Source: Candidatus Zixiibacteriota bacterium (GTDB lineage Bacteria > Zixibacteria > MSB-5A5 > UBA10806). Taken from it: DNA of 34,939 nucleotides. Under the pieces are notes generated by a model. The model was given only the letters and a program-made list of their open reading frames with translations, searched no databases and was not told the origin of the DNA. The position numbers and the translations under genes were made by a program. Below are positions 1-34,939 of this stretch, piece after piece. The first letter of the stretch is position 1. Each line of letters begins with the position of its first letter. The stretch covers positions 3,401,508 through 3,436,446 of the forward strand of contig CP070742.1 in the NCBI GenBank assembly GCA_020348065.1. Reading direction: 5' to 3'.

Positions 1-118
1 CTGAATTTATACGCATAACCGTGACAACCGGAGTCTCCGGCGTTTCGTCAATGGGCTCTTCCCCCGAAACCGGTATGGCCAAAAGAACCGCCGATAACGC
101 AAGTAAAAGGTATCTCAC
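1..118 (-). CDS. Exported protein, N-terminal fragment (runs off the window)
   Basis: The minus strand opens with GTG at 118 and reads 39 codons to the window edge. The product starts MRYLLLALSAVLLAIPVSG and continues EEPIDETPETPVV, which is a short positive n-region, a hydrophobic core and a small-residue cleavage region: a typical signal peptide followed by an acidic, Pro/Thr-rich segment. A stop codon (TAA) lies four codons upstream in frame and GTG is the only start after it, so the start is well constrained. No Shine-Dalgarno sequence is visible; see the promoter at 125-154, which suggests a leaderless message. Nothing in the fragment identifies the function. Confidence 0.6.
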   Translation of the reverse strand, partial: MRYLLLALSAVLLAIPVSGEEPIDETPETPVVTVMRINS

Positions 119-124
119 AACAAC

Positions 125-154
125 AAATTAGGGAATCTTTCGTCAAATTGTCAA
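125..154 (-). promoter_or_regulatory. Sigma-70-like promoter for the gene at 1-118
   Basis: On the minus strand TTGACA (154-149) is followed after 18 bases by TAATTT (130-125). Six bases later comes the GTG start at 118. The expected transcription start, about seven bases after the -10 box, falls on the start codon itself, so the transcript would have almost no leader. Visual match only. Confidence 0.5.
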
Positions 155-180
155 GATTAATCGCGCGGAAGAGGAATTGC

Positions 181-313
181 GGCCGGATAAATCCTGACGG
201 ATCCGTGCCTTTGCGAGTCATAGCTTGCTATGACCGCAAAAGACGATAGAACGGTCACGGCAAGCCGTGACGCGCAGATCAAAGCTCGGCCGGATTAATC
301 CTGACGGATCCGT
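181..313. repeat. Direct repeats enclosing two perfect hairpins
   Basis: A 26-bp sequence at 181-206 recurs at 288-313 with one mismatch (A189 versus T296). Each copy ends in the 10-bp palindrome ACGGATCCGT. Between the copies lie two strong inverted repeats. The first is 210-240, with arms TTTGCG plus GTCATAGC and GCTATGAC plus CGCAAA, a two-base loop and one bulged A at 216. The second is 254-271, GTCACGGC-AA-GCCGTGAC. No reading frame fits here. The layout resembles a REP/BIME-type or MITE-like intergenic repeat, but I see no other copy in the window and no transposase, so its family is unknown. Confidence 0.7.
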
Positions 314-342
314 ATGGACCGACCGCTTACGGTAATGATATA

Positions 343-368
343 GGTGCCGGGCCAGGTGGCCCGGCACC
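343..368. repeat. Hairpin repeat, copy 1 (GTGCCGG family)
   Basis: A perfect 11-bp inverted repeat, GGTGCCGGGCC-AGGT-GGCCCGGCACC. It is preceded by TACGGTAATGATATA and followed by ACAGA. The related copy at 499-522 has the same flanking GATATA, stem core, GGT-containing loop and trailing CAC, so this is a recurring unit, not a chance stem. It is not followed by a T-run on either strand, which makes a terminator role unlikely. Confidence 0.65.
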
Positions 369-460
369 ACAGAGATTCTCTTTAAGCGCTTTTTGCATAT
401 TTATCACCTTGTTATATAAAACCTGATATGCCTTGTACATGTTCCTTGCTATAATCTGCC

Positions 461-482
461 GGGATTTGATAAATCAAATCCC
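461..482. repeat. Perfect 9-bp inverted repeat next to hairpin copy 2
   Basis: GGGATTTGA-TAAA-TCAAATCCC is a perfect stem with a four-base loop. It sits 16 bases before hairpin copy 2, and together they form a two-hairpin module. Copy 1 also has a short stem (ACCG-CTTA-CGGT, about 322-333) just upstream, in the same relative place. Confidence 0.55.
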
Positions 483-498
483 TACGACAACGATATAT

Positions 499-522
499 GT
501 GCCGGATCGGGTGACCCGGCAC
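499..522. repeat. Hairpin repeat, copy 2 (GTGCCGG family)
   Basis: GTGCCGGATC-GGGT-GACCCGGCAC, a 10-bp stem with one A/C mismatch. It shares the GATATATGTGCCGG entry and the CCCGGCACCACA exit with the copy at 343-368. It lies just beyond the minus-strand terminator at 528-557, in the spacer between that gene and the partial gene at 1-118. Confidence 0.6.
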
Positions 523-527
523 CACAC

Positions 528-557
528 AAAAAAACGGCCGGGTGCGAAAACCCGGCC
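528..557 (-). terminator. Rho-independent terminator for the 585-2449 genes
   Basis: Read on the minus strand, a perfect GC-rich 8-bp stem (557-536, GGCCGGGT/ACCCGGCC, six-base loop) is followed directly by GTTTTTTT (535-528). It lies 28 bases after the stop codon at 585, the usual place for an intrinsic terminator. Confidence 0.85.
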
Positions 558-584
558 ATCTAAAAAATTTAGTTTTACTTTATT

Positions 585-962
585 CTATCTTGGCCTGTGC
601 TTGCTTTTACTGCCGGAGTCTTTGGCCTTCGGTTCAGGTTTTTCTTTGGGCTTTTCCTTTTTCTTAATCTTCACCGTCGGTTGCTTGTTGATCCTGTCGT
701 TGATACCATCGTCGTCGTTGTCAATAAAACGGTCTTTTTTCACCTCTTTGGGCGGCTTCCAGCCCGATGATTTTTTGGTTTCTGTCGGAGGGGGAGCTGG
801 AGTTGCGTTCTGATTCCGCTGGCCGGTATCGGACGATTTCTTCTGAACCTGTGAAGCGGCTTTTGACTTTGACTCGTCTTTTCCCTTTTTCTGGATAGCC
901 AGCGCGGGCGAGGCCGTCAGAAAAGCGGCCATTACCGTAAGTATCATAATTTTCTTTATCAT
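585..962 (-). CDS. Small exported Lys-rich protein with a calcium-loop motif
   Basis: 125 residues. The N-terminus MIKKIMILTVMAAFLTASPALA is a clear signal peptide ending in ALA. The mature part is highly charged and low in complexity: Lys/Ser/Gln-rich, then a Pro-rich stretch, then DNDDDGIND at about residues 81-89, which fits DxDxDGxxD, the loop of thrombospondin type 3 and other calcium-binding repeats. The tail is rich in KKKEKPKEKPEP-type repeats. The gene starts by ATGA overlap with the DUF4384 gene upstream, so the two are translationally coupled, and a terminator follows. Function is unknown. It could be a cell-surface or matrix-associated polycation, but that is inference from composition only. 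Confidence 0.7.
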   Translation of the reverse strand: MIKKIMILTVMAAFLTASPALAIQKKGKDESKSKAASQVQKKSSDTGQRNQNATPAPPPTETKKSSGWKPPKEVKKDRFIDNDDDGINDRINKQPTVKIKKKEKPKEKPEPKAKDSGSKSKHRPR

Positions 963-2449
963 CTTCTCTTCCCTCTATCTGAGCTTGATTTTTTTAGCGA
1001 TTTCGAGGATTTGGTACTTTGTTTCACCTTATCGGAAGAGCTTTTCGATGACGATTTTGATTTTCTTTCGCTCTTCTTAATAGAGCTTTTCGATTTTTTG
1101 CTCTCCGATTTTACCCTTTTAGATTTCTTACTCTCCTTGACCGAACTTTTGCTCGATTTATCCGAACTCTTCTTTTCCTTCAGGGAACTCTTGCTTGCTT
1201 TTCCGGATCTCTTGTCGTAATCGCCATCCTTAATATTATATTTCGACCTTACAGGTTGATCGATATCTTTGCTTCTTTTCGACTGTATTCTATTGGTATT
1301 TCTTTCCTCTTTTATCGATCTCTTTTGAATTTTCTCTTCGTTTTGGATCCGCTTGCCCTTTTCAGGATCTTTCACCCTGACCCTGTTTTCCACGTTTCTC
1401 TCGGTGCGGGCACGGATATCGGCCCTGGCGTTCTCCACGATCGGCGCGCCGGACCTGATGCCGCCTTTTTCCTGGAGATCGAGCACCATTGCCGGGGGAA
1501 GCGATTTGGTGCGAATCTTGTCCTGCCTTGCCCTTATGGCTTTCTCTCTAAATCCCTCCTCGTTCCTGTGACGTCTTTCGTGAAATCTCCAGTCTCTGAA
1601 AGAATTCCGGCGGTGATGATAGTCCCTGTATCGTTCATCGATGGTCACATGGATATAATAGCGCTGATACCCGCCGATGTAGAAATAACGCTGGTAGCAG
1701 GGATAACCGCCATAATATACCCAGACCCAGTGATGCCCGAAATAGATCGACGGTATTAATATCGGCGCGATACCGTAATAGATCCCGTCAATCCATATCT
1801 CGGCGCCCGGCCATTCGCATCCCACCCATACAGAACCGACGTAGTAGGGGTCGGGATCCCAGTAACGGTAATTGACATGATGACGATATTTGGCGTTCAC
1901 GGAAAATTTCGTATGCGTCACCGTATAGGGCCCTTTTGCCAGACGACCGCTGACGTAATCGACAAAATCATCGATGTCGCCGCGAACGGCCATCACAAAA
2001 TAGCTGTCGTCGTAATAATCGGGATCGCCGTATTCATATCCGATATAACGCATGAAATCGGGCGGATTGATATAATCGTAACTGGCATACGCGAAAACGT
2101 AGTCGGTGCCGGATTTGCTGGAGACCTCCAGGCCGAAATCGGCGTGATAATCGGGTATCCTGTAAACGGTGCCGGCCGTCGCGTAAGTGCTTCCAAAGGG
2201 ACTCGATGGGAAGAGAACCGTTACCTCACCTGACGGATCTATATCATATACCACGACGTAACAATCCTGCTCGGCCCGGAAATATACGGCGATATCCTCG
2301 CCGTAATAATACGTCGAATTGGGGCCCTTATTCACCCAGAGCTCAATATCCGGGACGCTGTTGTTGTTCTCATAGTATTCGTAGGCGTATGATTGGGATG
2401 CGATCCACGCCGTTAAGGCAACCATAATAGTTATCTTGAACCATTTCAT
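959..2449 (-). CDS. Exported DUF4384-type protein with Tyr-rich core and Lys/Ser-rich tail
   Basis: The frame is open from 2536, but I place the start at ATG 2449. It gives MKWFKITIMVALTAWIASQSYA, a good signal peptide, with a purine-rich AGGAAAGGCGG upstream; the longer form would bury the signal. The product is 496 residues. About residues 30-140 look like DUF4384 (ELWVNKG, YYYGEDIAVYFRAEQDCYV, VLFPS), a domain of secreted bacterial proteins thought to be an interaction domain. Next is an aromatic-rich stretch containing AEIWIDGIYYGIAPI, PEGA-like, where a surface loop is presented by a small beta domain. The last 200 residues or so are Arg/Lys/Ser-rich and almost certainly disordered. ATGA overlap couples it to the next Lys-rich protein. 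The exact role is unknown. Confidence 0.75.
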   Translation of the reverse strand: MKWFKITIMVALTAWIASQSYAYEYYENNNSVPDIELWVNKGPNSTYYYGEDIAVYFRAEQDCYVVVYDIDPSGEVTVLFPSSPFGSTYATAGTVYRIPDYHADFGLEVSSKSGTDYVFAYASYDYINPPDFMRYIGYEYGDPDYYDDSYFVMAVRGDIDDFVDYVSGRLAKGPYTVTHTKFSVNAKYRHHVNYRYWDPDPYYVGSVWVGCEWPGAEIWIDGIYYGIAPILIPSIYFGHHWVWVYYGGYPCYQRYFYIGGYQRYYIHVTIDERYRDYHHRRNSFRDWRFHERRHRNEEGFREKAIRARQDKIRTKSLPPAMVLDLQEKGGIRSGAPIVENARADIRARTERNVENRVRVKDPEKGKRIQNEEKIQKRSIKEERNTNRIQSKRSKDIDQPVRSKYNIKDGDYDKRSGKASKSSLKEKKSSDKSSKSSVKESKKSKRVKSESKKSKSSIKKSERKSKSSSKSSSDKVKQSTKSSKSLKKSSSDRGKRR

Positions 2450-2553
2450 TTTCGCCACCGCCTTTCCTGCAGAACAGGCAGTTAAACCTGCTCCTAATTT
2501 AACGGATTTGCTTCTTATTTTCAAATAATTCATCATCTTATCCAGTCAAATTC

Positions 2554-3417
2554 CTAATTTACATTATTCGAGCTGTCCGGAGCCGCTGCGACATTGGACG
2601 GTACCCCGATTTTGAGTTCGCGATTTCCAGCGTCGATCTGATAAGCCCAGTCGAAGGTCATATTGCGGGCCGGAAAGCTGTCGAAATCGGTGATCCTGAT
2701 CATGGCATAATGATCATCCACGGTCCTGATAACATAGGTGTGTCCCTCGATGGCTTCCGCATAGTCCAGTACCGACCAGCCGTCATCGGGAGCGTAAGTA
2801 ATATCGAACAACGATTCGGTGTGTCCCATGTCCTGAATTCCGCTGCCGTTGGCTCCGAGAGTAATGAAATAGGTGTCTATGCCGGGGGAGTCGTCGAATT
2901 CCAGGTAGAAATCGGCTCTCAGGCTGTTATATCCGACGATGTCTTCGGCGGAAAAATCGAAGCCTGAATAGTCCGGATCGGCGGCCATGGTGTAAATAAC
3001 CACATCCCATCCTTGCGGTCGCGGAGTATCGAAAACGACTATATAGTCGAACGAAACCTCGGACTCGTTACCATTGTAATCGAAAGAGCTCACGCCATAA
3101 TAATAGGTCTGGCCGTTAAAAACATCGTAGTCGGGATAATGGGTTATATCTTTATCAGTATCCGACTGCCAGTAGAAAAGGCTGTTATCGACACTTCTGT
3201 AAACGCTGTAACCATCAAGATCGCGAACACCGATTATGGGATCCCATTCCAACCAGACCACACCATCGCCGGTGGTGCTGGTTAAGCCGGTCGGGACCGG
3301 CGGCGGGGTTATATCCCTGGGCTTGGTGGTATCTTCACAGGAGATATTGAAAAACGAAACCGCAACCATTAAGATTATCAAATCCAGGAACCTATTTCTC
3401 AGAAAATCCGCTTTCAT
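2554..3417 (-). CDS. FN3-domain lipoprotein
   Basis: 287 residues. The N-terminus has basic residues, a hydrophobic core and FFNISC, a plausible lipobox with Cys27 as the lipidated residue, followed by EDTTKP. Residues about 37-125 match a fibronectin type III fold (PPPVPTGL, VWLEWDP, DLDGYSVYRS, YYYGVSSFDYNGNESE), the common arrangement in surface lipoproteins of the FCB group. The C-terminal 150 residues are a beta-rich domain I do not recognise. The start ATG at 3417 has a strong GGAGG five bases upstream. It lies 104 bases before the DUF4384 gene and is probably co-transcribed with it. It is likely anchored in the outer membrane, binding partner unknown. Confidence 0.75.
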   Translation of the reverse strand: MKADFLRNRFLDLIILMVAVSFFNISCEDTTKPRDITPPPVPTGLTSTTGDGVVWLEWDPIIGVRDLDGYSVYRSVDNSLFYWQSDTDKDITHYPDYDVFNGQTYYYGVSSFDYNGNESEVSFDYIVVFDTPRPQGWDVVIYTMAADPDYSGFDFSAEDIVGYNSLRADFYLEFDDSPGIDTYFITLGANGSGIQDMGHTESLFDITYAPDDGWSVLDYAEAIEGHTYVIRTVDDHYAMIRITDFDSFPARNMTFDWAYQIDAGNRELKIGVPSNVAAAPDSSNNVN

Positions 3418-3451
3418 TTTAACCTCCGTCTCATTTCACATTTTTTTATAA

Positions 3452-3467
3452 AACAACATCCATGCCA
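3452..3467 (-). promoter_or_regulatory. Weak sigma-54-like element upstream of the FN3 lipoprotein
   Basis: On the minus strand TGGCATGGATGTTGTT resembles the sigma-54 consensus TGGCACG-N4-TTGCW with correct spacing. However, position five is T and the -12 GC is GT, which usually damages function. The predicted start site would fall near 3441, 24 bases before the ATG and just upstream of its Shine-Dalgarno. Reported as a candidate only. Confidence 0.2.
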
Positions 3468-3528
3468 AACATCGGCAATGGATAACTGCTTGACAATAAA
3501 CAGGTTATGGATCTATTTCTCTGTCGCC

Positions 3529-3577
3529 CCTGAAATAACGCACAAAAATTGTTCGCTCCGCGCTTCAGGATTGTGCG
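3529..3577. other. Interleaved inverted repeats between convergent-free gene ends
   Basis: Two stems are possible and interleave in the order A-B-A'-B': CCTGAA (3529-3534) with TTCAGG (3564-3569), and CGCACAA (3539-3545) with TTGTGCG (3571-3577). The second is followed on the plus strand by TTTTT. The region lies directly after the stop of the response-regulator gene (minus), where a 3' structure is expected, but the minus strand lacks a clean T-run. It could be a 3' stabilising structure or a weak terminator. Confidence 0.35.
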
Positions 3578-3580
3578 TTT

Positions 3581-4921
3581 TTAATGTTTTATGCCATATT
3601 TGTTAATTTTCAATCTTATGGAATTCCTGTGAATACCGAGAATTTCGGAGGCTTTTGTGAGGCTGCCGGCAGTCCTTTTCAATGCTTCGATAATGGCCTG
3701 TTTTTCGATATGTTCCAGATTCAGATTATCAAAACCGGGCGCGGGGCTTGCGGGCCGCTGGGCGATAAAAGGATCCAGATCTTTCAAATCGATAACGTCG
3801 CCGGGGACGAGAACTATGGCTCTTTCAATAAGGTTTTCCAGTTCCCGCACGTTTCCAGGCCAGGAGTGATTCAAAAGAAGATCCTTGGCTTCGGCCGTAA
3901 TCCCTTTAATATTTTTATTGTTTTTAACCGAATACTTTTTAATAAAATGCTCCGTTAGCGGCAGGATATCGTCACGCCTCTCCCGAAGGGGCGGGATGGT
4001 AAGGGGGATAACGTTCAACCTGTAAAAAAGGTCCTCGCGAAATTCGCTGTTTTGCATCTTAGATTCGAGATCTCTGTTGGTGGCGGTAAGTATTCTTATA
4101 TCCACAGGAATATCCTTGCCGCTTCCGAGGCGCTGGATTTTTTTACTTTCAAGCACCCGAAGGAGTTTAACCTGTATGGCGGGGGTAATATCGCCGATTT
4201 CGTCCAGGAAAATAGTGCCCTTACCTGCAAGCTCAAATCTTCCGAGCCGCCTTGAGACCGCGCCGGTAAAGGCTCCCTTCTCGTAACCGAAAAGTTCCGA
4301 TTCCAGAAGGGTTTCCGGCAAGGACGCGCAGTTTACCGCCAGAAAAGGCCCTTTCGCCCTGGGCGAAGCGTTATGTATGGCATTTGCCACCAGTTCTTTC
4401 CCGGTACCGGATTCGCCCCTGATAAGTATTGTCGCGTCGGATTGGGCGATCCTGTGGACATCCGCTAAAACGTTTTTTATAGCCTTGGATTCACCGATAA
4501 TTCCCTCCGGAATTTCGACCTCTTCGAGTTTTCTTTTAAGGTATCGGTTTTCGGCGATCAGTCTATGTGTTTCTACGATCTTCGAAAGGATCAACTCTAT
4601 GTGATCGAGATCGACCGGTTTTAGAAGGTAATCGAACGCTCCGGCTTTCATTGCCTCAACCGCCGATTCAACCGTACCATAGGCGGTCATAACCACGATA
4701 GCGAGATCGGGATAAAGCTCCAGGCTTCTTTTGATAAATGCAAGCCCGTCCATTCCGGGCATGCGCATATCCACGAAAGCCGCCTCGGCGCCCTCATTTT
4801 TAATCATATTCAGGGCGACTTCCCCGTTCTCGGCGGCGCGGGTCTTATGTCCTTTGTCGTTTAAATACTCAGTTAATAGTTCTCTTTGACGTTCTTCATC
4901 GTCTACAACGAGGAGTCTCAT
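3581..4921 (-). CDS. NtrC-family sigma-54-activating response regulator
   Basis: 446 residues with the full three-domain layout. Residues 1-115 are a receiver: acidic Asp7/Asp8, phosphoacceptor Asp51 in FVDMRMPGMDG, and Lys101. Residues about 140-375 are the AAA+ domain with Walker A GESGTGKE (169-176), the sigma-54-contacting GAFTGA (216-221), Walker B TIFLDEIGD (about 236-244) and SWPGNVRELENLI. Residues about 400-446 are a Fis-type helix-turn-helix (LTKASEILGIHRNSIRLKI). All key residues for ATP hydrolysis and sigma-54 remodelling are present. It overlaps the kinase gene by ATGA, so they form a cognate pair. Targets are not evident; a sigma-54 promoter does occur at 32226-32241 before minor pilin genes. 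Confidence 0.95.
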   Translation of the reverse strand: MRLLVVDDEERQRELLTEYLNDKGHKTRAAENGEVALNMIKNEGAEAAFVDMRMPGMDGLAFIKRSLELYPDLAIVVMTAYGTVESAVEAMKAGAFDYLLKPVDLDHIELILSKIVETHRLIAENRYLKRKLEEVEIPEGIIGESKAIKNVLADVHRIAQSDATILIRGESGTGKELVANAIHNASPRAKGPFLAVNCASLPETLLESELFGYEKGAFTGAVSRRLGRFELAGKGTIFLDEIGDITPAIQVKLLRVLESKKIQRLGSGKDIPVDIRILTATNRDLESKMQNSEFREDLFYRLNVIPLTIPPLRERRDDILPLTEHFIKKYSVKNNKNIKGITAEAKDLLLNHSWPGNVRELENLIERAIVLVPGDVIDLKDLDPFIAQRPASPAPGFDNLNLEHIEKQAIIEALKRTAGSLTKASEILGIHRNSIRLKINKYGIKH

Positions 4922-6927
4922 ATCTTACTCCGTTTACAGGGTATTACAAAATCGACTCTACATCCCTGCCCCGGTGATGATTCTATAATTAATTCGCCGC
5001 CATGATCGGTGATAATTTTCGATGCCGTTGACAATCCCAGACCGGTACCGTCGCTCTTGGTGGTATGAAACGGTTTTAATACCAACGCTGTATCCTCGAT
5101 ACCGGGCCCGTTATCGGCAATTGAGATTATTATCTTATCGTCTATATCATTAACGCTTATATCGATATTACCGTTTTCGCCGATAGCCTCAACGCTGTTT
5201 TTAATGACATTAACTAAAGCTTGAATGAGGCCATCCCGGTCGCCCTCGAAGGCATAGTCTTTCTGACCCGCATAATTTATTTTTATTTTCAGTGATTCCG
5301 CCTGGCCGGCGAATAATCCCAGGGCTCTTCTGATCAGATCATCGCTGGAAATGGAGGTCATCTCCGGCCTTACGGATCGGGCGACGGCCAGGAATTTCTC
5401 GATAATGGAATTGAGCCTGGTAATCTCCTGCCTGAGACCGTCCATAAACCTGCGATAATTATCCTCTTTATCCGCCGGCTTGATTTCGTTTTTCATGCGT
5501 TGAATGGTTATGCCTATGGCGTTTAAGGGATTACGAATCTCGTGCGCCATGGATGCCGCCAGCGCTCCCATCTCCGACAGCCGTCTTCTCGATTCTGCCA
5601 TTTCTTCGAGTTTTCTGGCGGCGGTAATATTCTGTGCCACCGCTATAGCTCCTATTACCGAGCCATCCATCGCAAACAGAGGGGTCGAAGTCACAAAATA
5701 GCGTTCTCCATCCTGCCCCATGGAGTTTTCGAAGCCGGCGCTTCTTTTGCCGGAAATAACATTTTTAAACCGGAATGGATCTTTCGGGAATAAATCGAAA
5801 TAATCTTTGCCGTCGGCATAGCCCGCCTGTAAACCAAAACATGACCTGGCGGCGGAGTTTATATCGGTTATCCTGTTCTTTGAATCTATCGCCGCCACCG
5901 GGCCCGGTATGGAATCCAGGAGGCTTTGAGAAATGGCGCTGGCCTTGAGCAGCCCGGCCTTTAAGAGATCGTAGTTCTGATATCCTACTACGGTGGCGAA
6001 TCCGATCATGCCCACAATTATCAACGCCGCCACCACGAACCAGACCTGGCGTTTCATGCCGCCGGCTATTTTCCGATAACCATACATGGATAATCCCACG
6101 CGGAAAAGACCTTCGAACTCTTTCGATTTAAAATTGCTGACGGTTTCGAGAACCTCGCGATCCTGAAAGGGTATCACTCTGCTCCTGGTGGTATCGCTAT
6201 CCAGAGATTCCAGGAGAAATTCATCATCAGATATACGCGGCATGGAGGCTATTTTTTTCGACGCGAAGATAATCCCCTCGAGGTTCTGAAGCATTATATA
6301 CTCCACGCCCGATTCCTGAGCGACCTGATTCAATAAATAGTAGAGGCTCAATTTCTGGTTGCCGTATTTTCCCAGAAGCCATTTTTTCGATACAAATAGA
6401 CCCGCTTCATTGTCAAACGGGAAAAAACTCCACAGGTAGCGATCTCCGTCGGTCTCGCGGAGTTCATAGATTATCTGCGCTTCGGGATCTATAGCAAGGG
6501 AATCTATCCAGACCTCGATCTCGTTGTTCCCGATAATGGAATTGCGCCGTAACGAAGAGGCCATTATTTTATTATTATCTATAAAGCAGATCCTGTCCGC
6601 GTCGGATAATATTCTAAGGCTGTCAAGGGCGCTGTCGGACCGAAGTTTTTCATCGGATTCGAGCGGAATTTTATCCATGAGCTGATCCAATCCCAGTTCG
6701 ATAAACTCGTCATCGGCCTCAATAATGATATCAGCTGAAGATAACAGCGACTCGGTCAGGGCTCTGCCCTGAGAAGTCAACGCGTCAAAAGCGGCGTTTT
6801 GCCCCACCTTTACTGAAAAATAGCCGGCGAAAATCAAAATGACCGCCAGGCACGTCAGGAGCGCAATCGCATGACGGAGTTTCAGGCCATAGAAAAGCGG
6901 GAGCTTTCCGATCGGTTTTTGTTTCAT
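4918..6927 (-). CDS. Membrane sensor histidine kinase with PAS domain
   Basis: 669 residues. Transmembrane helices at about 19-39 and 293-317 bracket a periplasmic sensor region of roughly 250 residues, which I do not recognise but which resembles double-PAS/dCACHE-size sensors. A PAS domain follows (about 330-435; LLDSIPGPVAAIDSKNRI). The HisKA helix carries the phosphorylated His462 in MAHEIRNPLN, and the ATPase domain has the N-box Asn576 (NVIKNSVEAI), G1 DNGPGI (605-610) and G2 GTGLGLS (627-633). It phosphorylates the NtrC-type regulator encoded immediately downstream. No start alternative is near; the ATG at 6927 has no Shine-Dalgarno and sits seven bases after a -10 box, so the message may be leaderless. 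Confidence 0.95.
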   Translation of the reverse strand: MKQKPIGKLPLFYGLKLRHAIALLTCLAVILIFAGYFSVKVGQNAAFDALTSQGRALTESLLSSADIIIEADDEFIELGLDQLMDKIPLESDEKLRSDSALDSLRILSDADRICFIDNNKIMASSLRRNSIIGNNEIEVWIDSLAIDPEAQIIYELRETDGDRYLWSFFPFDNEAGLFVSKKWLLGKYGNQKLSLYYLLNQVAQESGVEYIMLQNLEGIIFASKKIASMPRISDDEFLLESLDSDTTRSRVIPFQDREVLETVSNFKSKEFEGLFRVGLSMYGYRKIAGGMKRQVWFVVAALIIVGMIGFATVVGYQNYDLLKAGLLKASAISQSLLDSIPGPVAAIDSKNRITDINSAARSCFGLQAGYADGKDYFDLFPKDPFRFKNVISGKRSAGFENSMGQDGERYFVTSTPLFAMDGSVIGAIAVAQNITAARKLEEMAESRRRLSEMGALAASMAHEIRNPLNAIGITIQRMKNEIKPADKEDNYRRFMDGLRQEITRLNSIIEKFLAVARSVRPEMTSISSDDLIRRALGLFAGQAESLKIKINYAGQKDYAFEGDRDGLIQALVNVIKNSVEAIGENGNIDISVNDIDDKIIISIADNGPGIEDTALVLKPFHTTKSDGTGLGLSTASKIITDHGGELIIESSPGQGCRVDFVIPCKRSKI

Positions 6928-6934
6928 TATGATA

Positions 6935-6963
6935 ATATTAAATCCGCGATGATATTATGTCAA
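6935..6963 (-). promoter_or_regulatory. Strong sigma-70-like promoter of the kinase/regulator operon
   Basis: The minus strand has TTGACA (6963-6958), a 17-base spacer and TAATAT (6940-6935): a perfect -35, ideal spacing and a five-of-six -10. Only seven bases separate the -10 from the ATG, so transcription should begin at or next to the start codon. Confidence 0.65.
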
Positions 6964-7011
6964 CCTGAGAAAAACCATAATTTTTCATGATTTTTGCCGA
7001 TATATTATTTG

Positions 7012-7230
7012 ATGGAAGGAATTAAGAAAATACCATCGGCGGCGAACCTCTTAAAGGAAAACGCCAAAAAGGCAAAAACCGCTATGCAGAAAACCCGGGG
7101 CATAACCGCCGATATGGTCATTGAGGCCGAGGCGACGTTTAAATCCAACCCGGCGAACCCGGCGAAATTATCCAGCACAAATCACAGAAAAAAGACCGAA
7201 AAACTTCCCCCCTCCAATTATATCGGTTAA
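7012..7230 (+). CDS. Possible small Lys/Ala-rich protein
   Basis: A 72-residue frame from ATG 7012 (an in-frame TTG at 6994 would add six residues). It starts MEGIKKIPSAANLLKEN, continues with a likely amphipathic Ala/Lys helix and ends in a polar, probably disordered tail. Composition looks protein-like and it fills an otherwise empty gap between divergent genes, but no Shine-Dalgarno or clear promoter precedes it. I do not recognise a family. It could equally be a chance frame. Confidence 0.3.
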   Translation: MEGIKKIPSAANLLKENAKKAKTAMQKTRGITADMVIEAEATFKSNPANPAKLSSTNHRKKTEKLPPSNYIG

Positions 7231-7249
7231 TACGAATCATTCGCTTACA

Positions 7250-7266
7250 TTTTGCATAATGCAAAA
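7250..7266. promoter_or_regulatory. 17-bp perfect palindrome upstream of the DUF5916 gene
   Basis: TTTTGCATAATGCAAAA is a perfect dyad (8-bp arms around a central A), about 105 bases upstream of the GTG at 7371. Its length and symmetry suit an operator for a dimeric regulator. No good -35/-10 pair was found beside it; TAAAAT at 7323-7328 is the best -10 candidate downstream. Confidence 0.4.
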
Positions 7267-7370
7267 ATCGCCTGTTTCCCTGTAATTAACACATAGCAAC
7301 CAAAACCGCAAAAATCCGTATGTAAAATATGTAAATCAATGGCCGCAAAATTATGGTGGAGGTAGGTCCC

Positions 7371-9761
7371 GTGCAGAAGCAACTACTATTTTTACTAATT
7401 CTGTTTTTTACATGGTCGCTGGTTATAGCGGAATCCAAGTTGACAGGTGAGGAAGCCGTGGCAACGAAAATCAGCGAAAGCATTAAAATTGACGGGATGC
7501 TTAGTGAAGAGGCGTGGATGAAGGGCAAGTCGGTAACCGGTTTTATACAGTACACCCCCAACGAGGGCAAGCCGGCGTCCGAACCCACTAAGGTAACCGT
7601 ACTATACGACGAAACCGCCATATATGTGGGATTCATGTGTTATGAAAGCGAACCGAAAAAAATGGTCATGATCCTGGGCGAGAGAGACAGTGGGATAGCC
7701 GCGGACCGGGTCCAGCTCGAGATCGATAGCTTCCACGACCACATGTCATCGTTTTTCTTCGAAGTCAACGCCTCGGGAACCATGAGAGACAGTTACCGCT
7801 TCGGGGTCGGCGATAATTATGATATAACCTGGGACTCCGTGTGGGAGGTTAAGACTCATCTGGGACCCGAGGGCTGGAGCGCGGAATTCCGCATCCCCTA
7901 TCATTGTCTCCGTTTCAACGAGGCGGAAGAAAACGTGTGGGGAGTTAATTTCTACAGGCATATTATGAGCAAAAACGAATATGTGATCTGGCATTATAAT
8001 ACCGAAACGCACGCCGATGATATCTCCGCTTTCCGGCATCTGGTGAATTTAAAGGGAATCAAGCCTGCTCGGCATTTTGAAATTCTTCCCTATTTCGTAT
8101 CGTCTCAGCATAATGATCCGGGTGCGGTAAACCGCAAAGACGGCCTGGATCTGAATTCCGATATAGGAATTGATCTAAAATACGGCATAACTCCCAGCAT
8201 GACTTTTGACGCCTCTATAAATCCCGATTTCGGGCAGGTGGAATCTGATCCGGCCGTAATTAATCTGTCCACTTTTGAAACGTTTTACGAGGAGAAACGT
8301 CCCTTTTTTATTGAAGGCGCGAATAAATTCAATACCGATTACCGGCTTTTTTATTCTCGCAGGATAGGCCGCGCGCCCAGCGCGTCTCCTGACGATCTTG
8401 ATTATTGGCTGAAACATCCCGATCGCACCACCATACTGGGCGCGGCCAAGCTGACTGGAAAAACCTCCAACGGATGGGAACTGGGATTGTTAAACGCGGT
8501 TACGGAAAGAGAGTACGCCAGCTATATTACTACGGACGGCGAGCAAATAAGAGCTGTGGTTATGGACGAAGCGAATTACAACATCGCCAGAGTGAAGAAG
8601 GAATTCGATTCGGGTTCTTCAATAGGAATCTTAACTACGACTCACCATCAAAAAGGTTCCACGCCGACCTACACCGGCGGAATGGACTGGGAATTACTCA
8701 TCAGGGGAAGAGAATATTCGTTCAGCGGGCAAACAGTCGGAAGCCGTCTGGGCGGAGGCGAATCCGGGATAGGCATAGGCGCCGAATTCAGTAAAAATTC
8801 AGGCAAACATATACGCGGGACTTTCGCGGTAGAATACAAATCCCGGGATCTGGATCTTAATAAAACGGGGTATCTTTCGAGGCCGAATTGGCTGGGCAGC
8901 TGGGGCTGGCTCCAGTACCGCATTGCCGAACCGGTCTGGATATTGCAGCAGGGATTTCATAACATCAACTACTGGGAAGGACAGAATCTCGACGGAGACC
9001 TGATTTCGCTGGGGGGCAATTACAATAACGGGTTCCAGTTTGTAAACCTCTGGACAGCGGGGCTGGGAATCGCCGTGGATTTACCCCATTATGATGACCG
9101 CGAAACCAGAGGAGGCCCGCTGGTTAAAATACCTCAAACCTGGTCTTTCTGGATCTGGGGCGAGTCCAATAACAGCAAACCGTTTATGGTAAATGTAAAT
9201 CCCTCTATCGGCACCGTGAGGGACGGTTCCTGGGCCGACTTTTATCTCTCGTTTAAACTCCGGCCGCGTGAAAACCTGACATTCTCAATCGGTCCCGGAA
9301 TAGAGACTATGGACAACGTATCCCGCTGGCTGACCGATACCGAAAACGAGAGCGGCGAAAGGGTCGATATATTCGGAGAACTGGATTACAGAGAAGTAAA
9401 TATGAATTTGAGAAGCACCATGACCTTCCGCAGGAACATGACCCTGATACTGTACAGCCAGTTCTTTATCGGTGCAGGCGATTATTCCAATATTAAACAG
9501 TTTATTCCATTCGATGAATTTACGGAGTTGACCGTTGATTATGATGAAAATCCGGATTTCAACTACAAATCATTCAAGCTAAACGCGGTTTTCCGCTGGG
9601 AATATATGCCCGGCTCCGATTTATATATCGTCTGGACGCAGGCCCGCGACCGCTCCGACGAGTCTGGCGACTTCGGTTTCGATAGAGATTTCAATGATAT
9701 GTTCAACACGGCTTCGGATAATGTTTTCCTGGCGAAAATCAATTACTGGTGGAATCCGTAA
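7371..9761 (+). CDS. DUF5916 outer-membrane protein with N-terminal CBM9-like domain
   Basis: I start at GTG 7371, not the in-frame ATG 7353: GGAGGT lies seven bases upstream and the product then begins MQKQLLFLLILFFTWSLVIA, a clean signal peptide. The product is 796 residues. About residues 20-210 match a CBM9-like carbohydrate-binding domain (IKIDGMLSEEAW, VTVLYDETAIYVGFMCYE, WSAEFRIPYHCLRF). The rest is the DUF5916 barrel, with NPDFGQVESDPAVINLSTFE and EEKRPFFIEG, characteristic of this family, then alternating aromatic strands to the C-terminal WWNP. In related genomes such proteins are outer-membrane proteins of unknown transport or binding role. The gene stands alone, with a palindrome upstream and a terminator downstream. 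Confidence 0.85.
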   Translation: MQKQLLFLLILFFTWSLVIAESKLTGEEAVATKISESIKIDGMLSEEAWMKGKSVTGFIQYTPNEGKPASEPTKVTVLYDETAIYVGFMCYESEPKKMVMILGERDSGIAADRVQLEIDSFHDHMSSFFFEVNASGTMRDSYRFGVGDNYDITWDSVWEVKTHLGPEGWSAEFRIPYHCLRFNEAEENVWGVNFYRHIMSKNEYVIWHYNTETHADDISAFRHLVNLKGIKPARHFEILPYFVSSQHNDPGAVNRKDGLDLNSDIGIDLKYGITPSMTFDASINPDFGQVESDPAVINLSTFETFYEEKRPFFIEGANKFNTDYRLFYSRRIGRAPSASPDDLDYWLKHPDRTTILGAAKLTGKTSNGWELGLLNAVTEREYASYITTDGEQIRAVVMDEANYNIARVKKEFDSGSSIGILTTTHHQKGSTPTYTGGMDWELLIRGREYSFSGQTVGSRLGGGESGIGIGAEFSKNSGKHIRGTFAVEYKSRDLDLNKTGYLSRPNWLGSWGWLQYRIAEPVWILQQGFHNINYWEGQNLDGDLISLGGNYNNGFQFVNLWTAGLGIAVDLPHYDDRETRGGPLVKIPQTWSFWIWGESNNSKPFMVNVNPSIGTVRDGSWADFYLSFKLRPRENLTFSIGPGIETMDNVSRWLTDTENESGERVDIFGELDYREVNMNLRSTMTFRRNMTLILYSQFFIGAGDYSNIKQFIPFDEFTELTVDYDENPDFNYKSFKLNAVFRWEYMPGSDLYIVWTQARDRSDESGDFGFDRDFNDMFNTASDNVFLAKINYWWNP

Positions 9762-9821
9762 GTAATTCATTGACAACAAATTTCCAGACCAGCCTGATAG
9801 AATTGAAGCAGGGGCTGAATT

Positions 9822-9846
9822 AGGCGCCGGAAACGGCGCTTTTTTT
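9822..9846 (+). terminator. Rho-independent terminator of the DUF5916 gene
   Basis: GCGCCG (9824-9829), a GAAA tetraloop and CGGCGC (9834-9839), directly followed by seven T (9840-9846). It lies about 60 bases after the stop at 9761. The GNRA loop and T-run make it a textbook intrinsic terminator. Confidence 0.9.
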
Positions 9847-9907
9847 GCCGCGGAAGGCAATTTATGCTTGACATCTCGAGAGGAAATATAGTAATTGGTG
9901 TGCACTC

Positions 9908-9976
9908 AAGGGTGAAACTTATGCCTGGGTAGTTCCAGCCCCCCTCTATCCAGGGTCGTTTCACCCTTCCTTTTTT
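9908..9976 (+). ncRNA. Long hairpin with T-run: possible small RNA or terminator
   Basis: Perfect 11-bp arms AAGGGTGAAAC (9908-9918) and GTTTCACCCTT (9958-9968) enclose a second stem, CCTGG (9924-9928) with CCAGG (9950-9954), and are followed on the plus strand by CCTTTTTT ending at 9976. The upstream gene already has its own terminator at 9822-9846, and TTGACA occurs at 9868-9873 between the two, though with only a weak -10 (GTAATT, 17-base spacing). The arms overlap the stop codon of the minus-strand PHP gene, so a 3'-end structure for that gene is an alternative. It does not match SRP RNA or another family I know. Confidence 0.35.
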
Positions 9977-11016
9977 GATAGAATACGAATGTGATTTGAA
10001 TAAACCCATCCTCTTTTATTCTTATACAGCTCAACCCTGTAAATCCCCGGCGATTGAACGGCTATTTCGAAACCGCGTCCTACCTGGGTCAATACCGGTC
10101 GGCCGTCTTTAATCAACCTTATATCGGCGTCTTGCGGCGAATACATATTCAGCGTGAGCTCGCTTGAAAAATCGAGGGTTTCGCCGATCCGGAAGATTCT
10201 GTTTTTCCTTCTCGCAAAAAACTGGAATCCGCGAGCGTCCCCCCAACGGAAATTCGAGACAAAAATCCTGCAATTTTTGATAGCTTCAAAAACCTGATCG
10301 CGAGCCGATATGATATCGCCGGAAAACGGCCGATGCAACAACAGATGTGTCCTAATCGATCTAAACTGGACCTTGTATGGAAATATGGTAAGTTTTATTA
10401 ACCCCTTTCTGTAAATATGGGCATGTACGTCTGTGGAACCGATCCCGGCTACCGGGCGGGATTTCGCTATCTCATCCCATTTTTCCAGGATCCTGGCGGT
10501 CGGCCCCCGAAGGCTCCGCCGGGGCATAATAGCCATTTTAAGCATATTTATCCGTTTCAACGATTCCATCCAGGCCGACATGTGGTTCCATATTTCGATT
10601 CCGTCATAACCCTTTACATCCCAACGCGTCCAGGGAAAGCAGGGATATTGAGGCAGGGCATCCCTGACCTCATCGGGATGCGCGATTATTCCCAATCCTC
10701 CCGCCCCGTGAACTTCCTTTACATATTCATCCGGATCGATCCCCTTCTCAAGCGTTTTATCCAGTCCGAAGGCGAGGTAATGATTCTCGTCATTTTCATC
10801 CTCTATCTCATAACCGATTATGGCAGCGACTTTGCCGTAAAATCTCTGATGACCGTCCTCCAGAGGTTTTAAGGTACCGTGATCCGAAAACATTAAAAAA
10901 TCAAGCCCGGCGTGCTCCCCTATCTTCGCGATTTCGCCGATATGCTTGGAGCCGTCGGAATAATTGGAGTGAATATGAATTACGCCGATGACTTCGTAAT
11001 AATCGTTATCTGGCAT
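9961..11016 (-). CDS. PHP-domain metallohydrolase (CehA-like) with C-terminal beta domain
   Basis: 351 residues. PHP metal-binding motifs are all present: HIHSNYSDG (14-22), SDHG (44-47), Glu-rich IGYEIEDEN (about 67-75), AHP (112-114) and STDVH (194-198). These ligate two or three metal ions for phosphoester or related hydrolysis. The last 90 residues or so (EIAVQSPGIYRVELY) form an Ig-like beta domain as in CehA/McbA-type PHP proteins. There is no signal peptide, so it is cytoplasmic. It is the last gene of the long minus-strand run and overlaps the MFS gene by 11 bases. The substrate cannot be told from sequence. A second, different PHP protein lies at 17499-18326. Confidence 0.85.
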   Translation of the reverse strand: MPDNDYYEVIGVIHIHSNYSDGSKHIGEIAKIGEHAGLDFLMFSDHGTLKPLEDGHQRFYGKVAAIIGYEIEDENDENHYLAFGLDKTLEKGIDPDEYVKEVHGAGGLGIIAHPDEVRDALPQYPCFPWTRWDVKGYDGIEIWNHMSAWMESLKRINMLKMAIMPRRSLRGPTARILEKWDEIAKSRPVAGIGSTDVHAHIYRKGLIKLTIFPYKVQFRSIRTHLLLHRPFSGDIISARDQVFEAIKNCRIFVSNFRWGDARGFQFFARRKNRIFRIGETLDFSSELTLNMYSPQDADIRLIKDGRPVLTQVGRGFEIAVQSPGIYRVELYKNKRGWVYSNHIRILSKKEG

Positions 11017-12241
11017 CAGGCACCTTTCTCAGAACGAAGAATCCGGCAACCATCATGATAAGCACCGAACCGACCGCGAACCGATACTTAATCGCCCCCA
11101 GAGCGCCGAACACAAGCACTGTCAATCCCCATATTATCGGTCCTATAACCGCCGCCATCCGTCCCGAAAGCGCAAAAAGCCCGAAATACTCGGCAAGTTT
11201 CTCGTTATCGCCAACCAAATTAATAAGAAGAGGTCTTTCCACTGTCCATACCCCGCCAAGGGCTATTCCCGCCAGGGATCCGAAAAGATAAAAGAGGTTT
11301 TTATCCTTCAATAAAATTATCCCGCCGAGAGTTATAATCCACAAGATTACCGTTCCCAGAAGGGCGTTTCTGGGCCCGATTTTTTCGCAGATAAAACCCC
11401 ATATGAACGATCCTACCGCCGTGAAAACCGTTACCACAACCAGGAAAACCGTTATCTCATTAAGATTTCCAATGATTATTTCTTTATCCGAAAACCCCGC
11501 AGCCTCTTTCAAAAAGACGGCCATGAAAAAAATAACAGTTTCCAGCGCCTCGACCACAAAGAACCGTCCGGCCAAGAGCCTCAAAACGCCGGTTCTGGAG
11601 CGGGCATCTCTGAAAACATCGGCAATATTCCTGATTGAGTCGATTACCGTTGATATCACCTTTTTAAATGGTCCGGGGGTTTCATCTCTTACGGTAAAAA
11701 AGAAAGGCAAAGCGAAAAGAAGAAAGAGGAGAGCCGTGAGCGTGAAAGTATCGGAATAGCATCCGGCGCCGCAAAGCGATCCGACCACGATCAGGCCGAA
11801 AATGGTCCCGGTATAGCCCAACGCTACACCGTAACCCGAAACCCGTCCCATTTTTCTTAGACCGGCAACCTGAGGTAATACGGCGTTATAGAAAACCAGC
11901 GCGCCCTGGTAGCTGAAAACCGCCACGGCGAATATGGCCAGTTGAACCGTCATCGAACCGCCGCGCCCCAGCGACATTGTGGCCAGGCAGCACGATAACG
12001 TAAGAGCTATCGCCAGCGGCATACGTCTGCGAAACTTATCGGCTACGACTCCAGCAAGCGGCATGGTCAGGGCTACCAGCACCATGGCCGAGGATCGGGC
12101 TATGGAGAGGTTTATATCCTCGCCGCCGTAAACGCTTTTTATCATGAGCGGGAAGTTCAGGCTGACCACGTTCATGGAAAACATAGTGTTGGCAAAATCG
12201 TAAAGCGACCAGCTGAATATTCTGGTTCGGGAATAGCTCAT
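11006..12241 (-). CDS. MFS transporter, UMF1/Atg22-like
   Basis: 411 residues with about 12 hydrophobic helices. The N-terminal WSLYDFANTMFSMNVV is the hallmark of the UMF1 (unknown major facilitator 1; Atg22-like) group, whose fungal relatives export amino acids from the vacuole. The MFS loop 2-3 motif appears as GVVADKFRRRMPLA. The central cytoplasmic loop (GPFKKVISTVIDSIRNIADVF) and the second half (GFICEKIGPRNALLG) are as expected. It overlaps the DUF2279 gene by ATGA and the downstream PHP gene by 11 bases, so coupled translation is likely. The substrate is unknown. Confidence 0.85.
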   Translation of the reverse strand: MSYSRTRIFSWSLYDFANTMFSMNVVSLNFPLMIKSVYGGEDINLSIARSSAMVLVALTMPLAGVVADKFRRRMPLAIALTLSCCLATMSLGRGGSMTVQLAIFAVAVFSYQGALVFYNAVLPQVAGLRKMGRVSGYGVALGYTGTIFGLIVVGSLCGAGCYSDTFTLTALLFLLFALPFFFTVRDETPGPFKKVISTVIDSIRNIADVFRDARSRTGVLRLLAGRFFVVEALETVIFFMAVFLKEAAGFSDKEIIIGNLNEITVFLVVVTVFTAVGSFIWGFICEKIGPRNALLGTVILWIITLGGIILLKDKNLFYLFGSLAGIALGGVWTVERPLLINLVGDNEKLAEYFGLFALSGRMAAVIGPIIWGLTVLVFGALGAIKYRFAVGSVLIMMVAGFFVLRKVPDAR

Positions 12242-12585
12242 ATTATTAATGACGCGATGGCGGCGCCTGCGATAACCCCGCCGATATCCCAGATGAAATC
12301 TTTGATGCTGGACGTTTCGTCGGTTCTGGAGTGATCGTAAATCTCTTTAGCCCCTCCTAAGGATATGGTAATTCCAACTCCCAGCATTATCGAATCGTTC
12401 TTTTTCATATCGAAATGACGGTTGGCGACCATCGCAATACCGCCGGAATAAAAGGCGGAGATTGTAAAATGTTTGAACTTGTCTTTTCCTAACCAGTCGT
12501 CTCTTTTTCCATTTTCTGCGCAGGACTGTTGCGGTAAGAATAGAATAAAAAATAATATGAAGACGATTTTAGAGGCCGAGTTCAT
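12238..12585 (-). CDS. DUF2279/YfiM-like exported protein
   Basis: 115 residues. The signal peptide MNSASKIVFILFFILFLPQQSCA precedes GKDKFKHFTISAFYSGG, the DKxxHF motif of the DUF2279/YfiM group of envelope proteins, then two hydrophobic segments separated by GGAKEIYDHS and IKDFIWDIGGVIAGA. Such proteins are small periplasmic or membrane proteins without an assigned function. PQQSC could act as a lipobox-like Cys but does not match well. It overlaps the HD gene upstream by 17 bases and the MFS gene downstream by four, so it is a coupled operon member. Confidence 0.7.
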   Translation of the reverse strand: MNSASKIVFILFFILFLPQQSCAENGKRDDWLGKDKFKHFTISAFYSGGIAMVANRHFDMKKNDSIMLGVGITISLGGAKEIYDHSRTDETSSIKDFIWDIGGVIAGAAIASLII

Positions 12586-13114
12586 CGGAGATACCCTGCA
12601 TGCCTTTTAGCACAATACCCAGGAATTCTTCAAGCGACAAACCGATGCTGGAACACGCCGCGATGGTCTCTCTCCGGGCGCCGGCCGCGAACCGTTTTTC
12701 CTTGAATCTCTTCAGAAGAAACTCCGTATCCAATCCCGCCAGGGATTTGGTGGGATGCATTAGCGCGGCGGCAACTATCAGTCCGGTGGCAGGATCGACA
12801 GTTAACAAGGCCCAATCCAGTTTCGATTTCGGTTCCACCTGCTCGGCGTGGGCCATGACGGCGTATATGATATCATCGTCTATTTCCCTTTCCCGCAGCC
12901 ATTCGGCGGCCATTTTGCTGTGCAGGGCCGGGCTTTTCAGGGTTTTCTCATAATCGATATCGTGAAGCAACCCCGCCAATCCCCAGTAATCGGGATCTTC
13001 CCCGAAATGTTTTGCCAGCTCCCTGCATCCGGCCTCCACCGCGAGAATATGCTTTACCAGATTTTTTGTTTTTATTTCCGATTTCACCCATTCAAGGGCC
13101 TCTTCGCGGGTCAT
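12569..13114 (-). CDS. HD-domain hydrolase (COG2316-like)
   Basis: 181 residues. HILAVEAGC provides the first His (His22) and LLHDIDYEKT the HD pair (His51-Asp52). A downstream HSKMAAEWL and MAHAE with a later Asp complete an HD metal centre. The layout, with WGLAGLLHDIDYE close to the N-terminus, matches the predicted hydrolases of COG2316, which are related to HDIG phosphohydrolases. The reaction is unproven, probably hydrolysis of a phosphoester in a nucleotide or lipid-like substrate. The start ATG 13114 has AAGGA upstream. It stands 38 bases after the outer-membrane barrel gene. Confidence 0.8.
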   Translation of the reverse strand: MTREEALEWVKSEIKTKNLVKHILAVEAGCRELAKHFGEDPDYWGLAGLLHDIDYEKTLKSPALHSKMAAEWLREREIDDDIIYAVMAHAEQVEPKSKLDWALLTVDPATGLIVAAALMHPTKSLAGLDTEFLLKRFKEKRFAAGARRETIAACSSIGLSLEEFLGIVLKGMQGISDELGL

Positions 13115-13152
13115 CCGTATTCCTTTCGATATATTAAGAAATCCCTCATTTT

Positions 13153-15144
13153 CTAATCATAAAATCTCCATCTGAATCCCCACCAGAGGGTTCGCGGGGT
13201 CTCCGGATACGGCCACCAGCTGGTGTAATTGCTGTTAAGAAGATTATCATCGTTCCACCAGAATATGAAATCCTTATAGCGGAACTCCAGCCTGCCGTTA
13301 AAAATCCCGAACCAATCCGTCAAACCCGCCCGGACCGAGCGGTAATCCTGTCTGGACGCCCCTCGGAATTCCAGTGATCCTCCCAGAAAAAGATCATCGA
13401 AAAAGAAAGACCTCGACGCCGAGAATCTCCCGAATCCTATAACGGCAGGGCCCTTCTCGAGTCCGTCATTGAAATATGCATCTTTCCAACGTCTGTACGA
13501 TCCTCCCAGCTCGCCGTCAAACAAACCATATCTGAAATTCATACTGCCGGAAACCTCCAAAAGCTCATCATCATAATTTATCGGAGAAACTGAATTCGTA
13601 CCGGCAGTATCGCTCCGGTATGACAGGTATATCTGTTCTTCGATTTTAATGAATGACGCCGTCACCTTCCAGCTCGACCAATCGAATTCGGACTCTGTCC
13701 CGATCTTAAACTCGGATATCACCGGAAAACGAAGATGGCGGGACGATTCGAACCGATAAGATTCCAGTGTCCCGGCAACGCCCAGACCGCTGACGTAATC
13801 ATCAAAATACATTAAATTAAGATCCGGTATCCTCCTCGAACGCGAGAACGAAACAAAAGGATTGAACATTCGATTGATTTCATACCCTGCAAAAGCCGAG
13901 GGCAAAAAAGCTCCGTGATCCACGCCATTCCATGAATATATCATATCAAACTTATAATCGAACCCGCTTTGATTCCCCGATACTTTTCCGAAATACTCAA
14001 ACAGGTTTACCGCCGGTTCGATCCCGACCAGTTTATAGGCTCGCAGTCTGTAATAACTCATCCCCAGATCGATATCATTGGCGGCCACATTCTTTCCAAT
14101 TGATATTTTTCCTCCCCCGATATCTCTATCGATTGAAATAGTATCGGCCAAATCTTTCGCGATAAGTCCGTTTTTTTGATATATTCCGGATGATTTAAGA
14201 TTAAAATATGTCCCGATCTCCCTGGAATATGAAACCTCGTATCTACGGGTGGTGCGGCTGTGCCGGAAAGTTTGAGGGGTTAGATATTCGAACGAATTTA
14301 CGCCGGTTTTGGAGCGGTATTTCCACAGGTTTACCGAAAGTAATCCGTCATATACAACGCGGGAGCCGCCGCCGGTGACATGATAACCGTCGCAGGCGGA
14401 ATTCTGCAGATAGCCGCCGGACTTTTTGAACCCGACCGTGAAATAGCTATAGGTTTTTTCGCCGAACGGCCTGAAGAAACGCCACCTGCTGGAATTATAT
14501 CCATAAGGTCCCCTGGAGACCTCGATGTCGGACCTGTTCTCATCATCCGGCGGCCTTCCGAGATCGAGATGAAGCCTGTTATCGAGCGAGCGTTTATCGT
14601 CCCAGTATACTTCGTTGAGAATCTCCCAGGGGACGGCGTTCAGGTCGCTGCCGATTTTGTACGGCCTGTAGATATCATTGCATAAAAACGGATGGTTATT
14701 GATATATAATTCAATTCCGGGAACGTTCAAATAATGTAACGGAATCTGCGGCGAACCCACCGGCCCCGGACTGTGCATAAAAATATTCGGTTCGCATTTT
14801 AATTCGTTGCCGACTCCCCGCGAGAGATAATTCCTGCGATAGTAGGCAGTAGGGAATATTGTTTCCTCGCACACCATAACCGCTGTGTCCGGAAGCTCTT
14901 CGGAGATTAATGTATCCGGAGATTCGGAGAGGCTGTCGGGTTTTTCCTCATCGAATATAGCCCCGGGTATTTTTTTGGCGGAATCGGCTTTGCCTTCCAT
15001 TCCGGATGCATCGGATATTGCCTTATCCGGCTCGACGTTCCGGGAAGCGCCGGGAGATACGTCCCGCGCTATCGATACGGACACGATCGATATGACTATT
15101 AAAATGCAGCCAGCGGCGGCATGATATATTCTATTCTTTTCCAA
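13153..15144 (-). CDS. Outer-membrane beta-barrel with plug-like N-terminal domain
   Basis: 663 residues from TTG 15144. This start gives KNRIYHAAAGCILIVISIV, a signal peptide, at the cost of a 46-base overlap with the S-component gene. After an acidic, Ser/Pro-rich linker, residues about 120-190 look like a TonB-dependent receptor plug: PGPVGSPQIPLHYLNVPG, then IELYINNHPF and LNAVPWEILNEVYW, parallel to the usual VLVDG-P and lnaIP--IERIEV plug pattern. The rest is alternating aromatic strands ending LWWGFRWRFYD. No TonB box is obvious, and the barrel is smaller than classical receptors. It is probably a receptor or porin for the ligand handled by the adjacent ECF S-component; this is inference. 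Confidence 0.65.
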   Translation of the reverse strand: MEKNRIYHAAAGCILIVISIVSVSIARDVSPGASRNVEPDKAISDASGMEGKADSAKKIPGAIFDEEKPDSLSESPDTLISEELPDTAVMVCEETIFPTAYYRRNYLSRGVGNELKCEPNIFMHSPGPVGSPQIPLHYLNVPGIELYINNHPFLCNDIYRPYKIGSDLNAVPWEILNEVYWDDKRSLDNRLHLDLGRPPDDENRSDIEVSRGPYGYNSSRWRFFRPFGEKTYSYFTVGFKKSGGYLQNSACDGYHVTGGGSRVVYDGLLSVNLWKYRSKTGVNSFEYLTPQTFRHSRTTRRYEVSYSREIGTYFNLKSSGIYQKNGLIAKDLADTISIDRDIGGGKISIGKNVAANDIDLGMSYYRLRAYKLVGIEPAVNLFEYFGKVSGNQSGFDYKFDMIYSWNGVDHGAFLPSAFAGYEINRMFNPFVSFSRSRRIPDLNLMYFDDYVSGLGVAGTLESYRFESSRHLRFPVISEFKIGTESEFDWSSWKVTASFIKIEEQIYLSYRSDTAGTNSVSPINYDDELLEVSGSMNFRYGLFDGELGGSYRRWKDAYFNDGLEKGPAVIGFGRFSASRSFFFDDLFLGGSLEFRGASRQDYRSVRAGLTDWFGIFNGRLEFRYKDFIFWWNDDNLLNSNYTSWWPYPETPRTLWWGFRWRFYD

Positions 15145-15665
15145 ATCTTCTGAACAACGACTCCTGAAATCCCGAAAATTATCGTATTGCTTACGGTATG
15201 TATAATACTGAAACCGAGCCCCGCCGCAAGCGCGGGCCAGAACGGTCCGAAAATATAGGCGAAGGCCAGGTTGGTGGTAAGATCGTACCAGACGGTTAGG
15301 ATTATTCCCGATACGAGCAATACCACGATGGTGAGTTTTATATTATCTTTTTTCAAAACTGCCGACCTGACCAGACCTCCGCAGAATCCGAAAAGCAAAA
15401 ACCCGAACAGCTGAACCAATCCTATTGCCAGAATCGGCTGGGCGCCATTGGGATTGAAAAACACAAATATTATTCCCGCGATCAGGGCCGTTGCGGCACC
15501 CCCGGTTTTCCCCAGATAAAGACCGGATAAAAAAAGCGAGAAACTGAAAAGCTCTATATTGGGAAGCGCCAGAAACGGGGTGTTGATCCCGAACGCCAGC
15601 GCGGCGAATACGCCTACCCGGGCGACACCCGACATGCTGAATATGGAATTGCTTTTCGAGCTCAT
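15099..15665 (-). CDS. ECF-type transporter S-component, substrate unknown
   Basis: 188 residues, about six hydrophobic helices, basic ends. The Gly/Ala-rich first helix (ARVGVFAALAFGIN), SLFLSGLYLGKTGGAATALIAGI, and the downstream GFLLFGFCGGL are typical of substrate-binding S-components of energy-coupling-factor importers and of the vitamin/queuosine-type permease folds. The EcfT and EcfA subunits are not in the window, so it would use a shared module elsewhere. It begins one base after the metalloprotease stop and overlaps the outer-membrane barrel gene by 46 bases; the pairing suggests a two-membrane uptake route. Confidence 0.65.
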   Translation of the reverse strand: MSSKSNSIFSMSGVARVGVFAALAFGINTPFLALPNIELFSFSLFLSGLYLGKTGGAATALIAGIIFVFFNPNGAQPILAIGLVQLFGFLLFGFCGGLVRSAVLKKDNIKLTIVVLLVSGIILTVWYDLTTNLAFAYIFGPFWPALAAGLGFSIIHTVSNTIIFGISGVVVQKIWKRIEYIMPPLAAF

Positions 15666-15666
15666 C

Positions 15667-17499
15667 CTAATTAGCGTTTTTCACCACGGCGATTTTCATC
15701 GAGGACGACTTGCCCGCTCCCTCCAGGTGGATGATATATACTCCCGACGCGATATATTCGCCGTTATCGTTCTTCCCGTCCCAAACAGCGCCGTTTTGCG
15801 CACCGAAATCGGTTCGGACATCCTCAATCCCCCTCACCCGGTTTCCCGACAGGTCAAACACCCAGATTGATATATCATCGTTATCGTATCGCAGATCGAG
15901 ACTGTACCTGATGGTAACCTCACTAGCGGCGTCGCTTATTACAAAGGGAGATGGAAAAGCCGAAATCAGCTTAAATTCGGGGGGCGATCCCTCTCCCACC
16001 AAAGACGCGTCAAACCATACCGTGCCGTTATAATCGTAACTGTCATAAAACGGGGTGAGACCGGCTACCGTAATTACCAGCGTAATATCCCAGTAAAGAT
16101 TCCAATCTCGCCATTCACCCAGGCCCGATCCGGTCAACGGAACGACATCTATGTCTCTCCAGGGGCTGTAACCCTGCCTGTGCCCCACCGCGGCAACATG
16201 CCAGCCGGCGTCAGTGAGGTCCTCACCGTTAAAATCGATCCCGACCCCGCCCTCGCCATAGCCGGTATTTATCACAATATAATTTGCGCCGAGATGTTCA
16301 GGAGGGATTCCTATTCCGCCGAATTCCAGCGGTATTGCGGGAAGCGTACCGATGTTGACCGAGGTATCCGGAAAAGGAAAGAATCCCCCCTCATCGTATG
16401 AGGAATCGGGATCGGCGTATTCTCCGACTTTTATATTCCATACCGCGAACTCGAGGAAGCTCTTTTCGAGCGAGGTTAATTGGAATCGCAGAAGGCTGTC
16501 CGTTACATTAAGTAAATTATATCCGGGAACCGTCGCACAGCCTTCCCAGATCTCTCGAATCATATCCACACCATATTTCTCGGAGAGATATATCGGCCAC
16601 ACGCAGGCGCCGTAGGGGTGGTAAGACTCCACCGAACCTACGGCGTATGAAAAAGTCCCCAGGCTCATATGAGGAAAACGCAGGAAGTACGGAAGGTAGT
16701 TTAAGTAGTCATTGACGTCATCAAACACGATATCTTCCATCCAGGTGGCGGTCGCTTCCAGCCACCAGGGCTTATACGTGGTCCAATTATTAATGTCAAT
16801 ATAATCAAATTCCGTTTCGTCATAGGCATATTGAATGGCGTGGAAAAATTCATGAGCGGCGGTAACCCTCGCGGCCTGCAGTACGGTTTCGAGCGAACCC
16901 TCGTACTGCGTTCCCGCAAAATCGTTATCGATCTCGATATACCCCGGCATCTGATATTGATTAATCGAATCGCGATCGGGAACCGTATAACCGTATACTC
17001 CAGCTCCGAGATCGAGGAGATAAACATCCAGTCTATTATCGCCTCCGCGACCGTTATCGGCTAACGGTTCTATATAATTCAAAAATTCAACTTCGTATTG
17101 CCAGACATATTCAAATATTTCCATCAGCTCATTAATATAATCAGGAACACCATCGGCCGGGCTGACATCAACGTTTGCCTGAAAACAGGCGTTCGCGCCG
17201 ATGCTATCATAATGTATCAAGAAATGTGTGCCGCCGTACGTACATTCAAGCATATCCGGACGTTGAAGAGTGGATGCCGGAATGGGCAGTCCCCGTTTCT
17301 CCATTTCGTGTAAGGCTATCATTACCGGAGTGCCGCATTTAATGGGGGGAAGATCGGAATCCAGTTCTATCATAGGTTTCTCGCCTCTTATTTCTGCAGC
17401 CCTGTCGATGATAAGCTGAACCGACCCGGAGACCCCACCCGAGGAGATATTAAATAACATTATAATTAAAGACAAAACGGGGGCGATTGATCTGGACAC
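15667..17499 (-). CDS. Secreted MXAN_6640-type metalloprotease with FlgD/T9SS-like C-terminal Ig domain
   Basis: The frame is open from 17595, but GTG 17499 is the likely start: AAGGAG lies eight bases upstream, it overlaps the PHP stop by one base, and the product begins MSRSIAPVLSLIIMLFNISS, a signal peptide. The product is 610 residues. HEFFH (about 216-220) is an HExxH zinc motif and WWLEATATW, 28 residues later, supplies the Glu expected of a gluzincin-like site, as in the MXAN_6640 putative metalloproteases. Residues about 535-610 (ISIWVFDLSGNRVRGIED, GAVWDGKNDNGEYIASGVY) are a FlgD-like Ig domain used as a type IX secretion sorting domain in the FCB group. The target is unknown. Confidence 0.8.
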   Translation of the reverse strand: MSRSIAPVLSLIIMLFNISSGGVSGSVQLIIDRAAEIRGEKPMIELDSDLPPIKCGTPVMIALHEMEKRGLPIPASTLQRPDMLECTYGGTHFLIHYDSIGANACFQANVDVSPADGVPDYINELMEIFEYVWQYEVEFLNYIEPLADNGRGGDNRLDVYLLDLGAGVYGYTVPDRDSINQYQMPGYIEIDNDFAGTQYEGSLETVLQAARVTAAHEFFHAIQYAYDETEFDYIDINNWTTYKPWWLEATATWMEDIVFDDVNDYLNYLPYFLRFPHMSLGTFSYAVGSVESYHPYGACVWPIYLSEKYGVDMIREIWEGCATVPGYNLLNVTDSLLRFQLTSLEKSFLEFAVWNIKVGEYADPDSSYDEGGFFPFPDTSVNIGTLPAIPLEFGGIGIPPEHLGANYIVINTGYGEGGVGIDFNGEDLTDAGWHVAAVGHRQGYSPWRDIDVVPLTGSGLGEWRDWNLYWDITLVITVAGLTPFYDSYDYNGTVWFDASLVGEGSPPEFKLISAFPSPFVISDAASEVTIRYSLDLRYDNDDISIWVFDLSGNRVRGIEDVRTDFGAQNGAVWDGKNDNGEYIASGVYIIHLEGAGKSSSMKIAVVKNAN

Positions 17500-18326
17500 T
17501 ATTTGCTCTCCTTGACTTTTTTTAAATTTTCGAGGATCTTGTACGGTATACGCTGATTGCCTATCAGGACATTTCCTTTCCGAGGCCCGTGACAATCGGA
17601 ACCTCCGGTATATATAACGCCAAATTTATCCGCCATGTTTTTGTAGCGGGTGACATCGTTTCGGCTGTGCTGGGAATGATAAGCCTCTATACCGTCAAGG
17701 CCCATGGCGATAAAATCGGGCACAAATTCATCGTGCTTCAATGTTCCGGGATGGGCGAGGACCGCCACCCCCCTGGTAAGATGAATCAGGTCGATTCCCT
17801 GCTCTGGCGTAAATGTCTGCTTGGGGACATATGCCGGGGCGTGGTAGCCGATATATCGCGCGAAGGCTTCGTCATAGGTTTGAACAAACTCCTCCTTGAG
17901 CAGGGCGTCCGCCACGTGCGGTCTTCCCACCGCGCTTTTGCCGGCGATATCTTTGACCGTCTCCATGGAAAGGTTTATCCCCAATTCATTCAACCTCGAT
18001 ACCATTTCCTCGCCCCGTTCATATCTCTCCTGCCTGAACTTAAAGATCTTTTTCTCGAATTCGGGATTCGCGTAATCGATGTAGTAGCCCAGTATATGAA
18101 CGTCCGAGCCCCGGTAGTGGCAGGAAAGCTCCACTCCGGGAATGATTTCTACATTATTTCCCCGAATCAATTTCTCCGCTTCGGCGAAACCGTTAATGGT
18201 ATCGTGGTCGGTTATCGAAAACGCCTTTAATTCCAGTTTCAGGACCACTTCGACAACCTGGGCGGGACTGAATATACCGTCGGAAGCTTTGGTATGAATG
18301 TGAAGATCTATATACTCTTTCTTCAT
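17499..18326 (-). CDS. PHP-domain phosphoesterase (YciV/TrpH-type)
   Basis: 275 residues, close to the 280-300 usual for this family. Motifs: HIHTKASDG (9-17), ITDHDTI (38-44), PGVELSCHYRGSDVHILGY, VLAHPG (about 194-199) and GGSDCHGP (about 241-248), which together ligate the metals. E. coli YciV (RNase AM) and relatives hydrolyse nucleoside 3',5'-bisphosphates and act on 5' RNA ends, so a similar nucleotide or RNA-end role is likely here. It overlaps FtcD by ATGA and the metalloprotease start by one base. It lacks the C-terminal Ig domain of the other PHP protein at 9961-11016, so the two are not recent duplicates. Confidence 0.85.
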   Translation of the reverse strand: MKKEYIDLHIHTKASDGIFSPAQVVEVVLKLELKAFSITDHDTINGFAEAEKLIRGNNVEIIPGVELSCHYRGSDVHILGYYIDYANPEFEKKIFKFRQERYERGEEMVSRLNELGINLSMETVKDIAGKSAVGRPHVADALLKEEFVQTYDEAFARYIGYHAPAYVPKQTFTPEQGIDLIHLTRGVAVLAHPGTLKHDEFVPDFIAMGLDGIEAYHSQHSRNDVTRYKNMADKFGVIYTGGSDCHGPRKGNVLIGNQRIPYKILENLKKVKESK

Positions 18327-19852
18327 CCCAGTTTCTCTTTAACGATATTATCGGTTTTCTCGAAAAGCGTTTCCGCTTTCTTTAAGAGGCTATCGGCACT
18401 CTCGATGAATTCTTTTCGCCTGTTCTCATCATCGATACCAGGCAGGTTTATCTTTACGTTCATATAGGCGCCTTTTACCGCCGAAACACCCATAAGATTG
18501 GCCACCCCGACATCGGAAATCGAGTTGACATTTCCCTTCTCGGCAATGACCGGCAGATGCTCCAGAACGGTTACGGCTTTCTCCATAACCTCCAGCGGAA
18601 TAGAGGTAGCCTGGATTGTAGCTTCCTGGATTTTGGCGTCTCTTTGTTTTTTCTCGAAATCGGTAAATTTGGGCATTTTGGCCGCCATCATAACCTGGTC
18701 AAACGCCTGGGCGTCCTCCTCAATTAGGAATGCCAGTTCAGATTTCAGCGCCTCCGTCTTATTCAAAACTTCCGCCAACTCTTTTTCCACATCGGCGTAC
18801 TTTTTCTTTCCGATAGTCAGGCGGCACACCATGGAACCCAGCGCCCCGGCCAGCGCCCCGGCCAGCGCCGAAACCGATCCCCCTCCGGGAGTGGCAGATT
18901 TCCCGGCCACAAGCTCCAGAAAACCCTTGGTACCCTCTTTGGCCGCAACCTTCCGGGACTTCAACTTGTATTCGAGAACCTGGTTCATTTTGAAATTCTC
19001 AAGCTGAAGATAAAAATCGGCGGTCTTGGTTATGGCTCGAAGCGGAGTAAGACCCACGACCTCGGAACCCACGATCGGCACGCCGTAGCGATTGGCCTCG
19101 CTTTTTATGGTTTCAAAAACCCTGAATATGGGCGTCTTGGTGTAATTAACCAGGTTCATCGAAATCTGGACCTGCCTTCGTTCCTTTATCTCAAAACCCA
19201 TCGCTTTCACATAACGATACCCGCCCTGGGCGTGCCTGATGGCGTTGGCAATATCTTTGGCGATCTTTAAATTCTGCGTATCCAGATAAACATTGAACGC
19301 TATAAGGAACTGCCTGGCTCCGATGGCGATAGCGCCGGCCCGGGGATGGGTTTTAGACGGTCCGAAATCCGGCTTTCTTTTGGGATCGGTGGCTATCGAA
19401 TCCCTTATGCCCTCATATTCGCCCCGACGGACATCGGCGAGGTTTTCGCGCTCCGGACGTGTAGCAGCCTCCTCGTAAAGGTATACCGGTATTTCGAGTT
19501 CATTCCCGACCCTTTCCCCCAGTTCTTTGGCCAGCTGGACGCATTCCTCCATTGTAATTCCGGATATCGGGATAAAGGGACAGACGTCGGTGGCTCCCAT
19601 CCTGGGATGCTCTCCCTTATGTTTCTCCATATCGATAAGCTCAGCCGCCTTCGCGATAGCTTTAAACACGGCCTCTTTAACCGGTTCCGGTTCGCCGACC
19701 ACGGTGACCACGGCGCGGTTGTGATCTTTGTCCATCTCCTGGTCCAGCAGCTGCGCTCCCTCGACGGATTCTATCTCTCCCAAGATCTTGGCCAATACCT
19801 GGGGATCCCTTCCCTCTGAAAAGTTCGGAACACATTCAACAAGCTTAGACAT
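18323..19852 (-). CDS. ftcD: Bifunctional glutamate formimidoyltransferase / formimidoyl-THF cyclodeaminase
   Basis: 509 residues. The N-terminal 300 or so are the formimidoyltransferase (VECVPNFSEGRD at the start, EHPRMGATDVCPFIPI with the catalytic His82). The C-terminal 200 are the cyclodeaminase (GTKGFLELVAGKSATPGGGS, ALAGALAGALGSMVCRLT). The fused layout equals animal FTCD. It moves the formimidoyl group of N-formimidoylglutamate to tetrahydrofolate and then releases ammonia to give methenyl-THF, the last step of one histidine-degradation route. No hutH, hutU or hutI is nearby, so its supplier is elsewhere or it serves another formimino source. The start has GAAAGG upstream and the gene is one base from the deoxyhypusine-synthase-like gene. 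Confidence 0.93.
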   Translation of the reverse strand: MSKLVECVPNFSEGRDPQVLAKILGEIESVEGAQLLDQEMDKDHNRAVVTVVGEPEPVKEAVFKAIAKAAELIDMEKHKGEHPRMGATDVCPFIPISGITMEECVQLAKELGERVGNELEIPVYLYEEAATRPERENLADVRRGEYEGIRDSIATDPKRKPDFGPSKTHPRAGAIAIGARQFLIAFNVYLDTQNLKIAKDIANAIRHAQGGYRYVKAMGFEIKERRQVQISMNLVNYTKTPIFRVFETIKSEANRYGVPIVGSEVVGLTPLRAITKTADFYLQLENFKMNQVLEYKLKSRKVAAKEGTKGFLELVAGKSATPGGGSVSALAGALAGALGSMVCRLTIGKKKYADVEKELAEVLNKTEALKSELAFLIEEDAQAFDQVMMAAKMPKFTDFEKKQRDAKIQEATIQATSIPLEVMEKAVTVLEHLPVIAEKGNVNSISDVGVANLMGVSAVKGAYMNVKINLPGIDDENRRKEFIESADSLLKKAETLFEKTDNIVKEKLG

Positions 19853-19853
19853 C

Positions 19854-20816
19854 CTAAGACCTTTCTGTCAATTCTTTGTATTTATGTTTAATTGCGACGG
19901 CCAGAAGCGGCATCATTATCTCATGATGACCCGTAAAGCTGTAACCCCGGCCCGATCCGGAGACGGGCCTTTTAACGACGTTCAGGTTGGGTCGGTAATG
20001 CTGTATCATATCAAAATTCGCCGCCGCGAAGTTTTCTATCTTTCCTCTGACATTGCGCGCCGCCGTAAGCGCCTTCAAAAACACCTCCGGCAAAACAACC
20101 GCCGATCCGAAATTGATTACCGCTCCGCCTTCAAGACCGGAAACCGATTCGGCCATAATTAAAAAATCGTCCCCTGTCAGTCTGCCGAACAGAGCGCCGT
20201 CAAAACCGGGGTGCTGTGAGATGGTATCGGTTCCTATGGCCAGATGCACCGAAACCGGGATATCTCTGATATAGCAATTCATAAGAACGGAGTGTTCTTT
20301 GAACTTCGGTGATTTATTCTTTATGTACCAGCCTAATCCCTCACCGAGCCCCGATTCATTTTCCGACGCATGAGAGACGGCCTCGAAGATCATATTGGGG
20401 GTTTCCTCCACCATTCCGAAACTGCCGCTCTCGAGTCCCTCCGCCACATCCTCCGAGGTCCTTCCGAAAAAGGCTATTTCCATATCGTGAATCATGAAGG
20501 CGCCGTTCACCGCCAGATGACTGACGAATCCCTCCTCCATCAAATCGATAATTAATGGCGATAATCCAACCTTAACCGGATGGGCGCCCATCATCCAGAT
20601 AATCTCTTTTCCGTCGATTTTCGCCCCGGCAATTTTTCCGGATAATTCCATAAGGTCGGCCGCCTTTAGAAAGGACGGCAGCGAATTTAATAATTCCGAA
20701 ACAGGTTTTTCAGGATTAACGGCTCTGCCGAAATTCGATATATCCGACCTGGTTTTTCTTTCGGATGATTTAATAGTCTTTACTTTCGAAAGGTTCAGTC
20801 TCTTATACTTACTCAA
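19854..20816 (-). CDS. Deoxyhypusine-synthase-like Rossmann protein of unknown function
   Basis: 320 residues from TTG 20816, chosen because GAGGAAGAG stands five to six bases upstream. The stretch WMMGAHPVKVGLSPLIIDLM, then EEGFVSHLAVNGAFMIHDMEIAFFG and RTSEDVAEGLESG, resembles the NAD-binding deoxyhypusine synthase fold and related LOR/SDH-type proteins; the C-terminal GSAVVLPEVFLKALTAARN and GHHEIMMPLLAVAI are also in style. I do not see the catalytic Lys region of true deoxyhypusine synthases, and bacteria lack eIF5A, so it probably does another NAD-dependent reaction. It overlaps the DUF3108 gene by eight bases. The assignment is fold-level only. Confidence 0.55.
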   Translation of the reverse strand: MSKYKRLNLSKVKTIKSSERKTRSDISNFGRAVNPEKPVSELLNSLPSFLKAADLMELSGKIAGAKIDGKEIIWMMGAHPVKVGLSPLIIDLMEEGFVSHLAVNGAFMIHDMEIAFFGRTSEDVAEGLESGSFGMVEETPNMIFEAVSHASENESGLGEGLGWYIKNKSPKFKEHSVLMNCYIRDIPVSVHLAIGTDTISQHPGFDGALFGRLTGDDFLIMAESVSGLEGGAVINFGSAVVLPEVFLKALTAARNVRGKIENFAAANFDMIQHYRPNLNVVKRPVSGSGRGYSFTGHHEIMMPLLAVAIKHKYKELTERS

Positions 20817-21738
20817 ACTCTTCCTCTATTCGTCCCCGTTCAAATTCCTTCAACTGTGCGGAAATGGAACCCAGAAAAAACACTTCGGTTTTCATAAGTA
20901 CCGGCATTTTGTATTGATCGTCTGTAAGCCAGACCCGGATCCTGCCCTTGGCTTTGAAAATCCCCTCGGCCCTCATCATCGGTTCAACAACCACACAATC
21001 GAATTCCCCCGCCGGTACTTTGACTCTCTCTTTTTTTAGAACCTTCAACTTCAAGGGAAAATTCTTTTTGCTGGTATGATTGTCAATGAATATATCCTGC
21101 CCCGCAGTAAGCTCCTGGGTCCGAATGTAATACAGGCTGGAAAAGGCGTCCTGCACGAAAGTATAGGTGGGAATGGTATCGCCATCGGTAACGGCATAAT
21201 GATTCTTCTGGTCGAAAATCGTCGTCTTCTCTGTCTTATAGCTTCCCTCACGGAGTTTTTTCCAGAACTTATGCGGGAAAATACCGTCAATATCGACAAA
21301 TGTCTTGACCGTGTCGCGGACCTTATAAAAAACAGAAACAACGTTGTTGCTCTGGGCGGTGGAGACGATTTCATAACAATCGTGACCGTCAAGTTCAATA
21401 ATTCCGGGGATCTCCATTACCGCGCTGCCGGCCGGCAGCTTACCGTATTTCACCGAAAATTCAAGTCTCTCACCCACTCTGAACGCTCTATTATCCAATT
21501 TCCTATACCACCAGGATGAATCGGAGGCGATTTCAATGTATTCCTCGGTCAGGACGTCATTTTTCCTGGCCTTGAGATAATCATGGGGTGATTTTTGATC
21601 GGAAACCGGTTCTTGCTGTGGCAACTGTATTTCCATACTGTCAATCCCCTCCCGATCCCTGGAACAGGTCTTCTGGTAAGGAAGCGCGACGGCGGCAGAT
21701 ATGGAGATGATGATCATTGCGCGACTTATTCTGGACAT
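20809..21738 (-). CDS. DUF3108 exported protein
   Basis: 309 residues from ATG 21738. The frame extends to a TTG at 21747, but that codon sits too close to the GGAG at its 5' side. MSRISRAMIIISISAAVALP forms a signal peptide, followed by a polar linker. About residues 80-300 fit DUF3108: FRVGERLEFSVKYGKLPAGSA, VSVFYKVRDTVKTFVD, KLKVLKKERVKVPAGEFDCVVVEP and VWLTDDQYKMPVLMKTEVFFLGSI. Proteins of this family are periplasmic beta proteins without a settled role. It sits between the arginine-phosphatase-like gene (5-base gap) and the deoxyhypusine-synthase-like gene (overlap). Confidence 0.8.
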   Translation of the reverse strand: MSRISRAMIIISISAAVALPYQKTCSRDREGIDSMEIQLPQQEPVSDQKSPHDYLKARKNDVLTEEYIEIASDSSWWYRKLDNRAFRVGERLEFSVKYGKLPAGSAVMEIPGIIELDGHDCYEIVSTAQSNNVVSVFYKVRDTVKTFVDIDGIFPHKFWKKLREGSYKTEKTTIFDQKNHYAVTDGDTIPTYTFVQDAFSSLYYIRTQELTAGQDIFIDNHTSKKNFPLKLKVLKKERVKVPAGEFDCVVVEPMMRAEGIFKAKGRIRVWLTDDQYKMPVLMKTEVFFLGSISAQLKEFERGRIEEEFE

Positions 21739-21743
21739 CCAGG

Positions 21744-22238
21744 TCAATCTCCGGAGCGATTCGATATGTCAATTATATCGCCCTCAATCCGCCTCAAGAT
21801 TTCATCCAGCTCCAGATAGGTTTGATTATAAAAATCCAGAGGCCCCCCTATAGGATCGCGAACCCCCTCCTGTGACGGAGAAAACGGTGTTGGATACCCT
21901 TTTATCAAATAAGTCCGGTTTTTGGCGGCGGGTGATAATTTCAAAATATAGTTAACATGCTCCGGCGACATCGCCAGAATAAGATCCGACGATTCGATGA
22001 TCCTGCTGTTTATAGGACGGGACCTGTGCTCGCTTATATCGACATCCCAGACCTTCGCGGCTAAAACCGCGTTTTCGCTGGCGGGTAAATCGTCAAGTCC
22101 GGCGGTGCCCGCGGAGGACACCTGGATATGCTCTATCCCCTTGGATTTCAACAAGTTCTTTAGTATGCCCTCCGCCAGAGGGGAGCGGCAGGTATTTCCC
22201 GTGCAGACGAAAAGTACTTGAAATCTGTTTTTGTTCAA
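21744..22238 (-). CDS. Low-molecular-weight phosphatase, probable protein-arginine phosphatase (YwlE-like)
   Basis: 164 residues from TTG 22238, which overlaps the TsaC stop and has GAGG six bases upstream. The P-loop VCTGNTCRSP (Cys12, Arg18) carries Thr16 where tyrosine phosphatases have Ile or Leu. In Bacillus YwlE this Thr helps select phosphoarginine over phosphotyrosine. The general-acid Asp is in DPIGG; YwlE has Phe where this one has Ile, so specificity is not certain. Next to the sua5/tsaC gene, the arrangement repeats the ywlC-ywlE neighbourhood of Bacillus. No McsB arginine kinase is in the window. It removes phosphate from protein arginines, or less likely tyrosines, in the cytoplasm. 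Confidence 0.8.
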   Translation of the reverse strand: MNKNRFQVLFVCTGNTCRSPLAEGILKNLLKSKGIEHIQVSSAGTAGLDDLPASENAVLAAKVWDVDISEHRSRPINSRIIESSDLILAMSPEHVNYILKLSPAAKNRTYLIKGYPTPFSPSQEGVRDPIGGPLDFYNQTYLELDEILRRIEGDIIDISNRSGD

Positions 22239-22858
22239 GCGATTCCTCTCGTGACTTCAAAAATCTCCTCTGATGATATAGCGCCTTCCCTGATAATCCT
22301 TATGTCCCCGGCTTCGATTTTCACCACCGTTGATGGAAGCCCCACGCCTTTAACAGGGAGATCCAGAACATAATCGACCTTTTTAATGATTCTGGAATCC
22401 ACATCCTCAATCCTGGCTGGCGGCGGCACCCCATGAAAATTCGCGCTTGTAGCCGCAATCGGAATACCGGCCATTATAATTATTTTACGCACGAGATCGC
22501 TGTCCGGCATCCTCAAGCCCAGGGTATTTCCCTCTCCGCAACAGGCATAACTATCTTCCGATGACAGTACGACAGTCAATCCTCCGGGCCACATTTTTTC
22601 TATCAACTTATTGAATACCCGGCTCTTGCGTACCTTCAAATCGATGAGGTCATCCAGCGAAGATACCAGGACGGCAAGAGGATTTTCGGTTTTTATCCCT
22701 TTTATCTCTCTTATCCTGGAAATACTATCTTCAGAATCGAACCTGCACCCCAGTCCGATAACCGTATCGGTGGGAAATAGAATAACTGCGCCCTCGACGA
22801 AAAGAGAGGCTATTTTTTCAGGATCGGTCAATCTGTCCTTTTTTTTCTTCCCGGACAT
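22235..22858 (-). CDS. tsaC: Threonylcarbamoyl-AMP synthase (TsaC/Sua5/YrdC)
   Basis: 207 residues from ATG 22858; a TTG at 22864 would add two. It contains ILFPTDTVIGLGC, IREIKGIKTENPLAVLV, KMWPGGLTVVL, LGLRMPDSDL, IAATSANFHG and the LPSTVVKI motif, the full YrdC core. The length equals the short TsaC form without the Sua5 C-terminal domain. It makes threonylcarbamoyl-AMP from Thr, bicarbonate and ATP, the first step of the universal t6A tRNA modification at position 37. The start lies two bases after the SPOR gene stop and the end overlaps the phosphatase gene, so it is a coupled operon member. Confidence 0.92.
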   Translation of the reverse strand: MSGKKKKDRLTDPEKIASLFVEGAVILFPTDTVIGLGCRFDSEDSISRIREIKGIKTENPLAVLVSSLDDLIDLKVRKSRVFNKLIEKMWPGGLTVVLSSEDSYACCGEGNTLGLRMPDSDLVRKIIIMAGIPIAATSANFHGVPPPARIEDVDSRIIKKVDYVLDLPVKGVGLPSTVVKIEAGDIRIIREGAISSEEIFEVTRGIA

Positions 22859-22860
22859 AA

Positions 22861-23349
22861 TCAATATCTTATCCTGACCAGCCAGGCATTGGTGAAACCC
22901 ATCTGTTTTACGTTTTCGAGCAGGGCTTCACCTTCCACCAACGTGGAGGTTTCGCCGACCCTGACCTTATAATAGGGTGCTTTATAATCGATTATCACGA
23001 TCTCATCGAAAAGAGACTCCACTTCCAGCTTGAAATTCTCCGCTTCCTCGCTGGATTTCGATGCAAAAAGCTGGACCGAAAAGGCCTCGGTAACTTCTTC
23101 ATCCTCAACTTCATATTCGGGGAAGGGTATCAGGTCGCTTTCCTCCCTGACGGTATCGTCCGCCGCTGAAACATCGGCCGTGACGACGGAATCGTCTCCG
23201 TGAAAACCCATGAGGTTGTAGCGGACTTCCTTGGCCGTGCGCCTGTCCTCTATATCATCCGGAGAACCGGGAGACCTGTACCTGTTGCAGGAGTAAAGCG
23301 CACCGCAGATCGCCGCTGTAAACAGGATCATCTTAAAGATATTTTTCAT
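22861..23349 (-). CDS. SPOR-domain lipoprotein
   Basis: 162 residues. MKNIFKMILFTAAICGALYSC ends in a lipobox (ALYSC, Cys21). An acidic linker follows (DDTVREESD, EYEVEDEEV), and the last 70 residues or so form a SPOR fold: FSVQLFASKSSEEAENFKLEVE, IVIIDYKAPYYKVRVGETS, GFTNAWLVRIRY. SPOR domains bind denuded glycan strands of septal peptidoglycan, so the protein probably sits in the outer membrane or periplasm at the division site. It overlaps the guanylyltransferase gene by 17 bases and abuts tsaC. Confidence 0.85.
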   Translation of the reverse strand: MKNIFKMILFTAAICGALYSCNRYRSPGSPDDIEDRRTAKEVRYNLMGFHGDDSVVTADVSAADDTVREESDLIPFPEYEVEDEEVTEAFSVQLFASKSSEEAENFKLEVESLFDEIVIIDYKAPYYKVRVGETSTLVEGEALLENVKQMGFTNAWLVRIRY

Positions 23350-24424
23350 ACTTCTTGTCTTTCCCCAGGCTCGTCAACAGGTTTTTGATATCGGCCACCC
23401 TGGTTTTATGCGCGACCATTACAATCTCGCCCGTCCTGACAATGACGAGATCGGACGCTCCGAGACAGGCTATAACCCCGTCAGCGTCATTCACCACAAT
23501 ATTTTCATAGCTATCTTCCGCAACCACGTCCCCCCTCGTGACATTGCTGTGCCTGTCACGTTCGTGAATTCTGTCCATGGCAAGCCAGGAACCGACGTCG
23601 TCCCATTTGATATCGCCTTTTATGGTCAGCACATTTGCGGCTTTTTCCATAACCGCAAAATCGATCGAAATATTAGCGCATTTTTTATAAAGATGGACTC
23701 TTGCCCCCTCTTCTGCGGGACTATTCATGGAATGGGAATATTCTTTCAGGCATTCATGGATATCGGGAGCATGTTTTTCAATCGCGTTCAGAATCGCCCC
23801 GGCCCGCCATATAAACATGCCGGAATTCCAGAGATGATTTCGATCCAGATAATATTCCTGGGCCCTGGTCGGGATCGGTTTTTCCTTAAATTGTTTTATG
23901 CGGTAAAATGTAATTCCTTCCCTTAGTGAATACTCCTCGTCGAGTTCTATATAGCCGTACGCCGTCTCCGCGCGTGAGGGTACCACCCCGATTGTGATAA
24001 GAAAATCGCCTTCCCCGGCCATATCGGATCCGGCCCGCAGAATCGAGATCAATCTCTCGCGGGGATGGATCAGATGATCGGATGACAATACCACCATCAC
24101 TCCTTCAGGATCCTTGGCCTTTATATGCATTGCGGCCAGGCCGATGGCGATACACGTATTTTTTCCCTCGGGTTCTAAAAGCAGGTTCTCTTCTTTCAAC
24201 GATGGTACCGCCCCGAGAATTTTGTCCATAAGGTATGCACCCGTAACGACTATCACCCTGTCCCCGGGAACGAATCCCTCTAACCTGTCAATCGTTTCCT
24301 CGATCATCGTTCTGGATGACGTAAGTTTTAGCAGCTGTTTGGGATGCTCATACCTGGATAAGGGCCAGAATCTTTCACCGCGCCCCCCTGCAAGAATTAC
24401 TCCATAAATCATCTTATTTATCAT
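23333..24424 (-). CDS. manC: Mannose-1-phosphate guanylyltransferase
   Basis: 363 residues. GVILAGGRGERFWPLSR (about 8-24) with the following PKQLL is the nucleotidyltransferase signature of GDP-mannose pyrophosphorylases; VVLSSDHLI, GYGYIE-like YGYIELDEEYS, FKEKP, WNSGMFIWRAG and WDDVGSW complete the set. It is the single-domain form, since the isomerase domain of bifunctional ManC/AlgA enzymes (about 120 residues more) is absent. It makes GDP-mannose from mannose-1-phosphate and GTP for glycan synthesis. It overlaps the acyl-CoA synthetase gene by 11 bases. A second in-frame ATG at 24412 is a possible start. Confidence 0.92.
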   Translation of the reverse strand: MINKMIYGVILAGGRGERFWPLSRYEHPKQLLKLTSSRTMIEETIDRLEGFVPGDRVIVVTGAYLMDKILGAVPSLKEENLLLEPEGKNTCIAIGLAAMHIKAKDPEGVMVVLSSDHLIHPRERLISILRAGSDMAGEGDFLITIGVVPSRAETAYGYIELDEEYSLREGITFYRIKQFKEKPIPTRAQEYYLDRNHLWNSGMFIWRAGAILNAIEKHAPDIHECLKEYSHSMNSPAEEGARVHLYKKCANISIDFAVMEKAANVLTIKGDIKWDDVGSWLAMDRIHERDRHSNVTRGDVVAEDSYENIVVNDADGVIACLGASDLVIVRTGEIVMVAHKTRVADIKNLLTSLGKDKKYEKYL

Positions 24425-26153
24425 TCTCCCTGTTATTAATTAGCTCGGGTTTCTGCGTAAACAGGAATCTCTTTATCTTTTTCGTCGAGGTCTTTTCGAA
24501 CTCCTCCTCGCGCAGCTGGATATATTTTACTCTCTTATAGTCGGCCAGGTGTGAACATCTTTCAGAGACCTCTTTTTTTATTGTCGTTTCGATTTCCTTC
24601 GTGGTAAAAGATTTTCCCGATTCTTCGGCCAGAACATCGAAATATTCGTAGTCGGGAACAATTATGGCCTGAATCTCCTCCCCGCGCCGGTCCCTGGCGG
24701 GAAAACCCAGAACCAGCGACTCAAGTATGTAGGGGGATTTGCCGAGCTCAAATTCTATTTCCTCCGGGTACACATTTTTCCCGGCCGGCGTTACTATAAC
24801 GTTTTTCAAACGTCCGGTTATGTCGTAATACCCTTCGCCATCGACCCAGCCGATATCGCCGGTATAAAGCCAACCATCTTTCAGGACTTCATCCGTCGCG
24901 GTTTTATTACCGTAATATCCTTTCATTATCATCGGACCCCTCGCCAGGATCTCGCCGATATCCCTGCCGTCAGGATTAATTATTTTCAAATCGGCGCCTG
25001 GAATCGGGAGGCCGATAGAATCGTCCTTTCGTTTTTCGATCGGATTGAATGTCAGAACCGGCGAGGACTCTGTTAGTCCATAACCCTGCACAAAAGTAAA
25101 TCCGAGCATATTAAACACCCTGGCTACCTCAGGGGGCATCGGCGCCCCTCCGGCGACCATCAGCCGTAAACTGGATAAACCGGCCTTTTCCCGCAGGCCT
25201 TTAAATATCTTTTTGCCGGCTTCAATCTTCAGAAGGTTATTCAATGCACTGCTCAATCCGTAGGTCGTCTTAAAAATAGCGCGGGTAAGAGGCGGCTTTT
25301 TTGAAATTGCCCTCATCAAAGCGTCGTGCATTTTTTCAAAGAGAAGCGGCACGCCGAGCATTATGGTGGCGCTGTTGTTTTTAATATCCTCAACGATTAA
25401 TTTAGATGCCAGCCCGCGTGCATAGGTTATGCACGCGCCGCCGGCAATGGGCGTGAGAAATCCGCAGGTGCATTCAAAGGTATGATGAATGGGTAAAACC
25501 GAGATAAAATTGTCGTTTTCCTCAATATCTATCATCTGCAATACGCCGTCTATATCGGAAACGATATTTTCGTGCGAAAGCATCACTCCCTTGGATTGCC
25601 CGGTTGTGCCCGATGTAAATATCAGGGCCGCAAGATCATCCGCTTTCGGTCTGGCGGGTTCGCCATCATACTGCGAGCCCTTCGCTTCCAGATCATCGAA
25701 AAATATGCTCGATGAACCGGATGGCGGCCGGTCCATGCAAATTATGAACTCGAGATCGGGAATATCGTCAATAACCTGCTCGATCTCGGGAAGGAAATTT
25801 TGGGACACGAACAAAAAGCGGCTTTGGGATTCTCTTAGAATATGGCTCCAGCCCGATATTTTTAAAAGCGCGTCCAGGGGAACATTAATTCCGCCGGCCG
25901 CGAGGGTGGCCAGATACGACGCTCCCCACTCCGGACGGTTTTCGGAAAGCAGCGCCACCTTATTGCCCGGTTTTAATCCCAGGGACAACAGCCCGCGGGC
26001 TATATCAAATGCCGTTCCGGCGAATTCCGTATAGCTTATATCGATGAAACGATCTCCCCTGAAGGTCTTCATGCAGGTCTTTTGACCATATAAGTCCCTG
26101 CTTTGCTTCAAGATATCAACAAGAGTCTTATTTTTAAACTGTGCCCCGGGCAT
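24414..26153 (-). CDS. Long-chain acyl-CoA synthetase-like AMP-forming ligase
   Basis: 579 residues. The adenylation P-loop is LIFTSGTTGQSKGVMLSH (about 178-195). It is followed by FVQGYGLTESSPVLTFNP, LKDGWLYTGDIGWVDGEGYY and ITGRLKNVIVTPAGKNVYPEEIE, which hold the ATP and acyl contacts, and by the C-terminal catalytic Lys region near EKTSTKKIKRFLF. This fits the long-chain fatty acid-CoA ligase group. It activates a carboxylic acid as its AMP ester and transfers it to CoA; the substrate cannot be set. It is the first gene of the long minus run, with GGGAG before ATG 26153 and a promoter candidate at 26184-26212. Confidence 0.9.
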   Translation of the reverse strand: MPGAQFKNKTLVDILKQSRDLYGQKTCMKTFRGDRFIDISYTEFAGTAFDIARGLLSLGLKPGNKVALLSENRPEWGASYLATLAAGGINVPLDALLKISGWSHILRESQSRFLFVSQNFLPEIEQVIDDIPDLEFIICMDRPPSGSSSIFFDDLEAKGSQYDGEPARPKADDLAALIFTSGTTGQSKGVMLSHENIVSDIDGVLQMIDIEENDNFISVLPIHHTFECTCGFLTPIAGGACITYARGLASKLIVEDIKNNSATIMLGVPLLFEKMHDALMRAISKKPPLTRAIFKTTYGLSSALNNLLKIEAGKKIFKGLREKAGLSSLRLMVAGGAPMPPEVARVFNMLGFTFVQGYGLTESSPVLTFNPIEKRKDDSIGLPIPGADLKIINPDGRDIGEILARGPMIMKGYYGNKTATDEVLKDGWLYTGDIGWVDGEGYYDITGRLKNVIVTPAGKNVYPEEIEFELGKSPYILESLVLGFPARDRRGEEIQAIIVPDYEYFDVLAEESGKSFTTKEIETTIKKEVSERCSHLADYKRVKYIQLREEEFEKTSTKKIKRFLFTQKPELINNRENDK

Positions 26154-26183
26154 ACTTCTCCCTTTTTTCGAATTTAGCTCTTG

Positions 26184-26212
26184 AATATAAGGGCTTGGAA
26201 TTATATTCGCAA
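26184..26212 (-). promoter_or_regulatory. Promoter candidate for the 26153-9961 gene run
   Basis: The minus strand reads TTGCGA (26212-26207), a 17-base spacer and TATATT (26189-26184). The predicted start would be near 26177, leaving a leader of roughly 25 bases that contains the GGGAG. A second -10-like TATAAT occurs slightly upstream but lacks a -35. Confidence 0.45.
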
Positions 26213-26276
26213 GTTTGATATGATGAATTATTTTCGCTTTTCAAATTTAATCCGACTTTTAAATCTTAACCCAAAT

Positions 26277-26305
26277 AAAAAACCCCGGGTGCTTACCGGG
26301 GTTTT
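26277..26305 (-). terminator. Intrinsic terminator of the pil operon
   Basis: Perfect 10-bp arms AAAACCCCGG (26279-26288) and CCGGGGTTTT (26296-26305) with a seven-base loop. Read on the minus strand the stem ends in a T-rich run (26282-26277), 22 bases after the pilQ stop. On the plus strand it also ends in TTTT, so it may work in both directions. Confidence 0.85.
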
Positions 26306-26326
26306 AAGTCCTTACACTTTTGGGGC

Positions 26327-27691
26327 TTATTCATTAAAAGCCTGAATCGGCAGTTCGATAATCGTGGGGGTGACAAATATCACCAGGTCTCTGGTGACGA
26401 TCTCTTTTTTGTCGTATCCGAAAAGAAATCCGATAAGCGGAATATCTTTCAATATCGGAAGTCCGATCTTTAGAGATTTGTTTTCCTGATTGGTCAGGCC
26501 GCCGATGACCGCTGTTTCCCCATTTTCAACTACCACGTTCGTCTCGGCATTTTGAGTGTTGATAACGACACCATTGGGATCGAACTGGTATGAACTGCGT
26601 TCCGGGGCAAGATGTAAAAGAACCCTGTTTTCAGAAGTAATATGGGGGGTGACACGCAGTTTTGTTCCGACATCATAGAATGTAATAATCGTATTACCCG
26701 ACGGATCAAACTGTTTTATCGGAATCTTCTGGCCCATCTGTATATAGGCCTCAACGTTATCAAGAGTCGTGACTTCGGGATGCGCGATAATTTTGCCTTT
26801 ATTGGAGGATTCAACCGTTGATAGAATACCGTTAATCGTATAGTCTTCAACCAGCCTTGCGAATGAAAATTGGCCCAGCTTATCGGTTAATATGTTTCTG
26901 GTTCCGCGCACCAGGACTTCTTCCTCCGCAAAATTCTGGCGTTCCGGATTAGTGGGAAACAGCGGATCAATTTCGTTATCCGCTTCCACTTCCGGTACGG
27001 CGTCTACGTTGGAGTTAATTATGCGCCAGTCAACGCCGATCTCCCTTAAAAAACCACTCTCGACCTCAAGCAACTGGGCCGATATCTTTATCTGCCGGGT
27101 TTCCTTGTCCAGAACGTTGATCAATTCGTCAACCCTTTGGAGATTCTCGGGTAAGTCCCTGATAATTAGAGAGTTGGTCCTCTGGTCGTGGTCCACGGTT
27201 CCTCTTCCCGACAGCAGCCCCTGCACCGCCTTTTTCAACTCCCCGGCTACATTATATTTTACCGTGACAATATGGGTGCTGAGCGGAACCATGCTTTCCT
27301 GTTCCATGAGGTGTTTTTCCTCGGCGGCTTTCTCGGCGAAATAATCATCTGCTTTTACGACGCGAATATAGTTTTCAGATTCCACGCCGACCAGCACGTA
27401 GGTTTCGAGTATGATATCCAGCGCTTCTTTCCAGGTTACGTTCGACAGCCGAATGGTGACCTCGCCCTCCACGGAGGGAGACGCTACTATGTTCACGCCG
27501 CTGTAGGAAGAAAGATACATCAATACCGATTTTATATCCGCGTTGGTCAGCGATAAGCTTTTTATGACCCTGGGCGCGCTTCGGTCCGTTTCCACCTTTA
27601 TTTCTTCCTGACTTTGCAGAGCGCCGATATTTAAAAACCAGATACAGCCCAATGCGGCCATAAACGCTATCCAGAATGATATCCTTCTCAT
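26327..27691 (-). CDS. pilQ: Type IV pilus secretin PilQ, without an AMIN domain
   Basis: 454 residues. A signal peptide (MRRISFWIAFMAALGCIWFL) is followed by an STN/N0 domain (about 43-120, LTNADIKSVLMYLSSYSGV), an N1/NolW-like domain (about 140-196, HIVTVKYNVAGELKKAVQ, RTNSLIIRD) and the secretin core (ISAQLLEVESGFL, VGTKLRVTPHIT, ENGETAVIGGLTN, IPLIGFLFG, DLVIFVTPTII). Secretins form the outer-membrane gate for the pilus. At 454 residues it is much shorter than typical PilQ (700 or more), because the N-terminal AMIN domains are missing and sit instead on the product of the gene just upstream. GGAG lies eight bases before the ATG. Confidence 0.93.
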   Translation of the reverse strand: MRRISFWIAFMAALGCIWFLNIGALQSQEEIKVETDRSAPRVIKSLSLTNADIKSVLMYLSSYSGVNIVASPSVEGEVTIRLSNVTWKEALDIILETYVLVGVESENYIRVVKADDYFAEKAAEEKHLMEQESMVPLSTHIVTVKYNVAGELKKAVQGLLSGRGTVDHDQRTNSLIIRDLPENLQRVDELINVLDKETRQIKISAQLLEVESGFLREIGVDWRIINSNVDAVPEVEADNEIDPLFPTNPERQNFAEEEVLVRGTRNILTDKLGQFSFARLVEDYTINGILSTVESSNKGKIIAHPEVTTLDNVEAYIQMGQKIPIKQFDPSGNTIITFYDVGTKLRVTPHITSENRVLLHLAPERSSYQFDPNGVVINTQNAETNVVVENGETAVIGGLTNQENKSLKIGLPILKDIPLIGFLFGYDKKEIVTRDLVIFVTPTIIELPIQAFNE

Positions 27692-27704
27692 ATCTGTATC
27701 TCCT

Positions 27705-28565
27705 TTATTTTATCTCTGTAATATCAAGTTCCAGAGCGACTGTCCTTGTCCAACCATATTCTGTTATCTGGAAAATGGCTTTATCATCAGAAACGCTAAC
27801 CAGATATCCATTCTTAACTCTGTCTTTCGGCATCATAATATATCCGTTTCCTTCAGCGTCCTCCAGAAGCGCCCTGTACCCGTCTTCATCAGTCAGTATT
27901 CCGACCAGAGCCAGATTCTCAAGCGCCGGCAAACCCTGACCCAGCTGCCCCCCGGGACCGCCCACAAGTGGTTCAAAGGGATCTCGGTATCTGGAGGTAT
28001 TATAGGATACCAGCGTTCGCTTGGGATAGGACTCGATTTCCACTCCTGACGCTTTTTTCTTCACCAGGGGCTTTTCTTTCTCCGCCGGTTTCGCCGCCAC
28101 TCTGGAGGTTGTCGGTACGGCTCTCTTGACGCTCCAATCAGCGAAATCGGCTTCGTCTTTTAAGGCCGGCAGCTTTACGACTATATCGCCTCCGTTCTGG
28201 AAACTCCTGAAATCGATCGGCCGTCCTATATCGAGCACTACTCGTGTTACCGATTCCGGATCGGTCTTAAACTGGCTCGTTCTTATAGCGTCTACGGATT
28301 TTAGCGGAAGCTCCATAAACTTTTTATTTTTCCATACGTTGTCAACGCCCGTCAGATCCACTACGATTCTTTCAGGTTTCGTGCTGGTCAGAAAAGAATT
28401 GTATTTGCAGGGCTGGCCGGTGGTGATAATGACGGCTATCGAATCACCGGCTCTCTGAACCTTAATATCTCTTAGATAGTTCACCGCCCGCGCCGCGTCT
28501 GCCGCTAAAACGGTAAACCCCAGGCACAGCGCCATAAAGATTATAAAAATCCTGTTTCTGCTCAT
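27705..28565 (-). CDS. pilP: AMIN-PilP fusion lipoprotein-like pilus assembly protein
   Basis: 286 residues. The signal peptide (IFIIFMALCLGFTVLAADAARA) is followed by an AMIN domain (about 27-133, VNYLRDIKVQRAGDSIAVII, ERIVVDLTGV, VTRVVLDIGRPIDF). An Ala/Lys-rich linker and then a PilP-like fold come next (about 192-286, YRDPFEPLVGG, LENLALVGILTDEDGYRALL, GYIMMPKDRVKNGYLVSV). PilP links the PilNO inner-membrane complex to the secretin. AMIN domains bind peptidoglycan and normally sit at the PilQ N-terminus, so this is a domain transfer. It overlaps pilO by ATGA. No lipidation Cys is seen, unlike many PilP. Confidence 0.85.
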   Translation of the reverse strand: MSRNRIFIIFMALCLGFTVLAADAARAVNYLRDIKVQRAGDSIAVIITTGQPCKYNSFLTSTKPERIVVDLTGVDNVWKNKKFMELPLKSVDAIRTSQFKTDPESVTRVVLDIGRPIDFRSFQNGGDIVVKLPALKDEADFADWSVKRAVPTTSRVAAKPAEKEKPLVKKKASGVEIESYPKRTLVSYNTSRYRDPFEPLVGGPGGQLGQGLPALENLALVGILTDEDGYRALLEDAEGNGYIMMPKDRVKNGYLVSVSDDKAIFQITEYGWTRTVALELDITEIK

Positions 28566-29149
28566 GATCCCTGCCCCTGTTTTACATTATAGGTTGATAC
28601 CCTGAAGGTAGCCGTAACCGGCTTCTCATCCTTGACGCTTTCAGCCTGGATCATTGCCAATTTCTGAGCCGGCGATTTCAATGAAATGTCATTGAGATTT
28701 ACGATAAACGGGAAATTGGCCACTTTGGCCATGAATTTACCCAGGCCGTGATAGGTGGCTTCCACCTCGACGGAGTAATTATTGGTTTCGTAAAATTCGA
28801 AGGGTGTGGTGCCCAGAGGCGTAACGTCCGTAACAATCGAATTGGTCAGCTGGGCGGCGGCATGAAGCTGGTTGAGGAAGGATTCGTCCTCTTTTCTTTC
28901 CGGAAGCAAAATCTCCACCTTCTTATATTGAATCTGCTTTTCATTGTATTCTTTCTGCAAATCGGAAAGGCCGGCAGCCGTTTCCTGTACATCATGCAGC
29001 TTTTTTAGAAGGGTACCCTTCTGGATTTCCATCTGCGAAATCTTAAGCTGGTAAGGCGAATAAATTTTCGCAAACCAAACATAATAAAGCCCGAGAAATA
29101 CCACGGTAATTATTAAAGTAATTTGAGTTTTGGGGTCTCTCAAATTCAT
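28562..29149 (-). CDS. pilO: Type IV pilus inner-membrane protein PilO
   Basis: 195 residues: one N-terminal transmembrane helix (about 10-27, ITLIITVVFLGLYYVWF), a coiled-coil stretch (LKISQMEIQKGTLLKKLHDV) and a C-terminal ferredoxin-like domain of the PilO type (LLPERKEDESFLNQLHAAAQ, SVEVEATYHGLGKFMAKVAN). With PilN it forms the inner-membrane alignment complex that couples PilM in the cytoplasm to PilP and the secretin. The ATG has GGGAGGGG upstream; the gene overlaps pilP by four bases and is 55 bases after pilN. Confidence 0.9.
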   Translation of the reverse strand: MNLRDPKTQITLIITVVFLGLYYVWFAKIYSPYQLKISQMEIQKGTLLKKLHDVQETAAGLSDLQKEYNEKQIQYKKVEILLPERKEDESFLNQLHAAAQLTNSIVTDVTPLGTTPFEFYETNNYSVEVEATYHGLGKFMAKVANFPFIVNLNDISLKSPAQKLAMIQAESVKDEKPVTATFRVSTYNVKQGQGS

Positions 29150-29204
29150 GATTCCCCTCCCGCATGAATTTTAAACCGGACAAGCCGGCAAGGTTCAAAA
29201 CCGC

Positions 29205-29861
29205 CTAAAATTGTGTTCCTGCGGCGGGAGCAGACTGCGCCGTCTCCATCGTGGCGGCGGGAGGCTCCGACGTCGCAAAATTACACGTTATCTTAAATGA
29301 ATAGGCTTTGGCCTTTTCAGTTTCCTCGAGTTTAATCGATGTCAGCTCTATATCGCGAAACATTTCCGATTTTTTCAATCTTATCAGAAAAGTGGCGAAG
29401 GCGTTGAGCGAAAAAGAATATCCCTCGATGGTGGATTTGGCCGCGACGGGCTGCGCCCCCGGAGTTCCGGGACGAGCGCCGGCCGAGGGATTCTGTTCAA
29501 CGGAGGTAAGCCAAACGTAATCCGGAATCCTGCGAACCAGATCCTCAAGAAGCTTGACCCAGTAATTTCTGTTCTGGTCGAGAACCTGTATCGCCGACAT
29601 CCTCGCCAGGATCTGTGTCTTTTTAAGCGAGATATCTTCAATTTTCTGTATCTCGGCCGAGTACCTGGCAGTCTCATTTTCAGCCTGTAAGATGTCTCTT
29701 TCCAGGCTGTTTAGCTTTCCCGCCTGAAAAACGAGACTATAAACAGCCAGCAAACCGGCGATAACCACCCCGCCGACTATTATGAGGACCATATTTTTAT
29801 CGACGGATATCGCGAACCGCTTGTATTGTAATTCCTTCGGCAGTAAATTAATTTCTATCAT
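29205..29861 (-). CDS. pilN: Type IV pilus inner-membrane protein PilN
   Basis: 218 residues. MIEINLLPKEL is the conserved PilN N-terminal peptide that docks onto PilM. A transmembrane helix follows (about 26-47), then a coiled coil and a ferredoxin-like PilN domain (WVKLLEDLVRRIPDYVWLTS, IEGYSFSLNAFATFLIRLKKSE). It differs from the usual protein by a Pro/Ala/Gly-rich insert (about 126-141) and an Ala/Pro-rich tail. The start overlaps the pilM stop (TAATG) and is preceded by GGAGGG. Confidence 0.92.
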   Translation of the reverse strand: MIEINLLPKELQYKRFAISVDKNMVLIIVGGVVIAGLLAVYSLVFQAGKLNSLERDILQAENETARYSAEIQKIEDISLKKTQILARMSAIQVLDQNRNYWVKLLEDLVRRIPDYVWLTSVEQNPSAGARPGTPGAQPVAAKSTIEGYSFSLNAFATFLIRLKKSEMFRDIELTSIKLEETEKAKAYSFKITCNFATSEPPAATMETAQSAPAAGTQF

Positions 29862-30910
29862 TACACCCTCCGGGCCGCCAGTCCCATGGGCACCGCCAGA
29901 AGCGGCGCTACCTTCTCGGGTTGATTTTCAAAAAACAGATCGGGGTCATATTCTATATTTCTCAAAGGATTGAAAATTTCAACCGGTATGGCGAGTTTAT
30001 TTTGCATGAGCTCCGGCAGATAGGGCACCAGGGCGCCTCCGCCCGAAAGCACAATCCAGTCAAGCGTCTCAGAGCCCGACGAGCTCTTAAAATAGGAAAT
30101 CGCGACCTCGATCCCGGCCATCAGTTCCTCGAATGTGGTCGCCACGGTCGCCTTAAACATGTCCTGGTCGATGGAACTGTCCATCTCCCCTTTTATGGCC
30201 TTGGCCGTCAACTCCTGGTTCAGACGGAATTCCCGGCCGACCGCTTCCGAGATCAACCGTATGCCGTTGGAAACATCTCTGGTAGAATGATAAAGACCGT
30301 CTTTCAGAAATACAACATTGGTATTTTCAAATCCTATGTTAATCAACGCCGTTACCTTCGACGGGTCGATATCATAGTTAATTTCGTAGGCGTTTAAAAC
30401 CGCGAAGGCGTCGGTATCCACCAGGACCGGCTTCAAACCGGCATCGAAAACGAGGTCCAGGATATTTTTCAGAAACTCGTTTCTGGCGGCCACCAGGAGT
30501 ATCTCCATCTTTCCCGCTTCGTCATCGTACTTGATGACATGATAATCCATAGTGACGTCTTCGACATCGAATGGACTTCGTTGCTCGGCCTCGAACAGTA
30601 TAGCCTGTTCGGCCTCGGCTCCGGTTTTCTTGTCCATGAGGAATTTGTCGGTGATAACTCCGTGACCCGCTATAGAAATAACCACTTCTTTAATCTTGGG
30701 ATCGGTCTGATCTACGAGGTTCTGGATGTCGAAAATGACAGCGTCGCGATCTTTGATCTCGTCAGTCGTTATCGCTCCGAAGGGAAGCTCTTTTATGCCC
30801 ATAGCCTTTAACAGATAGCCCCCGGGTTTGGCCTGAAGTTTTAAAAGCTTAATGGAACTCGAACCGATATCCAATCCAACAGCTAATTTAGATTTTTTTA
30901 ATGCGCTCAT
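29861..30910 (-). CDS. pilM: Type IV pilus actin-like ATPase PilM
   Basis: 349 residues from ATG 30910; an in-frame TTG at 30925 is inside the GGGGG that probably serves as ribosome binding site. Actin-like ATPase motifs: VGLDIGSSSIKLLKL (phosphate 1), VVISIAGHGVITDKF, ALINIGFENTNVVFLKDG (phosphate 2) and DWIVLSGGGALVPYLPEL (adenosine). It forms the cytoplasmic ring that holds PilN and supports pilus assembly. It is first in the pilMNOPQ operon behind a good sigma-70-like promoter (30965-30993). The assembly motors PilB and PilT are not in the window. Confidence 0.93.
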   Translation of the reverse strand: MSALKKSKLAVGLDIGSSSIKLLKLQAKPGGYLLKAMGIKELPFGAITTDEIKDRDAVIFDIQNLVDQTDPKIKEVVISIAGHGVITDKFLMDKKTGAEAEQAILFEAEQRSPFDVEDVTMDYHVIKYDDEAGKMEILLVAARNEFLKNILDLVFDAGLKPVLVDTDAFAVLNAYEINYDIDPSKVTALINIGFENTNVVFLKDGLYHSTRDVSNGIRLISEAVGREFRLNQELTAKAIKGEMDSSIDQDMFKATVATTFEELMAGIEVAISYFKSSSGSETLDWIVLSGGGALVPYLPELMQNKLAIPVEIFNPLRNIEYDPDLFFENQPEKVAPLLAVPMGLAARRV

Positions 30911-30964
30911 TCCGGGATCCCCCAAAGTTATTGGACCATTTGAGTCTGCAAACTCCTGCGTTAC

Positions 30965-30993
30965 TATTTATCGGCTTTGATCGCCGATGTCAA
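30965..30993 (-). promoter_or_regulatory. Sigma-70-like promoter of the pilMNOPQ operon
   Basis: Minus strand: TTGACA (30993-30988), a 17-base spacer, TAAATA (30970-30965). The leader would be about 48 bases. There is no second copy and no recognisable operator; the 90 bases toward the pilin gene are AT-rich with no hairpin. Confidence 0.6.
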
Positions 30994-31093
30994 CAAATAT
31001 TTACGAGCACAACTTAATTATCGACCTAAATTGAGTAAAATTAACAGAATAATGATAAAAAATAATTACGTTTTATTCGAGGTATAATGCAGA

Positions 31094-31597
31094 CTATTGC
31101 AACTTGGACCTGCCGGTGGACGCTAATATGGATACTGTATACAACGCTCCACCACCCGTGAGATCGAAAGTAAAGTTTCCTGACTGGGATGCCCTGCCGG
31201 TGGATATGAATACCACAACGTCGCCGGTAAAGGACGAATTCGCAGCTAATTCAGGAGAAAATGACACGGGGCCGGAAACCAGAGAATCACCGTTGTCATA
31301 ACTCATCAAATCGGGACTGGATATATCTTTGAAAAGCAGATACTGTCGACCTGCCGTATCCAAGTATACTCCATACTGCGCGCCATCGGAGATGGCTTTA
31401 CTTCGGGCCAATCTTATCATATTAAGGATATTCCTGGCTTCGGTTCTGGCCTTAAGCCTGGGGGCAGCGGAAAAAAAGGTCGGCGCCGCCAGCGCCGCGA
31501 CGATTCCTATTATAACGACGATAATCATCATTTCAAGCATAGTAAAACCGCGTTCGGGACGGCGATTTCCGAATCTATGTTTTAGAATTTTAATCAT
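31094..31597 (-). CDS. GspH/FimT-type prepilin
   Basis: 167 residues. The class III leader RRPERG is cut before FTMLEMMIIVVIIGIVAALAAP, the hydrophobic helix with Glu5 of the mature protein. The remainder has the GspH/FimT beta domain: EARNILNMIRLARSKAISDGAQYGVYLD, an aspect of these minor pseudopilins. It is probably a tip or initiation subunit of the pilus. It stands 86 bases after the other pilin-like gene on the same strand and is likely co-transcribed from the sigma-54 promoter at 32226-32241. Purine-rich AAGGATAGGA precedes the ATG. Confidence 0.85.
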   Translation of the reverse strand: MIKILKHRFGNRRPERGFTMLEMMIIVVIIGIVAALAAPTFFSAAPRLKARTEARNILNMIRLARSKAISDGAQYGVYLDTAGRQYLLFKDISSPDLMSYDNGDSLVSGPVSFSPELAANSSFTGDVVVFISTGRASQSGNFTFDLTGGGALYTVSILASTGRSKLQ

Positions 31598-31683
31598 CTC
31601 TTATCCTATCCTTTACCGTTAAATCCCAATCCTTATCCTTATCGGAAAAACCAAACCATTATTAATACGTCGCGAATAATACT

Positions 31684-32193
31684 CTATAGTAAGCTTCTCA
31701 TCTCCGCCACCGTCGAATAACTCTTCGACAGGGTCTCGATTTTGTCCTGATCGTTTTCCTTCATTGATATGGTCGCGATAGTTACCTCTATCTTTTTGCC
31801 GTCCGCGCTGGTAGCGTTAAGGGAACTGACATTCTCGGCGATGATTTTATCGGTATTCTCGATCTTTTTTACCAGGTTTTTATCTTTATCCACATAAAAC
31901 TCGAAACAAACGTCGTTATGCCAGATTATCAGCTTATCGCTTTCTTTGCCTTTGACTATGTTCAAAGGTTTTTTGCCTTTTTCGAGATTATATCCCGCCA
32001 GCCCGATATGGTATTTTATATCCTCGAGCGCCATCTTTACGGAGTTTTCAGCCGTGCCTCCACGATAACCGTCATAGCTCGCCTCCAACCTGCTTACCTG
32101 GAGGTTCCATAAAGCGGTGGAGATAACCGATATCATCACGACTACTAACAGAATTTGAATCAGGGAAAATCCTTTTTGGTTCGTCTTTCTCAT
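31684..32193 (-). CDS. Prepilin-like minor pilin with Gln at mature position 5
   Basis: 169 residues. The leader MRKTNQKG is cut before FSLIQILLVVVMISVISTALW. The fifth mature residue is Gln instead of the near-universal Glu; loss of this charge is known among minor tip pseudopilins such as GspK. The rest is beta-rich with SRLEASYDGYRGGTAENSVK and VSSLNATSADGKKIEVTIATI, like the PilW/PilX type. The ATG has GGAGGAAT directly before it. A close match to the sigma-54 consensus lies 33 bases upstream and would place the transcript start just before the ribosome binding site. Confidence 0.75.
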   Translation of the reverse strand: MRKTNQKGFSLIQILLVVVMISVISTALWNLQVSRLEASYDGYRGGTAENSVKMALEDIKYHIGLAGYNLEKGKKPLNIVKGKESDKLIIWHNDVCFEFYVDKDKNLVKKIENTDKIIAENVSSLNATSADGKKIEVTIATISMKENDQDKIETLSKSYSTVAEMRSLL

Positions 32194-32225
32194 TATTCCT
32201 CCGGCATTAAGCCGCTTTCTATATA

Positions 32226-32241
32226 TGCAACACGCGTGCCT
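32226..32241 (-). promoter_or_regulatory. Near-consensus sigma-54 promoter for the pilin-like genes
   Basis: The minus strand reads AGGCACGCGTGTTGCA. Against TGGCACG-N4-TTGCW it differs only at the first base; the essential GG and GC are in exact spacing. The predicted transcript start is near 32215, 22 bases before ATG 32193 and just ahead of GGAGGAAT. Sigma-54 promoters need an NtrC-type activator such as the one at 3581-4921 or a PilR relative elsewhere. No enhancer-like dyad was found nearby. Confidence 0.75.
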
Positions 32242-32428
32242 TCCGGGTTGGGTTTTAATAACCGCCTTATTAGCAATGGATTAGCGATCCGGAGGATATG
32301 GGGAGTCGACAACAATTTCGCCGAAATAATCGATTTGATTCCAAAAGTATGGTGAGATTCCCATAGTGGTTTCATTAGTTAGGCGCGGGATGACACCACG
32401 TTAACCTCGGAAGAAGTGAATTCGGGTA

Positions 32429-32457
32429 TTGACAATTGTTTAGATATAAAATATATT
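32429..32457 (+). promoter_or_regulatory. Sigma-70-like promoter of the IPTL peptidase gene
   Basis: TTGACA (32429-32434), a 17-base spacer and TATATT (32452-32457), plus strand, in an AT-rich stretch. The leader would be about 128 bases and ends in AAGGA six bases before ATG 32592. Apart from this promoter and the divergent sigma-54 promoter, the gap 32194-32591 shows no gene or structured element. Confidence 0.65.
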
Positions 32458-32591
32458 ATTTTCGTCTTTAACGATCCATTATTCCTGTCGGATGGCATTC
32501 AGGATAGGATTGTATTGAAGAAGATTTATATTTGAGCTTCATTAATCGAACCGTAAAGCAAATTTCCCAGTGACTTTCAGAAGGAAAGAAA

Positions 32592-33536
32592 ATGCGAAGC
32601 AATTTATCCACGATTTGCCTGTTGGCGATCATCCTGAGTCTTGTCTTATTTTATGGCGAATCGGTTTTCGCGCAGCAGAGCACTACGGGGCCCGTTCCAC
32701 CGATCGGTATAGAGCGTGGAATTAAGCCGCCCACACGTCTGCAGACAACCATACCAAACGTGCCGTCTTATATCTGGCATCATGGCTGTGGCCCTACCGC
32801 CCTGGGAATGGTGGTGGGATATTGGGACGGCAACGGTTATCCTAACCTTGTGCCGGGAGACGCGTCGAGCCAAACCGCGGCGGTTGATGCGATGATTGCC
32901 GACGATAGCGGAAATCCGAATTGTTCTCTTCCTGATGGAGACCATTTTCAGGATTACTCCTGCCCTATAGACACTTTCCCTAATATGAAAACCGATAGAT
33001 CGGTAACCGGGGGCGCGCATACCAGCGATTGCGTGGCCGATTTTATGGAAACCTCGTGGAGCTCTGTAAGTAACTATTATGGGTGGAGTTGGTTCTCCGA
33101 TGTCGCTCCATCCTTCATAAATTATGTCAATTTTACTGATCCTACTTATGGACCCGCTGCGACCGGCCATCGCTACCATCAGTTTACTTTTGCCAATTAT
33201 ATGGCCGAGATCGATGCCGGCCGGCCGGTCGTCCTGCTGGTTGACACCGACGGGGACGGCGACACCGATCATTTCGTCACAGGCATCGGATACGACAACT
33301 CTACAAATGAGTATGGCATCTATAACACCTGGGATCATTCCATTCATTGGTTTTCATGGAGATATACAGGAAATTTTTGGGGAATCTACGGAGTTATAAC
33401 ATTTTCCCTGGAGCCTGGTGCCATCCCTACGCTCTCCGAATGGGGCATGCTGATCATGGCGCTGTTGCTGCTGGCCGCCGGGACGGTAGGCGCTATCAGG
33501 AAACGGACAATAGTCGCGGCGGCTAAATCCCGATAG
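32592..33536 (+). CDS. IPTL-CTERM surface protein with C39/papain-like peptidase domain
   Basis: 314 residues. A signal peptide (about 1-27, ending VFAQ) precedes a cysteine-peptidase-like domain: HHGCGPTALGMVVGYW with Cys66, DHFVTGIGYD with His227 and YNTWD with Asn245 or Asp248, the order of C39 and other papain-like enzymes. Just before the His is DTDGDGDTD (218-226), which fits the DxDxDGxxD calcium loop. IPTLSEWGMLIMALLLLAAG (278-297) then RKR form the IPTL-CTERM tail: a short motif, a helix and a basic end, for anchoring or sorting. A promoter and a good ribosome binding site precede it. The substrate is unknown; it may process or degrade surface proteins. Confidence 0.75.
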   Translation: MRSNLSTICLLAIILSLVLFYGESVFAQQSTTGPVPPIGIERGIKPPTRLQTTIPNVPSYIWHHGCGPTALGMVVGYWDGNGYPNLVPGDASSQTAAVDAMIADDSGNPNCSLPDGDHFQDYSCPIDTFPNMKTDRSVTGGAHTSDCVADFMETSWSSVSNYYGWSWFSDVAPSFINYVNFTDPTYGPAATGHRYHQFTFANYMAEIDAGRPVVLLVDTDGDGDTDHFVTGIGYDNSTNEYGIYNTWDHSIHWFSWRYTGNFWGIYGVITFSLEPGAIPTLSEWGMLIMALLLLAAGTVGAIRKRTIVAAAKSR

Positions 33537-33572
33537 CACCATAAATAAAAGAGGGAATTTTTAAAATAAATA

Positions 33573-33601
33573 TTGACATATATATTAACGGCGAATACTT
33601 T
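33573..33601 (+). promoter_or_regulatory. Promoter candidate for the propeller gene
   Basis: TTGACA (33573-33578), a 17-base spacer and TACTTT (33596-33601). The leader of about 60 bases ends in AAGGAGG before ATG 33671, a near-perfect Shine-Dalgarno. No terminator is visible between the peptidase stop at 33536 and this site, so read-through is also possible. Confidence 0.4.
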
Positions 33602-33670
33602 GCCGGTGATTGGAGCTACTTCTCTGGGTCCACATTAAAATGATGATTTTATTTATTTAAGGAGGTCGCC

Positions 33671-34879
33671 ATGAGGTTTGTTAAATCATTTACGATTTGG
33701 CCTTTAATATTGGCAGTTATCGGTCCGTTCGAAAAATACATTAATGTTAATGGTTTCGCCGCCTTCGCTGATAATTCTTGGATCATTGAAACCGTGGATA
33801 GCACTTTCGGCATATCAACATGCGGAGAGTATTCATCTTTAGCCCTTGGCGATAATGATAATCCGCACATCAGTTATTACGCTTTTAACGGAGACGGTGG
33901 TTTGTATTATGCCCGCAATGACGGCACCTTGTGGCATATTGAATTTGTTTACGATACCCATGGTACGACCGTTACCTCTTTAGCCGTAGACAGCGATAAT
34001 AATCCGCATATCAGCTTTTTTGATCCCGATTACATGATAAAATACGCTTATCATTCAACTATCTGGCATATCGATACGATATATAGCGCTGGCGATGCCG
34101 GACTAAAGAATTCTATCGCGCTGGATAACTTTAATAATCCCCATGTCAGTTTTGTAAAAGATATTCCCTTTGATAATGATAGCTTAATGTATGCTTATTA
34201 TGACAGCATGTGGAATATCCAGTCAGTCGATTATCCATGTTTCGGCAGTGATCAAAGCTCCATTGCCTTGGATTCAAATAACAATCCCCATATCAGCTAT
34301 TTTAACGGTCCCAGCAGCGATTTGAAGTATGCTTATTACGATGGCACCTGGAATATTCAAACAATAGACTACTGCGGTTCCCAGACTACTTGCATAGTCC
34401 TTGATGATAATGATCATCCGCATATCAGTTACTATGACGGTTCAAATAACGATCTTCGCTATGCCTATTATGATGGCTTCTGGCATATCCAGACAGTAGA
34501 TACCTCCGGAGACGTGGGTCAATATAATTCCATTGCCCTTGACAGTTATAATAATATACATATTAGCTACTATGATGCCGGGAGCTTCGATCTCAAATAT
34601 GCGTTTTATAACGGCAACTGGCATATTGAGACCATCGATACATCCGGTCATGTTGGTCGCTTTAGTTCCATTGAGATAGATGATAATGATAAACCGCGTA
34701 TCAGTTATGCTTTCTTTAGCCTAGATATAGACAAATTAAAGTATGCCTATAAAATCGACGAAACGATCCCCACTCTTTCTGAATGGGGCATGCTGATAAT
34801 GGGGCTGTTATTGCTGGCGGTCGGGACGATAGCGATCATTAGAAAACGAAAAACGGTTGTGCAAAGACAGATTCGATAA
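33671..34879 (+). CDS. IPTL-CTERM surface protein, predicted seven-bladed beta-propeller
   Basis: 402 residues. After a hydrophobic N-terminus (SFTIWPLILAVIG, a plausible if weak signal peptide) come seven repeats, each starting with a W-x-I-x-x-V/I pattern at Trp37, 88, 132, 181, 227, 271 and 317 (spacing 44-51). A typical unit reads WHIQTVDTSG, then YNSIALDSYNN, HISYYD and DLKYAFYNG, i.e. four short strands per unit. Seven such units of about 46 residues suggest a closed beta-propeller, perhaps sugar- or protein-binding. The tail IPTLSEWGMLIMGLLLLAVG plus RKRK nearly equals that of the peptidase before it. The ribosome binding site is near-perfect. The ligand is unknown. Confidence 0.7.
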   Translation: MRFVKSFTIWPLILAVIGPFEKYINVNGFAAFADNSWIIETVDSTFGISTCGEYSSLALGDNDNPHISYYAFNGDGGLYYARNDGTLWHIEFVYDTHGTTVTSLAVDSDNNPHISFFDPDYMIKYAYHSTIWHIDTIYSAGDAGLKNSIALDNFNNPHVSFVKDIPFDNDSLMYAYYDSMWNIQSVDYPCFGSDQSSIALDSNNNPHISYFNGPSSDLKYAYYDGTWNIQTIDYCGSQTTCIVLDDNDHPHISYYDGSNNDLRYAYYDGFWHIQTVDTSGDVGQYNSIALDSYNNIHISYYDAGSFDLKYAFYNGNWHIETIDTSGHVGRFSSIEIDDNDKPRISYAFFSLDIDKLKYAYKIDETIPTLSEWGMLIMGLLLLAVGTIAIIRKRKTVVQRQIR

Positions 34880-34939
34880 TTATTGCTATACGATATTACA
34901 GAGATAACCGCGATTGTGGATATGCCAAACCTCGCCCCG
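34880..34939. other. Window end, no feature
   Basis: The last 60 bases after the propeller gene contain no reading frame, hairpin or T-run that I can support. Confidence 0.6.

Follow-up and report, generated by a model that had tools for sequence, protein, structure and literature searches.

The minor pilin genes in the window (the whole stretch of DNA analyzed, 34,939 nt from the 3.74-Mb single-contig genome of a Candidatus Zixiibacteriota bacterium) are preceded by AGGCACGCGTGTTGCA, which is most likely a working sigma-54 promoter served by an NtrC-type activator at a palindrome further upstream, with pilA probably under a different activator. In the proposed mechanism, the activator (a bEBP) would bind the palindrome (124 nt ahead of the -24 box), loop over and open the promoter, which would drive an operon starting with two minor pilin genes; the transcript may continue into pilMNOPQ. 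An earlier note on this DNA had pointed out the promoter and hinted at an NtrC-type regulator encoded in the window as its driver. The promoter is probably real and old, and the suggested activator is probably wrong. What is new is the palindrome, which the earlier note missed, together with the finding that it is paired with the promoter throughout the phylum. Together they offer a defined regulon with a defined putative binding site, which is open to in vitro tests that need no culture of the organism, and a switch shared across a phylum for which no cultured member figures in this work.

The minor pilin operon and its sigma-54 site

Table 1. Features of the window discussed in the text, by position.
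Feature	Position	Strand	Remarks
NtrC-type response regulator named in the earlier note	3581..4921	minus	poor activator candidate
Histidine kinase paired with this regulator	4918..6927	minus	
pilQ, secretin	26327..27691	minus	PF00263, PF03958
AMIN-domain protein in the pilP position	27705..28565	minus	PF11741
pilO	28562..29149	minus	PF04350
pilN	29205..29861	minus	PF05137
pilM	29861..30925	minus	PF11104
Sigma-70-like promoter before pilM, TTGACA-N17-TAAATA	30965..30993	minus	exceeds controls in the window's order only
Sigma-28 (FliA)-like element before pilM, GTTAA-N15-GTCGATAA	31018..31045	minus	conserved phylum-wide
Minor pilin gene, FimT/GspH-like, 167 aa	31094..31597	minus	GspH (PF12019) and N_methyl (PF07963) above cut-off
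Minor pilin gene, PilW-like, 169 aa	31684..32193	minus	first gene of the operon; prepilin motif GFSLIQ
Predicted sigma-54 (-24/-12) promoter, AGGCACGCGTGTTGCA	32226..32241	minus	PWM score 16.3 (maximum 18.4)
Palindromic putative enhancer, TATGGGAATCTCACCATA	32348..32365	minus	2/14 mismatches to TATGGGA-N4-TCCCATA
Sigma-70-like divergent promoter, TTGACA-N17-TATATT	32429..32457	plus	towards the gene at 32592; identified by eye

The order of the genes, prepilin genes followed by pilMNOPQ, is that of a type IVa pilus minor pilin/alignment complex operon (Table 1). The first product is called PilW-like by appearance; no Pfam family was found for it, and its N_methyl match was weak and below the cut-off. 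A FimT/GspH-like pilin gene stands before pilM in most of the 110 phylum genomes compared. Elsewhere in the window's own genome (G000), another type IV pilus-like system is encoded at G000:C1:695001-709372, where an additional pilM-like gene is accompanied by pilin genes, an ATPase gene and a gene for a secretin-like protein.

The sequence, strand and position of AGGCACGCGTGTTGCA are as the earlier note had described them, including the single departure from TGGCAC-N5-TTGCW at the first base (A for T). GG at -24 and GC at -12 stand at the fixed spacing, and the site scored close to the maximum of a generic position weight matrix whose weights were not fitted. Its placement for the pilin start also holds: the 3' end lies 32 nt upstream of the ATG at 32193, which is preceded by a GGAGG ribosome site. 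Seven sequences in the window match TGGCAC-N5-TTGCW with up to two mismatches (9.6 expected from shuffles), and AGGCACGCGTGTTGCA is the only match with one mismatch. Genome-wide, DGGCAC-N5-TTGCW occurred seven times and the reversed pattern nine times, with a chance expectation of ~0.07-0.08 per 35 kb; the pattern alone is thus no commoner than chance and proves nothing. AGGCACGCGTGTTGCA is more than chance because of its position and its conservation. Prepilin genes lie downstream of two of the seven genomic matches, and a third follows a copy of the palindrome at a distance of 139 nt.

The genome encodes a single rpoN (DNA-binding domain match, 4.6e-61). The gene that the earlier note had required for its claim is thus present, although in this assembly it carries an in-frame TAG after the activator-interaction region (codon 51, G000:C1:1593422-1593424; L001 1630-1632, in the region of G000:C1:1593401-1593403). 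This codon is GAG (glutamate) in 12 of 12 aligned relatives, and the remaining frame is intact; judged by the open frame, rpoN is also intact in the other genomes with a match to the DNA-binding domain (37/39). The TAG may be an assembly error, a recent mutation or the mark of an N-terminally shortened protein. If real, it would cost the protein its activator-contact region.

Conservation of the promoter and the palindrome

G001, from the same genus, has -24 and -12 blocks that match those of the window letter for letter; the spacer has changed, and so has much of the flanking sequence. We compiled pilM upstream regions from 110 phylum genomes (109 fetched plus the window's own); of the 126 genomes at the start, 16 had been left out (two without PilM, four with PilM at a contig edge and 10 with partial or weak matches). 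The named relatives found with the window's PilM were Candidatus Zixiibacteriota MAGs, except for one acidobacterium. A pilin gene was present in 93 regions, and after removal of three that were too short, the 220 nt before the pilin were scored with the generic matrix. The score reached at least 8 in 71 of 90 regions; on the reverse strand this happened in 3, and with an altered spacer in 3-6. The site is thus conserved among relatives, as the earlier note needed it to be. Several low scorers were operons headed by extra pilin genes, in which the site shifts to the first gene. Within the window's order, all seven pilin-bearing genomes (G000, G001, G002, G003, G006, G007, and G008) have the site; G005 is without such a pilin upstream of the pilM examined.

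The palindrome, TATGGGA-N4-TCCCATA, was assembled from words enriched upstream of sigma-54 sites, and with up to 3 of 14 mismatches it was found in 62 of 71 upstream regions, against 13 of 1420 shuffled and one of 71 reversed sequences. As judged from its sequence, this putative enhancer would provide the upstream activator site of a sigma-54 promoter. The two elements were counted as a pair when a palindrome with at most three mismatches and a sigma-54 site scoring at least 8 lay 100-175 nt apart. By this definition, 74 of 110 genomes, from 16 of 19 families, have a pair before the pilin-pilM operon, counts that are inflated by the kinship of the genomes; controls on the same 110 genomes gave 2 (reverse strand), 0 (reversed sequence) and 0-2 (shuffles). 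The 36 genomes in which the pair is absent include all members of families f3, f5, and f15. Distances from palindrome to promoter cluster at ~115, 124, 133-137, 143-147, and 161 nt, about one helical turn apart, as expected for looping. At 10.5 bp, the helical phasing (R = 0.48) exceeded that of every one of the 20000 draws made from a smooth null; the test is weakened by relatedness, which inflates phasing as well.

A further conserved element, TGTCAA, is located ~30 nt upstream of the palindrome (within 200 nt in 49 of 74 cases). It was rejected as part of the switch, since it resembles the -35 box of a gene in divergent orientation, which in the phylum often encodes a secreted protein of ~600 aa. 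In the window, the divergent neighbor of the pilin operon encodes a C39-like IPTL-CTERM protein. An Rfam search of 15 pilM-upstream loci and the end of the window gave no match.

The earlier note had given pilMNOPQ a sigma-70-type promoter. This element is present, and near-perfect promoters of the TTGACA-N17-TAAATA type precede pilM in G000-G003 and G006-G008. As a feature of the phylum it was rejected (53 of 93 regions at score 8, versus 52, 49, and 55 in controls). The account was also incomplete, in that a conserved sigma-28-like element, GTTAA-N15-(G)CCGATAA, lies just upstream of the sigma-70-like promoter. With up to three mismatches, this element was found in 77 of 110 genomes, compared with 21 of 550 shuffles and 3 of 110 reverse strands, and its count peaks at a spacer of 15. 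The FliA consensus is TAAA-N15-GCCGATAA, which GTTAA-N15-GTCGATAA resembles, and a FliA/WhiG sigma factor is encoded in the flagellar cluster of the genome. The conserved element suggests a control link between flagella and pili; if real, it would tie pilus building to flagellar gene expression. With the sigma-70-like and sigma-28-like elements before pilM, pilMNOPQ could be transcribed independently of the sigma-54 promoter.

These elements, the in-frame TAG in rpoN and a genome-wide pattern count equal to its control count in favor of a reading in which AGGCACGCGTGTTGCA is a chance or relic match and the operon is run by sigma-70 or sigma-28 promoters. We regard this as very improbable, given that both upstream elements are conserved with their order and spacing at the frequencies above, far from the 0-2 genomes of the controls.

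Control of pilA and the candidate activators

Sigma-54 control of pilA is textbook knowledge. The pilA-like gene of the genome (10317-9892, minus strand), which is followed by a second pilin gene and then a prepilin peptidase gene, is preceded by a perfect sigma-54 site, TGGCACGCCGGTTGCA, without the palindrome; this is a further site before a pilin gene, of the kind that the earlier note had suggested looking for. The best-hit pilin was in place in 27 of 30 pilA loci of relatives, and in 21 of these 27 the sigma-54 score was at least 10 (controls, 0-2). A different motif, TGC-N5-GCA, occurred in 22 of 32 pilA-like upstream regions (L262-L291), where 1.4 were expected; it is a possible PilR site. 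Since pilA has a perfect sigma-54 site and lacks the palindrome, there are likely to be two sigma-54 pilin regulons, each with an activator of its own.

We searched ~0.27-0.3 Mb of G000 for further copies of the palindrome. In a second prepilin cluster (3191.4-3195.8 kb), a sigma-54 site with a score of 9.9 follows a two-mismatch copy of the palindrome at a distance of 135 nt. The two stand at the start of a second minor-pilin operon (3195.7 kb), which a promoter-enhancer pair of the same kind would control. The pair would probably also control a membrane-protein gene at 3686 kb: the strict sigma-54 site at 3686355, with a palindrome 139 nt upstream, precedes a gene for a 432-aa multi-TM protein (G000:C1:3685003-3686301; L317 7004-8302) for which no family was found. 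An additional copy with two mismatches is located at position 1275 of L077.

The genome has 17 strong Sigma54_activat matches. The earlier note had hinted at the regulator and kinase of the window as drivers of the promoter, and we consider it highly unlikely that they fill this role. The regulator has an intact GAFTGA loop and orthologs in 18 of the 21 genomes searched; it shares the window with the operon in G000, and in the family members G002 and G003 only ~24 kb separate its ortholog from pilM. On the other hand, the ortholog in G001, of the same genus, is ~800 kb away from pilM, 17 activators are available, no NCBIfam pilus-regulator model fits among the best matches listed, and PilS and PilR candidates are encoded elsewhere. 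On the same grounds of distance, number of activators and candidates elsewhere, the pair was rejected as a likely PilSR. In the NCBIfam scan of regulators, the best matches listed included no PilR or PilS model and none of the regulators reached the equivalog cut-off, and a PDB sequence search with two regulators returned general NtrC-family matches only.

A PilS-like kinase is encoded after pilC (732814-734532), an order seen in 28 of 30 loci in our own listing. The PilR candidate (2653699-2655108) is named by synteny only: in 18 of 39 relatives, its ortholog and a pilA-like gene are no more than 2.5 kb apart. The PilR-type group retains an intact GSFTGA loop, and in G009 a PilR-type gene is found ~2 kb from pilM; PilR might accordingly be imagined to activate both pilA and the minor pilin operon, with the palindrome as one of two kinds of PilR site. 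This appears improbable, as does PilR as the activator at the palindrome, because the pilA upstream regions are enriched for the other motif and contain the palindrome (at most three mismatches) in only one case of 32.

Two other ortholog groups, both linked to the operon, are our leading candidates for the activator that would bind the palindrome. The group of G000 3549091-3550545 (here 3549k), with 67-78 percent identity among the members compared, is a possible activator that we name tentatively. In nine genomes (G016, G017, G022, G024, G028, G030, G117, G119, and G120), a bEBP gene of this type is located upstream of the operon on the same strand (the G117 and G120 genes were placed in the group by sequence), and in G016 and G017 it directly precedes the palindrome, the sigma-54 site and the pilin gene. 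Its contact loop is GAFTSS in the window's genome, G003, G022, and G028, which speaks against a role of the predicted protein as a sigma-54 activator in these four, and GAFTGA, GAYTGA or GAYTGS in five others. Unusual bEBP contact loops, GAFTSS or GAFTDA, were seen in L085 (3549k), L090 (307k), and L079 (3739k). The group of 2576313-2577749 (2576k), whose genes immediately precede pilM in eight genomes of f3 and f15, comes second and is by itself rather unlikely to be the activator.

In six of those eight genomes (G025, G125, G009, G018, G032, and G127), the 2576k-type regulator has lost its GAFTGA loop, and the search at pilM gave no sigma-54 site; four of the six keep the palindrome, at -244 to -252, which speaks for a link of this group to the palindrome. 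With the regulator gene directly before pilM in f3, the palindrome there, and perhaps elsewhere, might be the target of a bEBP-like protein that has ceased to work with sigma-54 and regulates pilM as a conventional activator or repressor. We hold this to be somewhat unlikely: the clade is small, it bears on the window only by analogy, and pilin genes were sought at the pilM locus only.

The preferred reading of a sigma-54 promoter activated from the palindrome can be extended to two separate sigma-54 pilus regulons. PilSR would control the pilA fiber, and a second NtrC-type activator with its own palindrome would control the tip/priming complex and the base of the machine. On side branches, both the promoter and the loop by which this activator contacts sigma-54 would have been lost. 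We offer this fuller version as plausible and with some reserve. The main subunit, through PilR, and the tip and priming parts would then probably be switched by different activators. If the regulons are separate, the number of pili could be set independently of the supply of pilin.

Comparison with known systems

A general link of sigma-54 with pili has been described, in the part of the source drawn on here (PMC3162934). A literature search retrieved no second sigma-54 switch for minor pilins heading pilMNOPQ, and a search naming the phylum retrieved nothing on its pilus control.

Minor pilins are controlled apart from pilA in Pseudomonas aeruginosa as well, where, according to the relevant part of the report, AlgZR and Vfr act on fimU-pilVWXY1Y2E (PMC8787478). 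The regulators of the minor pilins there are AlgR and Vfr, whereas the elements described here are of the sigma-54 type with a putative NtrC-type enhancer architecture. In Myxococcus xanthus, a portion of the published account describes NmpR as a second NtrC-like regulator that targets the pil locus by way of a sigma-54 site, upstream of pilR (PMC6211767); the likeness to the regulators considered here is one of description.

The closest parallels in kind are the PilS-PilR/sigma-54 systems that control pilA in Pseudomonas, Geobacter, Myxococcus, and Xylella. Sections of the reports describe sigma-54 control of pilA in Geobacter, where EBP genes adjoin their targets (PMC2725144), in Xylella (PMC3224663) and in Myxococcus (PMC6211767). 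Those systems share with the present one a sigma-54 promoter before pilin genes, NtrC-type regulators and EBP genes beside their targets. In contrast to them, the predicted promoter here heads the minor-pilin genes of a pilMNOPQ operon and has its own palindromic putative enhancer, which is absent from pilA.

Follow-up and report, generated by a model that had tools for sequence, protein, structure and literature searches.

The window analysed here, a 34,939-nucleotide stretch of Candidatus Zixiibacteriota DNA, carries towards its end two adjacent genes (Table 1) that lie on the same strand, separated by a 134 bp gap with no overlap, and that both encode proteins ending in an IPTL-CTERM tail (...IPTLSEWGMLIMALLLLAAGTVGAIRKRTIVAAAKSR for the C39 protein and ...IPTLSEWGMLIMGLLLLAVGTIAIIRKRKTVVQRQIR for the propeller protein). 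The C39 and propeller tails scored 30.8 and 27.4 bits, respectively, with TIGR04174 (curated cut-off 20.5) and 28.9 and 24.9 bits with PF18203 (curated cut-off 20.8); with NF033207, a family named by NCBIfam as cut by exosortase H (XrtH) and whose tail model overlaps these tags, both scored below cut-off. The first-pass annotation had described adjacent IPTL-CTERM genes at 32592-34879, and its coordinates proved exact. Both tags are tripartite in sequence and in the AlphaFold2 models, with a motif, a transmembrane helix (residues 281-312 of the C39 model and 369-401 of the propeller model) and a basic cluster. The N-termini, read by eye only, are hydrophobic and end in VFA and AAFA, respectively. 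The window closes at a 100-N scaffold gap (L016:4448-4547), 60 bp past the propeller gene and just beyond position 34939, so that the sequence downstream of the pair is uncertain.

Table 1 Features of the locus (window coordinates).
Feature	Position	Strand	Evidence
Conserved flank: pilMNO genes, GspH-like pseudopilin, second pilin-like gene	28671..32369		82.5% identity; pil genes by Pfam
C39-like cysteine peptidase homologue with IPTL-CTERM tag, 314 aa	32592..33536	+	ORF; PF13529 38.8 bits; 74% orthologue
Probable N-terminal signal peptide, residues 1-27	32592..32672	+	Translation by eye; AF2 helix 5-21
Cys66 codon, putative catalytic, HGCGPTA motif	32787..32789	+	Invariant, 13 aligned sequences
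His227 codon, putative catalytic, TDHF motif	33270..33272	+	Invariant, 13 aligned sequences
IPTL-CTERM tag of C39 protein: IPTLSEWG motif, hydrophobic helix, RKR	33423..33506	+	TIGR04174 30.8 bits, PF18203 28.9 bits
Seven-bladed beta-propeller protein with IPTL-CTERM tag, 402 aa	33671..34879	+	ORF; AF2 model, 28 strands; 2 tagged paralogues
Propeller domain, residues 37-361, 7 blades x 4 strands	33779..34753	+	AF2; best PDB folds PLL/PHL lectins
IPTL-CTERM tag of propeller protein	34766..34849	+	TIGR04174 27.4 bits, PF18203 24.9 bits

The product of the first open reading frame matched Peptidase_C39_2 (PF13529) at 38.8 bits (cut-off 24), in agreement with the earlier peptidase call. When 13 sequences drawn from several phyla were aligned, Cys66 and His227 proved invariant, and position 245 was occupied by N or D throughout. 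The AlphaFold2 model is of low to modest confidence (pLDDT 69.5), and its fold matches were weak, most of them to papain-like enzymes (cathepsins, staphopain and a C39-like domain); a search of PDB sequences with the C39 profile returned dockerin matches only, stemming from the tails of relatives. These results suggest that the ectodomain is a papain-like C39-type peptidase, which would be expected to act by proteolysis.

The second protein shows seven sequence repeats in its ectodomain, and its AlphaFold2 model (mean pLDDT 80.5) places 28 strands within residues 37-361, with the tag helix directly after, confirming the seven-bladed propeller named in the first-pass annotation. The closest solved folds were the seven-bladed PLL/PHL lectins (top Foldseek matches, E ~1e-14, TM ~0.6) and the glycoside hydrolase BT3686; no PDB chain sequence matched at E ≤ 0.01. 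The genome encodes two paralogues of the propeller, with 65% and 46% identity, each of them IPTL-tagged.

We then collected the IPTL proteins of the host genome (3.74 Mb, single scaffold), as had been proposed earlier, and obtained 12 matches over cut-off on unrelated ectodomains (C39, propellers, subtilase, FG-GAP and DUF7901), which bears out the view of the tail as a sorting tag common to unrelated ectodomains. The two tails are indeed much more alike than chance would give, yet this likeness characterises the tag family as a whole and is not specific to the pair, since among the pairs formed by 11 compared tags the protein identity of 23/30 equals the genome median (mean 22.5) and 51% of tag pairs were as similar as, or more similar than, the C39/propeller pair. 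Orphan IPTL tails were also observed in very short open frames (G000:C1:456776-456883, G000:C1:1020535-1020633 and G001:C1:3722027-3722125) of 54-56 aa, or of 34 aa with an internal TAG; they are possibly gene remnants or frameshifts. No PEP-CTERM-like DNA pattern was found in the window.

The genome was investigated for a processing enzyme with the NCBIfam families for exosortase H (TIGR04177, cut-off 86 bits) and the exosortase H-associated membrane protein (NF041730, cut-off 35 bits). A single XrtH was identified (G000:C1:462756-463211; 118.5 bits, or 118.7 as a protein), 174 aa in length, with the Cys, Arg and His conserved by eye in the DGCNG, NLIRV and HVYVW motifs. The gene just downstream of it gave a sub-threshold NF041730 match (28 bits), and an IPTL protein lies 675 bp away; XrtH itself is distant from the window on the scaffold (0.46 Mb vs 3.43 Mb). 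Near XrtH we also noticed, by eye only, a dockerin-like small protein (L014:4883-5206). The first-pass annotation had advised a search for an exosortase co-occurring with the tags, which proved sound and led to the answer, and its statement that the enzyme for IPTL-CTERM is not established needs amending, because NCBIfam exosortase H is a named candidate and is encoded in this genome; the literature searched yielded no biochemical demonstration that XrtH cleaves the tag. As far as we found, the handling of IPTL-CTERM by XrtH rests on family annotation and comparative genomics.

Across 133 Zixibacteria genomes, XrtH-family matches were present in 49, IPTL tags in 19 and both in 18, which corresponds to an XrtH match in 18 of 19 genomes with IPTL tags vs 31 of 114 genomes without them (Fisher p = 2e-8, phylogeny ignored). 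Those 31 genomes carry an XrtH-family match with no IPTL tag detected, and a single genome (G114, 86% complete) carries an IPTL tag with no XrtH detected. In 14 of the 18 genomes having both, XrtH and an IPTL tag are separated by no more than 2.5 kb. In Methylomirabilis lanthanidiphila, an IPTL-CTERM protein was identified as the S-layer protein by immunogold labelling; its C-terminal tail peptides were undetected, which the authors did not read as cleavage (PMC8671808). In the same-genus genome (CP070813, Candidatus Zixiibacteriota), XrtH is split by a ~3-kb inversion (G001 XrtH region, L084:7140-11090). We rejected a phase-variable inversion as its origin; since both breakpoints coincide with 100-N gaps, the split is likely a scaffolding artefact caused by a wrongly oriented contig.

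The first-pass annotation had read the pair as a surface module with one binding and one cutting member; in such a dedicated module, the lectin-like propeller would recognise a glycan or protein that the C39-type peptidase would cut. Their adjacency on one strand, their common tag, the resemblance of the propeller model to sugar-binding seven-bladed PLL/PHL lectins and the retention of the putative catalytic Cys and His in the peptidase would all be consistent with such a module, but synteny and phylum searches showed that the genes are not a conserved neighbour pair. In the same-genus genome, the C39 orthologue (74% identity) is located ~1.8 Mb away with no propeller beside it, inside its own contig and surrounded by FG-GAP/dockerin and other genes; a search of that genome for a propeller orthologue of full length was negative. 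Within the phylum, the C39 domain occurs in 24 genomes and any propeller match in 6; only 4 of the 24 have both, with the two adjacent in the window genome only and far apart in the other three. Furthermore, the 65% paralogue of the propeller adjoins a DUF7901 IPTL protein instead, and the intergenic spacing, with no overlap, also speaks against a dedicated unit. The annotation had itself named neighbours that are not conserved together as grounds for abandoning the module, and this is what both searches returned; we rejected a conserved binder-cutter pair on this basis, and consider the module improbable.

A recent duplication at this locus, or gene conversion from one neighbour to the other, would account for similar tails on adjacent genes; however, the tag DNA of the pair is identical at 68/90 positions, a value equalled or exceeded by 29% of the pairs among the 11 tags, several of which are closer (up to 75/90), and this genome-wide comparison led us to reject an origin that we regard as extremely unlikely. 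Besides XrtH, a second exosortase of the EpsH/XrtA type is encoded in the genome together with an EpsI partner (373557-373841; L148:878-2364, G000:C1 ~373 kb), and this enzyme might in principle process the IPTL tags as well. A gene resembling an AMP-binding enzyme lies near this second exosortase. It is very unlikely that the EpsH/XrtA-type enzyme, and not XrtH, reads the IPTL tags, given that XrtH adjoins an IPTL gene in 14 of the 18 genomes with both, that the tail model of the XrtH-cut family NF033207 overlaps these tags, albeit below its cut-off for the pair, and that EpsH-type exosortases have been assigned PEP-CTERM as substrate (PMC3237569).

We therefore conclude, with high confidence, that the C39 and propeller proteins belong, each independently, to the cargo of the known exosortase H/IPTL-CTERM sorting system. 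They represent an ordinary case of that system, because at least ten further tagged places exist in the genome, the predicted enzyme is encoded and the genes are not a conserved pair; the proximity of the two would follow from a tendency of IPTL genes to cluster in the genome, not from their forming one machine. An N-terminal signal sequence would direct the export of each protein, and the C-terminal helix of the tag would retain it in the inner membrane, with the RKR cluster remaining cytoplasmic. XrtH, a predicted multi-pass membrane Cys/Arg/His protease, would then cut at the IPTLxxWG motif, after which the ectodomain would come to lie on the outer surface, where it may be attached to a new anchor. 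There, the papain-like C39-type peptidase and the lectin-like propeller would act separately. Whereas the tags, the XrtH gene, their co-occurrence and adjacency, the predicted folds of the ectodomains and the absence of conserved pairing are results of this analysis, we infer the export, cleavage and anchoring, as well as the enzymatic activity. The locus offers a clean, checkable exosortase H/IPTL-CTERM pairing in Zixibacteria in which the unit is the tag and not the gene pair, and it leaves the knowledge of such sorting systems unchanged.

The relatives of the C39 protein carry different C-termini: two have dockerin-type C-terminal domains (L099 and L101), with a third dockerin-type domain just under cut-off (L107), one has a T9SS type A tail (L108) in a genome where no XrtH was found, and one, from a Phycisphaerales genome (L105), has an IPTV tail variant together with an XrtH match that, at 85.3 bits, narrowly misses the cut-off of 86. 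Since these relatives end in dockerin, T9SS or IPTV tails, the ectodomain is conserved across different C-terminal address tags, and its occurrence with IPTL, dockerin or T9SS-type C-termini supports the tail as a modular address label; homologous ectodomains with swapped tags have already been described for other CTERM systems (PMC3237569). Another relative (L141, in G090) ends in TVPVSSLTPYGLIILISLIPACAARTYRRRK, and its genome bears XrtH; this tail looks like an undetected sorting-tag variant. Close to the pair, inspection by eye alone pointed to a T9SS type A-like tail at the C-terminus of another protein (L016:6631-7875), and several C-terminal addressing systems may coexist in the genome.

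Upstream of the pair, window positions 28671-32369 are collinear with L112:1-3701 of the same-genus genome (82.5% identical), and the IPTL slot sits just past this conserved pilMNO/pilin flank. The orthologous slot in the same-genus genome (window 28671-34879 vs L112:1-6201) holds a 782-aa DUF7948/SBBP protein, also IPTL-tagged. It is conceivable, though we consider it rather unlikely, that the slot beyond the pilM-pilin operon keeps exosortase-H cargo while swapping which cargo it holds; IPTL genes might then be interchangeable surface-display cassettes, perhaps helped by conserved tag-coding DNA.

Compared with known systems, the pair agrees with IPTL-CTERM (TIGR04174/PF18203) in its IPTLSEWG motif, hydrophobic helix, basic terminus, probable N-terminal signal sequence (read by eye) and the many unrelated ectodomains per genome, and differs from it in nothing, with both tags exceeding the curated cut-offs. 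The match to exosortase H (TIGR04177) and its associated membrane protein (NF041730) comprises one XrtH over cut-off, the Cys/Arg/His residues, IPTL cargo nearby and the associated protein just downstream, the last below its own cut-off; the differences are the remoteness of XrtH from the window and the second, EpsH-type exosortase in the host genome. The peptidase resembles Peptidase_C39_2 and papain-like enzymes in its Pfam match over cut-off, invariant Cys66/His227 and weak papain-like fold matches, whereas it has no conserved oxyanion Gln just upstream of the Cys, position -3 being H, Q, R, Y or K. The propeller has seven blades of four strands, as do the Photorhabdus PLL/PHL lectins that gave the top Foldseek matches to its model, but sequence homology to these lectins was not found: identity in the structural alignment was as low as 9-12%, and the search of PDB sequences gave no match. 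PEP-CTERM/EpsH, GlyGly-CTERM/rhombosortase and MYXO-CTERM/myxosortase are similarly built on a tripartite tag and a many-to-one pairing with a membrane protease (PMC3237569, PMC11980579), and they differ from IPTL in their motif and in the subfamily or family of their enzyme.
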